From the NCBI RefSeq assembly GCF_000616095.1, contig NZ_BAMS01000001.1, forward strand, positions 1,426,001 to 1,490,000: a stretch of DNA of 64,000 bases, written 5' to 3'. Positions 1 to 64,000 of this stretch are shown here, one piece after another. The notes below the pieces were generated by a model. That model was given only the letters and a program-made list of their open reading frames with translations, was not told where the DNA came from and made no database searches. Each line of letters opens with the position of its first letter. Positions within the stretch are counted from its first letter, which is position 1. Origin of the DNA: Sneathiella glossodoripedis JCM 23214. GTDB taxonomy: Bacteria; Pseudomonadota; Alphaproteobacteria; Sneathiellales; Sneathiellaceae. Position numbers and translations under genes: made by a program.

Positions 1-359
1 CATTCTGAGATACTGTCTGCATTACATTTAGTAATGCGAAGAAGCTCCTTTTTTAGTTTACGTAATTTTCGTTCCCTTTCGCGCACTTCTTCGAGATGTC
101 GGGTGGCGATCGCATGGGCATCTGCACACGGATATTCGGGATGCTGGCTTAATTCCAGCAGCTCTTTTATATCTTCGATTGAAAAGCCCAGCTCGCGGGA
201 GTGGCGAATGAAAGAGAGTTGTTTTAAGCCATCTTCTGAGTATCTTCTCTGATTACCTTGAGAGCGGATCGGTTGTTCAAGAAGGCCCATATCCTCGTAA
301 TATCGAATTGTAGGGATTTTAACTCCCGTCCGTTTTGAAAGTTCACCGATTGAATACAT
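1..359 (-). CDS. MerR-family metal/stress regulator (3' end outside window)
   Basis: The reading frame runs off the left edge of the window and starts at an ATG whose complement lies at 357-359. The product begins MYSIGELSKRTGVKIPTIRY, the winged helix-turn-helix of MerR regulators, continues with the conserved YYEDMGLL and RRYSEDGLKQLSFIRHSRELGFS region, then a coiled-coil dimerisation helix rich in Glu/Lys/Arg. A Cys about residue 79 (PCADAHA) and a second Cys near the end (TKCNAD) sit where CadR/ZntR/CueR-type sensors hold metal ligands, so metal sensing is an inference. It is divergent from the cation-efflux gene at 446, and the DNA between them carries a MerR-type promoter, so it most likely controls that gene and itself. 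Not seen in the common single-frame view because the stop lies outside the window. Confidence 0.9.
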   Translation of the reverse strand, partial: MYSIGELSKRTGVKIPTIRYYEDMGLLEQPIRSQGNQRRYSEDGLKQLSFIRHSRELGFSIEDIKELLELSQHPEYPCADAHAIATRHLEEVRERERKLRKLKKELLRITKCNADSISE

Positions 360-369
360 AAAATTTTCC

Positions 370-400
370 TTGAACCTCTAGTTACTAGAGGAACTATATA
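370..400 (+). promoter_or_regulatory. MerR-type promoter/operator with 19-bp spacer
   Basis: A -35 hexamer TTGAAC (370-375) and a -10 hexamer TATATA (395-400) are separated by 19 bp, the over-long spacer that MerR activators correct by twisting DNA. The perfect inverted repeat CCTCTAG-TTA-CTAGAGG (375-391) lies inside the spacer. It points toward the efflux gene at 446. Hexamers, spacing and dyad are read directly; the regulator assignment rests on the divergent MerR gene. Confidence 0.8.
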
Positions 401-445
401 AGAGACAGTCGAGATTTTTAAAGCTTAAACCAGAAAGCCGGTAAT

Positions 446-1105
446 ATGACGATTGTAACAAAAGGGCAGAATGCCGATCACGGATGCGGGTGCGCGGGGA
501 ACCCGAAATTTGATGGTATGAATGCTTCCTACAAACGAATTTTGTGGATAGTAATTGTGATAAATGCCGGCATGTTTGGCATTGAAATGCTGGCGGGAAA
601 ACTAGCCGGCTCTCAGGCTTTGCAAGCGGACGCGCTTGATTTTCTGGGGGATGCCTGCACCTATGGCCTCAGTCTTGCTGTTATTGGGATGAGTTTGAAA
701 GCGCGATCAGTGGCAGCTCTTGTGAAGGGTGCTAGCCTTTTTGTGATGGGAGTTTGGGTTCTTGCTTCAACTCTGTATCAGGTGTTTGTCTTGGGTGTTC
801 CGCAAGCAGAAATTATGGGGGGAATTGGGCTTCTTGCGTTGTTGGCCAACTTAACCAGTGTATTGTTGCTGGTGCGGTATAAAGATGGTGATGCAAATGT
901 TCGCTCTGTCTGGTTGTGTTCACGCAATGATGCCATTGGAAATGTAGCAGTAATGGTGGCGAGCGGACTGGTTTGGTTGACCGCTTCGGCTTGGCCTGAT
1001 TTGATCGTTGCTGGAATTATGGCTGCGCTATTTTTAAGGTCATCGCAGCTTATACTTGTTCAAGCCGTCAGGGAATATAGATCGGAAACTGCTGCAATAA
1101 GTTAA
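446..1105 (+). CDS. Short cation-diffusion-facilitator-like transporter
   Basis: 219-residue membrane protein, likely a divalent-cation/proton antiporter of the inner membrane. After a hydrophilic N-terminus with an HGCGC metal-binding-like cluster (residues 12-16) it has about six hydrophobic segments. The DALDFLGD sequence (residues 62-69) matches the TM2 DxxxD metal site of CDF proteins, and SRNDAIGN near residue 157 is the equivalent of the TM5 site. It lacks the roughly 90-residue C-terminal cytoplasmic domain of classical CzcD/YiiP, a form commonly seen next to MerR regulators. Divergent from the MerR gene and preceded by a MerR-style promoter. The transported metal cannot be told from sequence. 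Confidence 0.85.
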   Translation: MTIVTKGQNADHGCGCAGNPKFDGMNASYKRILWIVIVINAGMFGIEMLAGKLAGSQALQADALDFLGDACTYGLSLAVIGMSLKARSVAALVKGASLFVMGVWVLASTLYQVFVLGVPQAEIMGGIGLLALLANLTSVLLLVRYKDGDANVRSVWLCSRNDAIGNVAVMVASGLVWLTASAWPDLIVAGIMAALFLRSSQLILVQAVREYRSETAAIS

Positions 1106-1262
1106 TGTCGCAGGGCGAGCTAAGTATAGATTTAAAGTTAGAGACTTCTAATTCATATTGCGATTTGGATTACATTCAGTTTAGGATAGTCGAAATAAAT
1201 GTCTGGCTTGAGCTGTGAATAATAGACGGTTTATTGCTGGCAAATAAATATGTGACAGACAC

Positions 1263-1763
1263 TTGAGTGGGTTAAAAGTGGACCAGCCAGTACATGAAAG
1301 TTACTTGAAAGCGAAGTCCCTGCTTGAAACTGTTACCCAGTGGCAATTGAAAGGACTGCTTGAATACTGGTTAGAAATTCATCCTAAAACGCATTTGCCC
1401 GCCCGCAATGATCTGGACCCCATTCATATTCCAAAGCTTTTACCCTATGTGACAATGACTGATGTGGAACGCAACCCATTTCGCTTGCGCATGCGATTGG
1501 TGGGAACTGCAGTAAATAGCGCTTTTGGGAAAGATTTTACACGCAAATATTTTGATGAAGTCTTTCCCAATTACGAGACGGCGCAAGGATACAAGCAACG
1601 GCGGGAGGTGGCTGATACAGGGCTCCCTGCCCATTATTTTGGACAAGGCGCACTTCGGTATAATCTGGATTTCAAGTCGGTGGAATGGGTGTTGCTACCC
1701 TTCGCCAGTGACGGTGAAACAGTCGATATAATTATCAGTACAATATCCTATGGGCGGGAATAG
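1263..1763 (+). CDS. PAS_5-family (DUF1457) protein
   Basis: 166-residue soluble protein resembling the alphaproteobacterial PAS_5 family: the LLEYWLEIHPKTHLPARNDLDP opening is followed by IPKLLPYVTMTDVE, RLRMRLVGTAV and GKDFTRKYFDEVFP, the usual order of conserved blocks. These proteins are single PAS folds of unknown ligand. No output domain is attached. The first possible start is a TTG at 1263, with a GTG at 1278 as alternative; neither has a clear ribosome-binding site. Monocistronic, ending in a strong hairpin shared with the convergent gene. Confidence 0.7.
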   Translation: MSGLKVDQPVHESYLKAKSLLETVTQWQLKGLLEYWLEIHPKTHLPARNDLDPIHIPKLLPYVTMTDVERNPFRLRMRLVGTAVNSAFGKDFTRKYFDEVFPNYETAQGYKQRREVADTGLPAHYFGQGALRYNLDFKSVEWVLLPFASDGETVDIIISTISYGRE

Positions 1764-1785
1764 GGCTTCCTGAATTAGGAAGCCC
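1763..1785. terminator. Bidirectional hairpin terminator
   Basis: GGGCTTCCT (1763-1771), loop GAATT, AGGAAGCCC (1777-1785): a perfect 9-bp stem between two convergent genes. Flanking T and A residues are few, so rho-independence is likely but not certain. Confidence 0.7.
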
Positions 1786-1793
1786 TTGACCGG

Positions 1794-2432
1794 TTAGTAT
1801 GCAACAGTAAAGAAACGTTTATTATGGCGCTTTTGTTCTGCTTCATCCACAAGGGCCACCGCGAAATCTTCCATACTGATTTGAGAAATACCGTCCTTGT
1901 CAGTAACCAGTGTATCACTGCCCAAGCGATATTCTCCTGTGCGCGTACCTCTTAGCAACATGGCTGGGGGACACAAATAGGACCATGCCATGTCATCATA
2001 ATCTTCAAATAGTAATGATTGCTGCTGGCACGCTGTGGCGATGGGTACGACATCCGATGGTAAAAATCCGGGTTCGGTCAAGACTGTTGTCGTCTTGCCG
2101 GGAATTTTCAGGATTGCGGCCCCTCCAACCACAACAATAGGGGTGTTGGCCAGTCTTGCAGAACTCAGGATTTTACGAGTAAGCGGTACAAGCATTGGTT
2201 CGGATCCGCGTGGTGGTCGTAATGCGCTTATAACCGTATCTGCTTGTTCCATCACAGGGACAAGATCCGCATCATCAGATACTTCGGTCACTATGGCTGT
2301 CACATTTTCGGGCAGCTTGCTGATTTGATCTTTGTTCCGGATGACAGCGTGAACTGAGTGGTTGCGGCTAAGGGCTTCGTTTACAACTCGACTGCCGACA
2401 TCGCCGTTCGCGCCAAAGACAAGAATATTCAT
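1794..2432 (-). CDS. NAD(P)-binding atypical SDR / NmrA-like protein
   Basis: 212-residue Rossmann protein. The N-terminus MNILVFGANGDVGSRVVNEA carries the GxxGxxG nucleotide-binding loop of the atypical SDR (NAD(P)H-binding, PF13460-like) family; ALSRNHSVHAVIRN follows as the expected second strand and helix. These proteins act as flavin reductases, NADPH sensors or epimerases, and the sequence does not decide which. It lies 10 bp upstream of the end of the DMT transporter on the same strand and may be transcribed after it, since both read leftward from the MarR operator region. Confidence 0.75.
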   Translation of the reverse strand: MNILVFGANGDVGSRVVNEALSRNHSVHAVIRNKDQISKLPENVTAIVTEVSDDADLVPVMEQADTVISALRPPRGSEPMLVPLTRKILSSARLANTPIVVVGGAAILKIPGKTTTVLTEPGFLPSDVVPIATACQQQSLLFEDYDDMAWSYLCPPAMLLRGTRTGEYRLGSDTLVTDKDGISQISMEDFAVALVDEAEQKRHNKRFFTVAY

Positions 2433-2442
2433 TTTTAGTTTC

Positions 2443-3332
2443 CTATTTAAGGGGGGTTAAAGAAAAGGGTTTTAGTTTCAAGGATTGCAGACGTGGTGCC
2501 TGCTGGCTTAGCAAGATGCTGAATAGCACCAGAAAGATTGCGAATAGCTGCATTAAGCTTAGGGTTTCGTCGAGGGCAGCCCATCCCAGAACCACAGCGG
2601 TGGTCGGGCTCAGAAAACCAAGAGTAGAGATTAGTGTTGGGTCAATTTTTGCGATCCCGCGAAACCAGAGAATATAAGTGAAAGCGGCTCCGATTAGGCC
2701 AAGATAGACAAGACCCAGCAGGTTGGTTCCATCAAGGGTCGGGAATTCGGGCTCTAACAAGAGCGTGAGCGGAATAAGCAGGATGCCACCCGCTGTCAGT
2801 TGCCAGGAGGTAAATGTCAACAAAGATACCGGCGGGCTCCATTTACGGCTCAGAACTGTACCTGCTGCCATGGAGAGTGCGCCCGCAATGCCGGCTAATA
2901 CGCTACATAATCCAGGCTCGCATCAGGTGAAAGGATGAGCGTGGCCACGCCCGCCAATCCGATCAACGCGCCGAGAACGGAGAAAAACAGAACAGGCGTG
3001 CCGATGACGAGCCGAGATAGAAAAATGACAATCAATGGTTGAACGGCACCAACTGTTGCAGCAACACCGCCCGGCAACTTGTAGGCAGCAAGAAATAAGA
3101 ATGACCAAAATAATGTGAAGTTGAGGGCCCCCAATATAAATACCCTGTGCCACCAGATCCCCGCTGGCAATTTACGGACAATCAGCAAGAGCAAAAGGCC
3201 GGCAGGTAGTGCCCTCAGCAAAGATACCGTGATCGGATATCCGTCTGGAAGAAATTCTGTAGTCACATAGTAGGTGCTTCCCCAGATCGCAGGGGCAAGA
3301 GCGGTTAGCAGTACGTCAGAAACGCGGTTCAT
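2443..3332 (-). pseudogene. EamA/DMT-superfamily exporter, split by one missing base
   Basis: Two overlapping frames make one protein: 2895-3332 gives the first five TM segments (MNRVSDVLLTALAPAIWGST, the typical EamA start) and the frame ending at 2443 gives the remaining segments. The first frame stops right after LSPDASLDYVAY; adding one base (GTAGCGTA to GTAGGCGTA, about 2902-2905) yields DYVGVLAGIAGALSMAAGTV and a 296-residue, ten-TM protein of normal length. Inner-membrane metabolite/drug exporter of unknown substrate. Divergent from the MarR gene over a double operator, so probably repressed by it. The break is more likely a base-calling deletion than decay, because both halves are well conserved. 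Confidence 0.8.
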
Positions 3333-3349
3333 TGGTGATCTCTTCTAAT

Positions 3350-3391
3350 ATCTTGACATCAAGATAAATATATAAATCTTGACGTCAAGAT
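3350..3391. promoter_or_regulatory. Double MarR operator
   Basis: ATCTTGACATCAAGAT (3350-3365, one mismatched pair) and ATCTTGACGTCAAGAT (3376-3391, perfect 16-bp palindrome) are centred 26 bp apart between the divergent exporter and MarR genes. The repeat, symmetry and position fit autoregulation by the MarR protein with joint control of the exporter. Confidence 0.75.
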
Positions 3392-3414
3392 AATTTCTAG
3401 CTAAATTTTGTGAC

Positions 3415-3903
3415 ATGGATCACGTAGACAAGATTGCTAAGCAGTGGAATACAGAACGACCTGACCTTGATGTTGGGGCGATGGAGATCGTTGGTCGTTT
3501 TGGCCGGATCACTAATCATTTGCGTGATGCGATGGGAAAGACATTTGCTGATTATGGCCTTAATGGCGCCAGCTTTGATGTTTTGGCCACATTGCGTCGT
3601 TCAGGTCAGCCTTATGCTCTTTCTCCGGGTGAATTGATAAAAGCCACCATGGTCACATCCGGCACGATGACCAACAGAATTGATCAACTGGTAAAAGCGG
3701 GCCTTGTCGCCAGAGTCAAAAACAGAGAGGACGCCCGCAGCTTTGTCATTTCGCTGACCGATAAGGGGTTTGATCTTATTGAAAGAGTGGTTGGTGAGCA
3801 CGTGAAAACTCAACAAAAGCTTGTTGAAGGGCTTACGCCCGATGAGGCGTTGCAGCTGAATGAGTTGTTGAAAAAATTTCTCGCGCATTTTGAGGCTGAA
3901 TGA
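3415..3903 (+). CDS. MarR-family transcriptional repressor
   Basis: 162-residue winged-helix protein. The N-terminal QWNTERPDLDVGAMEIVGRF block is typical of the alphaproteobacterial MarR group paired with EamA exporters, supporting the ATG at 3415 although no clear ribosome-binding site precedes it. The DNA-binding part is visible as LSPGELIKATMVTSGTMTNR (recognition helix) followed by the wing GLVARVKNREDARSFVISLT. Helices at both ends form the dimer interface. Divergent from the exporter over two palindromes, the usual layout of a ligand-relieved repressor and its target. Confidence 0.9.
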   Translation: MDHVDKIAKQWNTERPDLDVGAMEIVGRFGRITNHLRDAMGKTFADYGLNGASFDVLATLRRSGQPYALSPGELIKATMVTSGTMTNRIDQLVKAGLVARVKNREDARSFVISLTDKGFDLIERVVGEHVKTQQKLVEGLTPDEALQLNELLKKFLAHFEAE

Positions 3904-4040
3904 ACTGTCATCTTTTTGGCACAGGTGTCTGGTCTTATTTGTTGTATCTAACGTAAAAGCCGCTTCCCTTTTGTGATAACAATCTGTAGAGGGAGCTTTT
4001 CGCAAATAAGATGACGCGGATCAGAAACAGGGGATCGGTT

Positions 4041-5441
4041 ATGGCACAAAAATATCAGTCTATTATGGTCGGATGGGATGAGTGGGTTTCCTTGCCTGAA
4101 TTGGGTCTGGTCGCGATTTTGGCGAAAGTAGACACCGGTGCGCAAACGTCCGCTCTTCACGCTGTCAATATTCGGGCATATGAAAAAGATGGTGTTGAGC
4201 GCGTTAAGTATGTCGTGCATCCGTTGCCTGATCGCCCAGAGGTGGAAATAGAATGCGATTCTCAGGTGGTGGGAAAACGTAATATTGTTAGCAGTAATGG
4301 TGATGCGGAGGAGCGTTACATTGTGCGCACACCTATCCGGTTAGCTGGTCAGGAATGGCCAATTGAGCTGTCATTGACCAACCGCGAAGATATGCAGTAT
4401 CGGATGTTGATGGGGCGTTCAACAATGTCGGGCCGCATCGTGGTTGATCCAGACAGGTCTATGTTATGCGGCGAACTTTCCACCACCCTCTATGATGAAA
4501 TTGATAAAGAGGATGGTCAGAGCCGAAAACTGAAAATCGCGGTTCTTAGCCGGGAGCCAGAAAATTATTCTACTTCCCGACTTGTCGACGCTGCTGTCAG
4601 CCGCGGGCATTCTGTCGATGTAATTAATACGACCCGCTGCTACATGAATATCACGTCGAAAAAGCCGGACATTCATTATCAGGGCGTCTCCTTGCCGGAA
4701 TATGACGCGATAATCCCGCGTGTAGGGGCGTCCATCACTTTTTATGGTATGGCGATTGTTCGCCAGTTTGAAATGATGGGGGCGTATACATTGAACTCGG
4801 CGGAGGCAATTGGTGCCTCGCGAGATAAATTGTTTGCTCATCAGATTTTGGCGCGAGAAGGTATTGGCATGCCGGTGACCGGGTTTGCCCACTCCCCTTC
4901 CGACGTTCGGGACATGTTGAAATCAGTTGGAAAAGCACCGCTGGTGCTAAAACTTCTGGAAGGAACGCAGGGCAGGGGTGTTGTTCTGGCTGAAACCCAG
5001 AAGGCGGCGGAGTCAGTTATTCAGGCGTTCCGGGGATTGAAAGCCAATATATTGGTTCAGGAATTTATTGCTGAGAGCAAAGGAGCAGATGTACGCTGCG
5101 TTGTAATTGGTAACAAAGTGGTCGCTGCCATGAAACGGCAGGCCGAAGAGGGCGAATTCCGATCCAATTTGCATCAGGGTGGTTCAGCATCCGCCGTTAA
5201 AATTACAGCACAGGAACGAGCAGCAGCTGTGAAGGCAGCGAAGTCCTTGGGTCTTCGTTTTGCTGGCGTTGATTTGCTTCGATCAAATGATGGACCAAAG
5301 GTTCTGGAGGTAAATTCGTCACCAGGCTTGGAGGGCGTAGAGACCGTCACCGGTATCAACATTGCCGGACAGGTTATTGAGTATGTGGAGCGGGCAATTC
5401 ATCGCCGTCGAAGCGGATCGGTTGCGCGCAGAAAATATTAG
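4041..5441 (+). CDS. rimK: Retropepsin-like zinc protease/RimK ATP-grasp ligase fusion
   Basis: 466 residues in two domains. Residues 1 to about 145 match the RimK-associated ATP-dependent zinc protease family (DUF785, PF05618) with the [12 protein letters not shown] aspartyl-protease-like signature. The rest is a RimK-type ATP-grasp ligase: preATP-grasp strand [48 protein letters not shown] (ATP loop), QEFI, and the metal-binding [13 protein letters not shown]. RimK adds glutamates to ribosomal protein S6 C-termini in E. coli; the substrate here is unknown. I chose the ATG at 4041 because AGGGG precedes it at good distance; an ATG at 4011 is in frame but lacks this. No partner genes adjacent. 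Such fusions of ligase and protease suggest that the modification may be both made and removed or processed. Confidence 0.9.
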
Positions 5442-5443
5442 CA

Positions 5444-6364
5444 TCACGTGCCGTTGTTGCTTGCTGAATTTAGGTGATAGGTTTCAACCGCTTCGAGCAG
5501 GTATCCTTCCAGTTTCTTGACAGCGGGGCCGAGGGTTTCCGCTTCTGGATAGGTGAGGTAGAGGGTGGTGCGGCGGCCGCTTTCCGGTTGAAGCTGCAGT
5601 GGTACTATCAGGCCTTTATTTAGTTCTTCTTCAATTAAGGGAATAGGGGACCAGGAAAACCCATAACCGTTTATGAGTGCAGATTTTGCTGTTGCAAAAC
5701 TGCTGAATGTCCATCTTTGTTCAGCTTTTTGCCAACCGCCCACTCCTTTTCGCTGTGCACCAGTGTCCCTGATTATAATTTGTCGGTGCTGCCCCAGCTG
5801 GGAGAAAGTGACGGGTTCTTGCTGGCATGCCAACGGATGGGTAGGCGAGGCGACAAGTGCAAATTCCACATCCAGCAGCGGCATGCCGTTTGTGCCAGGT
5901 GTTAGCTGGCTGCAGATCGCCATGTCCACTGCTTTTTGATCGACCAATTCGCTTGTGCCGGACATCACACTTTCAATGATTTCCACTCGTGTGTGAGGAG
6001 CATCTTTTGCGAGTTTCTCCAATGCTTGCATCAGCAATTCAGGGGGAAAAAGAATTTCCATGGCAATGGAAATTTCAGGCTCCCATCCACTGTTTAAAGC
6101 ATGTGCAGCAGCCTCCAGACATTCCGCTTCGCTTAGCAAGGTTTTTGAGCGACGCAGGAGGAGCTGACCAGCCTCTGTAAGTTCAGCTTTTCTGCCATTT
6201 AGAGTCAGAATTTCCATGCCGAGCTGTTCTTGCATCCGGGCAATGGCGTAGCTGATCGAACTCTGGCTTTTATTTAGTTTTTTTGCGGCTTGGGCAAAGC
6301 CACCTTCGGAGATAATTGTGTGCAGGATGCGCCATTGTTCAAGGCTGACTTTCGGGGATCCCAT
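5444..6364 (-). CDS. LysR-family regulator of the azoreductase gene
   Basis: 306-residue LysR protein. Residues 5-65 hold the winged helix-turn-helix (EQWRILHTIISEGGFAQAAK, then LNKSQSSISYAIARMQEQLG), followed by the linker helix and a periplasmic-binding-protein-like effector domain (EPEISIAMEILFPPELLMQA onward). Divergent from the azoreductase gene with 115 bp between, containing dyads suited to a LysR activator. This pairing is frequent for quinone- or electrophile-responsive regulators; the effector is not known. Confidence 0.9.
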   Translation of the reverse strand: MGSPKVSLEQWRILHTIISEGGFAQAAKKLNKSQSSISYAIARMQEQLGMEILTLNGRKAELTEAGQLLLRRSKTLLSEAECLEAAAHALNSGWEPEISIAMEILFPPELLMQALEKLAKDAPHTRVEIIESVMSGTSELVDQKAVDMAICSQLTPGTNGMPLLDVEFALVASPTHPLACQQEPVTFSQLGQHRQIIIRDTGAQRKGVGGWQKAEQRWTFSSFATAKSALINGYGFSWSPIPLIEEELNKGLIVPLQLQPESGRRTTLYLTYPEAETLGPAVKKLEGYLLEAVETYHLNSASNNGT

Positions 6365-6384
6365 TGCAATTCCTATCGAAAAAG

Positions 6385-6438
6385 TTGATCAATATGATCA
6401 AATAATATCGTTTTAAAATCTAAAAGTCAGATATTATT
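6385..6438. promoter_or_regulatory. LysR box and larger inverted repeat
   Basis: TTGATCA-ATA-TGATCAA (6385-6401) is a perfect 7-bp dyad containing the T-N11-A signature of LysR boxes. Directly after it AATAATATC (6401-6409) is repeated inverted as GATATTATT (6430-6438) with 20 bp between. Both lie between the divergent lysR and azoR starts. Confidence 0.6.
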
Positions 6439-6479
6439 TCAATTGTCAGACGCACAACTCAATTGATGAGGTATCTGAC

Positions 6480-7085
6480 ATGACACAGATTTTACAAATT
6501 ACATCCAGTATTCTTGGTGATGGAAGTCAATCAACCGCGATCAGTAAACGTGTGGTTGATCAACTGCTTAGTAATCACAGCGACGCTAAGCTGGTAACAA
6601 GAGATCTTGAAAGAAATCCCGTGCCGCATTTGGATAGCGAGAGACTTGCGAGCTTTAACCTTGGCGCGGAGGAGCTTAACGATGTGCAGCGTGAGGCATT
6701 AAATCTGTCAAATAGCTTGATTGCAGATGTGCAAGACGCCGACATAATTGTTCTTGGAATTCCGATGTATAATTTTGCGATCCCGTCGCAATTGAAAAGC
6801 TGGTTTGATTATATAGCGCGGGCCGGTATTACCTTTCGATATACAGAATCCGGTCCGGAGGGGCTTTTGAAGGGAAAAAAAGTTTACGCCATTGTGACGA
6901 GCGGGGGCTTTTACAAGGGCACCGCGCAAGATGGAATTACTCCTTATCTGGACACCATTCTTGGATTTCTGGGGCTTGATGATGTTGAATATATACATGC
7001 TGAGGGGCTGAATATTGACGATGCAAGTCGCGATCGCGCGGCAAAACAGATTGAGGATCGGCTGCAAATTCTGGCCGCTGCCTAA
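6480..7085 (+). CDS. azoR: FMN-dependent NADH-azoreductase
   Basis: 201-residue flavodoxin-like protein of the AzoR/NQO family, which reduces quinones and azo compounds with NADH by two-electron transfer. MTQILQITSSILGDGSQST is the FMN phosphate-binding start, VLGIPMYNFAIPSQLKSWFD the second flavin-binding block (PMYNF), and IVTSGGFYKG the third. Length matches E. coli AzoR (201). GAGG sits 8 nt before the ATG. Divergent lysR upstream; followed by a good terminator, so a single-gene transcript. The role is probably quinone/electrophile detoxification. Confidence 0.92.
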   Translation: MTQILQITSSILGDGSQSTAISKRVVDQLLSNHSDAKLVTRDLERNPVPHLDSERLASFNLGAEELNDVQREALNLSNSLIADVQDADIIVLGIPMYNFAIPSQLKSWFDYIARAGITFRYTESGPEGLLKGKKVYAIVTSGGFYKGTAQDGITPYLDTILGFLGLDDVEYIHAEGLNIDDASRDRAAKQIEDRLQILAAA

Positions 7086-7096
7086 GTGAAAAATCG

Positions 7097-7132
7097 AATT
7101 CGGGGTGATTTTTACAGAAATTACCCCGAATT
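7097..7132 (+). terminator. Rho-independent terminator of azoR
   Basis: AATTCGGGGT (7097-7106) pairs perfectly with ACCCCGAATT (7123-7132) over a 16-nt loop, followed by ATTTTAG. Confidence 0.7.
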
Positions 7133-7238
7133 ATTTTAGAAATTCTTGATTTATTAATAAAACGTCAAACCTTTAAACCATAAACTCTTTTCTATCGGCG
7201 TGAGTTTTTCTTGAGAAGCGCTTCAAGGAGGTATGTTT

Positions 7239-7985
7239 ATGGGACAGCAAAACCCAACTAAAAGCAAAAGTCAGTCCAGCGGGGCACCGCATCTTGGACA
7301 TAACCGCCCCCATTTACCAGCAGAAGAGCTGGCTGCGGAGCTTGCTGTCCTGCAAGAGGCGGAACGTAAAACGTCATTAGAGAAACTTAAACAGCCAGAA
7401 CTCGTTGATTATGTTTATGAAGTTCGGTTTTACCCGGGTGCGAGCCTTATTTCAGGTGAGCTTAAAGCCTATGATATGAGGCATGCCCGCCGAGTTTTGA
7501 ATGTGATATTGGGTGTAACCCGCTTACCGGTTGATACCAAGATTATTGAAAAGGCAGTCGTTGAGCGGGAATGGAAAGAAATCTCAGCAGTTCGAAATCG
7601 CAAAATACTTAAGATTTTGACAGTGCATCATCATTGGTTGCAGGGGATGCCGGATGGAAAACGAGCTGACATGTCTGGTGAGGATCTGGAAGGTGCCAAT
7701 TTGGCTGGACGTAACCTGAGTATGGTTAGTTTGGCAAATGCCAACCTTTCAGGTGCGAGTTTACGCGGTGCTGTGCTAGTAGGCGCGGACATGTCGGGCG
7801 CGGATCTAAGCAATGCCGATCTGTCCGGTGCTGATCTGACAAATGCTTCGTTAGCCGAAGCCAATTTAATTGGCGCGGACTTGTCAAAAGTGCAATTGAA
7901 ATCGACAGATTTTTGGCGCGCTAACCTATCACGCGCCAAAATATCACCGGAAACCCTGCATCAGGCACTCGGCTGTCAGCAATAA
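7239..7985 (+). CDS. Pentapeptide-repeat protein
   Basis: 248 residues. The C-terminal half (about residues 145-235) is a run of A(D/N)LSG-type pentapeptides (DLEGANLAGRN, LSGADLTNASLAEAN), which fold as a right-handed quadrilateral beta-helix. The N-terminal 130 residues are charged and helical with no domain I recognise (YEVRFYPGASLISGELKAYD). The start at 7239 is chosen because AAGGAGG (7225-7231) is 7 nt away; the ATG at 7233 would be only 1 nt from it. Its last base abuts the convergent gene. Function unknown: some pentapeptide proteins mimic DNA, many do not. Confidence 0.85.
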   Translation: MGQQNPTKSKSQSSGAPHLGHNRPHLPAEELAAELAVLQEAERKTSLEKLKQPELVDYVYEVRFYPGASLISGELKAYDMRHARRVLNVILGVTRLPVDTKIIEKAVVEREWKEISAVRNRKILKILTVHHHWLQGMPDGKRADMSGEDLEGANLAGRNLSMVSLANANLSGASLRGAVLVGADMSGADLSNADLSGADLTNASLAEANLIGADLSKVQLKSTDFWRANLSRAKISPETLHQALGCQQ

Positions 7986-8357
7986 CTAGGCTGCCTTTCG
8001 ATTTCTGATCACGATAAAGGCAAATATCAAGGCTGAGACGAGGATCAGGATCGATCCGATCTTAGCCGGCAGGGGTGATCCTCCTTGCAAGACCATGGCG
8101 ATACCAGGTGTTAGTACGAGGATACTTGCAGTGGCTGTTAAGAAATGAACTTTCGCCAGCAGGCTCTTGGCGGCTGCGCTTACCAAGTGATAGTAGAAGC
8201 CGTAGAGCATCATGCTCACCCAGCCAATCAGATTGAGATGGCCATGTGCCGGTGCAAGAGTATGATCTTCGCTTGCAGACATTTGAATGCCCCAGACCAT
8301 GCCAAGTATGGCATAGATTGATGCTGTAACAATAAACCAATAAGAAATACCGTGCAT
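7986..8357 (-). CDS. Small four-TM protein with heme-copper-oxidase-like motif
   Basis: 123 residues, almost entirely four hydrophobic helices. The AHGHLNLIGWVSMMLYGFYY segment resembles the His-containing helices of cytochrome oxidase/nitric-oxide reductase subunit I (H-x-H-L-x-x-x-G-W), a similarity often noted for stand-alone proteins of this size. It is far too short to be an oxidase subunit I (usually over 450 residues) and has no partner subunits nearby. It may bind heme or simply share the fold; function unknown. The stop abuts the pentapeptide gene with no spacer. Confidence 0.6.
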   Translation of the reverse strand: MHGISYWFIVTASIYAILGMVWGIQMSASEDHTLAPAHGHLNLIGWVSMMLYGFYYHLVSAAAKSLLAKVHFLTATASILVLTPGIAMVLQGGSPLPAKIGSILILVSALIFAFIVIRNRKAA

Positions 8358-8492
8358 GTGTTCCCCTCACTAACCCATTATCTGTGATATTTGATAAAGT
8401 GAAAAAAAGATGACGTGAATTTGGCGTCTGGCGAAGCTTTTATTTACGATATTGGATATTCGATTTTCCAATTGGGGCTTTCCGTCTCCAGT

Positions 8493-9680
8493 TTAATGGA
8501 GATCAGATGGAGTAACCTTCTGTCGTGATTTCATGAAAACAATAATCCCACCAATTAAAAAACTACCGAAAATAACCCCGTTCATCAGTTCGGAATTTAA
8601 AAACAGCAAGGGGTTTTTAGACTCTCCAAATCTTAGGGAATAGGTTAATTCACAAAGGCCCACCAGTCCTATTGCAGCCGTTGCAATGGCGAGGGTTTTG
8701 ATCATGGCCAGTCTTTTAGAATGAGATTTGTTATTTTTGCTAAGCGTTTTGAAGAGTTGGTGAGAAATACCTGCAATCCCTTCAGGGGAAAAGAGAACGA
8801 CACATAAAAAAACGATGCCAATATACAGTCCCCAAAGTTCTGTATATGCACTGAGGTTCGAAAACAGGAGGGTTAGTAAAATGGCTCCAAGCGGAGGCCC
8901 CCAGAAATATCCGATTCCACCAATGAAAACCATCTGAAGAATGATCCAGGATTGTCGAAGGCTGATGATTTCTGGTGTGACAAATTCGTAAGCCAGTGCA
9001 AAGAGGCTACCAGCTATGCCCGCCAGAAAGCCTGAGAAAATAAAAGCCTGAAATTTAAGGCGATGATCTGAATATCCAAGAAACGAAGCCCGCTCGGGAT
9101 TTTGACCGGCTGCATAAATCATTTGGCCCAGCGGGCTGTCATTAAACAGCCGCGCGGCAATCAAGGCAATTCCGACCCAGAACAGTATTATAAAAAAGAT
9201 GACGAGGTCTGACTGCAGGCTGGTAAAGGGAAAAGGAGGAATGAGCGTTCGATCAATGCTGCCGCCATAATAGCGTCCAAACACGGTGGAGGAAGCAAGG
9301 ACAAGTTCAGCGATAGCAAAGCTTAACATCGCAAACATGATGCCGCCTTTTCGTGTAGTGAAACTACCGAGCAAAACCGCCATGATCATTCCGGCCAAGC
9401 CCCCTAAAAAGGGAATAAGGATTGCTGGAATGTAGAGCACACTGCTACTTATACTGTTGATAAGATGTACCGAGAAAAATCCTCCAAAGCCAAAATACAC
9501 TGCATGGCCTAGCGATAACAAACCTGCTTTGCCCAATAGTTGATTGTAAGAGATGGCAAAAATGACTGCGATGCCCATTTGAATGAGTGTCAAATGGGCG
9601 TAGCCGTTCTGAAATAAAAACGGGCAGAGCGCAAATATAATCAGAAACAGAAGAATGTAGGCGAGGTCTGATTTCGGCAC
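8493..9680 (-). CDS. Branched-chain amino-acid ABC permease, LivM-like, solitary
   Basis: 395-residue membrane protein of the LivM/BPD_transp_2 family: QMGIAVIFAISYNQLLGKAGLLSLGHAVY is the conserved first part, GQNPERASFLGYSDHRLKFQAF the cytoplasmic EAA-like loop and FIGGIGYFWGPPLGA the conserved later part. The last 85 residues add two extra hydrophobic segments not in E. coli LivM. The start is a GTG at 9680 with no strong ribosome-binding site. No LivH, LivG, LivF or binding-protein gene is adjacent, so partners must be encoded elsewhere or the gene is a leftover. Confidence 0.8.
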   Translation of the reverse strand: MPKSDLAYILLFLIIFALCPFLFQNGYAHLTLIQMGIAVIFAISYNQLLGKAGLLSLGHAVYFGFGGFFSVHLINSISSSVLYIPAILIPFLGGLAGMIMAVLLGSFTTRKGGIMFAMLSFAIAELVLASSTVFGRYYGGSIDRTLIPPFPFTSLQSDLVIFFIILFWVGIALIAARLFNDSPLGQMIYAAGQNPERASFLGYSDHRLKFQAFIFSGFLAGIAGSLFALAYEFVTPEIISLRQSWIILQMVFIGGIGYFWGPPLGAILLTLLFSNLSAYTELWGLYIGIVFLCVVLFSPEGIAGISHQLFKTLSKNNKSHSKRLAMIKTLAIATAAIGLVGLCELTYSLRFGESKNPLLFLNSELMNGVIFGSFLIGGIIVFMKSRQKVTPSDLH

Positions 9681-9789
9681 AGGTCTTTGATTGTCGTTTG
9701 TTTTCCCTTAGAGCCAGTCTAGCGGATAAAATGCCTGATCCGCAACTTCTGTCTGACAGATCACGCTTTACACCTGCTCGAACAACAAA

Positions 9790-10289
9790 TTAGTCTTGTT
9801 CAACCAGTTTGGCGAATTCACGCTCTTCATCATCAAGGGGTTCGAATATGGTTTCGCAAAATTCAAATATCTCTTTGGGCACTTCAAACTGGTAGGTGTC
9901 ACTCTCGCCTAAATTCCGTTTTTCAACCCGCATCCATCGAATATCTTTTGGGACATCCAGATAATGAATTTGCGCATGGTAATCTCGGCCGCGAAACCAA
10001 TTGAGTACGCGCATGCGGTGGTCCTTGGCAAAAAAGCCTGATCCAAAATCACGGGAATGTTCAATCTTAGAAGCTTTTCTGTTTCAATCAAAACTTGGCT
10101 TTCGATACGCTGTGTTCTTTCAAGCGCCCATTCAAAGCTTGGGATTTCAGGGCTATCGGCTTGAAACAGATTTTTCATCCATTCATCAACGGCGAAAACT
10201 ATGCCATCAATTTCTTCGGCAAGTTTGTTGGCATAGGTGGATTTGCCGGCGCCAACATTGCCGGTAATAATGTAAACAGGTGCGCTCAT
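9790..10289 (-). pseudogene. P-loop kinase-like ATPase (AAA_33/zeta-like), split by one missing base
   Basis: The first frame (from 10289) gives ITGNVGAGKSTYANKLA, a Walker A motif, then VDEWMKNLF and VILDQAF; the second (ending 9790) gives MRVLNWFRGRDYHAQIHYLD through KLVEQD. They join as VILDQAFFAKDHRMRVLNW if the run of six A at 10030-10035 had a seventh. The corrected protein is 166 residues, the usual size of small nucleotide/sugar-kinase-like P-loop proteins annotated as AAA family ATPase. Substrate unknown. The homopolymer position makes a base-calling deletion the simplest explanation. Confidence 0.75.
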
Positions 10290-10326
10290 AATGATCTCTG
10301 TTCCGGAGAGGAGATGTCGAGCGATG

Positions 10327-10925
10327 CTATCGCCTAATTAGAAAAGCACCAACTAAAACCTGAAAAATCTTAAGTATTTCATTTTTGTCAGCGCCGTTTT
10401 GAATAAGCAGGGCCGCCCGGTCAAAAGCGGCCGCGAGAATAGGGCTTAGAAGATCAGCCGAAATGCATCGGGTTGGCTCATCCCTTCTGCTGCCGTAAGA
10501 CCCTCTTTTAGACTTTTCGCGCTAAATTCCGCATCGATTTGCTGCATGACTTCATACCCTAAAACGGAAGGTCCATCGAGCAATAGAAGGCGGCAGCGTC
10601 CCGGCCTCTGCATGGCATCAAAATACGCAGAAGCACCTTCCATGAGCATGTCAATACCATCGGATGATGTATTGGCTGCATCCTCGATTTCTTTGGCGAC
10701 GGCTTCGTTTTCCTGCCGAATAACCGCAAGAAACAGATCTTTTTTATCTGCAAAGTGATGGTAAAGCGCACCGCGAGTGACGTCTGCCGCTTTGACAATA
10801 TCTGGCGTGCTTGTTTGGGCGTATCCGTCGCTGACAAAAAGCGCGCGTGCCGTATCAACAAGTTTCTGTCGCATTTGAGCTGAACGTTCAGCGTTGGATT
10901 TTCTTCTAGATGTAATTTCAGTCAT
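10327..10925 (-). pseudogene. TetR-family repressor, frame broken near its C-terminus
   Basis: Residues 15-60 contain the TetR helix-turn-helix (KLVDTARALFVSDGYAQTST, then ADVTRGALYHHFADKKDLF). As given the frame stops at 10446 after DAFRLIF, giving 159 residues; adding one C at about 10449 continues into LSPILAAAFDRAALLIQNGA and on to a stop at 10327, giving 199 residues, the normal length with the missing final dimerisation helices. Divergent from the VOC gene over two palindromes, which it probably binds. The inducer is unknown. Confidence 0.8.
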
Positions 10926-10936
10926 AATTTCTATTT

Positions 10937-10991
10937 ACATACATTCTGAATGTATGTTAAGTAAAATATTACATACAAACTGTATGTATGT
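10937..10991. promoter_or_regulatory. Two TetR operators
   Basis: First site 10937-10957: arms ACATACATTC and GAATGTATGT around a central T, perfect over 10 bp each. Second site 10971-10991: arms ACATACAAAC and GTATGTATGT, imperfect. Their centres are 34 bp apart. The second site ends 3 nt before the GGAGG of the VOC gene, the first is 12 nt from the tetR start, so binding should block both directions. Confidence 0.75.
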
Positions 10992-11004
10992 TATGGAGGA
11001 TGCG

Positions 11005-11430
11005 ATGAAAGCAAATAGTTATTATCCCGTCATCATGACCGACAAGGTGGCTGAGACGACTGAGTTTTACTGTAAATATTTTAAGTTCAAAAAGGTGTTT
11101 GAAAGCGATTGGTACGTTCACTTGACCTCTTCAGAAAGTGAGGGTGTCAATCTGGCAATTCTTGATGGAAGACACGAAACAATTCCGCAGCAGGTTCGCG
11201 GGGCAGTATCTGGGGTGATTTTAAATTTCGAAATTGATGATGTGGACAGCGAATATGAACGTCTGTCAGCGGAAGGGTTGGAAATACTCCTTCCTTTACG
11301 TGATGAAGCGTTCGGTCAACGTCATTTCATTACCGTGGACCCCAATGGAGTGTTGATTGATATTATTAAGATTATACCCCCAACCGGAGAGTTTGCAGAT
11401 CAGTATTTGAGCGAAGATGTGATGGCTTAG
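11005..11430 (+). CDS. VOC-superfamily (glyoxalase/bleomycin-resistance fold) protein
   Basis: 141 residues with the paired beta-alpha-beta-beta-beta modules of the vicinal-oxygen-chelate fold: [20 protein letters not shown] in the first, [18 protein letters not shown] and [17 protein letters not shown] in the second. The start at 11005 has GGAGG 5 nt upstream; a longer in-frame extension to 10894 would run through the operators and is rejected. Divergent from and probably repressed by the TetR protein, suggesting a detoxification or binding role. Confidence 0.85.
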
Positions 11431-11441
11431 CGTTGATTTAG

Positions 11442-11470
11442 CAGGGGCATCGCGCGAGTGATTGCCCCTG
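11442..11470. terminator. Hairpin between convergent genes
   Basis: CAGGGGCA (11442-11449) and TGCCCCTG (11463-11470) form a perfect 8-bp stem with 13-nt loop; the tail ACTAATTCGTTTT is only moderately T-rich. Confidence 0.55.
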
Positions 11471-11471
11471 A

Positions 11472-12392
11472 CTAATTCGTTTTCGGAAATTCACCGGAAA
11501 TTGCCTTGGATCGATAGCGAAGATATGTTTCATGCATTCCAGAGGGCATGCGATCCAGTCGAAGTTGGATAAATTCTGGTCGGCTACGTAACTGAATAAT
11601 AGCTTTTGAGAGATCCTTCATATAGCCCTTGTTCCACTCTCCTTTGGAGCATCCTGCATAGAGAAGCGAGAATTTTGCCTCACCCTGAATAGGGAGGTAC
11701 AGAAGTTTATCCTGCATGTTTAATGTCTTGGCTGCTTCAAAAACCTCTCCTGGGCGCCCGATCATGGCGTCAAATCTGTGGTGAAGTATCTGCTTTACCA
11801 ATAGATCCCAATCAGGCATGCCGGTATTGATAAAAAGAGGGCCATCCTTTATTTTCCGGTAGGGCTCAATTATCTCATTGATGGTTTCCGAATAAGAACG
11901 ATCTTTGTGATCAATTAGAGAAACCTGACCACTTTCAAGTATGGCGGCCAAATCCATTTCCCCATCAATGTTGATATGGGCCGCAAGTTTCTCCTTTACC
12001 TCGGCTGTTGTGAGAAGACCATTGGGGAAGGTCATCATCGTCGCTTCGGAAAAATCAATGAAAGCCTCGCGCGCTTTGGTTCTGGTAAGTGCCTGAAAGC
12101 AAATTTTTCGGCCGTCTTTCATCTCCTCCATCAGTCTTGATATGCTGACAGGTATCCGACTTTGCCGATAATCGGGCAGGCTATCCAGAATTTGATCCAG
12201 TTGCAGGTTGAGCAAGCCTTTTCCCGTTTTAGGTCCTTTTAAGTAAGAAATCGGTGGGATATGCATTTCCCCCCATAAAATGACTTGTTCAGAAGCATGT
12301 GAGGAAAATGACGTAGTCTGAAAAAATAATGCAGCTGCCAGAGGCAGGCCTTTAGACAGAAATTTTCGAAGAAAATAAAAGTAACTATTCAT
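11472..12392 (-). CDS. Periplasmic SBP_bac_3-like protein (TIGR02285-type), orphan
   Basis: 306 residues from the ATG at 12392, with a signal peptide (MNSYFYFLRKFLSKGLPLAA, hydrophobic stretch, cleavage near SHASEQV). The mature part resembles type-3 solute-binding proteins of the TIGR02285 conserved family: ILWGEMHIPPISYLKGPKTG at the ligand-binding start, CFQALTRTKAREAFIDFSEA, and YLPIQGEAKFSLLYAGCSKG. A further in-frame start at 12461 would put the signal peptide inside and is less likely. No permease or ATPase gene follows on this strand, so it is an orphan; ligand unknown. It is divergent from the ugp operon. Confidence 0.75.
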   Translation of the reverse strand: MNSYFYFLRKFLSKGLPLAAALFFQTTSFSSHASEQVILWGEMHIPPISYLKGPKTGKGLLNLQLDQILDSLPDYRQSRIPVSISRLMEEMKDGRKICFQALTRTKAREAFIDFSEATMMTFPNGLLTTAEVKEKLAAHINIDGEMDLAAILESGQVSLIDHKDRSYSETINEIIEPYRKIKDGPLFINTGMPDWDLLVKQILHHRFDAMIGRPGEVFEAAKTLNMQDKLLYLPIQGEAKFSLLYAGCSKGEWNKGYMKDLSKAIIQLRSRPEFIQLRLDRMPSGMHETYLRYRSKAISGEFPKTN

Positions 12393-12513
12393 ACAAAATA
12401 CACAACCTGACGAAACATACTGTGCGTGTTGTTTAACCAAAATAAAATATAAGTACAACATAAAACTAAAAATACCGGTTAATTGCCATTTCGGGCGCTT
12501 ATCCGAGCGGTTA

Positions 12514-12527
12514 TCACAATTGTGAAA
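12514..12527. promoter_or_regulatory. Candidate operator upstream of ugp operon
   Basis: TCACAATTGTGA (12514-12525) is a perfect 12-bp palindrome, extended by AA. The same 14-mer with one change (TCATAATTGTGAAA) occurs upstream of phoX at 16828-16841. The binding protein is not known; it does not look like a PHO box. Confidence 0.45.
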
Positions 12528-12579
12528 ATGAACCGCAATAAAAGTGAAACAACAGACGCTTAGCTTCCTGCCAAATTCC

Positions 12580-12600
12580 AGCAGGGCAATCCGCCCTGCT
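12580..12600 (+). terminator. Hairpin just upstream of the ABC ATPase gene
   Basis: AGCAGGGC (12580-12587), loop AATCC, GCCCTGCT (12593-12600), followed by TTCGTTGTTTGG. A stable 8-bp stem only 20 nt before the TTG start. It could end a short leader transcript, act as an attenuator, or protect the mRNA 5' end; sequence alone does not decide. Confidence 0.5.
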
Positions 12601-12620
12601 TCGTTGTTTGGATCGGTAAA

Positions 12621-13715
12621 TTGAAGAACATTAAGTTTAATCAGGTAAGCAAGCGTTGGCAGGAAAGCGTTGCTGTTGAGGATATAAGTTTCGATATTCC
12701 AAAAGGCAGTTTTACTGTTTTGTTGGGACCTTCGGGCTGCGGCAAATCGACTACTTTACGTTTGCTGGCAGGGCTTGAGAGTTGTAGTGGTGGTCAAATT
12801 TTGATCGATGATGAGGATGTCACCCAACGAACACCGTCCGAGCGCAACCTATCCTTGGTGTTTCAATCCTACGCCCTGTTCCCACATCTCACTGTTGCCG
12901 AGAATATTCTCTTTGGCTTGAAGATCCGCAAGGTAAACAAAACAGAACAAGCGGCTCGATTGAAACGGGTAAGCGAGTTGTTGAATTTGCATCCATATCT
13001 GGATCGAAAACCCGCGCAGTTATCAGGTGGACAACAACAGCGAGTCGCACTCGGACGGGCGATCATTTCGGAACGACCCATTTGTTTGATGGACGAACCA
13101 TTGTCCAACCTTGATGCAAAACTTCGACACGAAATGCGCGTGGAGATCAGGGCTTTGCAACAAAAGCTTGGCATCACAATGGTTTATGTCACACACGATC
13201 AGGTTGAAGCCATTAGCATGGCAGATCAGATCGTGCTTTTAAATAATGGCAGGATTGAGCAGATCGGATCACCTTCGGAAATCTACAGTCAACCACAAAC
13301 TACTTTCGTGGCACGTTTCATCGGAACACCACCCATGAATATTATCCCTTTGCAGCAAAAAGGGAAATCACTTGCCATCGCGGGAAGTAAACAGCAGGTT
13401 CATGAATTAAGCGGCAGCATGGATATTCCGCTGTTCTTAGGCATAAGACCTGAGGATATTTCAATCGGAAAATTTGGCCTAAAAGCGCAGGTTTTAGCGT
13501 TTGAGTTTCTTGGCTCTGATGTGCTGGTTGACTGCCAGATTGGCACGGAAAAAATCACCATACGAACCGATAATCAATCCAGCTTCGCGACTGGAGAGAC
13601 CGTTTTTCTGAGCTGGAAAGACAGGGCCTGCCATTATTTCGAGCAAAATTCAGGGCGGCGAATTGATCTAATGCCAGGCGTTGCCTCGCAATTATTGAGT
13701 TCAGCTTATGAATAA
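12621..13715 (+). CDS. ugpC: ABC transporter ATPase, UgpC/MalK type
   Basis: 364 residues. Walker A GPSGCGKSTTLR, Q-loop FQSYALFPHLTV, signature LSGGQQQRVALGRAI, Walker B CLMDEPLSNLDA and the H-loop VYVTHDQVEA are all present, followed by a C-terminal TOBE-type domain (FLGIRPEDISIG) found in UgpC/MalK. It energises sugar-phosphate uptake with the binding protein and two permeases that follow. The start is TTG, no ATG being available in place. It comes first in the operon, whereas in E. coli ugpC is fourth. The first base follows a hairpin by 20 nt. Confidence 0.9.
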   Translation: MKNIKFNQVSKRWQESVAVEDISFDIPKGSFTVLLGPSGCGKSTTLRLLAGLESCSGGQILIDDEDVTQRTPSERNLSLVFQSYALFPHLTVAENILFGLKIRKVNKTEQAARLKRVSELLNLHPYLDRKPAQLSGGQQQRVALGRAIISERPICLMDEPLSNLDAKLRHEMRVEIRALQQKLGITMVYVTHDQVEAISMADQIVLLNNGRIEQIGSPSEIYSQPQTTFVARFIGTPPMNIIPLQQKGKSLAIAGSKQQVHELSGSMDIPLFLGIRPEDISIGKFGLKAQVLAFEFLGSDVLVDCQIGTEKITIRTDNQSSFATGETVFLSWKDRACHYFEQNSGRRIDLMPGVASQLLSSAYE

Positions 13716-13746
13716 GAATTCCCAACACAGAAACCTTGGAGAGAAC

Positions 13747-15035
13747 ATGTTAAAGCATTTTAAAAAAGCAGGATTGGGTATGGCAACCGCAGCGGTCGCC
13801 GTGATGACTTCGACAGCCGCGTTGGCAGTTGATCTGCAATTTTATTTCCCTGTAGCAGTTGGCGGTAAAGCCGCCAAAACAATTGAAAGCTTAACGGCTG
13901 AATATGTCGCTCAAAATCCAGATGTGACAATCGATGCGGTCTACGCGGGATCATACAGTGATACGATCACAAAGGCGCTTACAGCAGTTCGCGGAGGAAA
14001 GGCACCTCAACTATCCGTAATTCTATCAGTGGATATGTTCACGCTGATTGATGAGGATGCCATTGTTGCTTTCGATGAACTGGTGACGACTGAAGAAGAA
14101 AAACAGTGGCTAAATTCATTCTATCCAGCATTCATGGAAAATAGCCAGACTGGTGGAAAAACATATGGGATTCCCTTTCAACGGTCCACACCGGTTCTGT
14201 ATTGGAATAAGGAAGCTTTTAAGGCAGCCGGCCTCGACCCGGAAAAAGCACCAGCCAATTGGAATGAAATGGTGGAAATGGGTAAAAAACTCACAAAAAC
14301 CGACGCTTCTGGAAACGTGACACAGTGGGGCGTTCGCATTCCTTCTTCAGGTTTTCCTTACTGGCTGTTTCAGGGATTAACCACTCAAAATGATGTCATT
14401 CTTGCCAATTCAGACGGTAACAAAACCAATTTTGATGATCCAAAAGTTGTTGAAGCCCTTCAGTATGTTGTGGATTTAAGTGTTAAGCACAAAGTTATGG
14501 CGCCAGGTATTCTCGAATGGGGGACCACACCAAAAGCTTTCTTTGAAGCCAAACAGCCATGATGTGGACTTCAACCGGTAATCTTACAAACGTAAGAGAC
14601 AATGCCCCTTTTGAGTTTGGTGTTGCCATGTTACCGGCCAATAAACGACGCGGTGCACCAACTGGCGGTGGAAATTTTTACATTTTCAAAGATTCCACTG
14701 ATGAGCAGAAAAAGGCTTCGTTGGAATTTGTGAAATGGATTACTGCGCCGGAACAAGCAGCGAAATGGAGCATTGCAACGGGATATGTTGCACCGATACC
14801 GCAAGCGTGGAATACACCTGCCATGAAAGCTTATGTGAAAGATTTTCCACCTGCGTTGGTCGCTCGCGACCAGCTGGAATATGCGGTAGCCGAACTTTCA
14901 ACATACGAAAATCAGCGTATAACCAAAATTTTCAATGAAGCTTTGGAAGCTGCAATTACGGGGCAGTCTGATCCGGAAACGGCGCTCAAAACTGCGCAGG
15001 AAAAAGCTGAAAAAATCCTGAAAAACTATCGCTGA
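13747..15035 (+). pseudogene. ugpB: UgpB-like solute-binding protein, split by one missing base
   Basis: Periplasmic glycerol-3-phosphate-type binding protein. The start is taken at 13747 (GGAG upstream, MLKHFKKAGLGMATAAVAVM signal peptide, cleavage near ALA-VDLQ); an ATG at 13708 overlaps the preceding gene. The first frame ends with EWGTTPKAFFEAKQP at 14562, and the rest continues from 14559 in the next frame as MMWTSTGNLTNVRDNAPFEF through ILKNYR. One G added at about 14556 (CAGCC to CAGGCC) joins them as FEAKQAMMWTSTGNL and gives 429 residues, the normal UgpB length. Same operon as ugpC, A and E, and followed by a strong intercistronic hairpin. Confidence 0.85.
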
Positions 15036-15044
15036 CGGCATATT

Positions 15045-15072
15045 GGTGCGGCGAGCTATTACTCGCCGCACC
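15045..15072 (+). other. Intercistronic stem-loop after the binding-protein gene
   Basis: GGTGCGGCGAG (15045-15055), loop CTATTA, CTCGCCGCACC (15062-15072): perfect 11-bp GC-rich stem, no T-run. Such hairpins after binding-protein genes commonly block 3' exonucleases and raise binding protein over permease; here that is inference. Confidence 0.6.
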
Positions 15073-15089
15073 AGATTATTGGGGAACCT

Positions 15090-15965
15090 ATGTTACAAAA
15101 CCGGATGTGGCTTTATGGCTGGTTGTTAGTCAGCCCGGCACTTATTCTGCTCTTCGCCTTCACACATTATCCAACAATTGCAACCCTCTGGAGCAGTTTT
15201 TTTACGACGCCAAAAGGGTGCCGCGAAGCCAGTTTCGTCGGTTTGGAAAATTATCAGCGTTTGCTTGAGGACGATGTGTTCTGGCAAGTGCTCGGGAACA
15301 ATTCCATCTATGCCATTGGAACGATCCCATTATCCATTCTACTCGCGCTGTCCATGGCTCTTTGGGTAAACGGAAAAATACAGGGGCGGGCATTTTTACG
15401 AATGGCGTATTTTACGCCCACTGTGCTGCCGTTGATTGCAGTCGCCAATATCTGGATGTTTTTTTATACACCTGGGTTCGGTCTGATAGATTCCATTCAG
15501 GGTGCATTTGGTTTGCCTTCGCAAAATTGGCTGGGGAGCCCGGACACTGTCCTTTATGCAGTTATGGCAGTGGCAATCTGGAAAGAGGCCGGTTTTTTCA
15601 TGATTTTTTATTTAGCCGCTCTGCAAGCACTCCCTCCCTCCTTACATGAAGCAGGAAGAATAGAAGGGGCCGGGCGTTGGTACATGTTTTGGAAAATTAC
15701 CTTCCCGTTACTAATGCCAACAACGCTATTCGTGTCCATAAACGCTGTGATTAACTCCTTTCGATTGATTGATCACATATTTGTAATGACGAATGGCGGG
15801 CCAGACAATGCCAGCTCACTGTTGCTATTTTATATTTATGAGACGGCGTTTCGGTTCTGGGATACAGCATATGGGGCAACTTTGACGGCCGTTTTATTGG
15901 TTATTTTGGGTGCCGTGGCGATCGGGCAGTTTTATTTTATGGATAGAAAGGTACATTACCAATGA
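15090..15965 (+). CDS. ugpA: ABC transporter permease, UgpA type
   Basis: 291 residues, six TM segments; MWLYGWLLVSPALILLFAFT is the usual first helix of MalF/UgpA permeases. The EAA loop is visible as LPPSLHEAGRIEGAGRWYMF, the contact with the ATPase, and TNGGPDNASSLLLFYIYETA is a conserved tail block. GGGGAA precedes the ATG. It overlaps the next gene by 4 nt (ATGA), so the two are translationally coupled. Confidence 0.9.
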   Translation: MLQNRMWLYGWLLVSPALILLFAFTHYPTIATLWSSFFTTPKGCREASFVGLENYQRLLEDDVFWQVLGNNSIYAIGTIPLSILLALSMALWVNGKIQGRAFLRMAYFTPTVLPLIAVANIWMFFYTPGFGLIDSIQGAFGLPSQNWLGSPDTVLYAVMAVAIWKEAGFFMIFYLAALQALPPSLHEAGRIEGAGRWYMFWKITFPLLMPTTLFVSINAVINSFRLIDHIFVMTNGGPDNASSLLLFYIYETAFRFWDTAYGATLTAVLLVILGAVAIGQFYFMDRKVHYQ

Positions 15966-16807
15966 GCAGCCCAACTTCGACTGCTCTGGCTGAAATCAAG
16001 CTAGACCCTGATAGATGGCTTAATATTCTAGGGGCCTGGTTGCTCGCGCTGATGTGGATATTACCGCTCATATATGCGATATGGACGGCCATTCACCCAA
16101 CAGAATATTCGGCAACCTTTGATTTATCGGCACCATTGACGTTTGAAAATTTCGAACGCGCTTGGGCCGCGGCACCATTTGCGAGATATTTTCTAAACAC
16201 CGTGCTACTGGTTAGTAGTATTCTCGCGGCACAATTGGTCTTATGTACCTTGGCAGCATTCGCTTTTGCTCGTTTTGAATTCCCCGGAAAGAATTTCCTT
16301 TTCGTGCTGGTTTTAATGCAACTTCTCGTGATGCCCGATATCCTGATAGTTGAGAATTACCGGTCTATGGCAAAGTTGGGATTGATTGATACAATCACCG
16401 CTATTGGATTGCCATATATGGCTTCAGGCTTCGGAATTTTTTTACTTCGACAGACTTTTAAAACGGTTCCAATCGAACTTGAAGAAGCCGCCCGGGTTGA
16501 GGGTGCCAACCTGCTGCAAATTCTGTGGAAAGTGTATGTGCCGTTAGCTGTTCCAGTTTATTTGGCTTACGGTCTGGTATCTGTAAGCCATCACTGGAAC
16601 AATTATCTTTGGCCGCTAATCATTACCAATTCAGAAGAAACACGTCCGCTAACCGTGGGCTTAAGTATCTTCGCTTCGGTAGATCAGGGCGTGGACTGGT
16701 CACTGATAAATGCGGCTACTCTGATGACATCAGCGCCTTTATTAGTCGCTTTTTTGCTGTTCCAACGACAGTTTGTTCAGAGTTTTATGCGGTCAGGAAT
16801 TAAATAA
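15962..16807 (+). CDS. ugpE: ABC transporter permease, UgpE type
   Basis: 281 residues with six TM segments, MalG/UgpE family. It has the family landmarks ALMWILPLIYAIWTAIHPTE, TLAAFAFARFEFPGK, the EAA loop VPIELEEAARVEGANLLQIL and SVSHHWNNYLWPLI. Its start overlaps ugpA by 4 nt. With UgpA it forms the membrane channel for glycerol-3-phosphate or its diesters; the substrate is inferred from the UgpB/UgpC match and the phosphatase gene downstream. Confidence 0.9.
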   Translation: MSSPTSTALAEIKLDPDRWLNILGAWLLALMWILPLIYAIWTAIHPTEYSATFDLSAPLTFENFERAWAAAPFARYFLNTVLLVSSILAAQLVLCTLAAFAFARFEFPGKNFLFVLVLMQLLVMPDILIVENYRSMAKLGLIDTITAIGLPYMASGFGIFLLRQTFKTVPIELEEAARVEGANLLQILWKVYVPLAVPVYLAYGLVSVSHHWNNYLWPLIITNSEETRPLTVGLSIFASVDQGVDWSLINAATLMTSAPLLVAFLLFQRQFVQSFMRSGIK

Positions 16808-16825
16808 CCCTTCGTGTTGCGGGAG

Positions 16826-16864
16826 TTTCATAATTGTGAAAAATATCTGTCATGTCGCTGATGA
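16826..16864 (+). promoter_or_regulatory. Candidate operator and degenerate PHO box before phoX
   Basis: TTTCATAATTGTGAAA (16826-16841) is a near-perfect palindrome sharing TCAYAATTGTGAAA with the site before ugpC. Right after it CTGTCAT (16847-16853) equals a PHO-box half-site and CTGATGA follows in the expected 11-bp register (16858-16864), a weak second half. Confidence 0.4.
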
Positions 16865-16906
16865 ATACTCCCGCCTGAAAAATAAGCTTTGAGCTAGGAG
16901 GCATCA

Positions 16907-18795
16907 ATGACAGATCAGAACGAGTTGAGCTTTGATGAGTTTGACGAATTACAAAACCCCCGCGAGGAAGTTACCGATTTTGAAACAATTACTGATCAGG
17001 CGTTGAAACGCAGATCTTTTTTTAAGGGAGGACTCGCGTTAGGTCTATCTTCGCTGGTCATGGGAGCAGGCGTGGGCTCTTTCATGCCGCGCGCTATGGC
17101 GAGTAGCGACTTGCTTTTGATCCTATCCCGACCAGTACGGAAGATACAATTAAGGTACCAGCAGGCTTTGAATGGCAAATTGTCCTTCGCTGGGGGGATC
17201 CTCTTTGGTCAGATGGGGAAGAGTTCAATCATCAGACAAGGGGGACAGGGGCCAGTCAGGAACTGTCCTTTGGCGATAATAATGATGGTATGTCGTTATT
17301 TCAGCATAATGGCAAACATCTACTTGTTGTTAACAATGAATATACCAACCGGAAAATCATCTATGCAGGTAGCGAGGGCAAACCTGCGAACGCTGATGAT
17401 ATTCGAAAGGGAAAAGCTGCGCATGGTGTCTCCGTGGTTGAGGTCATGGAACGGAATGGTCAATGGGAAGTTGTTAAGGATAGTGCATACAATCGTCGAA
17501 TAACTGCCGATAGTCCTATGGAGATTACAGGACCTGCGCGTGGCCATGACTTTCTGAAGACGAAAGCGGATCCTAAAGGGACAGAAAGTCTTGGCACCTG
17601 GAACAATTGCGGCAATGGCCGTACACCTTGGGGAACCTATCTGGCCTGTGAGGAAAATTTTAATGGCTACTTTTCAAGTAGCGATGAAAATTATGAATTG
17701 AGCAATGAGCAGAAACGCTACGGTATTGGTCATAAGGATTGGGGCTATGGATGGGCCGCAGAGGATGACCGCTTCGATATTTCAAAAAATCCGAATGAGC
17801 CAAACAGAGCGGGTTACATTGTGGAAATTGATCCGACAGATCCTTCCTCAACTCCGAAAAAACGAACAGCTTTAGGACGCTTTAAACACGAAAATGCTGA
17901 ACTTGTATTAGCTGACAACGGACACGTGGTTGTTTATTTGGGCGATGATGAGCGCGGTGAGTTTTTGTACCGATTTGTGTCGTCTAAAAAATATGTGGCT
18001 GGTGGTGATAATCGAGACCTGCTTGAAGATGGTACGCTATATACGGCCAAATTTCGTGAAAATCAGCGAGGTGAATGGATTGCTTTAACACCAGAAACAA
18101 CAGGCATGAAATCAAAAGCGGAAATTGCAATTTACACTCGATTAGCTGCGTCAGCAGTTGGTGCGACGACTATGGATCGCCCGGAGTGGGTCGCGGCTCA
18201 TCCTGCAAAAGCGGAAGTATATTGCGCTTTGACGAACAATAAAAATCGCGGAGTAAAACCAAACAAGGGAGGGGATGCGACACCGGTTGGTGGGCCAAAT
18301 CCTCGTGAGAAGAATTTGTTTGGTCAGATTGTTCGTTGGCGTCCAACAGGGGGGGATCATACATCCGCTGAATTTGCATGGGATTTGTTCGCTATGGCAG
18401 GAAATCCGGCATTATATGATGACATGCGCAAAGGGTCGGACAACATCACCACAGAAAATATGTTTAATTCACCCGACGGTTTGGCATTTAGTCCAAACGG
18501 GTTGCTTTGGATTCAAACTGATGGAAATTATTCAAATGCGAATGATTTTGAAGGACAGGGCAATAACCAGATGCTTTGCGCAGATCCAGAAACGGGTGAA
18601 ATCAAGCGATTTCTGGTTGGGCCAAAAGAGTGTGAGGTTACCGGAATTACCTGGAGTGCAGATCGAAAGACCATGTTTGTAGGTATTCAGCATCCCGGTG
18701 AACGCGGCGGGAGCCATTTCCCTGAAGGAGGAGATGCAGCGCCACGCTCCTGCGTAATCGCAATCAAAAAATCTGATGGGGGCGAACTCGTTTAG
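16907..18795 (+). pseudogene. phoX: PhoX-type alkaline phosphatase (DUF839), split by one missing base
   Basis: Calcium/iron-dependent periplasmic phosphatase that releases phosphate from esters. KRRSFFKGGLALGLSSLVMG (twin arginine at residues 35-36) is a Tat export signal. After MASSDL the frame is lost; one C added at about 17114 (TTGCTTTT to TTGCCTTTT) gives PFDPIPTSTEDTIKVPAGFE and continues into the long second frame with GNGRTPWGTYLACEENFNGY, DPTDPSS and ALTNN, giving 629 residues, the usual PhoX size. AGGAGG lies before the ATG. Preceded by a possible PHO box and directly downstream of the ugp operon, so the two probably act together under phosphate limitation: PhoX at the outside, Ugp for uptake. 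Confidence 0.87.
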
Positions 18796-18817
18796 AGGTT
18801 ATGGAATATTGAGAATG

Positions 18818-18837
18818 GGAAAGGCTTCGGCCTTTCC
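18818..18837 (+). terminator. phoX terminator with UUCG tetraloop
   Basis: GGAAAGGC (18818-18825), loop TTCG, GCCTTTCC (18830-18837). An 8-bp perfect stem closed by the very stable UUCG loop; only a short T stretch follows. Also serves the convergent gene. Confidence 0.65.
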
Positions 18838-18840
18838 TGT

Positions 18841-19278
18841 TCACTCATTCAAGTTCAAAAAATCCGGAAACTGATAGTTTTTGGGCAGTGCCAATTGCGC
18901 AATAAGTTTTTTGGCTAGATTTGGGCTGTTGTCATGAAATATTCGAGGGGCGATTGCTTCATCTGAAAAATAGACTGCATACATACGTGTCAGGCCATGA
19001 GCAAGGTCGGAATTGACCAGCATTGCAGTTCTGATGGGGCCATTTGTTGGCCAATTGCTTTCCATAAATTTGGCCAGTTGTTTTAAGTCTTCTGTATCTA
19101 GATTGAAGTCACATCCTCGTATATCTGTCAGGATGTTAAAGTGGTTTTTGTAATCAGGGCTTTGCCGCGCGGTAATCATATTTTTCTTTGCGGTTTCCCG
19201 ATCAAGAATGCCAAAATATTGGGTGAATAAACAACCCACTTCAGGATCAATATGCCAATTAAATACTGGGTCTTTCAT
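18841..19278 (-). CDS. SpoIIAA/STAS-like protein, tandem copy 1
   Basis: 145 residues, soluble, no signal peptide. Its order FNWHIDPEVGCLFTQYFGIL, NMITARQSPDYKNHFNILTD, AMLVNSDLAHGLTRMYAVYF resembles the SpoIIAA-like (STAS/SEC14-like) family: an EGxL-type strand, a helix with a conserved Tyr, then a strand and the GLTRMY helix. It is a clear paralogue of the gene just upstream on the same strand (shared LTDI, NWPT, HGMARMY/HGLTRMY, P.F.H). The function of these proteins is unknown. About 47 bp separate the copies, likely one transcript. Confidence 0.7.
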   Translation of the reverse strand: MKDPVFNWHIDPEVGCLFTQYFGILDRETAKKNMITARQSPDYKNHFNILTDIRGCDFNLDTEDLKQLAKFMESNWPTNGPIRTAMLVNSDLAHGLTRMYAVYFSDEAIAPRIFHDNSPNLAKKLIAQLALPKNYQFPDFLNLNE

Positions 19279-19325
19279 CTTGATGTGGGCCTGATGGCCA
19301 AATTGTGCATGTGCGCTTTCCTCTT

Positions 19326-19760
19326 TTACTTTGCATCCAGAAATTCAGGTAATTGATAATCTGTCGGAAAGCCAAAATAGCTGCAGATCTCCTTATAAAG
19401 ATCAGGTTTCTCACGGTGAAAAAACGCGGGCCGGTTCACACGATGGTGAGTGTATGCATCATACATACGGGCCATCCCGTGGGCAAATTGACCTTGCAGT
19501 AGTATCGCACCTTTGATTTTACCTTGGGTCGGCCAGTTTTTATTCATGAAGTCCGCAAATGCCCGGAGGTCATTGCCCTCCATTTTTAGCTCACAGAAGG
19601 AAATATCAGTGAGGACGTCAAAATCATTTTCATAGCGCGGGTCCAAGCGGGCGCGCCGCGCATATTCCTTTGCTTGAGGCAAGTCGAGCAGTCCAGTTAT
19701 CTGTATGAACAGACATCTGACATTCGCATCAAGAAAATGCTGCATACCAGAATTTTTCAT
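19326..19760 (-). CDS. SpoIIAA/STAS-like protein, tandem copy 2
   Basis: 144 residues. HFLDANVRCLFIQITGLLDL, YARRARLDPRYENDFDVLTD and GAILLQGQFAHGMARMYDAY align with copy 1 along the whole length, at perhaps 35-40 percent identity by eye, so the duplication is old. It would be transcribed first. No kinase, phosphatase or sigma gene is adjacent, so a role in a partner-switching system is not supported by context. Confidence 0.7.
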   Translation of the reverse strand: MKNSGMQHFLDANVRCLFIQITGLLDLPQAKEYARRARLDPRYENDFDVLTDISFCELKMEGNDLRAFADFMNKNWPTQGKIKGAILLQGQFAHGMARMYDAYTHHRVNRPAFFHREKPDLYKEICSYFGFPTDYQLPEFLDAK

Positions 19761-19830
19761 TTAACAAGTGTAGGTTAGTTAGCTTTGCCTCTCAATAAAT
19801 ATTTACTATGTCGGTTATTCACCCAAGAAA

Positions 19831-19861
19831 AAAGCCGCCAGACTGAGAGACTGGCGCCTTT
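19831..19861 (-). terminator. Rho-independent terminator of the TRAP transporter operon
   Basis: Read on the minus strand: AAAG-G-CGCCAG, loop, CTGGCG-G-CTTTTTT. A stem with one G-G mismatch followed by a T-run, just past the TRAP permease stop at 19883. Confidence 0.75.
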
Positions 19862-19882
19862 GTTTTGGTTGGTGTTTTCTAA

Positions 19883-21870
19883 TCAGGTGCCCGGCAGTGC
19901 AGCGTTCTTTTTGTTGACAATCATGACAATTGCAACAGCCGGAATAAGCATGATCAGCGCAAGTGCACCGAGTTCATAGTTGGTAATCGGGATTAGACCA
20001 CCCCCTGGTGTCGCAAGTGCCAGACCTGCGGCCACGACAAGGCCACGGATAATCCACTTACCTTGCGGATGTATGTCAAGCTTACCTACTTTTGCCAGGT
20101 ACCCCTGCAGTCCACTGGCAATCAGCCAGACACCGATGAGGGCGGTAATGACAACCTTGACGATGGAATACCAGTCCCCTTGCAAAATAAGGGCAGGGTT
20201 GAGCACGAAGAAGAAGGGAATAAAGTAGATGATGCTTCCCAACTTCATTGCTTGAAAGCCTGTCTCCATCGGTTTTGATCCTGCAACAGTGGCGGCTGCA
20301 AATGCGCCCAATGCCACAGGTGGAGTGATGAAGCTAAGCATACCCCAGTACAGGATGAACAGATGCACAGCCATCGGATCGAGGCCGGCACTGATCACGG
20401 CAGGTGCCAGTGAGATTGCAAGGAAAATATAGGCTGCAGTAACTGTCATGCCGATGCCCAGTATGAAACTGGTCAGCGCCCCCATTACAAGCAGAACAAG
20501 AGCGTTGCCACCCGCAAGGAAGATGAGATCATTGGCAATAGTGCCCGACATTCCGGTAACAGCGAGTGCACCAACAATCAAACCAACACCACAAAGGATG
20601 CCTGCCAATTCTGCAAATAATGCGGCTGTACCCATGATGAACTTTTTCACATCTTCCCAACCCCAACGGCTGTAAGGAAGATTTGGTTGATAATGATCAG
20701 CATGGCTGTTGCATAAAATGGTGCAACAGATTCCTGCTTCAGGAAGACCAGAAGCCAGACGAGAATGACGAAAACTGCGATAAAGTGCCAACCTTCTTTA
20801 AGCGTCTGCTTCAATGAAGGAAGTTCTTCGCGGGGCAGGCCCTTGAGGTCATTTTTGGCTGCATAGGCGTCAATCTGAATAAACAGACCAAAGAAATAAA
20901 GGATCGAAGGGATAATTGCGGCAATCGCAATATCGATATAAGGAATTTCCAGAAAAGTCGCCATAATGAACGCTGTCGCACCCATAATTGGCGGCATCAG
21001 AACACCACCAGTTGAAGCGCAGGTCTCTACACCACCCGCATATGAGCGAGAGAAACCAACGCGGCGCATTGCTGGAATGGACAGAACGCCTGTTGTCAAA
21101 ACATTTGTGATAACGCTACCGCTCATGGAGCCCATCAGGCCACTTGAGAAGATGGCTACCTTTGCAGGGCCGCCGCGGACGTGACCAAGCAGTGCAAAGG
21201 CAAAGTTGATGAAGAATTTGCCGCCACCGGTATATTGCAAGGCGACACCAAAGACCAAAAAGCCAATGACTAGATTGGTAAAGGCGCGCAACGGGATACC
21301 CAGCACACTTTCAGAGCTCATAGTGTGGAATATGGCAGTGTCAGGTAAAGTTGCGGCCGCACCAGCGATAGGGCCGGGCATGACATCCGCAAAGGTTGGG
21401 TAAAATGAGATGACAACCACAATTGCAAAAATTGCGATACCGCCTGCGCGGCGCGTGCATTCAAAAATCATCGCCCAGAACAGATAACTCATATAAACAG
21501 CATGTTCCGGTGCCAGATACTCCCAGCCTTCATCCAGAATTTTTTCACTACTGTAGGCAAAGTAGAAGCAAATACCCATCATGATCGCCGCCAGAATTCC
21601 ATCATACAACGGAACTGACGTTTTTGATGAGCGGCTTGTCATCGGCCACATAAGGAATATGAGTGGCAACAAAAAGCCGGCAATTATGTATGCATATTGA
21701 TTGGATAGAAAGGTGTATCCAACAAAAAAGCCAAAGTTAAATAACTGGTTGATAGACAGCAGCAAAACTGCAATTGCGGAAATATAAGGCACAAGTGCCC
21801 ATAGGCCGGTAAGAGTACGACGCCTTGTTGGCTCGTCGACGACTTCCGGTGTGTTTGGAGTATTTGTCAT
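19883..21870 (-). pseudogene. TAXI-type TRAP transporter fused 4TM/12TM permease, split by one missing base
   Basis: The upstream frame (20647-21870) has the small-permease helices then the first half of the 12-TM large subunit (RAFTNLVIGFLVFGVALQYT, SGLMGSMSGSVITNVLTTG, MRRVGFSRSYAGGVETCAST). The downstream frame (from 20791) carries the rest (GWEDVKKFIMGTAALFAELA, GIGMTVTAAYIFLAISLAPA, GMLSFITPPVALGAFAAATV). Adding one T in GTTGGGG (20665 region) joins them as LTAVWGWEDVKK, giving 662 residues, typical of fused TAXI permeases. These import organic acids driven by ion gradients with the TAXI binding protein encoded upstream. Substrate unknown. Confidence 0.87.
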
Positions 21871-22100
21871 GACTGTTTACACGCCCTGGAGAAGGTGCTT
21901 GAAAAAGGAGTACGTAAAGAAAGTGAGCACAAGGCTGCCTGTTTGCCGGTAAGCATAGCTAGAATATCCGGTTGAAAAGCACCCATGTGTTTATGCCTCC
22001 CCATTTATAGTTTTTCGTTATTATTGGCCTGATTTTTCAGGCAAGCTGTTTTCTGGTATGAAAACTTTTGTGGATATTTCCGTTTGTACGTAAATACCAA

Positions 22101-22131
22101 AGTCTGGCGATGGAATTAACACCGCCAGACT
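22101..22131 (-). terminator. Hairpin between binding-protein and permease genes
   Basis: AGTCTGGCG (22101-22109) pairs perfectly with CGCCAGACT (22123-22131), 13-nt loop. On the minus strand it is followed by TTTGGT, so it may be a partial terminator or a 3'-protecting hairpin that keeps the binding protein in excess of the permease. Confidence 0.6.
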
Positions 22132-22156
22132 ATTCATTCAACCTATGTCAGCAAGA

Positions 22157-23320
22157 TTACTTCTTAAGACCAACAGGCATGCCCGCGGCTTGTAGAGCTT
22201 TCATACGGGCTTCTACCCAGCCATCTTTAAACTCATCTTCTGAAGGGTTGGTTGCCTTGTAATCAGCATATGCTTTGATCAAAACGTCCTGACGTTTGAT
22301 AAGACCCTGATTGTGGGCTTCAGCTGCATCTGACCACTTGCCAGCTTCTTTGAAATATTTGACCGCACCTTCATGGTAAGGAATAATCCATTCGAAACTC
22401 TGGTTAGCGATGTTCCAGCCTTTGGCTCCTGGCGCATTGTCTTTATATGCGTCATGTTTTTCAACCATGGCTTTAGTCAGTGTGTAGACTTCGTCCACTG
22501 AACGGTCAGAATTTGTGACCAGAATTGGGTAAGGATATCCGGCGCCAACCCAAGGTTTGTCCTTGCTGATTTCTGCACCTACAACTGCAGTATTTGGTGA
22601 GAAGTAAGGAGCAACCTTGTTCACCATTTCCCAACCTTTTGCATTGTCAGCAGGCATTGGTGCCCATGTAATTCCACGAGGGCTGGCTGCCAGACGTTTT
22701 ACATGCGGTGATACAGTTGAAGAGAAAGCTGCGTCGATCTGGCCATTGATAACCCCATCGATTGAATCTTTAAAACCAGGAAATTCAACTTTTTCGACAT
22801 CATCCCAGCCAAGACCTGCATAAGCAAGCATAGCTTCTGTGCCAATATTCAGAGCGTCTGAACCGCGAACCCACGCGATTTTTTTGCCTTTGTAATCAGC
22901 AGGTGATTTGATACCGGCGTCCGCAGCTGTTGCAAGTCCAAGACCAAACGAGCCTTTGGATGTCATGATGACACGCAATGGCTGAGGGCCCCATGCCGCT
23001 GTAGCAAACTGTCCAACACCTTCCTGTCCGAAATAGCTGGCAATACCGCAGGCACAATAGTCTGCTTTACCAACTTTCAGCGGAGTCATGCGGGAAATAT
23101 CGTTTTTGCCCGGCAGGACACGAATAGAGGTGCCAAATTCGTTTTTCAGCATGTTGCCGATGGCAACGGACTGAGCATAGCCACTTGATGTGGTGCCATA
23201 AGCTGTCCAGATCATTGACTTGGGCAGTTCGGCGGCGACAGCCGAAGTTGCAATTCCTGCCGTCAGTGCGACAGCAAGGGCAACTTTTTTAGTGAGGCTG
23301 CCAGTGAGTGAAGAGTGCAT
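22157..23320 (-). CDS. TAXI-family TRAP substrate-binding protein
   Basis: 387 residues from the ATG at 23320, chosen because GGGAGG precedes it and the signal peptide MHSSLTGSLTKKVALAVALT (cleavage near AVAA-ELPK) starts there; an in-frame extension to 23440 is rejected. The mature protein has the TAXI features IWTAYGTTSSGYAQSVAIGN, VLPGKNDISRMTPLKVGKAD, and YPYPILVTNSD. It binds substrate in the periplasm and hands it to the TRAP permease downstream; the genes are on one strand with 286 bp between them. Ligands of this family are mostly unknown, glutamate and similar acids being examples. Confidence 0.9.
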   Translation of the reverse strand: MHSSLTGSLTKKVALAVALTAGIATSAVAAELPKSMIWTAYGTTSSGYAQSVAIGNMLKNEFGTSIRVLPGKNDISRMTPLKVGKADYCACGIASYFGQEGVGQFATAAWGPQPLRVIMTSKGSFGLGLATAADAGIKSPADYKGKKIAWVRGSDALNIGTEAMLAYAGLGWDDVEKVEFPGFKDSIDGVINGQIDAAFSSTVSPHVKRLAASPRGITWAPMPADNAKGWEMVNKVAPYFSPNTAVVGAEISKDKPWVGAGYPYPILVTNSDRSVDEVYTLTKAMVEKHDAYKDNAPGAKGWNIANQSFEWIIPYHEGAVKYFKEAGKWSDAAEAHNQGLIKRQDVLIKAYADYKATNPSEDEFKDGWVEARMKALQAAGMPVGLKK

Positions 23321-23703
23321 TTTATTCCTCCCGTTATTATTTTTGCCGGAACTCTTTGATTTTCGTTGCTTGTCCCGAGGTGCCCCCATTGTGAATATCA
23401 GGAGCGGTTTCTGCAAGTGCATTTTGGGTAAATCTTCCATCTGATCAACTGATTTTCAACAAAAACGCTCTAAAATGACGTAAGGGCATCAAATATTTGT
23501 CCGGGTTTCAACTATTGGTGAAATCGGGCGTGCAGCAAAACAAGCTCGTGTGGGCAAAAGCTAAGAATCCAAACTAAACAGTGAACAGATCGCAACATTA
23601 CAAAAGAAAACCGTGATAAAGCACACAATGTTCCTTTTTTGTTCTTTTTTGACGATAGTTTTAGGGATATTAAAACTGAGCCTAAAAAAACGGGAGACAG
23701 GCG
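23321..23703. other. 383-bp divergent intergenic region
   Basis: Holds the ribosome-binding site of the TAXI gene at its left end and that of the VOC gene (GGGAGACAGGCG) at its right. I see no convincing dyad, repeat or small gene. TTGACG at 23649 could be a -35 for the VOC gene, but no good -10 follows at 17 bp. Confidence 0.4.
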
Positions 23704-24063
23704 ATGAGCATCGAGAATGTGGACAAATCGATAAATTATATAGAATTCCCTTTAACGGACCCTGGTGCGACCCAGCATTTCTACCATGTGCTATTTGGGT
23801 GGGAATTTACCAACTGGGGGCCTGATTATATCAGTTTTACCGGAGCTGGTGTGGAAGGTGGCTTTAATAGGCAAAGCGGTGTTACGGCGACAAAGCCGGG
23901 TGTGCTTGTAGTGCTGTATTCAACACAATTGGAAGATATTTGTGAACGGATTAAGGAAATCGGTGGTCAGATTCTCCAGCCCATTTACGAATTCCCCGGT
24001 GGGCGTCGATTTCATTTCGCTGATCCAAATGGAAATGAGCTGGCAATCTGGTCAGATAAATAG
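23704..24063 (+). CDS. VOC-superfamily protein
   Basis: 119-residue single VOC module pair of the type annotated glyoxalase/CFP-30-like: INYIEFPLTDPGATQHFYHV then LFGWEFTNWGPDYISFTGAG, and GGRRFHFADPNGNELAIWSD. The metal-binding HFADPNGNELA end is typical. GGGAG precedes the ATG. Monocistronic, ending at a strong terminator. Substrate not predictable. Confidence 0.85.
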   Translation: MSIENVDKSINYIEFPLTDPGATQHFYHVLFGWEFTNWGPDYISFTGAGVEGGFNRQSGVTATKPGVLVVLYSTQLEDICERIKEIGGQILQPIYEFPGGRRFHFADPNGNELAIWSDK

Positions 24064-24076
24064 TCTGAGGGATTAA

Positions 24077-24105
24077 CTTCCGGGGATTTGAAATATCCCC
24101 GGAAG
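24077..24105. terminator. Strong bidirectional hairpin
   Basis: CTTCCGGGGAT (24077-24087) and ATCCCCGGAAG (24095-24105), perfect 11-bp stem with 7-nt loop between convergent genes. Confidence 0.8.
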
Positions 24106-24127
24106 ACATTATTCAAGCGGGTGAGCT

Positions 24128-25288
24128 TTATTTTGCTGGTTCGAGGATGCTGCAATAATTTGCAACTCCTGACCCACCCATATTAAAGACGCAGCCAAGC
24201 GCGGCGCCCTCTTTTTGTAGGTCACCTGCAGTATTGGTGAGTTGCATCGCGGACATGACATGCATGGATACACCCGTAGCACCAACGGGGTGGCCTTTTG
24301 CTTTCAGTCCACCTGAAATATTAACCGGGGTTTTGCCATCCTTCAGAACGATGCCCTCCTCAATGGCGCGCGCACCGTCACCCGCTTTGGTTATACCCAT
24401 TGCTTCGTAAATCAAAAGTTCCGCTATTGTGAAGCAGTCATGAACTTCTGCGAAATCCAGATCATCAACTGAAATGCCTGCAGCATCAAATGCCCGTGAG
24501 AAGGCGGTTTTAGGGCCTTCAAATTTAAGTGGATCACGTTTGGACATGGGAAGGAAGTCATTTACATGTACGGCGGAACGAAACGCAATGCTGTGCTTGA
24601 AATCCTGTTCCATATCCTGAGAGACCATGATCATCGCGGCAGCGCCGTCACTGATGGGAGAGCAGTCGGTCAGGCGAAGAGGAGGCGCAATCAGCGGGTT
24701 TTTGTTTGTAACAGTGTTGAAGAAGTCAAAATCAAACTCTCGGCGCATGTGCGCCAAAGGATTGGCAAGTGCATTACCATGATTTTTTTGCGCGATACGG
24801 GCTAGAGCCTCTGACTTGTCGCCATATTCATCAAAATAGGCTTTGGCGAACATACCAAAAATTGCCGGGAAGGATAAATCAGCTTCTTCTTTTTGATAGG
24901 AGGCTCCAGCGAGCGCTTTGGTGACACCAGCTGTATCCAACTCGGTCATTTTTTCGGCTCCGATGACCAGTGTTATTTTTGAATCACCACAGCGAATACT
25001 GTCGCGAGCCGCATATACGGCGGCGGAGCCAGATGCACAGGCATTTTCTAGTCGAGTTGCCGGTTTGAAACGCAGACCTTCATCCAGATTAAGCACAAGA
25101 GAGGAGGCGAAACCATCTGGAACCATTCCCGAGTTGAAGTTCCCGAGCCAAATGCTATCAATCTGTGCCGGTTCAATGCCGGCGTGATCGATTGCTTCTC
25201 TCGCAGCATCAATGATCAGATCTTCGATTGTTTTATCTTCGTGACGTCCAAAAGGGGTATGCCCCCAACCTACAATCCGCGCGTCCAT
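24128..25288 (-). CDS. Thiolase-family acetyl-CoA acyltransferase (SCP2-like)
   Basis: 386 residues, thiolase fold. Nucleophilic Cys84 lies in RLENACASGSAAVYAARDSI, and the second active-site set is in AEVHDCFTIAELL (His) and GGLKAKGHPVGATGVSMHVM. The final Cys of classical degradative thiolases (CxGGG) is replaced by VFNMGGSGVANY, as in the SCP2/acetyl-CoA C-acyltransferase type that acts on branched or steroid-side-chain substrates. Monocistronic; no beta-oxidation partner adjacent, so the pathway is open. Confidence 0.88.
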   Translation of the reverse strand: MDARIVGWGHTPFGRHEDKTIEDLIIDAAREAIDHAGIEPAQIDSIWLGNFNSGMVPDGFASSLVLNLDEGLRFKPATRLENACASGSAAVYAARDSIRCGDSKITLVIGAEKMTELDTAGVTKALAGASYQKEEADLSFPAIFGMFAKAYFDEYGDKSEALARIAQKNHGNALANPLAHMRREFDFDFFNTVTNKNPLIAPPLRLTDCSPISDGAAAMIMVSQDMEQDFKHSIAFRSAVHVNDFLPMSKRDPLKFEGPKTAFSRAFDAAGISVDDLDFAEVHDCFTIAELLIYEAMGITKAGDGARAIEEGIVLKDGKTPVNISGGLKAKGHPVGATGVSMHVMSAMQLTNTAGDLQKEGAALGCVFNMGGSGVANYCSILEPAK

Positions 25289-25558
25289 CTGATTGTTCTC
25301 CTTGCGGTTTATTGAAATGGATTTCGACTTTGCAGCTATCTAGCATAATCAGTTCTTTTTTGGAACTTGAAACTGGCAAGCATGTGACCCAATTCTCAAA
25401 ACAGGTTTGGGTTGGCAGCTGATATGGCGCATTTGAAACAGTTTCAGGCCAGAAATGATTATTTTCATCCTGTATTTCGTATTACTCTAATGTACTGGCG
25501 AGGTTGAAAGTGATGACTTATTGTTTCAACTGGTCACAAGAAAAAAGAGGGGGATCAA

Positions 25559-27180
25559 ATGACAGAGCAGAATGACGCTCATTTAAATGAGATCGATACG
25601 GACCATGAAATCGGCGAGGATAATATCACGCCATTTGGGCTTGATATCCATAATCCGGTTTTTGTGGTTTCAAGTATCTCGATCATTGTGTTTGTGTTGG
25701 CAACTTTGATGTTTCAGCAGGCTGCAACCGAATTTTTTGGATGGCTTCGTCCTTTTTTGACCTCCACCTTTGACTGGTTTTTTCTCAGTGCAGCTAATGT
25801 TTTCGTTCTTTTTTGTCTGGTTCTGATGATTAGTCCGCTTGGACGAATTCGACTTGGCGGGGCCGAAGCCGAAGCGATTACAGTTACTTTGGATGGTTTG
25901 CCATGTTGTTTGCGGCGGGCATGGGGATCGGTTTGATGTTTTTTGGCGTCTCAGAGCCAATGTCCCACTATGCTTCCTCAATCGGTGGGACAAGTGTCGA
26001 AGGGGGCGTAAGGACAGATTGGGCACCCCTTGGGGCTGCAGCGGGAAACAGTGAAGCAGCGGTCCAATTGGGCATGGCTGCGACCATTTTTCATTGGGCC
26101 ATACATCCGTGGGCAATTTATGCGGTTGTCGCCCTGTCTCTTGCTTTTTTCTCTTTTAATAGCGGGCTGCCATTAACACTGCGCTCGGCTTTTTATCCAT
26201 TACTAGGTGAACGTGTCTGGCGCTGGCCAGGGCATGTTATCGATACGCTGGCTGTTTTCGCCACCTTGTTTGGCTTGGCAACGTCACTTGGCTTTGGAAC
26301 TGAACAGGCGCTCGCCGGCTTCAACTATCTTTTTGGGTGGAGTACGGGCAACGGCGCAAAGGTTCTGTTGATTGCCTTTATTACTGTGCTGGCCATCATA
26401 TCTGTGATGAGAGGATTGGACGGTGGTGTTAAAATCCTATCGGAAGTGAATATTGCGCTTGCGGCTTTGTTGCTCATTTTTGTGCTGCTGGTTGGTCCAA
26501 CTGCATCAATCTTTGAATCCATGCTCGCGGGTGGCCTGGCTTATGCAAAGGAAATCGTACCTTTATCAACACCTTTTGGCAGAGAAGACGCCAATTTCAC
26601 TCAAGGCTGGACTTCGTTTTATTGGGCGTGGTGGATTTCCTGGTCACCTTTTGTTGGTATGTTCATTGCTCGCGTCTCTCGCGGAAGAACGGTGCGGGAA
26701 TTTGTGTTCTGTGTCATTATCATTCCAACATTGGTAACTGTTATCTGGATGAGTGTTTTTGGCGGAACAGCCATTTCACAGGTTCTGGCGGACGCTGCAG
26801 CTCCTGTGAAGGATGCAGCGCTTGAGCTCAAGTTATTTGTGATGCTGGAGCCGCTTCCACTAGCAACCATTACATCGTTGATCGGGATTATTCTCGTGCT
26901 GGTCTTTTTTGTGACCTCTTCAGATTCTGGCTCACTCGTGATTGATACAATTACTGCTGGCGGCAAAGTGGATGCCCCAGTTTCTCAACGGGTTTTCTGG
27001 TGTTCGTTTGAAGGGATCGTCGCCGCGACATTGCTGTTAGTTGGCGGTGCAGGTGCACTAAACGCTTTGCAGGCAATGGCGGTGTCCACTGGTTTTCCAT
27101 TTGCCATCGTTTTATTGCTGATGTGCGTCAGTTTGTTTCTGGGGCTCTGGCAGGTTCATCGACAATCCCGAAAACGCTGA
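25559..27180 (+). pseudogene. BCCT-family betaine/choline/carnitine transporter, split by one missing base
   Basis: Twelve-TM osmolyte importer. The first frame (25559-25936) gives the N-terminus and two helices (ITPFGLDIHNPVFVVSSISI), the second (from 25903) the rest. One C added at about 25870 (GCCGAAG to GCCCGAAG) gives AEARSDYSYFGWFAMLFAAG, matching the family, and a 540-residue protein. GVSEPMSHYAS, FHWAIHPWAIYAVVALSLAF, and WTSFYWAWWISWSPFVGMFI with the aromatic substrate box are visible. GAGGGGG precedes the ATG; a perfect terminator follows. Hypo-osmotic regulation is usual in the family, but the C-terminal sensor tail here is short. Confidence 0.88.
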
Positions 27181-27188
27181 TTTTCTCG

Positions 27189-27220
27189 AAATGCCCGCGA
27201 AAGAAGCGGGCATTTTTTTT
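27189..27220 (+). terminator. Canonical rho-independent terminator of the BCCT gene
   Basis: AAATGCCCGC, loop GAAAGAA, GCGGGCATTT then eight T in all. The apparent ATG at 27191 sits in this stem and is not a start. Confidence 0.9.
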
Positions 27221-27283
27221 GCGCCTCTTTACTCACTGGGACTGAGCCGACATACTGCAATCAAAAAAAGATGGATGAGTAGT

Positions 27284-27955
27284 ATGAATATTGAAGATGC
27301 GATAAAAAGCCGCAAGTCAGTACGGGCTTTCACCGATCAGCCTGTTGATCAGGAAACAATCCATAAAATTCTTGAATTGGCGCAACGGGCGCCAAGTGGG
27401 ACGAACACCCAGCCTTGGCATACCTACGTATGTACTGGTGAAGTCAAAGACGCCATTGTTAAAGACGTTTGCGAGTTATTTGATCAGGGCAAGGCGAGCC
27501 GTTATGAAGATTTCGACTATTATCCGCCGGTTTGGGAACCTGTTCACAGGGATCGTAGGCGACAGTTAGGGTGGGAACTCTATGGTCTGCTTGGAATAGA
27601 GAAGGGCGACCGCGTAAGAACGGCTGCTCAATCCAAGCGGAATTTCAAGTTTTTCGATGCGCCGGTTGGTTTGTTTTTTACAACAGATGCTTATTTGGGG
27701 AGAGGGAGCTGGTTTGATGCTGGCCTCTATATGCAAACAGTGATGTTGGCGGCTAGAGCATTCGGTTTGCATACCTGTCCACAGGCTGCTTGGATTTCTT
27801 TCCAGGATCCCATTTATAAACATTTGAATATTCCCGCGGATCAGGTTTTGTTGTCTGGTATGGCGCTTGGATACGAAGATACAGACGCCATTGAAAATAC
27901 GTTGGTGAGCAAGCGGGAAGACATTGAAAATGTTGTGACATACGCCGGGTTTTAA
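27284..27955 (+). CDS. Nitroreductase-family flavoprotein
   Basis: 223 residues starting at MNIEDAIKSRKSVRAFTDQP, with the Arg-Ser-x-Arg FMN-phosphate motif. RAPSGTNTQPWHTYVCTG is the conserved second block and LPTCPQAAWIS-like TCPQAAW the third. FMN-dependent NAD(P)H reductases of nitro compounds, quinones or enones. The start is 27284, with GGATG 7-11 nt before; ATG at 27275 (MSSMNIED) is possible. Starts further left are inside the BCCT terminator. No obvious co-transcribed gene. Confidence 0.88.
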   Translation: MNIEDAIKSRKSVRAFTDQPVDQETIHKILELAQRAPSGTNTQPWHTYVCTGEVKDAIVKDVCELFDQGKASRYEDFDYYPPVWEPVHRDRRRQLGWELYGLLGIEKGDRVRTAAQSKRNFKFFDAPVGLFFTTDAYLGRGSWFDAGLYMQTVMLAARAFGLHTCPQAAWISFQDPIYKHLNIPADQVLLSGMALGYEDTDAIENTLVSKREDIENVVTYAGF

Positions 27956-28191
27956 ACATGATCAATGATGTGTGGTTAGTGTTTAAAAAATGTGTTTATG
28001 TCATTTAAGTGCATCTGATTGAGGTTATTTTTCAACAATCAGTTCAATTTCTGTTGGAAAAATGCTAATATTAGGATTGTCAGAATAAGAGCTTGGGCTT
28101 TTATTTGGACATTGCGATTCAGCTTGGGCGTTTCCGCAGGTACGCAACCAGTGGTGTTTAAGTTAATTCAGTAGTAGCGAGTAGTGGTCTG

Positions 28192-28968
28192 ATGTATTGG
28201 GGAGCAAAAATTACAATATGGATGGTTGTTGTACTCGGTCTTGCTTCGCCTGCCGCGGCCAATGCTCATTGCGCAAACCTCAAGATTGCATATTCGGCAA
28301 ATTGGGTACCCGTAAGCTACGACCTCAAATCCAAAAAGCGACTTGGGATTGCGCTTGATATTCAAGCTGAAGCGTTCAGTCGGCTGCGACAAAAGATCAG
28401 TTTCCATAGCGGATTGCCATGGAGCCGACAGCTGCGAATGTTAAGGGCTGGGGAGCTTGATGTTATTTCAGCCATGCACTCGAGCAAGGCGCGTTTGACA
28501 GATTTTATGTTTTCAGAGCCGTTTTATGAAAGCGTTGTTCGAATTTTTGTAAAAAAGGGGCGCGGTCTTGAAGTTTCAAAAAAGGAAGATCTTGTCGGAA
28601 AACATGGGCTGATACCATGGGCGGCAAGTTTTGGTCAGGAATTTGACGCGTTTGCCAAGGATCATCTGCAGCTTACTGAGTTCAGAGAGCCGGAGAGGTT
28701 CTTTCAGTTGCTTGCCGCAGAACGTTTCGACTATCTCGTGATCCCGGAAAAAATGGGTCGCTTTTTTAGCCGAAAACTGCAAATGGAAGATATGGTCGTT
28801 CCTGTCGGGCCAGCGATTACAGTACAAAAAATACATCTGGTAATGTCAAGAAAGTCTGACTGCAAAAACATGTTGGCTCCGTTCAACAGAATGTTGAAAG
28901 AAATGAAAGCAGACGGAACCATCAAGCGGATGATTGCACGAAACCTTGAGCTGGCCTATGGAAAGTAG
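28192..28968 (+). CDS. Periplasmic SBP_bac_3-family protein, orphan
   Basis: 258 residues with a signal peptide (hydrophobic stretch WMVVVLGLASPAAANA, cleavage near AHC). The mature part has type-3 binding-protein features: LKIAYSANWVPVSYDLKSKK, GIALDIQAEAFSRLRQKISF, LPWSRQLRMLRAGELDVISA and FSEPFYESVVRIFVKKG. The usual arginine/aspartate pair for amino-acid ligands is not clear, so the ligand is open. No permease or ATPase adjacent. It ends 3 bp from the convergent PAP2 gene. Confidence 0.8.
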   Translation: MYWGAKITIWMVVVLGLASPAAANAHCANLKIAYSANWVPVSYDLKSKKRLGIALDIQAEAFSRLRQKISFHSGLPWSRQLRMLRAGELDVISAMHSSKARLTDFMFSEPFYESVVRIFVKKGRGLEVSKKEDLVGKHGLIPWAASFGQEFDAFAKDHLQLTEFREPERFFQLLAAERFDYLVIPEKMGRFFSRKLQMEDMVVPVGPAITVQKIHLVMSRKSDCKNMLAPFNRMLKEMKADGTIKRMIARNLELAYGK

Positions 28969-28971
28969 GAA

Positions 28972-29724
28972 TTAGGCACCGTTTAAGCGCGAAGCAATGG
29001 CGCCTAGAATTCGGGATTTTCTGAGCAGATAAGTCCAGATCTGTTCAATCCAGTGAAACACAGGTGTGGCAATGGCAAAGGGCAGTACAAGCATTGTAAT
29101 TGCGCCACCACCAACGATTACGTCACTTAACCAGTGTGCGCCGCTGAACAGGCGCGGTAGATTGTTCAGCAGGGCAAAAATAACGGCGAGTGCTGTGACT
29201 GTTCTGTTTCTGATTAATAGGATAACCAGCAGAGAATATATGAATGTCGTAACTCCGTGATCCCCCGGAAAAGAATGGTGGGATTTCACTTTGGTTTTGA
29301 TGCCGATTTCAAGTGTGTTCAAGTCATAAAATGGACTGAGGACGAGTGAGGGGCTCAAGCGTTCCATTTCCTGAAAACCGGTTTTTGAAACTGCTATACC
29401 CAGTAGAACAAAAATCGTGATCACTGTGAAAGCTGCCAGCTTTTTCGCAAGCGCATCCGTGCGATCCATGGCCACATACCATAACAGCAAAACAACCATG
29501 AATATTCCAGCAATCACATTTGCTAAATGAATATTCATGTAGGCCCAAAAATATGACCAGGCACACGCATCTTCAAGGCTGCCGTTTAATGCGAAAAAAA
29601 CGGCAGAGTCGATCTGTCTCCAGACAGTTGCTGCGGGTTGCCATAACAGACTTGCCGCCAACAGGGCGACCGTGGAAAAGCAGTAAATGAAAAACAGAAT
29701 TCTGTTCTTGGTACCGTGTATCAA
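28972..29724 (-). CDS. PAP2-family membrane phosphatase
   Basis: 250 residues, about six TM helices. The three phosphatase motifs are visible: KTKVKSHHS (motif 1, residues about 142-150), FPGDH (motif 2, normally PSGH) and LFSGAHWLSDVIVGG (motif 3, His and Asp). Family members dephosphorylate undecaprenyl diphosphate, phosphatidate or lipid A/Kdo. The long inserted loop before motif 1 (MERLSPSLVLSPFYDLNTLE) is like lipid A 1- or 4'-phosphatase-type proteins, but this is a weak hint. Monocistronic. Confidence 0.82.
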   Translation of the reverse strand: MIHGTKNRILFFIYCFSTVALLAASLLWQPAATVWRQIDSAVFFALNGSLEDACAWSYFWAYMNIHLANVIAGIFMVVLLLWYVAMDRTDALAKKLAAFTVITIFVLLGIAVSKTGFQEMERLSPSLVLSPFYDLNTLEIGIKTKVKSHHSFPGDHGVTTFIYSLLVILLIRNRTVTALAVIFALLNNLPRLFSGAHWLSDVIVGGGAITMLVLPFAIATPVFHWIEQIWTYLLRKSRILGAIASRLNGA

Positions 29725-30052
29725 GATTTTGGCCTTTTATGATATATCAACGCGCTACTGTTTATTATACTTGCGGGATGAGAGAAACCAGAAATCGCAC
29801 AGCTTTGAGCGCAGGCTGAAAAAAAATTAGTTAATAATGCTTCAAAAAATTAAATTACTTTCTAAAAACTGTATCGCATTAAGAAAATAGACTTGCGCAA
29901 GATCTGTTGAAGATGCAAGTTGACCATATATATTTTGAGTAAGCTGGAAATTTCTCAAACTGTAAACTGGTTAGCAGTGTCATCAGGATCCCAAATCGTC
30001 ACTTATATGCTCTGCCTTGCCGAAACTAAAGAAAACAAACGGGAGTAACATC
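29725..30052. other. 328-bp AT-rich intergenic region
   Basis: Divergent promoters for the PAP2 and aldehyde dehydrogenase genes must lie here. The middle is very AT-rich (29820-29870). TTGACC at 29921 followed by an AT-rich stretch may be a promoter for the dehydrogenase. No small gene, repeat or stable hairpin seen. Confidence 0.4.
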
Positions 30053-31495
30053 GTGTTAGACAAACGTAATTTCTACATCAATGGTAAATGGGTTGCACCC
30101 TCCAGCCCCAATGATTTTGATGTAATCAATCCTTCAACAGAAGAAGTCTGTGCAGTCATTTCATTGGGTGGTCAGGCGGATACAGATGCAGCGGTTGCAG
30201 CAGCAAAAGCAGCATTTATCCCATGGTCAGAAAAACCACAGGAAGAACGTACAGCGCTGATCGAAAAATTCGCAGATATTTATGATGCGCGCTCTGCAGA
30301 AATGGGAGAGGCTATTTCAACGGAAATGGGTGCACCAATTTCTATGGCGAAGTCAGCGCAGGCGGGTTCCGGTTCTTTTCATATTCGCAACTTCATCAGA
30401 GCTCTGAAAAAATTTGAGTTTGATCGTCCTCTGGGCTCTCACGCTCCCAATGATCGAATTTTATATGAACCAATTGGCGTCTGTGGGTTGATTACGCCGT
30501 GGAACTGGCCAATGAACCAGGTGACTTTGAAAGTAATTCCTGCCATCGCGACAGGAAACACTGTGGTTCTCAAGCCTTCTGAAATAGCTCCTTTGTCATC
30601 TCTGTTGTTTGCTGAAATGATGGACGAAGCAGGATTCCCGGCAGGTGTGTTTAACCTTGTGAACGGTGATGGTGCTGGTGTTGGTACACAGCTTTCAGGT
30701 CATCCCGATGTGGACATGATTTCTTTTACCGGATCCACCCGCGCTGGAATAGCAATTTCCAAGAATGCTGCAGATACCGTGAAACGGGTAGCATTGGAAC
30801 TGGGTGGTAAAGGTGCAAATGTGGTTTTCGCGGATGCCGATGAAAAAGCGGTTAAACGCGGCGTTATGCATTGTTTTGCAAATACAGGTCAGTCCTGTAA
30901 TGCGCCAACCAGAATGCTGGTGGAGCGTTCTATCTATGATGAAGCCGTGGAAACCGCAAAGGCAGCGGCAGAGGCCGTGACTGTTGATTTATCAGATAAG
31001 GAAGGTCGTCATATCGGCCCTGTCGTGTCTGAAGCCCAGTTCAACAAAATTCAAGGTCTCATCAATAAGGGTATCGAAGAAGGGGCCAAACTGGTTGCTG
31101 GTGGGCCGGGACGTCCTGAAGGGTTGGATAAAGGGTATTTTGTGCGCCCAACTGTGTTCGCTGATGTGACAAACGAAATGACGATCGCCCGCGAAGAAAT
31201 TTTTGGTCCTGTGCTTTCGATCATTCCATTTGATACAGAGGAAGAGGCCGTCAAAATTGCTAATGATACCGTATACGGCCTTACAAACTATGTTCAGACG
31301 CAGGATCCGGAAAAAGCCAAACGGATGGCTCGCCGGTTACGTTCTGGTATGGTTGAAATGAACGGAACTTCACGCGGAGCCGGCGCACCATTCGGAGGAT
31401 ATAAACAGTCTGGTAATGGTCGTGAAGGCGGTGTATGGGGCTTGGAAGATTTTCTTGAAGTCAAGTCTGTGAGCGGTTGGGCTGACGCATCCTAA
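30053..31495 (+). CDS. NAD(P)-dependent aldehyde dehydrogenase
   Basis: 480 residues of the ALDH superfamily. YEPIGVCGLITPWNWPMNQV (oxyanion Asn), KPSEIAPLS, FTGSTRAGIAIS (cofactor), LELGGKGANVVFADAD (general-base Glu), NTGQSCNAPTRMLVERS (catalytic Cys) and EEIFGPVLSI are all there. The start is a GTG at 30053, since CGGGAG lies 7 nt before it; a TTG at 30017 lacks this. Substrate is not set by sequence. The lysine genes follow after a terminator, so it is not clearly in their operon, and it is not of the ALDH7 (aminoadipate-semialdehyde) type by eye. Confidence 0.9.
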   Translation: MLDKRNFYINGKWVAPSSPNDFDVINPSTEEVCAVISLGGQADTDAAVAAAKAAFIPWSEKPQEERTALIEKFADIYDARSAEMGEAISTEMGAPISMAKSAQAGSGSFHIRNFIRALKKFEFDRPLGSHAPNDRILYEPIGVCGLITPWNWPMNQVTLKVIPAIATGNTVVLKPSEIAPLSSLLFAEMMDEAGFPAGVFNLVNGDGAGVGTQLSGHPDVDMISFTGSTRAGIAISKNAADTVKRVALELGGKGANVVFADADEKAVKRGVMHCFANTGQSCNAPTRMLVERSIYDEAVETAKAAAEAVTVDLSDKEGRHIGPVVSEAQFNKIQGLINKGIEEGAKLVAGGPGRPEGLDKGYFVRPTVFADVTNEMTIAREEIFGPVLSIIPFDTEEEAVKIANDTVYGLTNYVQTQDPEKAKRMARRLRSGMVEMNGTSRGAGAPFGGYKQSGNGREGGVWGLEDFLEVKSVSGWADAS

Positions 31496-31520
31496 CTCAC
31501 TTTACACCTGATTGATTTTG

Positions 31521-31555
31521 GGGTCACAATGCTTGTGCGTTGTGACCCTTTCTTC
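31521..31555 (+). terminator. Rho-independent terminator of the aldehyde dehydrogenase gene
   Basis: GGGTCACAA (31521-31529), 10-nt loop, TTGTGACCC (31540-31548), then TTTCTTCTTTG. Confidence 0.8.
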
Positions 31556-31722
31556 TTTGTTTGACGCTACTGGAAGCATGCCAAATATTCTGCCGAAGAA
31601 TTGCATGAAATCCGCAGATTATGCTTAAGGTGGGGGATAATTCCCGCTGGAAGTTGAGTGTGTTTTTCAGTAATGTCCGGCACTTGGAAAACTTTTATTA
31701 TTGAAGTGGTAGTCTCGAAAAC

Positions 31723-32805
31723 ATGACTGTGGCATCTGACAAAACCCACATTTGGGTAAGAACTGAACATAAGGCACATGAAAAGCGAGTGGCATTGGTC
31801 CCAGCCGACGCGAAAAAACTACTGGATGCCGGATATCGTATAAGCGTTGAAAGAAATCCTCTTAGGTCTATCGCAACCGAAGATTATTTGGCTGTGGGGT
31901 GCGACATCGTGGATGAGGGAAGCTGGCCGGATGCGCCAGAAGATGCTTTCATTCTGGGGGTTAAAGAGTTGCCAGAGGGTGAAAGCGACCTTACTCATAG
32001 ACACATCTATTTTGGTCATGTCTATAAGGATCAACCAGGATGGCAGCACACTCTTGGTCGTTTTGTGTCTGGTAAGGGAACTCTTTACGATCTGGAATGT
32101 CTTGTTGATGAAACCGGACGACGTGTAGCCGCATTTGGTTACTGGGCCGGGTTTGCGGGTGCTGCTGCGGCAGTAAAAGTTTGGTGCGGTCAAAAGGCAG
32201 GGAATAAACCTGCACTGGATAAACTGGGCGATTATCCAAATGTAGATGCGCTGTTAAGCGAATTGAATTCAGAATTGTCGGCCTTTGAAGAAAAACCAAA
32301 CATGATTGTAATCGGAGCTCTTGGTCGTTCTGGCAGTGGCGCCGTCGATCTGGGGGAGCGGTTAAAGTTGGACGTGACCCGTTGGGATATGAATGAAACG
32401 AAATCTGGTGGGCCATTTCCGGAAATCCAACAACATTCGATTTTTGTAAACTGTATTTTGGCCAATAAAAACTGCCCACGCTTTGTGACACATGACGATA
32501 TTACGATAAACAATCGGAAATTGTCGGTAATTTCGGATGTGAGCTGTGATCCAGAAAGCGTCTATAATCCCATTCCTGTCTATAACAAGAGTACCACTTT
32601 TGATAATCCCATAGTGTCTGTCATCGACGGGAATAATCCGCTTGATGTGACGGCGATTGATCATTTGCCGTCCATGCTACCAAGGGAAGCAAGTGAAGAT
32701 TATTCTTCGCAACTGGTGAAAGCATTACTGGAACTGGATCAGCCCGAAAAAGGCATCTGGGGCCGCGCGCTTGATGAATTTAATAAAAATATTGCACGTC
32801 TTTAA
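31723..32805 (+). CDS. Saccharopine dehydrogenase (lysine-forming type, LYS1-like)
   Basis: 360 residues similar to eukaryotic LYS1 / the lysine-ketoglutarate reductase half: MTVASDKTHIWVRTEHKAHE carries the AlaDH/PNT-N type start (WVRTEHKAHEKRVALVPADA), VKELPEGESDLTHRHIYFGH, and LIVIGALGRSGSGAVD (nucleotide loop). It interconverts saccharopine with lysine and 2-oxoglutarate using NAD(P)H. Followed 21 bp later by the glutamate-forming partner, so the pair makes a two-step lysine degradation (or, in reverse, synthesis). In bacteria the degradation sense is more likely, because diaminopimelate provides lysine. Confidence 0.85.
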   Translation: MTVASDKTHIWVRTEHKAHEKRVALVPADAKKLLDAGYRISVERNPLRSIATEDYLAVGCDIVDEGSWPDAPEDAFILGVKELPEGESDLTHRHIYFGHVYKDQPGWQHTLGRFVSGKGTLYDLECLVDETGRRVAAFGYWAGFAGAAAAVKVWCGQKAGNKPALDKLGDYPNVDALLSELNSELSAFEEKPNMIVIGALGRSGSGAVDLGERLKLDVTRWDMNETKSGGPFPEIQQHSIFVNCILANKNCPRFVTHDDITINNRKLSVISDVSCDPESVYNPIPVYNKSTTFDNPIVSVIDGNNPLDVTAIDHLPSMLPREASEDYSSQLVKALLELDQPEKGIWGRALDEFNKNIARL

Positions 32806-32826
32806 GTGTTTGATTGGAGAAAATAA

Positions 32827-33978
32827 ATGCCGACTATTCATTGGCTGGGAGCAGGGTTGTCTTCGGTCCCGGGTATCCGCCGTTTGATTGAAAATGGTCA
32901 CAAACTGGTTGTTTGGAACAGAACGATTGCTAAGGCGGAAGAAGCAACACAGGGACTTTCAGGTGATTTTTCCGTCCGGTCTTTTTCAATGGAAGCGTTG
33001 GAAGCAGAGATAAAAGAAGGTGACGTTGCAGTTTCCATGTTGCCGGGTGATTTTCATCCGTTAATCGCCAAAATCTGCCTTTCGGCAAATGCCAATTTTG
33101 TATCCAGTTCGTATATTGCGCCAGCGATGCGTGACCTGGACGCTGTTGCTAAAGAAAAAGGGTTGGTTCTACTGAATGAGATCGGGCTTGATCCGGGAAT
33201 TGACCATTTAATGGCACATCTATTGATGGCTGACTACAAGGCATCCGGCGCTTATGATCCGAAAAACGAGCATTTTTTCCGCTCCTATTGTGGCGGCTTG
33301 TCGGAAGTTAAAAATGATTTTTGCTACAAGTTTAGCTGGTCACCGCTGGGTGTTTTGAAAGCTTTGCGTTCTCCATCGAAAAGTTTGAAAGACGGCAAAG
33401 ATTATGATGTCTCCAGACCTTGGGATGCGGTAGAAAGTTATACGCTGGACCTTGAAAACGGTCCTGAAACTTTTGAGGTGTACCCCAATCGTGACAGCCT
33501 TCCCTATATTGAAGAATATGGATTTGACGGCCTGAATATGAACCAGTTTGTTCGCGGCACCTTGCGTTATGGGGGATGGTCTTCGGCGTGGGATCATATT
33601 TTTAAAGAAGTAGAAATTTTGTCCGGACCCGAAGGAGATGCACGTCTTGAAGAAATCGCTGCTGAACTTTGGTCTAAATATGCGGTTGAAGAAGGCGAAG
33701 CGGATCGCGTCGTTCTAAGCGTTGATATTACGGCAAAAAAAGACGGTAAAATTGTCTACGACAAGTCTTTTGTCATGGATGCCTATGGAGATGCACATCA
33801 TACTGCGATGGCACGATTGGTTTCAACGCCAGTCAGCTATGGCGTTGAAGCAGTTCTCGCTGGTGAGATAGCACCGGGTGTTCATGCGGCACCAAGTGAT
33901 CCGACAATCGCCGGAAAGTGGATAGACAATCTGCGCGGCGCAGGTGAGAAAATGGAAATTATTGACCACCTTAGCTAA
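32827..33978 (+). CDS. Saccharopine dehydrogenase (glutamate-forming type, LYS9-like)
   Basis: 383 residues with a Rossmann start MPTIHWLGAGLSSVPGIRRL and the Sacchrp_dh_C block NEIGLDPGIDHLMAHLLMAD, plus FFRSYCGGLSEVKNDFCYKF (conserved YCGGLP-like segment). Cleaves saccharopine to glutamate and aminoadipate semialdehyde. GGAG before the ATG; 21 bp after the LYS1-like gene. The semialdehyde should then be oxidised by an aldehyde dehydrogenase; the one upstream is a candidate only. Confidence 0.87.
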   Translation: MPTIHWLGAGLSSVPGIRRLIENGHKLVVWNRTIAKAEEATQGLSGDFSVRSFSMEALEAEIKEGDVAVSMLPGDFHPLIAKICLSANANFVSSSYIAPAMRDLDAVAKEKGLVLLNEIGLDPGIDHLMAHLLMADYKASGAYDPKNEHFFRSYCGGLSEVKNDFCYKFSWSPLGVLKALRSPSKSLKDGKDYDVSRPWDAVESYTLDLENGPETFEVYPNRDSLPYIEEYGFDGLNMNQFVRGTLRYGGWSSAWDHIFKEVEILSGPEGDARLEEIAAELWSKYAVEEGEADRVVLSVDITAKKDGKIVYDKSFVMDAYGDAHHTAMARLVSTPVSYGVEAVLAGEIAPGVHAAPSDPTIAGKWIDNLRGAGEKMEIIDHLS

Positions 33979-34029
33979 CTTTACCGGCAAATATCTGTAT
34001 CATTGTGATGTTGTCAATGAGGTTTAATA

Positions 34030-34479
34030 GTGACACGAATTTTTATTGATGCAGATGCATGCCCTGTGAAGGATGAGACGTACCGCGTTGCTGGCAGGCA
34101 TAAGCTTGTGACTTATGTTGTCAGCAACAGTTGGATGCGCTTGCCAAATAGCCCGTTGATAGAGCAGGTGACGGTGAGTGACGGATTTGATGCTGCGGAT
34201 GATTGGATTGCAGAAAATTGTGGCGCAAAAGACATCGTGATCACCAATGACATCCCGCTTGCAGATCGTTGCCTGAAGTCAGGTAGTCTGGTGTTGCGGC
34301 CAGATGGCAAAAATTTTTCCAATGCCTCGATCGGAATGAAACTGGCGATGCGGGATCTCAACTCTTACCTTCGGGATATAGGGGAAATCAGCGGGCATAA
34401 CGCTGCCTTTGGCAAAAAGGATAGATCCCGGTTTTTGAACGCTCTTGAAAACGCGGTGCAAAAGATGAAGAAAATTTAG
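34030..34479 (+). CDS. DUF188 / YaiI-YqxD (UPF0178) protein
   Basis: 149 residues. TRIFIDADACPVKDETYRVA is the family's hallmark N-terminus, and TNDIPLADRCLKSGSLVLRP and NASIGMKLAMRDLNSYLRDI follow; the fold is PIN-like nuclease. Role unknown. GTG start at 34030 with GAGG upstream. Possibly co-transcribed with the lysine genes upstream (51-bp gap). Confidence 0.9.
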   Translation: MTRIFIDADACPVKDETYRVAGRHKLVTYVVSNSWMRLPNSPLIEQVTVSDGFDAADDWIAENCGAKDIVITNDIPLADRCLKSGSLVLRPDGKNFSNASIGMKLAMRDLNSYLRDIGEISGHNAAFGKKDRSRFLNALENAVQKMKKI

Positions 34480-34525
34480 GTTTCTGAAATCAGAAAAATA
34501 TGAAATGCTACTAACGGGAGGCGTT

Positions 34526-36100
34526 TTGACAGTCGCTGTCAAAACTATAATCGCGGGTAGCGGAATGAGAAAAATACAAGAAGAAGCACCCGAGCGCTTG
34601 ACCGCTCAAGGTGCCGTGCATGATGTGATTATCATCGGTGCAGGCTTTTCGGGCATTTGCGCCGGATATCATCTTTTAAAGCGTGGCTGCTCAAATTTTG
34701 TCATTCTTGAGCAGGAGGATGGCGTCGGTGGGACTTGGTTTAAAAACAGGTATCCAGGCGCTGCTTGCGACGTCCCAAGCCATTTCTATTGTTTTTCATT
34801 CTCCCCAAATCCTGATTGGTCGCATGTATATTCACCTCAACCGGAAATACAGGCATATTTGGAAAAATGTGTTCAAGATTTTAATCTCGCTACTCATATT
34901 CGGTTGAATACAACAGTCAGTAGCCTGACGTTTGACGAAGATACAGGGTTATGGACTGTTCAGGCGGAAGAGGGACAACATTCTACCTTGAGAGCGAAAC
35001 ATGTTGTGGTGGGTTCAGGCGGATTGAATACGCCATCGGTTCCAGTTTTTCCCGGGTTGGATGAGTTTCAGGGCGAGGCATTTCACACAGCAAATTGGCA
35101 ATCTGATATACCACTGGCTGACAAGAATACTGTGGTGATCGGTAGTGCTGCGAGCGCTGTTCAGGCTGTTCCTGAGCTTGCAAAGGTTGCTCGTAAGCTG
35201 ACAATGTTTCAGCGAACGCCCAACTATATTATACCACGCGATGACAGGGCTTATCTGGATAAGGAGAGGGAAAAGTTTCGGCACTCTCCTCTAAAGTTGA
35301 GAATGCAGCGGTTCAAATTCTATCTGCGTTTTGAATATGTTCTCTCACCGCTATTTAAAAAGAATTCCTGGATTCGAAATCGTATCGAAAAGAAGGTTAA
35401 ACGATACATCCGTCAGTCTATCAATGATCCTGAACTGGCTCAGAAGCTGGTTCCAACTTACGAACTGGGATGTAAGCGTATTCTCATTTCTGATGATTTT
35501 TTTCCGGCACTTAACCGCGAAAATGTCGAGGTGAACACAGATGGAATTGACCGAATAGAAAAGGATGCGGTCATTGACGGTTGTGGTCGTCGCATTGAAG
35601 CAGATGTGATTGTGCTTGCAACCGGATTCGATTTGCATAAACAGATGATTTCCATAGAAATGATTGGCCGAAATGGCGTGTCTTTGAATGCTCGTTGGGA
35701 AAAGGAAGCCAGCGCTTACAAGGGGTGCATGGTGGACGGGTTTCCAAATGTATATTTTGTGACCGGTCCCAATACGGGGGTTGGTTCCACCTCAGTCGTT
35801 CACATGATTGAAGCGCAAATGCATTTTATCATGCAGTGTATTGATTTGGCGGCAGACCAGAAATTGATCGAGCCGACTAATGCTGCTGTACAAGCCGATA
35901 ATCAGAAGACCCAAAAAGATTTGGAAAATACGGTTTGGGCTGGCTCCTGCCATAGCTGGTACAAAGATGAAAACGGCCGCATTCATACGTTATACCCTCA
36001 TGCCGCACGACGTTTTCGAAAAGAACGAAGACGTTTGCGCCGTCAGGATTTTTTGATAACCCAACGAAAAAAGAACCGGGAGACGGCTGATGTTACTTAA
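34526..36100 (+). CDS. Flavin monooxygenase, Baeyer-Villiger type
   Basis: About 524 residues. HDVIIIGAGFSGICAGYHLL (FAD GxGxxG), GGTWFKNRYPGAACDVPSHF (conserved in BVMO/FMO), FQGEAFHTANWQ (the BVMO fingerprint normally FxGxxxHTxxWP, here HTANWQ), VVIGSAASAVQAVPELAK (NADPH site), ATGFDLHKQMI and GPNTGVGSTSVVHMIEAQM are visible. The most likely start is a TTG at 34526, 4 nt after GGGAGG; ATG at 34505 and 34565 are in frame. It inserts oxygen next to a ketone carbonyl, turning ketone to ester. Directly followed by an esterase (11-nt overlap) and an SDR dehydrogenase, a logical pathway. Confidence 0.87.
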   Translation: MTVAVKTIIAGSGMRKIQEEAPERLTAQGAVHDVIIIGAGFSGICAGYHLLKRGCSNFVILEQEDGVGGTWFKNRYPGAACDVPSHFYCFSFSPNPDWSHVYSPQPEIQAYLEKCVQDFNLATHIRLNTTVSSLTFDEDTGLWTVQAEEGQHSTLRAKHVVVGSGGLNTPSVPVFPGLDEFQGEAFHTANWQSDIPLADKNTVVIGSAASAVQAVPELAKVARKLTMFQRTPNYIIPRDDRAYLDKEREKFRHSPLKLRMQRFKFYLRFEYVLSPLFKKNSWIRNRIEKKVKRYIRQSINDPELAQKLVPTYELGCKRILISDDFFPALNRENVEVNTDGIDRIEKDAVIDGCGRRIEADVIVLATGFDLHKQMISIEMIGRNGVSLNARWEKEASAYKGCMVDGFPNVYFVTGPNTGVGSTSVVHMIEAQMHFIMQCIDLAADQKLIEPTNAAVQADNQKTQKDLENTVWAGSCHSWYKDENGRIHTLYPHAARRFRKERRRLRRQDFLITQRKKNRETADVT

Positions 36101-37154
36101 ATTACCTTATTTCCTTTATAAAAGGCGGATGCTCATCAGCGCTGGTGATCGATATTGGCAGCGAAAAATGTCGGGAAAAGGACTTGAACTGGATGGACGC
36201 CGTTTAAATCCCCGTGCGCAAGGTCTGTTTGAATTGATGGCGTTGTTCGCTGTTCCTGCAAAATACTGGACGCCCGCAAATATGAGGGCAGGCTATCGCA
36301 AATCTGTTCAACTGTTTGATGGCCCAAAACCTGGTGTGAAAGATGTTCACGATATTATGATCAATTTGCCCGGGCGCGATATAAAGGCCAGGCTATATGA
36401 CAACATACCGGGTTCGGATCCAAAACCTTGCTTGTTGTATTTTCATGGGGGTGGCTTTGTCATTGGTGATCTTGAAACTCATGATGGTTTATGCCGGCGT
36501 CTGGCGCGCGAAACAGGGCACAGGGTATTGGCGATTGATTATCGTTTAGGGCCGGAACACCGTTTTCCTGCAGCAATGGACGATGCCGTTGATAGTTGGG
36601 TCTGGCTTCAACAAAATGCGGCCAGATTAAATATTGATCCTGAACGGATCAGTGTCTCGGGCGATAGCGCGGGCGCGGTGCTGGCTTTGCTTGTGTCTGC
36701 AAAGGCGTCACATGGGCAGATGGGAAATATCCCTTTGTCTACTGAGTTAATATACCCCGCTGATTTGACAGTGAAATCAACCGCATCTCGTGAATTGCTT
36801 GGTGGTGAGGACATACTCCTAACCAAGGAGCTTATGGATTGGTTTAATGGCCAGTTTACATCTGATGAGATGTCCATAGCTCATCCTCACTTAAATGCGC
36901 TCGATAACGCGGTTTCAGGGAATATGCCTCCAACCTGGATTTTAACCTGTGGATTTGATCCGCTTCGTGATGACGGAAAACTTATTGCCGAAAAACTGAA
37001 GTCAAAAGGGGCTCAAGTCGCATTTACCGAATATTCGGATCTTTACCATGGATTTATTGGGGCGGGGGCTCTGTTTTCTGAAGTTGATGACATGGTTCTA
37101 GGGATGGGTGATTTTATTCGCCAACATCTAAATAATAAAAAAGAAGCGGATTAA
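36090..37154 (+). CDS. Alpha/beta hydrolase (HSL-type esterase)
   Basis: 354 residues. The HSL signature LLYFHGGGFVIGD (oxyanion HGGG) and nucleophile ISVSGDSAGAVLALLV (GDSAG) are clear; LTCGFDPLRDDG holds the catalytic Asp and LYHGFIGAG the His. These esterases hydrolyse short- to medium-chain esters. GGGAG precedes the start inside the monooxygenase gene, and the genes overlap by 11 nt, so coupled translation. Expected to hydrolyse the ester made by the monooxygenase; inference. Confidence 0.92.
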   Translation: MLLKLPYFLYKRRMLISAGDRYWQRKMSGKGLELDGRRLNPRAQGLFELMALFAVPAKYWTPANMRAGYRKSVQLFDGPKPGVKDVHDIMINLPGRDIKARLYDNIPGSDPKPCLLYFHGGGFVIGDLETHDGLCRRLARETGHRVLAIDYRLGPEHRFPAAMDDAVDSWVWLQQNAARLNIDPERISVSGDSAGAVLALLVSAKASHGQMGNIPLSTELIYPADLTVKSTASRELLGGEDILLTKELMDWFNGQFTSDEMSIAHPHLNALDNAVSGNMPPTWILTCGFDPLRDDGKLIAEKLKSKGAQVAFTEYSDLYHGFIGAGALFSEVDDMVLGMGDFIRQHLNNKKEAD

Positions 37155-37178
37155 AAGCTGCAAAAAGAGGAGGGGGAA

Positions 37179-37988
37179 ATGAGATTTTCGGGGCAGATTG
37201 CGGCCATAACCGGGGCTGGCTCTGGTATTGGGCGCGCGTTGGCTGTGGCTCTGGCCAAGGAAGGGTGTCATTTGGCGCTGGCAGATCTGGATGAGGCCGG
37301 TTTGCAGGGTACAGTCGATATTGTAAAGGGGCACAACATTAGCTGTCGGCATGTTTTGTTGGATGTGAGTGATGAGGCCGCCGTACAAAAATGGTCTGAT
37401 GATACTGTGGAAGAGTTTGGGCGTGTGGATTATATATTCAACAATGCCGGTGTTGCTCTTTTCGATAGCGCCGAAAGTGAAGACTATGAAAGCTTTCGCT
37501 GGGTAATGGATATAAATTTTTGGGGCATGGTATATGGCACCAAAGCGTTCCTGAAGCATTTCCGAAAATCCGGCTCCGGTCATGTGATTAATGTATCCAG
37601 TTTGTTTGGGTTGATCGGTTTTCCCGGTCAAAGTGCCTATAATGCCAGTAAATTTGCCATTCGCGGATATACCGAGGCTCTCGCTCTTGAACTTCAGGGA
37701 AGCAATATCGGGGTGACATCAGTCCATCCGGGTGGAATTCGCACGGACATCGCCAGAAATGCGCGGTTTAAAAGAGCAGGTGAAAGCAGCAACAGCCAGT
37801 TAGAAACCATAAAACGCTTCGATGCGCTGGCAAAAACCTCACCTGCACAAGCGGCGGAGACAATTCTCAACGGTGTGGTTTCCAATAAACGAAGAGTCCT
37901 GATTGGAAATGACGCCCGAATTCTGGATTTTGTTCAGCGATTGATGCCAACCCGATATGGCTCTTTTTTAAACCGTGTTTTGAGTTAA
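37179..37988 (+). CDS. Short-chain dehydrogenase/reductase
   Basis: 269 residues. Cofactor motif AITGAGSGIGRALAVALAKE, NNAGVALFD, catalytic Ser in HVINVSSLFGLIGFPGQSAY and YNASK (Tyr/Lys) are all present; ADLD after the second strand favours NAD(H). AGGAGGGGGAA precedes the ATG, an almost ideal ribosome-binding site. Third gene of the BVMO operon; likely oxidises the alcohol to the ketone that the monooxygenase uses. Confidence 0.92.
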   Translation: MRFSGQIAAITGAGSGIGRALAVALAKEGCHLALADLDEAGLQGTVDIVKGHNISCRHVLLDVSDEAAVQKWSDDTVEEFGRVDYIFNNAGVALFDSAESEDYESFRWVMDINFWGMVYGTKAFLKHFRKSGSGHVINVSSLFGLIGFPGQSAYNASKFAIRGYTEALALELQGSNIGVTSVHPGGIRTDIARNARFKRAGESSNSQLETIKRFDALAKTSPAQAAETILNGVVSNKRRVLIGNDARILDFVQRLMPTRYGSFLNRVLS

Positions 37989-38058
37989 GCGGATAAGCTG
38001 GACAGTTCGTCATCGCTTCATTAGGTTGCAAAAAATCGGTTTTTAAAGGTGCCAGAAT

Positions 38059-38850
38059 ATGTCCTCGTTTGTGTTCCGCTTTACACATGCAATTACCCGC
38101 AAACCTTCGCGTTCCATTGCAAATGGTTTGCGGGCGGAGGATTGTGGAAATCCTGATCCCAATCTTTTTATGGAGCATCATGAAGAATATGTTCGTGCGC
38201 TTACTACTGCAGGAGCACAGGTTATCACGCTTGATCCATTGGAAGAGTTTCCCGATAGCGTTTTTGTGGAAGATACGGCCCTGTGCTTACCCGAAGGCGC
38301 AATTGTTATGAGACCCGGCGCACCTTCGCGACTTGGCGAAGCTGCAGCGATCAAACCCACATTACTAAGCCAGTTTTCCACTGTTATGGAAATAGAAAAC
38401 GGGTTTATCGAAGGAGGGGATATTCTTGTAACCGGCGAAGAGATACTGGTTGGAACGTCGGATCGCACAAATGAGGAAGGTATAGCGGAGCTTGCAGGAC
38501 TTGTGAAACAGTGGGGCTATAAGGTGCGGCGAGTACAAACACCGCCAGAAGTTCTGCACTTTAAGACTGACTGCGGTTTACTGGATGCCAAAACTATTCT
38601 CGCGACTGAGAGGCTGGCAAGTAGTGGCTGCTTTAACGACTATAAAGTTATTCTAACCGCCAAGGGAGAGGAGGCGGCAGCAAATGCAGTTCGATTTAAC
38701 GATGTCGTTCTGCTGCCCGCCGGATTTTCGCAAACTGCATCGCGGCTTAAACAAGAGGGATATACGGTTGTGGAACTTCCCAATAGCGAAGCCGCAAAGG
38801 TTGATGGTGGAATGTCCTGCCTGTCACTCCGTTATTGCGCGACCTTATAG
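38059..38850 (+). CDS. Dimethylarginine dimethylaminohydrolase-like protein
   Basis: 263 residues, pentein fold. PDSVFVEDTALCLPEGAIVM, IEGGDILVTG, LHFKTDCGLL (catalytic His167) and GGMSCLSLRY (nucleophile Cys254) match DDAH, which cleaves methylated arginines to citrulline and amines. Typical length 255-265. Its last 6 nt overlap the convergent alcohol-dehydrogenase gene. Could supply nitrogen from methylarginines; arginine deiminase-like activity is less likely because of length and motifs. Confidence 0.87.
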   Translation: MSSFVFRFTHAITRKPSRSIANGLRAEDCGNPDPNLFMEHHEEYVRALTTAGAQVITLDPLEEFPDSVFVEDTALCLPEGAIVMRPGAPSRLGEAAAIKPTLLSQFSTVMEIENGFIEGGDILVTGEEILVGTSDRTNEEGIAELAGLVKQWGYKVRRVQTPPEVLHFKTDCGLLDAKTILATERLASSGCFNDYKVILTAKGEEAAANAVRFNDVVLLPAGFSQTASRLKQEGYTVVELPNSEAAKVDGGMSCLSLRYCATL

Positions 38851-39978
38851 ACCCATTGCATCCAGATACATTCTTTCATATTCCTGCTGTGTTGGTTGTA
38901 CTGGATTTGAAAAATGGCATGCATCTGTCAGGCAGTGTTTTGCAAGGTCTGGCACCATATCTTTGGTTACACCCATTTCAGCCAGATTTGCTGGGAGCTC
39001 CAGTTGTTTATTAAATTCTTCGATCCATGAGGCAATATCTGCATCCATTGGCAGTCCCATAGCCTGTCTAAGCTTGTCGAATTTATTGCCAACATGAGGT
39101 GCATTGAATCTTAGGACAGTGGGAAGTAGAACAGCATTTAATGTTCCATGATGTGCTTTGAGCTCTTCATTAGCGCCAACCGCATGGCTCATGGAATGGA
39201 CCGCTCCTAACCCTTTGGCAAAAGCCATCGCCCCCTCACTTGCTGCCATCATCATATTCCATCTGGCTTCTTTGTCATGACCATCATCCACTGCCCGCTT
39301 TAGATATGTCACTACCCGCTCGAGGCCGTCCAGACCAATAGCTGCGGCAACCGGATTGACTGTATTTGTCAAATAAGCCTCGATGCAATGGGCCATCGCA
39401 TCCATTCCCGTTGCTGCAGTTAGGTGTTTTGGTAAATCATATGTGAGCTCTGGATCGCAAATTGCAATTTTGGGGAGCAGGTTTGGGCTGGAAATAACAA
39501 TTTTCTGCCCTTCTTCGGTGATGATGACAGCCCCCCCACCGACTTCACTTCCTGTGCCCGCTGTTGTAGGAATGGCAATTATCGGTGCTGTATCGCCAAT
39601 TCCATCACGGCCAACTTTCATGACACCCCAGTCTTTTACAGTCCCGGAATGAGTGCTCATTAGCGATACACCCTTGCCAAGGTCGATGGAGGAGCCACCG
39701 CCAAGAGCTACCACGCCATCGCACTCATTTTCTCTGAATAATTTCAGAGCGTCATTTACGGCGGTCTCTGTAGGGTTGCCCGGTGTTTCATCATAGAGAG
39801 TAGCGTCTATATCATTTGGCAGCGCACGTCTCAGGCGGTCATAAATACCGGATTGCATTATTCCCTTGTCCGTGCAGATTAAAGGCTTTGTTATGCCGAA
39901 CCGTTTTAACGACGCGGCGATATTATTGATTGCGCCAAAATCAATTTCCATTTCGTTGTGATATTTTATTAGTGCCAT
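38845..39978 (-). CDS. Iron-containing alcohol dehydrogenase
   Basis: 377 residues, Fe-ADH superfamily. GGGSSIDLGKGVSLM is the dinucleotide motif; the metal ligands are in ATGMDAMAHCIEAYLT (Asp, His) and GLGAVHSMSHAVGANEELKA (His residues). GGGGGGTTAG precedes the ATG. Oxidises alcohols such as 1,3-propanediol-type, lactaldehyde or butanol; the substrate cannot be told. Monocistronic, convergent with the DDAH gene. Confidence 0.9.
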   Translation of the reverse strand: MALIKYHNEMEIDFGAINNIAASLKRFGITKPLICTDKGIMQSGIYDRLRRALPNDIDATLYDETPGNPTETAVNDALKLFRENECDGVVALGGGSSIDLGKGVSLMSTHSGTVKDWGVMKVGRDGIGDTAPIIAIPTTAGTGSEVGGGAVIITEEGQKIVISSPNLLPKIAICDPELTYDLPKHLTAATGMDAMAHCIEAYLTNTVNPVAAAIGLDGLERVVTYLKRAVDDGHDKEARWNMMMAASEGAMAFAKGLGAVHSMSHAVGANEELKAHHGTLNAVLLPTVLRFNAPHVGNKFDKLRQAMGLPMDADIASWIEEFNKQLELPANLAEMGVTKDMVPDLAKHCLTDACHFSNPVQPTQQEYERMYLDAMGL

Positions 39979-40169
39979 CTAACCCCCCTTTTTGGTCAGG
40001 AGTAAAGAAACTCCTTTATTATTTTTCTATTACGTTATCTGAACCTGATCGAACTGTCAGCAGCCAAATGCAGTTTTTGCACGTACCGGCTGTATTGTTA
40101 TTCTCTATATTTACAAGTTACAGTAAAAACTTGTATTTCTAATATTCGACTATTTCGGAGAATAGCAGT

Positions 40170-41834
40170 TTGCCCGAACGTCAGAATGATCAGACCGCTG
40201 ATGACAATGGCCATGCGTTAGAACACCGGTATGTGGAGGTGATGAACAACTTTGCCGTTGATCTGATCAATATTGGCGATGAACAGCAACTGGCTTGGTA
40301 TGTGGCAAAAAATGTTGTTCAAAAGTTGGGTTTTGCTGACTGTGTTGTTTATTTTTATTCAGAAGAGACAAATCTGCTCACTCAGATAGCCGCGATTGGT
40401 GAAAAGAACCCGACCGGCAGAGTGATAATCAATCATTTGCAAATTCCGATTGGGCAAGGGGTGACAGGAAAGGTTGCGCAAAGCGGGCAACCAATGCTCA
40501 TCAATGATTTAACCAATTGTGATTTTTATATACCTGATGTGGATCCCGCCTGCTCCGAGTTATGTGTCCCAATCATTAGTGAAGGCAAAACACTTGGTGT
40601 CATTGATAGCGAGCATCCGGACAAGGGTTTTTTCAATAACACTCATCTGCGTACCCTTACTTTGGTAGCAACATTAATGGCTGCCCGTCTTAAACTTCTG
40701 ATCAAGGAGCGGGACCTTGTCGAAAGCGACTTGCGCAATCGTCTGATTTTTAACGCGTCACTGGACGGGATTGTAACTGTTAATGAAAAAGGAAAAATTG
40801 TCGAAAGTAATCAGGCTGCTCGGGATATGTTGGGATATCAGCAGAGTGAGCTTAAAGGACGGCGAGCGATCAGTCTGCTTGTCCCCGCCGGCCTTCAGCG
40901 TAGATATCGAAAACAAATGAAAGACATCCTGCAAAGAGGGCGGGGCCGGCTTCTGAATACGCGTTTTGAGACTTGGGCGAAACGCAAAAATGGAGAAGAG
41001 TTTCCAATCGAAATAGCGATCGCAAATTATCGTGTTGCCGAGCAGCGTTTTTTCACCGGATTTTTGCGTGATATAACAGCTCAGAAACAGGCGGAAATAG
41101 CACGTAGGCGAGCTCTTCACGATGCAGAAAAAGCAAATCGTACCAAATCTGTATTTCTCGCAACTATGAGCCACGAACTTCGGACCCCCTTAAATGCGAT
41201 AATTGGGTTTTCAGAAGTTCTGCGTGGGGAAATGTTCGGCCCGCTCGGAAGTGGGCGATACAAAGAATATGTCGAAGACATTACTATCAGCGGTAGGCAT
41301 CTTCTCACATTGGTGAATGATATACTGGATTTGTCAGCAATTGAGGCGAATGAATTGACCATGCATAAGCAGGACATGCATTTTCGAAATATCATGCATG
41401 ACTGTTCCACAATCATTGGAGAATTGGCGAAGAAAAAGCATATTACATATCACGAAATACTGGCTGAAGATTTATCACTTCTTCACGCGGATCCTCGTGC
41501 AGTCTCCCAAATATTGATCAATTTGCTTTCAAATGCGGTGAAATTTACCCCAGATAGCGGCGAAGTGACGGTGAAAATCTATGAAGAAGATAATCAGCAC
41601 GTCATTTGTGTTTCTGACACAGGTCCCGGCATGGATACCGAACAAATTGAAGCTCTTACCAAACCTTTTGTCCGCGGACAAAGTCATGCTCATACCGCGA
41701 TGGAAGGTTCTGGCCTTGGGCTTGCAATCGTAAATTCACTTGTTGGATTGCATGACGGTGATCTTCAGTTTGAGAGCGTTAAGGGCGGCGGTACGTCTGT
41801 CTTTGTAAGATTGCCAAGCCGGGCGGAAGGCTAA
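40170..41834 (+). CDS. Hybrid-free sensor histidine kinase (GAF-PAS-HisKA-HATPase)
   Basis: 554 residues, no TM helices, so cytoplasmic. GAF domain about residues 25-170 (IGDEQQLAWYVAKNVVQKLG), PAS about 190-310 (NASLDGIVTVNEKGKIVESN then FLRDITAQKQAE), then HisKA with His335 (SHELRTPLNAIIGFSEVLRG) and HATPase with N-box (LINLLSNAVKFTPD), G1 DTGPGM and G2 GSGLGLAI. TTG start at 40170 with GGAG 9 nt before. No response regulator adjacent. Signals unknown; likely reports intracellular small molecule or redox. Confidence 0.9.
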   Translation: MPERQNDQTADDNGHALEHRYVEVMNNFAVDLINIGDEQQLAWYVAKNVVQKLGFADCVVYFYSEETNLLTQIAAIGEKNPTGRVIINHLQIPIGQGVTGKVAQSGQPMLINDLTNCDFYIPDVDPACSELCVPIISEGKTLGVIDSEHPDKGFFNNTHLRTLTLVATLMAARLKLLIKERDLVESDLRNRLIFNASLDGIVTVNEKGKIVESNQAARDMLGYQQSELKGRRAISLLVPAGLQRRYRKQMKDILQRGRGRLLNTRFETWAKRKNGEEFPIEIAIANYRVAEQRFFTGFLRDITAQKQAEIARRRALHDAEKANRTKSVFLATMSHELRTPLNAIIGFSEVLRGEMFGPLGSGRYKEYVEDITISGRHLLTLVNDILDLSAIEANELTMHKQDMHFRNIMHDCSTIIGELAKKKHITYHEILAEDLSLLHADPRAVSQILINLLSNAVKFTPDSGEVTVKIYEEDNQHVICVSDTGPGMDTEQIEALTKPFVRGQSHAHTAMEGSGLGLAIVNSLVGLHDGDLQFESVKGGGTSVFVRLPSRAEG

Positions 41835-41848
41835 TAGCAATTAGGGCA

Positions 41849-43054
41849 TCAGCTAGTTCTGAGTGCGATACGGCTTGCTGTTATTGCCATCAATGTCAGA
41901 GCGACACATGCGTAGAACACACTGTCAATAGAAATACCCAGGTCAAACGCGAGCCCCATGAAAACGGGTCCTAATGCGGATCCAAATACCATAACCACAT
42001 TCGCGACACTTCTGATGGCTCCCAGATGCTGTGTTCCATATAACTCCGCCCACATGGATGATTGTGCAGGAGTATTGTATCCTGCACCAATCCCAAGCAA
42101 TGCCATAATCAGTGCCGCGAAAATCGGATCATTTAGATGGGCAAACATTAACAGTGCTACGCTCATAAACAGAAGCGAATAAGGGGCAATGCGACGGGCG
42201 CTAAACCGGTCGACCAGCCAACCTGCGCCCAAACCACCAGCAAGGCTGAAGGCTGCAAATATGGAGAAACAGATGCTCCACCACTCAATACTCCATCCTT
42301 TTACTTCAACTAAATAAACTTGATGAAAGAACAAACCTGTTATGACACCAGACTGAGTTATGGAAATTCCAATCAACAAATAAAACCGGTAATCGCGGAG
42401 CAGCGCAGCGCGGTCATAGTGTTTCATATCATCAGATGTTTGAGCGAGTGCCCCCGGGCCATCCTGAGCTGCGGTATGTTCGATTAGTCGCTTGATGAAT
42501 GGCAATAAAGTAATCGCACAAAGAAAGGACATAACAGGCCAAATCAGTCGCCAGTCCATTAATCCAAGCGCAATGACAATGACCGGCGGGAACAGGGATT
42601 CACCAAGGATGAAGCCCAAACCTGCATATGAGATGGCTCTGCCCCTCTCAGCGCTGTAACGGCGTGCCATGGCGGTAAGGGCAATATGATTTAACATGCC
42701 TTGCCCCATGAACCGGACGAACAAGATGCCAATAAGAAGGGTGATAGGACCCTGTATGGCAGCAAAAGTAGCAATGCTGACACTCATCAAGACCACCATT
42801 GTTACCGCAAATTTTGCAAGCGGCAGGCGATCGATGAGCGGGCCTGTCTTCCAGAGCAGAACTGCGCTGATTAATGTCGCGATCGTGTAGAGGGTGCCAA
42901 ACTCACCGTGGCTGAGGTTAAAATCATTACGAAGATGAGCACCAAACAGGCTGATCAGAAAAGTTTGTCCCGGGCTGGACCAAAAGGTCAATAGCAAACC
43001 AAATAGCAGAAAACGCCACTCTTGTTTAATGAAATGCCGGCTGCTGGAAATCAT
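41849..43054 (-). CDS. MFS transporter
   Basis: 401 residues, twelve hydrophobic segments. LSHGEFGTLYTIATLISAVL and KTGPLIDRLPLAKFAVTM include the loop 2-3 Asp-Arg motif of MFS proteins; RRYSAERGRAISYAGLGFILG and LVDRFSARRIAPYSLLF are the corresponding loops in the two halves. Unknown substrate (sugar-phosphate/NreB-type range). Ends 14 bp from the histidine-kinase gene, convergent with it. Confidence 0.82.
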   Translation of the reverse strand: MISSSRHFIKQEWRFLLFGLLLTFWSSPGQTFLISLFGAHLRNDFNLSHGEFGTLYTIATLISAVLLWKTGPLIDRLPLAKFAVTMVVLMSVSIATFAAIQGPITLLIGILFVRFMGQGMLNHIALTAMARRYSAERGRAISYAGLGFILGESLFPPVIVIALGLMDWRLIWPVMSFLCAITLLPFIKRLIEHTAAQDGPGALAQTSDDMKHYDRAALLRDYRFYLLIGISITQSGVITGLFFHQVYLVEVKGWSIEWWSICFSIFAAFSLAGGLGAGWLVDRFSARRIAPYSLLFMSVALLMFAHLNDPIFAALIMALLGIGAGYNTPAQSSMWAELYGTQHLGAIRSVANVVMVFGSALGPVFMGLAFDLGISIDSVFYACVALTLMAITASRIALRTS

Positions 43055-43087
43055 GAGGCTTGCTTTAGAAAAGGTGGTCTATAAAAA

Positions 43088-43113
43088 AAAAGCCCTCAAA
43101 TTTGAGGGCTTTT
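43088..43113 (-). terminator. Terminator of the CbiM gene
   Basis: AAAAGCCCTCAAA followed at once by its exact inverse, 13-bp arms with no loop base, extended on the minus strand by a T-run of ten. A very strong terminator just past the CbiM stop. Confidence 0.9.
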
Positions 43114-43130
43114 CGTAAACGGGCGTAAAC

Positions 43131-43811
43131 TTAAGCCGCGTTGTTATATAAACGATCGTGGAACAGGGGGCTGTCTTTCATCTGGTGTAAGGCTTTTGCA
43201 CCAGCCAGAACGCCCAGATCCACCAATGGTTCAAAGACAATAACGATCATATAAGCTGCACCAAATGATCCTATCGAAGCCATATTTTCTGCACCGAAGC
43301 CTTGTCCGTAAAGAGCCCAGAAGGCTACCCATGCAACGATACCGCCTTGATAGGCTGTTGAAAGTGCCAGTGCCTGTTTGTAGGTAACATCCTTATATGC
43401 AGTATTTGCCGGGATGATTTTTTTGGCGATAATTGAAACCAGCATCAATGGTGCCAACAAAGTTGTGATATTTACAAAATACATTGGCAAATCAGTTGGG
43501 GCAAAGAACATGCCTTGCAGAAGCAGGCCCGCTGTCAAACCAACACCAGCTGCAGCCGGACCAAACAGAAGAAATAGGGTGGAACCAAGTATGAAATGGA
43601 CTTCCGATACGCCAATCGGGTGTTTTGGAAGAACTTCAAAGAAGCAGAAAACCAGAACGGCAGAAATTAGACTTCTCAGAATTAAGGAAATGAGCCCTTG
43701 AGACTTTATTGCAGTCCAGCTTGACTTCAACAATACGCCAAAGGATGCGCCAGCAGTTGCTAGGCTAAGTCCCATTTTTGCGCCAGAAACGACTCCAGGT
43801 TCGATATGCAT
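43131..43811 (-). CDS. cbiM: CbiM-family cobalt/B12-related transport protein
   Basis: 226 residues, about six TM helices. It starts MHIEPGVVSGAKMGLSLATA, the N-terminal MHIxxG metal-binding start of CbiM/NikM S components of ECF transporters, and has KHPIGVSEVHFILGSTLFLL with a conserved His. No CbiN, CbiQ or CbiO gene is next to it, so it may work with distant partners or alone. It is the only gene behind a cobalamin riboswitch and ends in a strong terminator. The riboswitch says that B12 represses it, in line with cobalt uptake for B12 synthesis or a direct corrinoid link. Confidence 0.82.
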   Translation of the reverse strand: MHIEPGVVSGAKMGLSLATAGASFGVLLKSSWTAIKSQGLISLILRSLISAVLVFCFFEVLPKHPIGVSEVHFILGSTLFLLFGPAAAGVGLTAGLLLQGMFFAPTDLPMYFVNITTLLAPLMLVSIIAKKIIPANTAYKDVTYKQALALSTAYQGGIVAWVAFWALYGQGFGAENMASIGSFGAAYMIVIVFEPLVDLGVLAGAKALHQMKDSPLFHDRLYNNAA

Positions 43812-43871
43812 ATTTTCTCCTTTTCTGCACCCACCGTGCTGTTAAATACCTGTTAATCGGGCTGTTGTTTA

Positions 43872-44030
43872 AAGGGCAGGTCTCCTGACTCACGCTAAAT
43901 TCTCTGTCCCCTTCCCGGTAACTCCAGTGGGCTTTTGACAGAACCGAAACGCCTACAGTTGCGGGGGCAGTCACGGAATTGGCATTGCCGCACCGTGTTC
44001 CCTATTAATTTCCACGCAGACAGCGCAGAA
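43872..44030 (-). ncRNA. Cobalamin riboswitch
   Basis: Read on the minus strand: GGGAACACGGTGC, AATGCCAATTCCGTGACTGC, CCCCGCAACTGT, then AAGCCCACTGG and, near the coding gene, GAGTCAGGAGACCTGCC. These are the consecutive conserved blocks of the B12 riboswitch, including the CCGCAACTGT core and the AGTCAGGA(G)ACCTGCC closing arm. It precedes the CbiM gene by about 60 nt, and presumably turns it off when B12 binds. Its exact ends are approximate. Confidence 0.93.
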
Positions 44031-44104
44031 ATACCCTTAACCTGCAGGAGTATCTTTGAAGTTGATCGAGTGTGCAAGATTTAACATGCATATCGGGCGT
44101 ATTA

Positions 44105-44599
44105 TTATTCGCTGATTGCGTTAATCCATTTGTCTGCCCGTTCTTTATTGACCCCAAAGTCCTTTCGCCCATAGATCGCTCGGGCAAATAAGGCGAACGT
44201 GGATTTACCATCTTCAACTTCAATGAATTCAATGGATACCACATCGGGCCAGCGCATAAAGGGAGTGCGGATTACAACATCAAGGCTCCGCTCGTCTTCA
44301 TGCCTGATCTCAAGATTTTCTTCCGCTTTGACGGCTTGTTTGAGGCGGGCGGCCAACTCATCACGGCTCATGTCAAAGACAGGAGCAATTTTGAAGCGTG
44401 TTGCGTTCTGGCATAAATTTTCCGGGCAAATCAAAACCCAGTTCGGTGTTTCAGGTGTCGTCAGGTTACTAAAATCTGTCGGCTGAAAATCACCGGCTTT
44501 CAGTAAGCGGTCCCATAATGGTGTGAGTCTGAGGACAGTCAATACAGCCAGCAGAATTATGAGACCTATGGTGAAAAGGGTCAAAATTTTGGAAATCAT
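44105..44599 (-). CDS. DUF1499 protein
   Basis: 164 residues with one N-terminal TM anchor (ILTLFTIGLIILLAVLTVLR). The remainder is the DUF1499 domain: DFSNLTTPETPNWVLICPEN, then DVVIRTPFMRWPDVVSIEFI and ALFARAIYGRKDFGVNKERA. Function unknown; usually faces the periplasm. Monocistronic; upstream DNA of 155 bp is shared with the tungstate transporter on the other strand. Confidence 0.85.
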   Translation of the reverse strand: MISKILTLFTIGLIILLAVLTVLRLTPLWDRLLKAGDFQPTDFSNLTTPETPNWVLICPENLCQNATRFKIAPVFDMSRDELAARLKQAVKAEENLEIRHEDERSLDVVIRTPFMRWPDVVSIEFIEVEDGKSTFALFARAIYGRKDFGVNKERADKWINAISE

Positions 44600-44754
44600 T
44601 TTACGATTGGTTCCGAATGCCAGTTAAAATCAAATTTACAGAAGGAAACCATACACATAATCGTAAAAGGCTGTAACAAAAAACAAATATGTGCCAATAA
44701 ACACCCTGTGATGAGTGCCGTTCAGGTTGGTTTTGATATATTGGTAAGCATTGA

Positions 44755-45459
44755 ATGACAGATTTTTTTGGCGGTATTTTTGCGGCTTTTGAGCTGGTTT
44801 TTTCATTGGATGAGGATCTGGTGGAAATTTCGCTGCGCTCCATGCAGGTCACACTTAGTGCAGTCGTGATTTCAGCTTTTATCGGATTACCATTGGGCGC
44901 TTATCTGGCGCTTTCCCGGTTCAGGTATCGTCGATTTGCAATTGCACTCTTAAATGCAATGATGGGTTTGCCGCCCGTTGTTGTGGGATTGGTCGTGTAT
45001 TTGTTGCTCTCACGAAGTGGTCCTTTTGGGGTGCTTGATTTGCTTTTTACGCCCACAGCAATGATCATTGCACAAACAATAATAGTCACCCCCATTATCG
45101 CGTCGCTATCCCATCAGGCGCTAAGGGAATTATGGCACCAGTATCATGATCTCTTGATATCGCTTCACACGGGGAAATTTCAGCGAATGAAGACTTTGAT
45201 CTGGGATGGTCGCAGACCTTTGCTGACAGCTACCCTGACGGGATTCGGTCGGGCAATAGGTGAGGTGGGCGCAATCATGATCGTTGGTGGTAATATCGAT
45301 CATTTAACACGTGTTCTCACAACGGCGATTGCACTGGAGGTTGGAAAGGGCGATTTTCAATTGGCACTAAGTCTGGGCATAGTGCTTATTCTATTGGCGG
45401 TTCTTGTCAATTTGAGTGTACATATGCTGTCAAAAACTGAACGGGCAGGGACATGGTAA
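44755..45459 (+). CDS. tupB: Tungstate ABC transporter permease, TupB type
   Basis: 234 residues, five to six TM helices. SLRSMQVTLSAVVISAFIGL and LPPVVVGLVVYLLLSRSG are typical of TupB/ModB-type permeases; TATLTGFGRAIGEVGAIMIV is the EAA contact loop. The tupB-tupC-tupA order and the binding-protein features place it as tungstate/molybdate. Its end overlaps tupC by 7 nt. Confidence 0.88.
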   Translation: MTDFFGGIFAAFELVFSLDEDLVEISLRSMQVTLSAVVISAFIGLPLGAYLALSRFRYRRFAIALLNAMMGLPPVVVGLVVYLLLSRSGPFGVLDLLFTPTAMIIAQTIIVTPIIASLSHQALRELWHQYHDLLISLHTGKFQRMKTLIWDGRRPLLTATLTGFGRAIGEVGAIMIVGGNIDHLTRVLTTAIALEVGKGDFQLALSLGIVLILLAVLVNLSVHMLSKTERAGTW

Positions 45460-46169
45460 GTACTCTGTTACCGGCTGAGTGTGTTGGCGTCACAGTTAAA
45501 CGTCAGGGACGGACAATTCTGGGTCCCATTGACTGGACCCTTGAGGATGAATGTTTCACGATTGTACTTGGGCCCAATGGGGCTGGAAAGACAACCTTTC
45601 TGCGGCTGCTGCATGGTTTGCAACAGCCAAGGTCAGGTAAAGTGGTTTGGCAAAAACGTGGGGCTGATTTGTATTGTGCGCAGTCCTTTGTGTTTCAAAC
45701 ACCTATTGTGATGCGCCGTTCTGTCTTGGAAAATATTCGCTATCCGTTAAGCGTACGCAAAGTCGATCGCGAAGAATCTTATAAACAGACGAGGTATTGG
45801 TTGGAACGGGTGGGATTGGCCGATAAATCTGAACTTGATGCTGCGTCACTTTCAGGTGGAGAGAGACAAAAGATGGCGCTTGCGCGCGCGCTAATTACCC
45901 GACCGGACATAGTGTTTCTTGATGAACCAACAACAAATCTGGATGGGGCATCAACCGCTTCACTTGAAGCCATTTTGAAATCTGCCCAACAGGATGGCTG
46001 TAAAATTGTAATGGCGACGCATGACCTCAGTCAGGCCCGTCGGTTGGCTGATGACGTTGTCTTTTTGCACAAGGGAAAATTGGTCGAGCACAGTTCGTCC
46101 CAATTATTTTTCGACCGCCCACAATCGGACTTGGCCAGTGCTTTCACGAGGGGAGAGTTACTAACGTGA
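45453..46169 (+). CDS. tupC: Tungstate ABC transporter ATPase, TupC type
   Basis: 238 residues. Walker A GPNGAGKTTFLR, Q-loop FQTPIVMRRSV, signature LSGGERQKMALARAL, Walker B DIVFLDEPTTNLD, H-loop MATHDL. Overlaps tupB by 7 nt and tupA by 4 nt. It lacks the C-terminal MOP domain of ModC, as is usual for TupC. Confidence 0.9.
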   Translation: MVSTLLPAECVGVTVKRQGRTILGPIDWTLEDECFTIVLGPNGAGKTTFLRLLHGLQQPRSGKVVWQKRGADLYCAQSFVFQTPIVMRRSVLENIRYPLSVRKVDREESYKQTRYWLERVGLADKSELDAASLSGGERQKMALARALITRPDIVFLDEPTTNLDGASTASLEAILKSAQQDGCKIVMATHDLSQARRLADDVVFLHKGKLVEHSSSQLFFDRPQSDLASAFTRGELLT

Positions 46170-46974
46170 TTTATTGTATCAAATACCTGGTATTTTCATT
46201 GTTTGTGCTCTTTGCTTTGCCATTAAAAGCAGATGAGATGCGAGTGGCTGTCACAACTTCTTTTCATAACTCGGGTCTGTCGGATGTACTTTTGCCGGAA
46301 ATTGAAAAAGATATTGGCCTGAGAGTTCATTTATTGGTTGTGGGAACTGGACAAGCACTAAAACTTGGTCGTCAGGGGGATGTGGATGCTATTCTTGTTC
46401 ATTCAAAAATAGCGGAAGAAAAGTTGTTCAGAACGGATACGCTTCGCTTCGGCGTGAAGTGATGTATAACGATTTCGTAATCGTCGGACCTGCTTCGGAT
46501 CCATCGCGGATCAGGGATGAAGCAACAGCGGCATCGGTTTTTGCAAAAATTAAAGAAAATAAAAGCATATTCATCAGTCGTGGAGATGACAGCGGTACCC
46601 ATCGAAAGGAAATTTCGATCTGGAAAACGGCAAATCTGTTACCTAAGAATTTTTCCAGCAAATGGTATAAATCAGCGGGCTCAGGCATGGGCGCGGCGCT
46701 TAATATGGCAAGTGCAATGGAAGGGTACGTGCTAACAGATAGGGCCAGTTGGCTGAAATTTAAAAACAAACGCGAGCAAGAGCTGCTCTTTGCTGGTGAT
46801 CCGGTACTCTACAATCAATATGCATACCTTCCCATTAGCGTTAAAAAACATCCTCATGTGAAGCGTGACCTTGCCCAAAAGCTTGAAACATGGCTTGCTG
46901 GTGAAAAGGGGCAAGGGCTGATCCGCGATTACAAGGTTGCGGGACAGGCTTTGTTCATTCCAAACGCCAGGTGA
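46166..46974 (+). pseudogene. tupA: Tungstate-binding protein TupA, split by one missing base
   Basis: Signal peptide at the start (VFSLFVLFALPLKADE), then MRVAVTTSFHNSGLSDVLLP and HLLVVGTGQALKLGRQGDVD, the TupA ligand site (TTTS.. and GTGQAL), and in the second frame MYNDFVIVGPASDPSRIRDE, FISRGDDSGTHRKE and YKSAGSGMGAALNMASAMEG. The frames join when AAGTTGTTC (46424) gains a T: EEKFVQNGYASLRREVMYND. Corrected length 269. It binds tungstate (or molybdate) in the periplasm for TupBC. Confidence 0.9.
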
Positions 46975-46999
46975 AAGAAGTTAGCTCTACGGTGGACCT

Positions 47000-47631
47000 A
47001 TGGAATTACTCGAAATTATCAGAATTATCGATCTGACGGGTGTAGCTGTTTTTGCGGCAACAGGAAGTCTGGTCGCCAGTCGCAAGCAGCTTGATGTTAT
47101 TGGCTTTGCCTGATCGCAACCATAACCGGTATCGGCGGAGGAACTTTGCGGGACTTGCTGCTGGATCGTCCAGTGTTCTGGATACAGGATCAAAGCTATC
47201 TGTATGTGTGTTTCGCTATTGCCGTTTTTGTCTTTTTCTTTGCGCACCGACTACAACGCAGGTATGTGGCTCTTGTTTGGGGTGATGCTGTGGGGCTTGT
47301 CGTGTTTGCTGTGATGGGTGCGCATATTGCACTTAAAAGTGATGCGACACCATTTCTTGCAGTGTTATTTGGTGTGATGACAGCTACCTTTGGCGGGTTG
47401 ATCCGTGACGTTGTGGCGGGGGAAGTCCCTCTCGCGTTGAAACCCGAAATTTACGTAAGTGCCGCATTGGTTTCTTCAGGGGCTTTCGTACTCCTCAGAT
47501 ATTTCGAGCTGCATATTTACGCTGCTGTTGCAATTTCACTGGTATTGGGGTTTCTGGTGCGTGCAGGAGCAATTCAAAGAGGTTGGGTTCTGCCACGCTA
47601 TAAAAATCGGGCTGGTCGAGATTATTCCTGA
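47000..47631 (+). pseudogene. TRIC-type cation channel protein (UPF0126), split by one missing base
   Basis: The first frame from the ATG at 47000 gives MELLEIIRIIDLTGVAVFAA then TGSLVASRKQLDVIGFA and a stop at 47113; one C at about 47110 continues it as LIATITGIGGGTLRDLLLDR. Two repeats of the TRIC fold are visible: TGIGGGTLRD and ATFGGLIRDVVAGEVPLALK, each with the Gly-Gly-x-x-Arg-Asp core. Corrected length 210, normal for the bacterial TRIC/YicG family, which forms trimeric cation channels. GGTGGA precedes the ATG; lies 25 bp after tupA and may be in its operon. Confidence 0.87.
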
Positions 47632-47647
47632 TCCTGTAAAATAATTT

Positions 47648-47673
47648 GGAATAAAATATTCAGGTGGCGCGTT
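47648..47673 (+). promoter_or_regulatory. Candidate ECF-type promoter before sorA
   Basis: GGAAT (47648-47652), 17 bp, CGTT (47670-47673), 40 bp before the sulfite-dehydrogenase start. It is close to the GGAAC-N17-CGTT of alphaproteobacterial stress sigma factors. Which ECF factor reads it is unknown; an ECF gene lies 2.5 kb downstream. Confidence 0.4.
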
Positions 47674-47712
47674 ACTCCTTCAACGAATGAAAAACAGGAG
47701 GAGGGAGACGCT

Positions 47713-49014
47713 ATGTCTGACAAAGCGAATATTGACCATAAGGGCTTGCGGGAACTTTATGCCAAAGATCCGATTGAGGCTGATCGTATTTTTTTGGGAA
47801 GAGAGTCGCACAAAGATCGCAGGGGATTTTTAAAAGGTGCGGGTCTGGCGACCCTGGGGGCAATGTTGGGCGCTTCCATCCCTTTTCACAGAAACTATCC
47901 AGCGGGTCTCATTCCAGTGGCTCTCGCCGATGAGAACGTGCTGGAGGGAAAAGATGGGTTGACCTTGCTCAATGATCGTCCCGTAAATGCCGAAACACCC
48001 CCCCATTTACTTGACGATTCCATCACACCAACCAATCGTCATTTTATTCGAAACAATGGCATTGCGCCAGATGATGTTAGCGCAGATGACTGGAAACTGA
48101 CGATCGATGGGCTTGTTGATAATCCCATGACGCTGAGTATCGCTGATCTGAAGTCACGTTTTGAAGTTGTGAAAATGGCATTGACCATCGAATGTGGGGG
48201 CAACGGCCGCGCTTTTTTCAATCCACCTGCAAAAGGAAATCAGTGGACATATGGCGCAGTTGCCTGTTCTGAATGGACAGGTGTGCGTTTGCGTGATGTG
48301 CTGAATGCGGCTGGCGTTCAGAAAACCGCAATTTACACGGCTCATGAAGGCGCAGACATGCATCTTTCAGGCAAGGAAGGTAAGTTGCCGCTATCACGTG
48401 GAGTGCCAATTGAAAAAGCGATGACGGACAATATTCTCATCGCTTTCGAACAAAACGGTGCTCCGCTGCATTTGCATAATGGTGCACCATTGCGTTTGGT
48501 GGTTCCCGGTTGGCCTGGTTCCTGCTCGCAAAAATGGCTGACACGTATTTATCTGCGTGACATCGTACATGATGGCCCCAAAATGACTGGTAAAGCTTAT
48601 CGCACACCTAACCGGCCGGTGGAGCCGGGCGAAAAGGTGGAAACAAAGGATTTCAAGATCATTGAGCGTATGCCGGTTAAATCGCTAATCACGGCACCCG
48701 CAACCAATTCCACGGTTAATGGCTCGACAGTGGAAGTGAGAGGGCATGCGTGGTCCGGTGACAGGACAATTCGAAAAGTTGATATTTCAATTGATTTTGG
48801 CGCAACCTGGCAAAGCGCGGAGTTAAAAAGTCCGGCAAATGATGGAGCATGGCAGGATTTTAGCGCCACCGTCGAATTGCCATTGAAAGGTTACTATGAA
48901 ATATGGGCTCGTGCAGAAGACGATGCGGGAGAGATGCAGCCTCATGCCATTAACTGGAATCCCAAAGGGTATCTGAATAACACGATGCATCGTGTCGCTG
49001 TTCGCTATTCATAA
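47713..49014 (+). CDS. sorA: Sulfite dehydrogenase molybdenum subunit (SorA/SoxC type)
   Basis: 433 residues, Tat signal RRGFLKGAGLATLGAMLGAS (twin arginine 36-37). The molybdopterin domain follows: NRHFIRNNGIAPDDVS, KMALTIECGGNGRAFFNPPA with the Mo-ligand Cys161, YTAHEGADMHLSGKEGKL, and RLVVPGWPGSCSQKWLTRIY. The C-terminal Mo-co dimerisation domain begins about 330 (SLITAPATNSTVNGSTVEVR). Oxidises sulfite to sulfate in the periplasm, passing electrons to the cytochrome c encoded next. Family relatives SorA and SoxC both fit; no sox genes adjacent favours a SorAB pair. AGGAGGGAGACG precedes the ATG. Confidence 0.9.
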   Translation: MSDKANIDHKGLRELYAKDPIEADRIFLGRESHKDRRGFLKGAGLATLGAMLGASIPFHRNYPAGLIPVALADENVLEGKDGLTLLNDRPVNAETPPHLLDDSITPTNRHFIRNNGIAPDDVSADDWKLTIDGLVDNPMTLSIADLKSRFEVVKMALTIECGGNGRAFFNPPAKGNQWTYGAVACSEWTGVRLRDVLNAAGVQKTAIYTAHEGADMHLSGKEGKLPLSRGVPIEKAMTDNILIAFEQNGAPLHLHNGAPLRLVVPGWPGSCSQKWLTRIYLRDIVHDGPKMTGKAYRTPNRPVEPGEKVETKDFKIIERMPVKSLITAPATNSTVNGSTVEVRGHAWSGDRTIRKVDISIDFGATWQSAELKSPANDGAWQDFSATVELPLKGYYEIWARAEDDAGEMQPHAINWNPKGYLNNTMHRVAVRYS

Positions 49015-49077
49015 AAATTTGGCTTGTTCAGGGGTAGCGACAGCTACCCCACTTTCTTTTTAGTGTGGAGTATTAAC

Positions 49078-49392
49078 GTGCTGAAACGTGGAATTGCTTT
49101 TCTTTTTCTGTTTCTGGCTTTTGGCTCGCCAGCCGCTGTTGGCGAAGAGTCTGAATATGGGGTATTGGTCGACAAACCTGGTGCGGAGGAGACTTATATC
49201 TACTGTGCGGCTTGTCATTCCGAAAAAATTGTGGCCCAACAAGGGCTAACCCGAAAGGATTGGGAAGAAGTCCTCGTGTGGATGGTCGAAGAACAGGAGA
49301 TGGAGCCAATCGAGGAGCCAGATTACAGCATAATTCTGGATTATCTGGCAAAACATTACAATGTGGATCGCCCAAATTTTCCCAATAAATAA
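49078..49392 (+). CDS. sorB: Small c-type cytochrome, sulfite-dehydrogenase partner
   Basis: 104 residues from the GTG at 49078, with GTGGAG before it; signal peptide MLKRGIAFLFLFLAFGSPAA, cleavage near AVG. Heme-binding CAACH at residues 43-47 and a Met (EQEMEP region) that may be the sixth ligand. 63 bp behind sorA. Likely electron acceptor of SorA. It ends 10 bp before the convergent anti-sigma gene. Confidence 0.87.
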   Translation: MLKRGIAFLFLFLAFGSPAAVGEESEYGVLVDKPGAEETYIYCAACHSEKIVAQQGLTRKDWEEVLVWMVEEQEMEPIEEPDYSIILDYLAKHYNVDRPNFPNK

Positions 49393-49402
49393 TCTGCTTT
49401 AA

Positions 49403-50182
49403 TCAAACGCAAGGGTGGGCTTGTTCATATGCATCCCGCATTGCAATTTGCAGTTTATCATCTTTATCGATCTGCTCGCGTTGCAGGTCAGCATGTATGT
49501 ATCGTGCAATTGACTTGAACCGGTCTTTATCCATAGCACTTGCCAATAACGCAAATTCTGTCTGCCCCCTGAACCACTTGGCGACAAGTAGTCTTTCCGG
49601 GTTTTCCAAATCATATTCTATGGAGCTATTGTCGTTTGTTACACCGTTTTGAGTACCAATTAGTGTTAGGCGACAGCCACGCTGCCCCCTGTAATGAGCA
49701 GAAAAAACACCCCTGTCGCCAATTTGTCTAAAGCTGGTGTCAGCCAGTTGCAGATTTGTCGCTCGCAGATCAGGCACATGAAATTCACCAATTGAAGTGC
49801 TTGAAACATGCAGTCTGGGGGTTTCAGATTTAAGAATGTATGTCTGAGCGGCAAATTGTGTGTGAATTAGTTCTGGGTTCAGATATTTACGTTCTGAGTA
49901 ATATTGCCAACCCCAGGCTCCGATCCCAATGGCCACTATTATGGAAGCGGCAATTGCATGTTTGTACCATGGAATAACGTGAGAGCTTGATCGTGGCTCG
50001 GTATGTTCAGGTTGTGGCTGCAGATTTTGTAACGCTCTCTTGAGCGCAAGTATCTTGTCCAACTCGCGTCTCAGATCGGCATTTTCGGACAGTCGCCTCT
50101 CAAGTTCAGCGGAACTGGTGTCTGATAATTCACCATCAGCATACGCATTGAGCTGTTCCCAATCTGACTCACTGATTGCCAT
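49403..50182 (-). CDS. Anti-sigma factor, membrane-anchored
   Basis: 259 residues. Residues 1-60 (DWEQLNAYADGELSDTSSAE, then LERRLSENADLRRELDKI) form the anti-sigma domain that binds ECF factors, here without the His-Cys zinc motif. One TM helix about 80-100 (HAIAASIIVAIGIGAWGWQY) puts the rest, a sensing domain with Cys pairs (RGQRGCRLTLIG, AHPCV), in the periplasm. Its start overlaps the sigma gene by 14 nt. Presumably holds the sigma factor until an outside signal releases it; sulfur compounds are a context guess only. Confidence 0.82.
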   Translation of the reverse strand: MAISESDWEQLNAYADGELSDTSSAELERRLSENADLRRELDKILALKRALQNLQPQPEHTEPRSSSHVIPWYKHAIAASIIVAIGIGAWGWQYYSERKYLNPELIHTQFAAQTYILKSETPRLHVSSTSIGEFHVPDLRATNLQLADTSFRQIGDRGVFSAHYRGQRGCRLTLIGTQNGVTNDNSSIEYDLENPERLLVAKWFRGQTEFALLASAMDKDRFKSIARYIHADLQREQIDKDDKLQIAMRDAYEQAHPCV

Positions 50183-50690
50183 TTCGTTTTACCTTAACTT
50201 TAAAACTCTTTACGTTCGTGGTTTCAATTTTGCCAAGCAGTGCTGAACGGGCCCTGCTGACGCGGCTCATGATTGTTCCTTCCGCCACACCCAGAACAAT
50301 TGCCGCTTCTGCATATTTAAATCCCAAAACATCAATTAAATACAGGATCTCTCTGTCCCGTGCAGTCAGATTTTCCAACGCTTGTCGAACCAGAATTTCC
50401 TCAAGAACTTTGGGATGCTCAACGGGAGATCCGCTATATAAACGGCTGACATCGTCAAAATATTCCGCTGCATTTGCCTCGCGTCGTTTCACATCAATAT
50501 AGGTATTCCGAATAATGCGAAAGAGCCAGGGTTTCAGTTCGTCTTTGCTTTTTGGAATCCGCTTTGCTGATAATGCTTTTTTGACGGCCTCCTGAACCAG
50601 ATCGTTCGCCTCATCCTCATTACGACATAGCGCGAGTGAATAAGCCTTCAGATCGGGCAGATGTGAGGTGAGTTTACGGCGAACAAACAT
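50169..50690 (-). CDS. ECF sigma factor
   Basis: 173 residues. Region 2 is seen in LKAYSLALCRNEDEANDLVQ and ELKPWLFRIIRNTYIDVKRR, region 4 in LTARDREILYLIDVLGFKYA and EAAIVLGVAEGTIMSRVSRA. No extra domains. First gene of a two-gene unit with the anti-sigma factor. Neighbouring sorAB on the other strand carry a promoter-like GGAAT-N17-CGTT. I see no such motif in front of the sigma gene itself. Confidence 0.9.
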   Translation of the reverse strand: MFVRRKLTSHLPDLKAYSLALCRNEDEANDLVQEAVKKALSAKRIPKSKDELKPWLFRIIRNTYIDVKRREANAAEYFDDVSRLYSGSPVEHPKVLEEILVRQALENLTARDREILYLIDVLGFKYAEAAIVLGVAEGTIMSRVSRARSALLGKIETTNVKSFKVKVKRNGNQ

Positions 50691-50772
50691 GTCGCCAGTA
50701 TATCTGTATTTGACGGGGGAATATAGGGAAAGTCACCGTCGATAAGTATATTTTCGCACGCTGCTGACAATT

Positions 50773-52601
50773 TTAATTCAGCGTTCGTCTTTTATTTTCT
50801 TTTCGGGTCGCGAGCCACACTCTGAGCCGTAACATGATTTCCTTGTAGTTTAGGAAAATTGGAATGTTGGATGTCGGCAAGGGTTGCTGTGGCTCAAGCG
50901 ATAATCCAACCAATGGCGTGTTTTCGGGTAACATTTCGCGAACAATCAGCTCGATAGGGCCCAGATGAATTCTATCTCCGCGGCCCATAGAGCTACCAAG
51001 TTGCTCGCTTAAATATTCAGCAACAGTCATAGACTGAAAATCGACCGGCACATCAAAGTCATAAATCTCACCAAGACTGACAAGGTGAGTGTCTGCATTG
51101 ATCTCAAACTCTCCAAAATAATCCAGATCTTCTTCGCTAAGGACAATTTCCCGAGCGAACAATTTGTCAAGCAATGGGACATAGCGAGGTAGGCAAAAAT
51201 ATAAACATAATCGTTTGCTGCCAGTCGACCAGCTTCATGAAATGTAAGGGAGCGATCTTCGCGCAAAATAATCGAAGGGCGGGCCCATTTGGGAATCCTC
51301 TCGCCTCTGGCGACCGGGCTGTCTTCAGCAATATGATAGACAACCAGCTCGTGATGAGCATTGGAGGGCAATTCCAGCTCAACCTTGTCTACAACTCCTT
51401 GCTGTGGAGGCATGATGAGGCCAAGCTTTCGCGCAAGCGGTCTGATTGTCCACCCCTGACAAAGGAGGGATGTCAGAACAATTACAAATGCGGCGTTGAA
51501 TAGGGTCTGTCCATTTTCCATCCCATGAAGTATGGGTAAAATCCCCAATAACACTGAAACGGCACCGCGTAATCCAACCCACGACATGAAGGCGGTTTCA
51601 TTTTGGCTGAATTTGAAAGGCAATAATGAAAGCCAGGTGGCTACAGGGCGTGCAATAAACATCAGGATGAGGCCCACCAGTGTTGCCTGCAGGAAAATTG
51701 CCGGAAACTCAGATGGCGTTGCAAGTAGTCCTAGCATCAAAAACATAGTGATTTGTGCCAGCCAGGTCATACCATCTTGGAAGCGCCGAATACCGAGTGC
51801 TCCTTGCAGTTTCATATTTCCCATCAATAATCCTGCTACATACACGGCCAGAAACCCGCTACCGCCTATAACGGTTGTCGAACCAAAAATGCACAAAGCC
51901 AGAGACAGAATGATGATGGGAAAAAGGGAAGCTTCAAGATTTACGCGGTTCATAATCTGGATAATTGCAAATGCGAAGGTAAGCCCGCAAATCAATCCAA
52001 GCCCCATTTGCTGGACAAAAATGTAAAACATTTCAAAGAATTGAAGGGTTGCGGTCGTTTCTGTCGCAGCGGCAAGTTCGACGAGTGTAATTGTCAAAAA
52101 AACGGCCATGGGATCGTTCGATCCGGATTCCACTTCCAACGTCGCTTGAATGCGTTCTCTGAGTTCGATATTTCCAACCCTGAGCAGGAAAAATACCGCA
52201 GCAGCATCCGTTGAGCCAACGATAGCCCCCAGCAAAAGAGACTCTGTCCAGCTAAGCTTTAGAAAGTAATGAGCCGGAACCGCTGTGATCAGTGCAGTTA
52301 ATACGACGCCGACCGTTGCCAGCATGACCGCAGGTGCAGCGGCTACCCTAAGCTTTCTGAATTTAGTATTAAACCCACTATCGAAGAGAATTATGGCAAG
52401 CGCGATACTGCCGACAAAGTAAGCCAGCCGGGTATCTTCGAATTCGATACCGCCAATGCCGTCTTCGCCAGCAAGCAGTCCGACAAGCAGGAAAAGAAGG
52501 AGCAATGGAGCTCCCACCCGAAACGAAATAAGACTTGTAAAGATGGAAATGACGATCAGGCCGGCACCAATTAGCGTCGTCAGGGCGATCGTTTCAATCA
52601 T
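50773..52601 (-). pseudogene. CPA1-type K+/H+ or Na+/H+ antiporter (NhaP2-like), split by one missing base
   Basis: The longer frame (51027-52601) has twelve TM segments with GSTDAAAVFFLLRVG and ESGSNDPMAVFLT, the cation-binding Asp motifs, and starts a cytoplasmic RCK_C-like part. After YVYIFAY it loses frame; one C added near 51188 (TACCTC to TACCCTC) gives YPRYVPLLDKLFAREIVLSE and runs through the second frame to 50773, 609 residues in total, as in NhaP2/CvrA-type antiporters. Pumps K+ or Na+ out in exchange for H+. The C-terminal part has the CorC-like HCC fold in relatives. Monocistronic. Confidence 0.88.
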
Positions 52602-52704
52602 TTAACTCATGCTTTCCTGTCTAACAGACCGTTAGTGAAGTGGATGGGAGCCTTTCAATGATCAGTAGGTTAGTTCCAAAAAATGTCAAGAATTTGGATT
52701 TGTT

Positions 52705-53472
52705 TCAATCCGCAAAGCTTCCGTGTCGACCTGCCCCATCAGCAAATCTTTTTGCTCCGACCTGGGCCTCCTTTGCCTGTGCTTCCTGTGCGGCGTCCCA
52801 CTCAATTTTAAGGGCTTTTGCTTCTTCCAGTCCGGCTTGGCTTATAAGGGCGTGACGATCTGACAACATGGCAAGCTCGGGAAAAGACGCAATCTGATGC
52901 GCTAGTTGTTGCGCTTCCTCAAGCGCCTGCCCCTCATCAGTCAGACGGGTCACAAGACCGAGTTCGAGTGCACGGGTGGCATTAATCGGCTCTCCGCTCA
53001 ACATCATATCCATTGCGGGACCTTCGCCAATTATCCGTGGCAGTCGTGTCGGTGTGCCGTCACTCATGGGGACCCCCCACCTTCTGCAAAAGACACCAAA
53101 AACAGCACTTTTTGATGCGATGCGAATGTCACAATATAAAGCGACACCTAGGCCACCAGCAACCGCATGCCCTTCAATAGCAGCAATAATTGGCTTGTCC
53201 AGTCGCTTGTGAAGTGGTCCCTCTGGATGGCCTGCCCACGCTTTGTAATCTGCACGTTTTGCAGTTTCCTTTAGGTCTGCGCCGGCACAAAAACTGCCCC
53301 CTTCGCCTGTTAGGACCGCCACCTTTTGCGTTTCATCAGCTGCAAAATTTTTTAAATGTTGCGCAAGCTCGGCGCTGGCTTCCTGATCGAGCGCATTTCT
53401 GACTTCCGGGCGGTTAATGATTATGGTTGAAACAGGGCCGTTAATCTCAGTTATTATTTTTCTTTTTGGCAT
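52705..53472 (-). CDS. Enoyl-CoA hydratase/isomerase family protein
   Basis: 255 residues of the crotonase fold. FCAGADLKE and EGHAVAGGLGVALYCDIRIA are the oxyanion-hole segments; the usual catalytic Glu positions read CRRWGVPMSDGTPTRLPRIIG, where the first is replaced by Gly/Pro-type residues, so the reaction may be isomerisation or hydrolysis rather than hydration. GGGGGCACCCAT precedes the ATG. Followed upstream on the same strand by a monooxygenase gene, perhaps co-transcribed. Confidence 0.85.
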   Translation of the reverse strand: MPKRKIITEINGPVSTIIINRPEVRNALDQEASAELAQHLKNFAADETQKVAVLTGEGGSFCAGADLKETAKRADYKAWAGHPEGPLHKRLDKPIIAAIEGHAVAGGLGVALYCDIRIASKSAVFGVFCRRWGVPMSDGTPTRLPRIIGEGPAMDMMLSGEPINATRALELGLVTRLTDEGQALEEAQQLAHQIASFPELAMLSDRHALISQAGLEEAKALKIEWDAAQEAQAKEAQVGAKRFADGAGRHGSFAD

Positions 53473-53530
53473 ATGGGTGCCCCCTTTTAAGATGAATGGA
53501 GGCTGAAATATCAGCCTCCGATGATATTTT

Positions 53531-53839
53531 TTATACGTTACTCAAGATGTGGATGGCTTTATCTGCAACCAGATCTTTGGATTTTTTTCCATAATCTTTC
53601 ATATGATCGGACACAGCATGAGCCATTAAAGCCTCTTTACTTTCCCATTTTTCCAAAACGGCAAAAGAATCTTCACCAAGTTTAGCCTGAAATGATCCCA
53701 TTCCTTCTGTGTCGATAGCTGCGCCATATTCAATGCAACCATCTTCTGCCCGCACAGCTGGAACATTTGCATTGAAAAGAGAGAGAAGTTCGTCACGCTT
53801 GCCGGGTTTGGCGGTAATGATTGCTACAACATTTATCAT
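53531..53839 (-). CDS. Antibiotic-biosynthesis-monooxygenase (ABM/YgiN) domain protein
   Basis: 102 residues, a single dimeric ferredoxin-like ABM domain: MINVVAIITAKPGKRDELLS, VRAEDGCIEYGAAID, and VLEKWESKEALMAHAVSDHM with the active-site-lining His. Members oxidise quinols or degrade heme; here unknown. AAGGAT precedes the ATG. Likely first gene of a unit with the crotonase. Confidence 0.88.
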   Translation of the reverse strand: MINVVAIITAKPGKRDELLSLFNANVPAVRAEDGCIEYGAAIDTEGMGSFQAKLGEDSFAVLEKWESKEALMAHAVSDHMKDYGKKSKDLVADKAIHILSNV

Positions 53840-53939
53840 CGTTTTATCCTTATTAGTTGATTGTTTGTCGCATTCGATAAAACAATATCAAATGTAGCGC
53901 TAAGCACCACTTTAATATTTTTTGCAGGCGGCCACGTAT

Positions 53940-54060
53940 TTACTTGAATGTGTTTTCGTCATTGAATTTGTCGATGGCGATATTGACGGTTTCAATAATT
54001 TTACCGTTCACTTCGGAATTCCATATACAGCGAACAGATGTTGCCTTCGTCGTTTGAAAC
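53940..54060 (-). pseudogene. Remnant of a periplasmic binding-protein gene (C-terminal end only)
   Basis: On the minus strand this stretch reads FQTTKATSVRCIWNSE then VNGKIIETVNIAIDKFNDEN and TFK-stop. It lines up with the end of the intact SBP_bac_3 gene at 56162-56926 (SYEITATPVRLVCRNSEETD, RFIKSVNIAIDKFNGDDTLQ). DNA at 53960-53989 matches 56227-56256 at 29 of 30 bases. There is no start and no upstream half; the end of the MocR gene lies immediately before it. This is a real gene fragment, not a frame error. Confidence 0.75.
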
Positions 54061-54071
54061 GCTTGGAGATC

Positions 54072-55403
54072 TTACTCTTTCTTGCTTTCAAAGAGAGACG
54101 TAAGAACGCCGCAGGCGGCCATTAGTTCGTCTGGAGTGGGCGGGGCTAATGCAAGCCTCACGAAGTTTGGCGCGTGCCCCCGTGTGACCGCAAATGCGGA
54201 ACCTGGCGTAATCGCGATACCCAAATCTTTTGCGGCTTGGGCATAGCTTTCGGCCCTCCAATGTGCAGGTAAGTGTATTACCAGATGATACGCAAGAGGG
54301 TTCGCTGTAATTCTCAACCTTTTCAACTTCGCCTGAACGAGGGATTGTCGGTTTTGCGCATCAGCACGCTTTTCGGCTATTAGGACTTGCGCGCTGCCAT
54401 TCAAAAGACATCTCACACCAAACTCAAGGGAGAAGCGTTGTGGTGCCCAAGCGCCTGACTTCAAGGCAGTAGCCATCGGTTCAATTAAATGCTTTGGGAC
54501 GCTTGCAAATCCGAACGAAAGGCCAGGGGAAATAATCTTTGAAAGACTATTCACGACAATAACTTTGTCGGGTGCAAATGCCGCTAGCGGAGGGGGTGCG
54601 TTTTCATCCAGAAACGCATAAATTCTATCTTCCACTGCAACAGGAGCGCCGGGTTGGTTAAGAATTTTAGCGATTTCGGATCTGCGTTGTGCGCTCATAG
54701 TGTGGCCTAGTGGGTTCTGTAATGTAGGTTGCAGATAGACCGCATGCAGAGGTGTACCACGATGTATTTGTTCAAGCCGATCCGGACGCATGCCTTCGTT
54801 GTCACATGCCACGGGCACCGCTTTTACCCCCAGTCTCGCGGCGATAGCGACTGCAACTGGATAGCTTGTTTCCTCAAACCCAATTCTACCACCTATGGGG
54901 GCAAGCGCAGAAAATGCTCCTGCGATCGACTGGCGCCCATTGCCAGAGAATAGAAATGAGTCCGGCTCAGGGTTCCAATCCTGACTGGACGATGCCGTCG
55001 CAACGGCACCCTTGGCGTGCTCATCACCCAACACTGTCGCTGCCTGCATCGCGGTGTGTAATACATCATCCCGCGAAGCCAATGTTGCTAGAATTGGTGC
55101 GAGCAATTGGTGCTGATCTGGCAGTATTGGATAGTTAGATTCCATATTAATGCTAATCTGTCTTGGTTCAGCCAGCGTGGGTTCATAGCGCGGCGATGTT
55201 GCTCGGACGAAAGTGCCACGGCCAACTTCACCGTCGATTAGACCAAGACGTTTGAGTTCAGCATATACCCGCCCCGCTGTAGATGGAGCTATTCCCTTTT
55301 CATAAGCGAAAATCCGTTGAGGCGGCAGACGATCTCCAGGAAGGAGGTGGCCTGCAGCGATGTTTGCCGCAACTTCTTTCGCAATCTTTCGATAGTCAGT
55401 CAT
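54072..55403 (-). CDS. MocR-type (GntR HTH + aminotransferase) regulator
   Basis: 443 residues. The N-terminal GntR winged helix (KIAKEVAANIAAGHLLPGDR, then LPPQRIFAYEKGIAPSTAGR and VYAELKRLGLIDGEVGRGTF) is fused to a class I aminotransferase fold with the PLP-lysine in VNSLSKIISPGLSFGF and YLQPTLQNPLGHTMS before it. Such PdxR/GabR-like proteins sense PLP or amino compounds. Divergent from the DJ-1 gene over direct repeats, so it probably controls that gene. The pair is flanked by direct repeats of a binding-protein gene. Confidence 0.9.
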   Translation of the reverse strand: MTDYRKIAKEVAANIAAGHLLPGDRLPPQRIFAYEKGIAPSTAGRVYAELKRLGLIDGEVGRGTFVRATSPRYEPTLAEPRQISINMESNYPILPDQHQLLAPILATLASRDDVLHTAMQAATVLGDEHAKGAVATASSSQDWNPEPDSFLFSGNGRQSIAGAFSALAPIGGRIGFEETSYPVAVAIAARLGVKAVPVACDNEGMRPDRLEQIHRGTPLHAVYLQPTLQNPLGHTMSAQRRSEIAKILNQPGAPVAVEDRIYAFLDENAPPPLAAFAPDKVIVVNSLSKIISPGLSFGFASVPKHLIEPMATALKSGAWAPQRFSLEFGVRCLLNGSAQVLIAEKRADAQNRQSLVQAKLKRLRITANPLAYHLVIHLPAHWRAESYAQAAKDLGIAITPGSAFAVTRGHAPNFVRLALAPPTPDELMAACGVLTSLFESKKE

Positions 55404-55406
55404 TAA

Positions 55407-55439
55407 ATTGCACCGAGTACATTGTAATTATTGCACCGA
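55407..55439. promoter_or_regulatory. Direct repeat operator between MocR and DJ-1 genes
   Basis: ATTGCACCGA occurs at 55407-55416 and again at 55430-55439, same orientation, 23 bp apart (about two helical turns). MocR regulators are known to bind direct repeats, so this is the likely operator. Confidence 0.6.
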
Positions 55440-55498
55440 TATTCAGCATGTGACGTTATCGGTGTTTAGTAAAGTTTGGAATTAAGGAATTTACACCA

Positions 55499-56101
55499 AT
55501 GCAGATAGCAATACTCACATTCGATGGCTTCAATGAACTGGACTCTTTTATTGCATCAGGGATTCTCAACAGAATGAGGCCAAAAGGATGGAAAGCATTT
55601 ATTACCAGCCCATCGGAATCTGTGACCTCTATGAACGGGGTTACTGTTCAGGCAGAGCGACCCTTAGAGTTCGCATCGCGTGCGGATGCGGTTCTTATTG
55701 GTAGCGGTATGAAAACACGAGAGATTGTTCAAAATCGGGACCTGCTTGGCCGAATTCGACTTGACCCGGAAAGTCAAATCATCGGAGCGCAGTGTTCAGG
55801 AACACTAATCCTCTCCAAACTCGGACTTGTCGATGACTTGCCGGTTTGCACAGACCTCACGACGAAACCCTGGGTCGTCGAAGCTGGTGTTAGAGTGCTT
55901 GATCAACCATTCTACGCCAATGGTAATATCGGCACCGCTGGAGGATGCCTCGCGTCTCAATATCTTGCTGCTTGGGTGATAATGCACGGGGGTAGTAGAG
56001 AGGATGCGCGGGCAGCTCTTCATTATGTGGCTCCTGTGGGTCAAAAAGATGAGTATGTGACCCGAGCGATCGAAACAGTGAGCTCGTTTCTGCCCAAATG
56101 A
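55499..56101 (+). CDS. DJ-1/PfpI-family glutamine-amidotransferase-like protein
   Basis: 200 residues. MQIAILTFDGFNELDSFIAS is the family's start, with the conserved Glu (NELD), and IIGAQCSGTLILSKLGLVDD holds the nucleophile-elbow Cys (AQCSG) of class I amidotransferase-like folds. Members include isocyanide hydratases, chaperones and proteases; InhA/isonitrile hydratase-like is a fair guess because of the DFFIASG-type start. AAGGAA precedes the ATG. Likely the regulated target of the divergent MocR. Confidence 0.87.
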   Translation: MQIAILTFDGFNELDSFIASGILNRMRPKGWKAFITSPSESVTSMNGVTVQAERPLEFASRADAVLIGSGMKTREIVQNRDLLGRIRLDPESQIIGAQCSGTLILSKLGLVDDLPVCTDLTTKPWVVEAGVRVLDQPFYANGNIGTAGGCLASQYLAAWVIMHGGSREDARAALHYVAPVGQKDEYVTRAIETVSSFLPK

Positions 56102-56161
56102 CCTCTTTAATTTGAAAGCGGCAAAGCATCTTTAAAGGTTCTAATTCGAACCTTCACGGAT

Positions 56162-56926
56162 CTAATTTAACGGTAATAGGGATGGAATATTTAGATGTCC
56201 CAGTATTTTTTGCAGTGTGTCGTCGCCATTGAATTTGTCGATGGCGATGTTGACGGATTTAATAAATCTATCAGTTTCCTCAGAATTTCGGCACACGAGC
56301 CTTACGGGTGTGGCAGTAATCTCATAGGAAACAGAAAGATTGCCGGTGTTGATTGAATAATTTTTCATAGTGATGAAGATATCCGGTGTCCATGCGAGTA
56401 TCGCATCTACTCTTCTGTTTTTGATGAGCCGGATTTTTGTGTCCTGATCAGGTACCAGCATAACTTTTGCACCTAATGAACGCAGCTTTTCTTCCATATG
56501 GGATCCATTCAACAGGGCAACGTTTTTGTTCTTCAGCTCAGAAAGGTCATTTAACTTTGGTTCGTCAATATGGGTGATGACGATATGAGAGCTGTTAAAC
56601 ACAGCGCTGGACTCTAAAAATCTTTCGTTGCTTTGCATAAGTTTGTTTAGCAATTGAGCATCCAGTGCCCAGACACAATCAATCTGGCGGGACTGAAATT
56701 CGCGGATTAGTCGGCGCAGGGGAAGGACTTTAAAAGTAAAGTGGTTTTCTTTGCCAGACATAAGTGCATTTAGAATATCAGGGTATATCCCCGTGTTATC
56801 CAATGTCTGAATTCCATCGCCAAGCTCTGGTGACGAAATCCTGATAACTTGTTCAGCCTCTTCATTAGAGTAGGCGGGGAAACACGTAAGAAAGATTATG
56901 GGTATCATCAATAGAAAACGCATCAC
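56162..56926 (-). CDS. Periplasmic SBP_bac_3-like protein, orphan
   Basis: 254 residues with an N-terminal signal peptide (MRFLLMIPIIFLTCFPAYSN, cleavage near YSN-EEA). IRISSPELGDGIQTLDNTGI and YPDILNALMSGKENHFTFKV, RQIDCVWALDAQLLNKLM and LAWTPDIFITMKNYSIN follow the type-3 binding-protein fold. No transporter genes adjacent. Its C-terminal 40 residues also occur as a 110-bp remnant at 53940-54060, on the other side of the MocR/DJ-1 pair. The ligand is unknown. Confidence 0.78.
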   Translation of the reverse strand: MMRFLLMIPIIFLTCFPAYSNEEAEQVIRISSPELGDGIQTLDNTGIYPDILNALMSGKENHFTFKVLPLRRLIREFQSRQIDCVWALDAQLLNKLMQSNERFLESSAVFNSSHIVITHIDEPKLNDLSELKNKNVALLNGSHMEEKLRSLGAKVMLVPDQDTKIRLIKNRRVDAILAWTPDIFITMKNYSINTGNLSVSYEITATPVRLVCRNSEETDRFIKSVNIAIDKFNGDDTLQKILGHLNIPSLLPLN

Positions 56927-57177
56927 CGCTCAATCCATCTTGATAGGTATGGGGGAGTAAGACATTATATTAGTTTTAATTGGAATAATTCAAGAATGAG
57001 AGGCTCAAATAAACTGGCCAAACTGAAAACGGGGTGACTTTGAAGTTCTCAAAAGTGAGTCATCGCAGGGCAGAATTTGAAATTCCGGCCGGTTAAATAT
57101 TTTTCAGATTATTGAAATGTTTAACATTTATTCACTCTCTCGCATTAATAGGACTATATTGTAGTTGTGGGTGAGGG

Positions 57178-59136
57178 GTGTCGGGGTCCTTCCTGTTTAA
57201 ATTGGGTCCATCCTTGGCAAGTGGGATATCAGGAAGTCTGATGGTTATAGGGGAAATTATACTTTTTTTATGCATCGCGTTTTGCTTTGTCTTTTTTGCG
57301 CTGCGTATGAAACGCTACAGGCGTATTCACAAAGGGGTTAGCTTTATTACAGTTGGGCTTGCACTCGTTGCGCTAGGTGCATTGATCGATGCACTCTTCA
57401 TGGGGCCAAATATTTTGTATGCCCCTATGGAAATCAGCAAACGTGTATCTGAACTGTATGTGGTGTTCGCCTATTTGCCAGGCACACTTTCGGTTGCGAT
57501 TGGCGTTGCCGTGTTCTTTCCCGCTGTGTCCCGTCTGACCGAAGAAATTGATAGAAGTGATCAGATTACACGCAGGCTGAAATCACAAGCTGAGGATCTG
57601 CAGGCTGCAAAGCGTAGAGCAGAGGCAGCCGAGGATGTTCTTTTTGAAGCACTTGAATCCATCTCGGAAGCCTTCATCATTTTTGATGAGGAAGATCGTG
57701 TTGTCGCTTTTAACTCAAGATATCGTGACCTTTTCGAAGATGTCGGCGATGCATTGCAACCGGGCGTGACTTTTGAAGAATTGATCCGCCATCAGGCTGC
57801 AGTCCAAAATAGTTTTGACGATCCAGCAGAGCTTGAAGAGTGGATTGAAAAACGCCTAAATGAACACAGAAACCCCGTTGGCTCCCGTGAGCAGGTTTTT
57901 GGTAATGGCGATGTTTACCGATTGACTGAGGTTAAAACACCATCTGGTGGGACTGTGGCTGTTCGTACAAACATTACTGATTTGCGAACTCGTGAAAAAG
58001 CCTTGAGGGTTATTAACGAACGTCTGCAAGAAGCTCAGTTGGTCGCTCATATTGGGCATTGGTCCTATGATATTAAAAATGACCGCCATGACTGGTCCGA
58101 TGAAATTTCCCGTATCATGGGCTATGACCCCGATACGCTCGAAGTGAAAACCTCTGCCTATTTAGCGCGGGTACATCCCGAAGATCTTGAGCATATGCGT
58201 TCCGTTGTGAGGCAAGCACAGCAAAGTGAACAGGATTACGAACTGGATTATCGGATGGTTCGCCCCAACGGGGAAATTGTCCATGTCCGTGAGATTGGCA
58301 GGGTGCAAAAAGACGAAAACGGAGAGACCGAGTTTTACAGAGGAACAATTCAGGACATTAGTGCGCAATATGAGGCTCAGATGGAGCTTCTTGATGCGAA
58401 AATGAAAGCTGAAGAAGGGACTAAGGCAAAATCCCTGTTCCTTGCAAATATGAGCCATGAATTGCGAACTCCGCTCAATGCCATTATTGGTTTTGCTGAA
58501 GTCATTACAAAAGAAATTTTTGGACCGATCAATAATGACAAATATCGGGAATATTCGGGTAACATTCTGGCATCAGGTCAACATCTGTTGTCTTTGATAA
58601 ACGATATTCTTGATTTTTCCCGTTTGGAAGCCGGGAAATACGAACTTGAAGAAGAAGACGTCGATGTCCAATCAGTTGTCAAATGGACGGAGCTTTTATT
58701 GGCATCCAAGGCGCTGGAGAAGGATATTCGTCTTACCTATGATGTCCCTGATGATTTGATATTTATTGGTGATGAGCGAAAATTCAAACAGGTATTGATC
58801 AACCTGACGAATAACGCCATCAAATTCACGCCTAACTCTGGTGAGATCCATATTTTTACTGAAACTCGTCATCCCGCATATTTCAGCCTTTTTGTGAGGG
58901 ATAACGGAATCGGTATTGAAGAACATGAGCTTGAGATGGTGATGAAACCGTTTGTGCGTACCTTGAACTCTCAAACACGCTCAATTGAAGGTACGGGGCT
59001 TGGCCTTCCGCTTTCCAAGTCGATCATAGAGCTACACGGCGGAGAACTGCTGATTGAGAGCCAGATTGATCACGGGACCTGCGTAGAAATCAGGATACCA
59101 AAAACACTTTGTAAAAAACTTGCAAAAAGTGCTTGA
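57178..59136 (+). CDS. Membrane-bound sensor histidine kinase (PAS-PAS-HisKA-HATPase)
   Basis: 652 residues. Three hydrophobic helices at the start (VIGEIILFLCIAFCFVFFAL, GLALVALGALIDALFMG, LPGTLSVAIGVAVFF), a short coiled coil (RRLKSQAEDLQAAKRRAEAA), a PAS domain about 158-270 (EALESISEAFIIFDEEDRVV), a PAS_3 domain about 280-400 (VAHIGHWSYDIKNDRHDWSD), HisKA with His427 (SHELRTPLNAIIGFAEVITK), and HATPase (LINLTNNAIKFTPN, DNGIGIEEHE, GTGLGLPLSK). GTG start at 57178 after GAGGG. No response regulator follows; an alphaproteobacterial orphan kinase. Confidence 0.9.
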   Translation: MSGSFLFKLGPSLASGISGSLMVIGEIILFLCIAFCFVFFALRMKRYRRIHKGVSFITVGLALVALGALIDALFMGPNILYAPMEISKRVSELYVVFAYLPGTLSVAIGVAVFFPAVSRLTEEIDRSDQITRRLKSQAEDLQAAKRRAEAAEDVLFEALESISEAFIIFDEEDRVVAFNSRYRDLFEDVGDALQPGVTFEELIRHQAAVQNSFDDPAELEEWIEKRLNEHRNPVGSREQVFGNGDVYRLTEVKTPSGGTVAVRTNITDLRTREKALRVINERLQEAQLVAHIGHWSYDIKNDRHDWSDEISRIMGYDPDTLEVKTSAYLARVHPEDLEHMRSVVRQAQQSEQDYELDYRMVRPNGEIVHVREIGRVQKDENGETEFYRGTIQDISAQYEAQMELLDAKMKAEEGTKAKSLFLANMSHELRTPLNAIIGFAEVITKEIFGPINNDKYREYSGNILASGQHLLSLINDILDFSRLEAGKYELEEEDVDVQSVVKWTELLLASKALEKDIRLTYDVPDDLIFIGDERKFKQVLINLTNNAIKFTPNSGEIHIFTETRHPAYFSLFVRDNGIGIEEHELEMVMKPFVRTLNSQTRSIEGTGLGLPLSKSIIELHGGELLIESQIDHGTCVEIRIPKTLCKKLAKSA

Positions 59137-59295
59137 TTTATCTTCCGATTTATCGCAAATGCAGTTTTGACAATTTGATGGACTTAGCCGCTCTACATTT
59201 CTACGTGAAATGGGACCTAACATACGGCGACTGATCAGGTTGTTATTTTCGAACAATTTGATATGTCCACCTGTATGCGAGTAGGAAAATCCGTT

Positions 59296-60477
59296 ATGCA
59301 GTATGTTAGGCCCTCCCTGAAAGCCGAAGTGTGCAACCAAGGGGTATTTAAAGGACTGAACGTCTATTCTTCAGCAGGTGAAGCAGTGCTTGCGGAGAAT
59401 TGCAACGACGCTGTCCATATTATATTCCCTGAAAAACTGGCAGAAAAAGCCAGTATCTTCCTGAATAAATTTCCAGGCGACTGTCTGTTCGCCATGAAAT
59501 CCAACCCCCATCCCGTCGTTCTTGAAACCTTGTGGGATTGCGGTTTGCGCCGGTTCGAAGTCGCGTCATTGCGCGAAATTGAATATGTGACTTCCCATTT
59601 TCCGGGCGCTGAAATCTATTTCATGCATCCTATCAAAAGCCGTAAAGCAATCCGTTTCGCTTATGATATGGGTGTGCGCAATTTTGCCTTCGACTGCCTT
59701 GAAGAATTGGTCAAGATTGAAGAGGAAACTTTACATGCACCTGATCTGAACCTGTTTTTGCGGGTTCGTGTCGATCAGACAAATGCGGCACATCCTTTGA
59801 GCAATAAATTTGGCGCAAGCCTGATGGAAGCTCCTTTGCTGTTGCAACGTGCTGATGCCAATGCTGCAAAAATTGGGGTTACCTTCCATGTGGGTTCGCA
59901 GTGCATGGAGCCGGACTCATATGTTCATGCTATCGAGCAGGTTGCCCTCATGCTTGAGCAAAGCGGTGTTGAGATCGATGCTTTGGATGTGGGGGGTGGT
60001 TATCCTGTATTCTATCCGGGAATGGAGACCGCTCCGCTCGAAGATTATTTTGCTGCAATCGAAAAGGCGCTAAATGATAACGGTTTCGCGGACCTTCAGA
60101 TCCTGTGCGAACCCGGCCGGGCACTTGTTGCCGAAAGCGGCGCGGTTGCAGCGCGTGTAGAAATGCGCAAAGATGCGCAGCTATACCTTAATGATGGTAC
60201 GTACGGATCCCTTTTTGACGCAGGCACACCGGCCTGGTCCTATCCGCTCGAACTGGTGAGTACAGCCGGGGAGGGCGATCCCTCAAAGGGGGTAGTTGCC
60301 TTTAAACTGTTCGGTCCAACATGCGATAGCCTTGACGTTATGCATGGTCCCTTTATGCTGCCCGACAGTATCGAAGAGGGCGACTGGATCGTTTTCCACC
60401 ATCTGGGTGCATATGGCTTTGCCATGCAAACCCAGTTCAATGGCTTTTATTCGGAAACCGCTGTAGCGGTATTGTGA
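59296..60477 (+). CDS. Type III PLP-dependent decarboxylase (ornithine/arginine-type)
   Basis: 393 residues from the ATG at 59296 (AGGA 9 nt before; ATG at 59263 lacks a binding site). Alanine-racemase fold with PLP-lysine 68 in FAMKSNPHP and catalytic Cys343 in FGPTCDSLDVM; both match eukaryote-like ornithine decarboxylases. HVGSQCMEPDSY and DVGGGYPVFYPGM are the phosphate-binding and dimer blocks. Ornithine is the common substrate, but lysine, arginine and diaminopimelate also occur in this family. First of three genes for polyamine making: speY follows 57 bp later and an agmatinase after it, so the decarboxylase may use arginine instead. Confidence 0.88.
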   Translation: MQYVRPSLKAEVCNQGVFKGLNVYSSAGEAVLAENCNDAVHIIFPEKLAEKASIFLNKFPGDCLFAMKSNPHPVVLETLWDCGLRRFEVASLREIEYVTSHFPGAEIYFMHPIKSRKAIRFAYDMGVRNFAFDCLEELVKIEEETLHAPDLNLFLRVRVDQTNAAHPLSNKFGASLMEAPLLLQRADANAAKIGVTFHVGSQCMEPDSYVHAIEQVALMLEQSGVEIDALDVGGGYPVFYPGMETAPLEDYFAAIEKALNDNGFADLQILCEPGRALVAESGAVAARVEMRKDAQLYLNDGTYGSLFDAGTPAWSYPLELVSTAGEGDPSKGVVAFKLFGPTCDSLDVMHGPFMLPDSIEEGDWIVFHHLGAYGFAMQTQFNGFYSETAVAVL

Positions 60478-60533
60478 ACAGCTTAATCTGCCAACCGTTG
60501 GCGTAATTTTAGACAGATTTCCCGGAGCTTGTG

Positions 60534-61574
60534 ATGACAGATACATCAAAGTCAGCCAAGAAGGCTGAACTCCTTTCAAAAACCGTCGAGCATATCGACA
60601 TTACATCTTTTGACGCCCGCCCGATCGTGAACGCGATGGACAAAATGTCTTTCACTTCACGCGATGTGGCGAGGGCAACCAAGATCCTGAACATGGCGCT
60701 CGAAGATAAAGAGTGTTCGCTGATATTGACACTGGCAGGTTCTACATCTGCCGGTGGGTGCATGCATGTCTATCGGGATATGGTTGCCAATGGCATGGTG
60801 GACGCCATTGTCGCAACTGGTGCATCTATCGTTGATATGGACTTTTTTGAGGCCCTTGGCTTCAAGCATTATCAGGGTAGTTCAACGGAAGATGATGGGC
60901 ATTTGCGCGACCTCTATATTGACCGCATCTACGACACTTATATCGACGAGGAAGAACTGCAAAAATGTGATGAAATCACAAAGCAGATCGCTGATGGGCT
61001 GGAACGTCGGCCTTACTCATCTCGTGAATATATCTGGGAAATGGGCAAGTGGTTGAAAGACAACGCGGTTAAAAAAGGGTCTCTCATCGAAACCTGCTAT
61101 GATCACAATGTCCCGATTTTTGTACCCGCTTTTTCTGACTGTTCCGCCGGTTTTGGTCTGGTAAAGCATCAGGTGGAAAACCCCGGAAATTATATGTCGA
61201 TTGACAGCGTTGCCGATTTCCGTGAACTGACAGATATCAAGATCAAAGCAGGTCGAACCGGTCTGTTTATGATCGGTGGCGGGGTGCCGAAAAACTTTGT
61301 GCAGGATACTGTTGTCTGCGCTGAAATTCTGGGGATCGAGGCTGAAATGCATAAATATGCGGTTCAGATCACGGTCGCTGATGTGCGCGATGGTGCCTGC
61401 TCTTCGTCAACACTGAAAGAAGCTTCCAGCTGGGGCAAAGTGGAGACAGCTTGGGAGCAGATGGTTTACGCCGAAGCAACAACTGTTGTTCCTCTGATCG
61501 CTTCCTCTCTGTACCATGACGGAAAATGGAAAGGCCGTGCAAAACGTGAATTTGCAAAGCTGTTTGAGAAATAA
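60534..61574 (+). CDS. speY: Deoxyhypusine-synthase-like protein (SpeY/homospermidine type)
   Basis: 346 residues. Bacterial deoxyhypusine synthase homologues make polyamines, not hypusine: SMVDAIVATGASIVDMDFFE-like ANGMVDAIVATGASIVDMDF is the NAD-binding core, HDNVPIFVPAF-type NVPIFVPAFSDCSAGFGLVK and IGGGVPKNFVQDT the active-site blocks, where the Lys of eukaryotic enzymes would sit. Residue-level tests were not possible. The ATG at 60534, not the GTG just before, is 6 nt behind GGAG. In Anabaena such a protein (SpeY), with agmatinase SpeB, makes homospermidine via a guanidino intermediate; the same pairing here suggests that route. Confidence 0.88.
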   Translation: MTDTSKSAKKAELLSKTVEHIDITSFDARPIVNAMDKMSFTSRDVARATKILNMALEDKECSLILTLAGSTSAGGCMHVYRDMVANGMVDAIVATGASIVDMDFFEALGFKHYQGSSTEDDGHLRDLYIDRIYDTYIDEEELQKCDEITKQIADGLERRPYSSREYIWEMGKWLKDNAVKKGSLIETCYDHNVPIFVPAFSDCSAGFGLVKHQVENPGNYMSIDSVADFRELTDIKIKAGRTGLFMIGGGVPKNFVQDTVVCAEILGIEAEMHKYAVQITVADVRDGACSSSTLKEASSWGKVETAWEQMVYAEATTVVPLIASSLYHDGKWKGRAKREFAKLFEK

Positions 61575-61580
61575 TACGCC

Positions 61581-62483
61581 ATGACCGCCAGCTTGAAACT
61601 CATGCCCTCAGAGCAGGGCTTTCTGGGATTGGAAGATGCGGACGCCTTCTCTTTTGAGGAGGCGAAAGCCGTGATTGTCCCATTTGGTCTTGAAGCGAGT
61701 GTCAGCTATGGCGGTGGCACTGCTTCAGGTCCAGCAGCGATGATCGAGGCAAGTCACCAGGTTGAACTGTTTGATGAGGAGTTTTGGCGTGAGACTTACC
61801 GTGATTATGGTGTTGTAACGCTTGAAAATAACCCTGTCGATGGCTCTGACATCCCAGCAGCCCTTTCAACACTGGAAGGGCTGACCCGATCTGTCTTGGA
61901 TGCTGGTAAATTTCCACTTGTTTTTGGTGGGGAACATAGCATTACACCCGGGGCCATTAGACCATTTTTGGATCGGTACCCGGATCTGATTGTGCTGCAT
62001 TTCGACGCCCATGCAGATCTTCGTGATGGATATGAAGGGGAGCATTACTCCCACGCTGCTGCTATTCGGCGTGTGTTAGATCACGAAGACTTGCCCATTG
62101 TCTCTGTCGGAATTCGCAATATCTCGGCAGAGGAAATTCCGTTCCTTGAAGCCAACCGGCACCGGATTACAATTCATTGGGGTAAGGATCGTCAAAGTTG
62201 GAATGTGGATGAAATTGTTGCGCCTTTAAAAGGCCGGCCAATTTATTTGACCTTTGACCTTGATGGTTTTGACAGCTCGCTGATGCCGGCAACCGGCACG
62301 CCGGAGCCGGGCGGCGTTTTTTGGGATGATGCAATGAATATCATTCGGGCCGCATCAAAACTTGGAACTATCGTTGGGGCGGATATTAACGAACTTGCAC
62401 CGATGAGTGGGTTTCACGCTCCCGATTTTCTGGCAGCAAAACTAGCTTATAAAATTCTGAGCTTTTCACTCTGTAAAAGCTGA
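61581..62483 (+). CDS. speB: Agmatinase-family ureohydrolase
   Basis: 300 residues of the arginase/agmatinase fold. Manganese ligands are in GGEHSI (His), LHFDAHADLRD (Asp, His, Asp) and LTFDLDGFDSS (two Asp). It hydrolyses guanidino groups, giving urea and an amine. Six bp after speY, hence one operon. With SpeY it would remove both guanidino groups from the condensed agmatine product; with ornithine-derived putrescine it would be redundant, a point in favour of an arginine route. Confidence 0.9.
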   Translation: MTASLKLMPSEQGFLGLEDADAFSFEEAKAVIVPFGLEASVSYGGGTASGPAAMIEASHQVELFDEEFWRETYRDYGVVTLENNPVDGSDIPAALSTLEGLTRSVLDAGKFPLVFGGEHSITPGAIRPFLDRYPDLIVLHFDAHADLRDGYEGEHYSHAAAIRRVLDHEDLPIVSVGIRNISAEEIPFLEANRHRITIHWGKDRQSWNVDEIVAPLKGRPIYLTFDLDGFDSSLMPATGTPEPGGVFWDDAMNIIRAASKLGTIVGADINELAPMSGFHAPDFLAAKLAYKILSFSLCKS

Positions 62484-62487
62484 TTTG

Positions 62488-63509
62488 CTAATTAATCCAG
62501 GCGAATATGTATCCTGCACATAGGGATCCAATGAGTGCTAGTGAAATATAAAGCGCAAACGGTTTTAGTTTGAGTACTGGGGCGATGGCAAGTGCGCCCC
62601 AGATACTGACAACACCTCCCGAAACAAGAAATGCAAGCGCAGCACCGGAGGACATACCATTTTCAATCAATCCTCGGGTGAACGGAAGAGCTGCGTATCC
62701 ATCAATATAGGCGGGCGCCCCGATAAATACTGCCGCTGGTATCGACCACCACTGATCTTCCCCCAGATAATCTGCCACTGCGCCGGGAGAGAGCAGTGAG
62801 TTGAGTGCATATTCTGCCGCAAATGCTGGGATCAGGCAGGTCAGGATAAGTCTGGAGGTTGAGATGAACTGCCGAATAAATGCCTGTTGTCTATCCACAT
62901 CCCTCCAAATATTTGCTTTAAAGGCTTATCGCTTCCACAACGGGATGCAGCAAGCTGATGTGCCAGCCGATTATCGCGCAATGCGTTCAATGCCCACTCC
63001 CGTTTGGAGAAAAAGGAAGTCACCACACCGCCTAAAATTCCCAGTCCAAATGCAGCGGTCGTTTTGCCAATCGCAAAAACTGGGCCAAGGGTCGCTGCGG
63101 TTGTCATCAACATTGCCGGATCAGTAATAGGTGAGGACAGCCAAAATGCCATTACCGGCGCCAAAGGGACGCCCGCTGTCAAAAGTCCTGCCATCAAGGG
63201 GAGCACTGTGATGCCACACACAGGCGTAATTGCTCCTATCATTGAAGCTGCAATTACAGTCTGAACAGTTCTTCCTTCAAATACTGCGGCGACTTGGGCG
63301 TCTGCGCCGCTTGCGATTATCCAAGCTGCAATCACAATTCCCGGTATGACAAGTGGTGCTATATCAAGCAACCCAATAGCCACAAACTGCAAAGTATTTA
63401 ACGCTTGTTCAGGAAAGGCCAGCACGCCATAAATGACAGCCAATACACCGACTGCCCAAAGGGTAGTTTTGGGTAGCGACCATTTTCGAATTGCAACTGG
63501 TTCCGACAT
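62488..63509 (-). pseudogene. YraQ/UPF0718-type permease, split by one missing base
   Basis: The first frame from the ATG at 63509 (AAGGAG 7 nt before) has MSEPVAIRKWSLPKTTLWAV and the helices with AASMIGAITPVCGITVLPLM and SPITDPAMLMTTAATLGPVF, then GGMWIDN and a false tail. One G added near 62895 gives GGMWDRQQAFIRQFISTSRL, continuing through the second frame (ending 62488) with GEDQWWSIPAAVFIGAPAYI and DGYAALPFTRGLIENGM. The corrected length is 340 residues in eight to ten TM segments, as in DUF318/YraQ permeases of unknown or arsenic/metal-related substrate. Divergent from a LysR gene with an operator-like dyad. Confidence 0.87.
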
Positions 63510-63548
63510 CTCAAGGCTCCTTTTGCCTTGCAAACTACGGCAGACTGT

Positions 63549-63565
63549 TTCATTTATAAAATGAA
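63549..63565. promoter_or_regulatory. LysR-type operator
   Basis: TTCATTT-ATA-AAATGAA, a perfect 7-bp dyad carrying the T-N11-A pattern, in the 86 bp between the divergent permease and LysR genes. Confidence 0.6.
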
Positions 63566-63595
63566 TAGTTTGAATTTCAGATATTGGAAAAATTA

Positions 63596-64000
63596 ATGGA
63601 TCGACTGGAAAGCGACTTGCTTCGAACCTTTGTCGAGGTTGCGAAGGCAGGCAGTATTACCGAAGGCGCTGAGCGGATTGGGCGTTCACAGTCCGCGACA
63701 AGTCTGCAAATCAAGCGCCTGGAAGAGATATTGGGCTCACCCGTCTTCTACCGTCATGGCCGAGGGATTGTTTTAAGCGAAACAGGACGCCTTCTGCTGC
63801 CAGTAGCAAATGATGTGACAGATCGCCTGGAGAGAACCGTTCGTGATTTAACCTCCAGAAAAATAGAAGGGAAATTGAGGCTCGGCATACCGGATGATCA
63901 TGGGCGTGCGCGGCTGGTTCGTATCCTTGCTGCGTTTAGCGAGCGGCATCCATTGGTCGAGCTGGAGGTTACTTGCGCTCTTAGTGCGGATTTCCCTGAT
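63596..64000 (+). CDS. LysR-family regulator, cut by the right edge
   Basis: 135 codons visible. MDRLESDLLRTFVEVAKAGS and ITEGAERIGRSQSATSLQIK are the winged helix-turn-helix with the RSQSA recognition helix, and EEILGSPVFYRHGRGIVLSE the linker start. The effector domain lies beyond the window. Divergent from the YraQ-like permease, its probable target. Confidence 0.9.
   Translation, partial: MDRLESDLLRTFVEVAKAGSITEGAERIGRSQSATSLQIKRLEEILGSPVFYRHGRGIVLSETGRLLLPVANDVTDRLERTVRDLTSRKIEGKLRLGIPDDHGRARLVRILAAFSERHPLVELEVTCALSADFPD

Follow-up and report, generated by a model that had tools for sequence, protein, structure and literature searches.

A MocR regulator and a divergent DJ-1-family gene, a candidate mobile unit, between a binding-protein-like gene and a decayed copy of its end in Sneathiella glossodoripedis

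Genes of the locus and the repeated gene end

The 64,000-nucleotide stretch of the Sneathiella glossodoripedis JCM 23214 genome analysed here (the window; contig NZ_BAMS01000001.1, positions 1,426,001 to 1,490,000) carries a block of roughly 3.3 kb between an ABM-domain monooxygenase gene and a PAS histidine kinase gene (Table 1). As the sequence-only reading had described, a gene for a MocR-type regulator, a short direct repeat and a divergent gene for a DJ-1/PfpI-family protein (DJ-1) are bracketed in this block by two copies of sequence from a periplasmic-binding-protein-like (SBP) gene, one of them a fragment. The start of the histidine kinase gene was placed at ATG 57241 by comparison with a related locus (L081), judged by eye.

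Table 1. Position of the features between and including the two conserved flanking genes (window coordinates)
Feature	Position	Strand	Remarks
ABM-domain monooxygenase gene, conserved left flank	53531..53839	-	65-78% identity across relatives
SBP-end fragment, apparently a decayed partial copy	53887..54047	-	Core 53936-54020 firm, flanks less so; 76% identity over 85 nt, translation similar in frame, internal TAA; alignment score 98 against a shuffle maximum of 39
MocR-type regulator, 443 aa	54072..55403	-	GntR helix-turn-helix and aminotransferase-like domain
Predicted MocR operator, TCGGTGCAAT-N13-TCGGTGCAAT	55407..55439	-	Boxes at a 23-bp period, 3 bp before the start codon of MocR
Presumed target, a DJ-1/PfpI-family protein of 200 aa encoded divergently from MocR	55499..56101	+	PF01965
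Orphan periplasmic-binding-protein-like gene (SBP), source of the duplicated end	56162..56926	-	Weak SBP_bac_3 similarity
PAS histidine kinase gene, conserved right flank	57241..59136	+	54-66% identity in syntenic relatives

The regulator joins a GntR winged helix to a fold-type-I aminotransferase domain, both over the Pfam cut-off (GntR, 36.3 bits; Aminotran_1_2, 45.1 bits), and the putative pyridoxal-phosphate-binding lysine, Lys289 of an SxSK motif, is invariant in the 10 proteins aligned. PdxR, GabR, TauR and EhuR, MocR regulators with divergent targets (surveyed in PMC5320631), have the same two-domain build and, as with the window MocR, a divergent neighbor as presumed target. However, the window MocR scores under the cut-off of every named NCBIfam type among the matches listed; its best match was EhuR (NF052286), with 284 bits against a curated cut-off of 480 bits, and it was not filed there. 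The divergent protein belongs to the DJ-1/PfpI superfamily (PF01965, 38.1 bits against a cut-off of 26.6 bits), with the nucleophile Cys99 and the nearby Glu13 invariant in 14 aligned proteins, and its closest solved structure by sequence is 3bhn (E 1.8e-23). It scored 23.3 bits with the glyoxalase III model (TIGR01383), below the equivalog cut-off of 131.25 bits.

The name SBP is tentative because the score with the family-3 solute-binding proteins (SBP_bac_3, PF00497), 19.9 bits, lies under the Pfam gathering cut-off of 26.4 bits, and the protein is called SBP-like only. It resembles that family in a weak profile match over residues 44-242 and in a similar C-terminal layout; it differs in falling under the family cut-off and in that the block contains no transporter genes. 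Its best outside matches reach 20-27% identity only, neither the genome-contig collection nor the plasmid collection yielded a relative, and no close relative was found within the genus. The G+C content of MocR (52%) and DJ-1 (50%) differs from that of the SBP gene (42%) and the fragment (39%), and this gap between the pair and the SBP sequences suggests separate sources.

The repeat of the SBP C-terminal end just downstream of MocR, on the same (minus) strand as the gene, is real. The local DNA alignment of fragment and gene scores 98, against 27 +/- 3.8 and a maximum of 39 in 300 dinucleotide shuffles, which rules out chance similarity. The core at 53936-54020 aligns with 56203-56287 of the SBP gene without gaps, whereas the likeness below 53936, toward the ABM gene, is weak and gapped and extends to about 53887; the other edge lies ~25 bp past the MocR stop codon, as read from ATSVR / ATPVR in the translations. 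Translated, the fragment matches SBP residues ~202-245 at 49-51%, in frame and with one TAA stop. The first reading had the fragment equal to the SBP end, and its place and a best stretch with 29 of 30 bases identical were confirmed, but the two are not equal: aligned base by base they are homologous at only 76% over 85 nt, and 26 of the 96 codon-aligned bases differ (27%). The 30-mer of the best stretch was found nowhere else in this genome and was absent from all 26 relatives searched; being confined to these two places, it is neither a dispersed repeat nor an attachment site. Derivation from another SBP family member is likewise ruled out, since the neighboring SBP is by far the closest among the family members compared and shares with the fragment the motif VNIAIDKFN, which is not kept in other SBPs. 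The same two observations indicate that the fragment is a partial copy of the neighboring SBP gene and, judged from these alignments, it appears to be an old, decayed partial second copy. The repeat is too diverged for a fresh target duplication, and by itself it is ordinary gene debris. Differences between the two copies are distributed 7:7:12 over the codon positions (p 0.38), and the replacements are only mildly conservative (BLOSUM p 0.11-0.18). Matches in a near-identical 36-nt core are clustered beyond chance (p 0.015), for which a short gene-conversion tract is one possible source.

The predicted operator and the mobility of the MocR/DJ-1 pair

The window genome contains a single site with the operator pattern, two TCGGTGCAAT boxes in direct orientation, and comparative evidence supports the prediction that MocR has a direct-repeat operator at its own promoter. 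The operator recurs in front of most MocRs of the same clade, with 17-20 of the 20 positions conserved in 10 of 14: all 20 in Acetobacter aceti and Rhizobium sp. 007; 19 in Rhizobium leguminosarum, Ensifer, Streptomyces NBC_01727 and a genome of the Sneathiella group (G005); 18 in Microvirga and Phyllobacterium; and 17 in G039. The sites of Nonomuraea and S. atratus fit better at a period of 24 (18 positions each), and those of Methylobacterium (16) and Sulfitobacter (15) are weaker. When the class sample was scanned with the pattern, five genomes matched besides that of the window; in four of them the site directly precedes a MocR homolog, and the fifth match is at locus L204. Most homologs also have an inverted half-site between the two boxes, and a motif of two direct boxes plus one inverted repeat is reported to be the commonest structure for MocR regulators (PMC5320631). 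The main text of that regulon survey contains neither TTGCAC nor ThiJ/PfpI. A literature search for the operator word returned only unrelated-looking papers among the matches listed, and among the papers searched none links MocR to DJ-1 and PfpI, PfpI to Tn3 passenger genes, or MocR to Sneathiella.

The clade spans Alphaproteobacteria to actinomycetes, and most of its tested members have the operator. The divergent gene, by contrast, differs and may encode a DJ-1 protein, a TauE/SafE-type exporter, a small unnamed protein (G005), an alpha/beta hydrolase or a DinB-like protein. At five loci (L192, L195, L197, L199 and L206), rhizobial and related MocRs that share the operator face a TauE/SafE-type exporter, recognized from the annotation in L197 and from the translated sequence in the other four; this is a recurrent alternative target set. 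At L197 it is accompanied by a small DUF1127 protein. A divergent MocR/DJ-1 pair in the relative G012 was ruled out as the same unit, its MocR being outside the clade and the operator missing.

In the MocR tree, the window protein and that of A. aceti are sisters (94/93) within a clade supported at 100/100 and lie apart from most other Sneathiella MocRs. The DJ-1 tree, with modest support (80/89), groups the window protein with plasmid-borne and other-order proteins (70-76%) and with that of one congener; the DJ-1 proteins of most congeners (51-58% to the window protein) fall outside this group. Elsewhere, a Sphingomonas plasmid (L201:1659-3130) carries a DJ-1 relative (65%) in an operon with a PhzF-type gene, facing a distant MocR-like regulator without an operator of the window type.

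The closest intact pair was found when the plasmids were searched with the DNA of the block, which matched pAACEN1, a conjugative plasmid of A. aceti, with 67% nucleotide identity from the start of MocR through the intergenic region and DJ-1. The two pairs have the same divergent order (MocR 50% and DJ-1 72.5% identical) and identical operator boxes at the same 23-bp period. On pAACEN1, however, genes for a resolvase and a Tn3 transposase come next after the pair, and all four genes are enclosed by 39-bp inverted repeats (97%; L208 9896-9934 and 15866-15904), with GGTTC at both flanks, read from the printed sequence as a 5-bp target duplication. With the features expected of such an element (terminal repeats of about 38 bp, a Tn3 transposase, a resolvase and a 5-bp target duplication), L208:9896-15904 is a complete Tn3-family transposon that carries MocR/DJ-1 as cargo, and it was the only copy seen in the plasmid collection. 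The window copy differs in having no long terminal repeats, no end of the A. aceti type at its borders, and neither a transposase open reading frame nor an integrase in the block. Moreover, it is flanked by SBP sequences, whereas the A. aceti unit has no SBP piece. The presence of a sister switch on an Acetobacter plasmid transposon points to MocR, operator and DJ-1 as a small traveling regulatory unit. The earlier suggestion that the pair may be a mobile regulator-target cassette thus gained support, and the three elements together look mobile, as a unit that probably moves horizontally.

By analogy with known MocR systems, a MocR dimer would bridge the two boxes, about two helical turns apart, beside its own start codon, repressing its own gene and switching the divergent DJ-1 gene from the shared intergenic region. 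The signal may be a pyridoxal-phosphate-linked amine or amino acid, and DJ-1 may act as a cysteine-dependent enzyme. We put forward, tentatively and as somewhat less than an even chance, that this MocR clade with its one operator (two boxes at a 23-bp period) and its swapped target moves between replicons as a portable switch, once as cargo of a Tn3 transposon. These findings tie a so far uncharacterized MocR clade to a specific predicted operator and to a DJ-1-type enzyme, and show a regulator-target pair traveling as a unit on a transposon. They also offer a clean case for how bacteria rewire small metabolic switches, in which regulator and docking site stay constant and the controlled gene varies.

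The site in relatives and the origin of the block

Among the syntenic relatives found through the ABM gene are Sneathiella chinensis and two MAGs, one from a Sneathiella sp. and one from the Sneathiellales. The ABM and histidine kinase genes are directly adjacent in six relatives (G006, G008, G012, G011, G004 and L102), of which two were assigned to Sneathiella or Sneathiellales. Measured up to the first aligned kinase residue, the spacers are 229-824 bp (0.23-0.82 kb) long. Since the two genes are neighbors in all six, and neither fragment, MocR, DJ-1 nor SBP lies at the site in any of them, the window genome has the entire block in addition. The 0.82-kb spacer of G011 contains a 111-aa open reading frame. 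In three further genomes (G015, L105 and G005, the last put together from two contigs), the same place is occupied by genes for a DeoR regulator and for an ABC transporter whose binding protein is not the one of the window. Empty in some relatives and filled by this cassette in three, the ABM-kinase junction is a variable slot (window 53840-57240; L086, L105, L087/L088 and L084). Alignment of the spacers did not give exact insertion borders, the intergenic DNA being too diverged beyond ~27 bp upstream of ABM. Elsewhere in the window (13708-15035), the binding-protein gene of an ABC cassette resembling the one in the G015 slot is split into two frames near 14556, by either a frameshift or a sequencing error.

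The best explanation overall, which we hold with a little better than even confidence, is that the block occupies the ABM-kinase slot as a composite, in which a horizontally moving MocR/DJ-1 unit, with MocR switching DJ-1, would lie beside a fragment left by tandem duplication of the SBP gene. We infer a past tandem duplication of the SBP gene, in which the copy on the ABM side was deprived of its first ~200 codons at or before the time at which MocR/DJ-1 came between the copies; the direct repeat would thus be a remnant of gene duplication and not an insertion scar. Several points stand against this explanation: the clustering of matches in the near-identical 36-nt core goes beyond what simple decay explains, the codon-position and substitution tests do not show the fragment to be a former working gene, the window copy has no transposon ends, and the DJ-1 clade has modest support. 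Relatives with full-length SBP genes on both sides of the pair, which had been named as the mark of simple duplication followed by decay, were not seen, and no genome with two full SBP copies, or with the SBP gene alone, was found.

Alternatively, the block as a whole may have been put together outside this genome and have entered the ABM-kinase slot as a single DNA island, in which case the fragment would be uninformative on events here. That the slot takes different cassettes, as the DeoR-ABC genes in three genomes illustrate, fits such an arrival, as do the six relatives with no part of the block at the site and the SBP without a close relative in the genus. However, no donor with the same gene order turned up on plasmids or in 385 genomes of the class, and the differing G+C of the pair and of the SBP sequences suggests that they had separate sources. 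We regard this course of events as unlikely, at somewhat under one chance in four.

A further possibility, and one we rate as more doubtful still, is that the pair was inserted through the SBP end and left the repeat behind, as the sequence-only reading had proposed. In that case, one crossover would have carried a circle or cassette with MocR/DJ-1 and a short SBP 3' end into a lone SBP gene, or its entry would have produced a long target duplication. Around the insert there would then be a full SBP gene and a 3' fragment in direct orientation, and the unit could be excised again if the repeats recombined. The geometry fits, with the full gene at one end and the 3' fragment at the other, its edge close to the MocR stop; the near-identical core fits as well, and the pair is mobile elsewhere. 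However, the two SBP copies differ at more than a quarter of their bases, the A. aceti unit travels without an SBP piece, and the window copy has neither integrase nor terminal repeat. The uninterrupted SBP gene predicted for relatives missing the pair was not found, these relatives lacking SBP and fragment at the site as well, and SBP without MocR/DJ-1 occurred in no genome searched. Arrival by recombination within the SBP gene end is therefore not supported.

We give very little credence to an ancestral origin of the block followed by its loss from the other lineages: the slot is variable, so loss does occur, and a DJ-1 with 75% identity is present elsewhere in one congener, but several independent losses would be needed, and both MocR and DJ-1 resemble genes from other orders more closely than they resemble their counterparts in most congeners.
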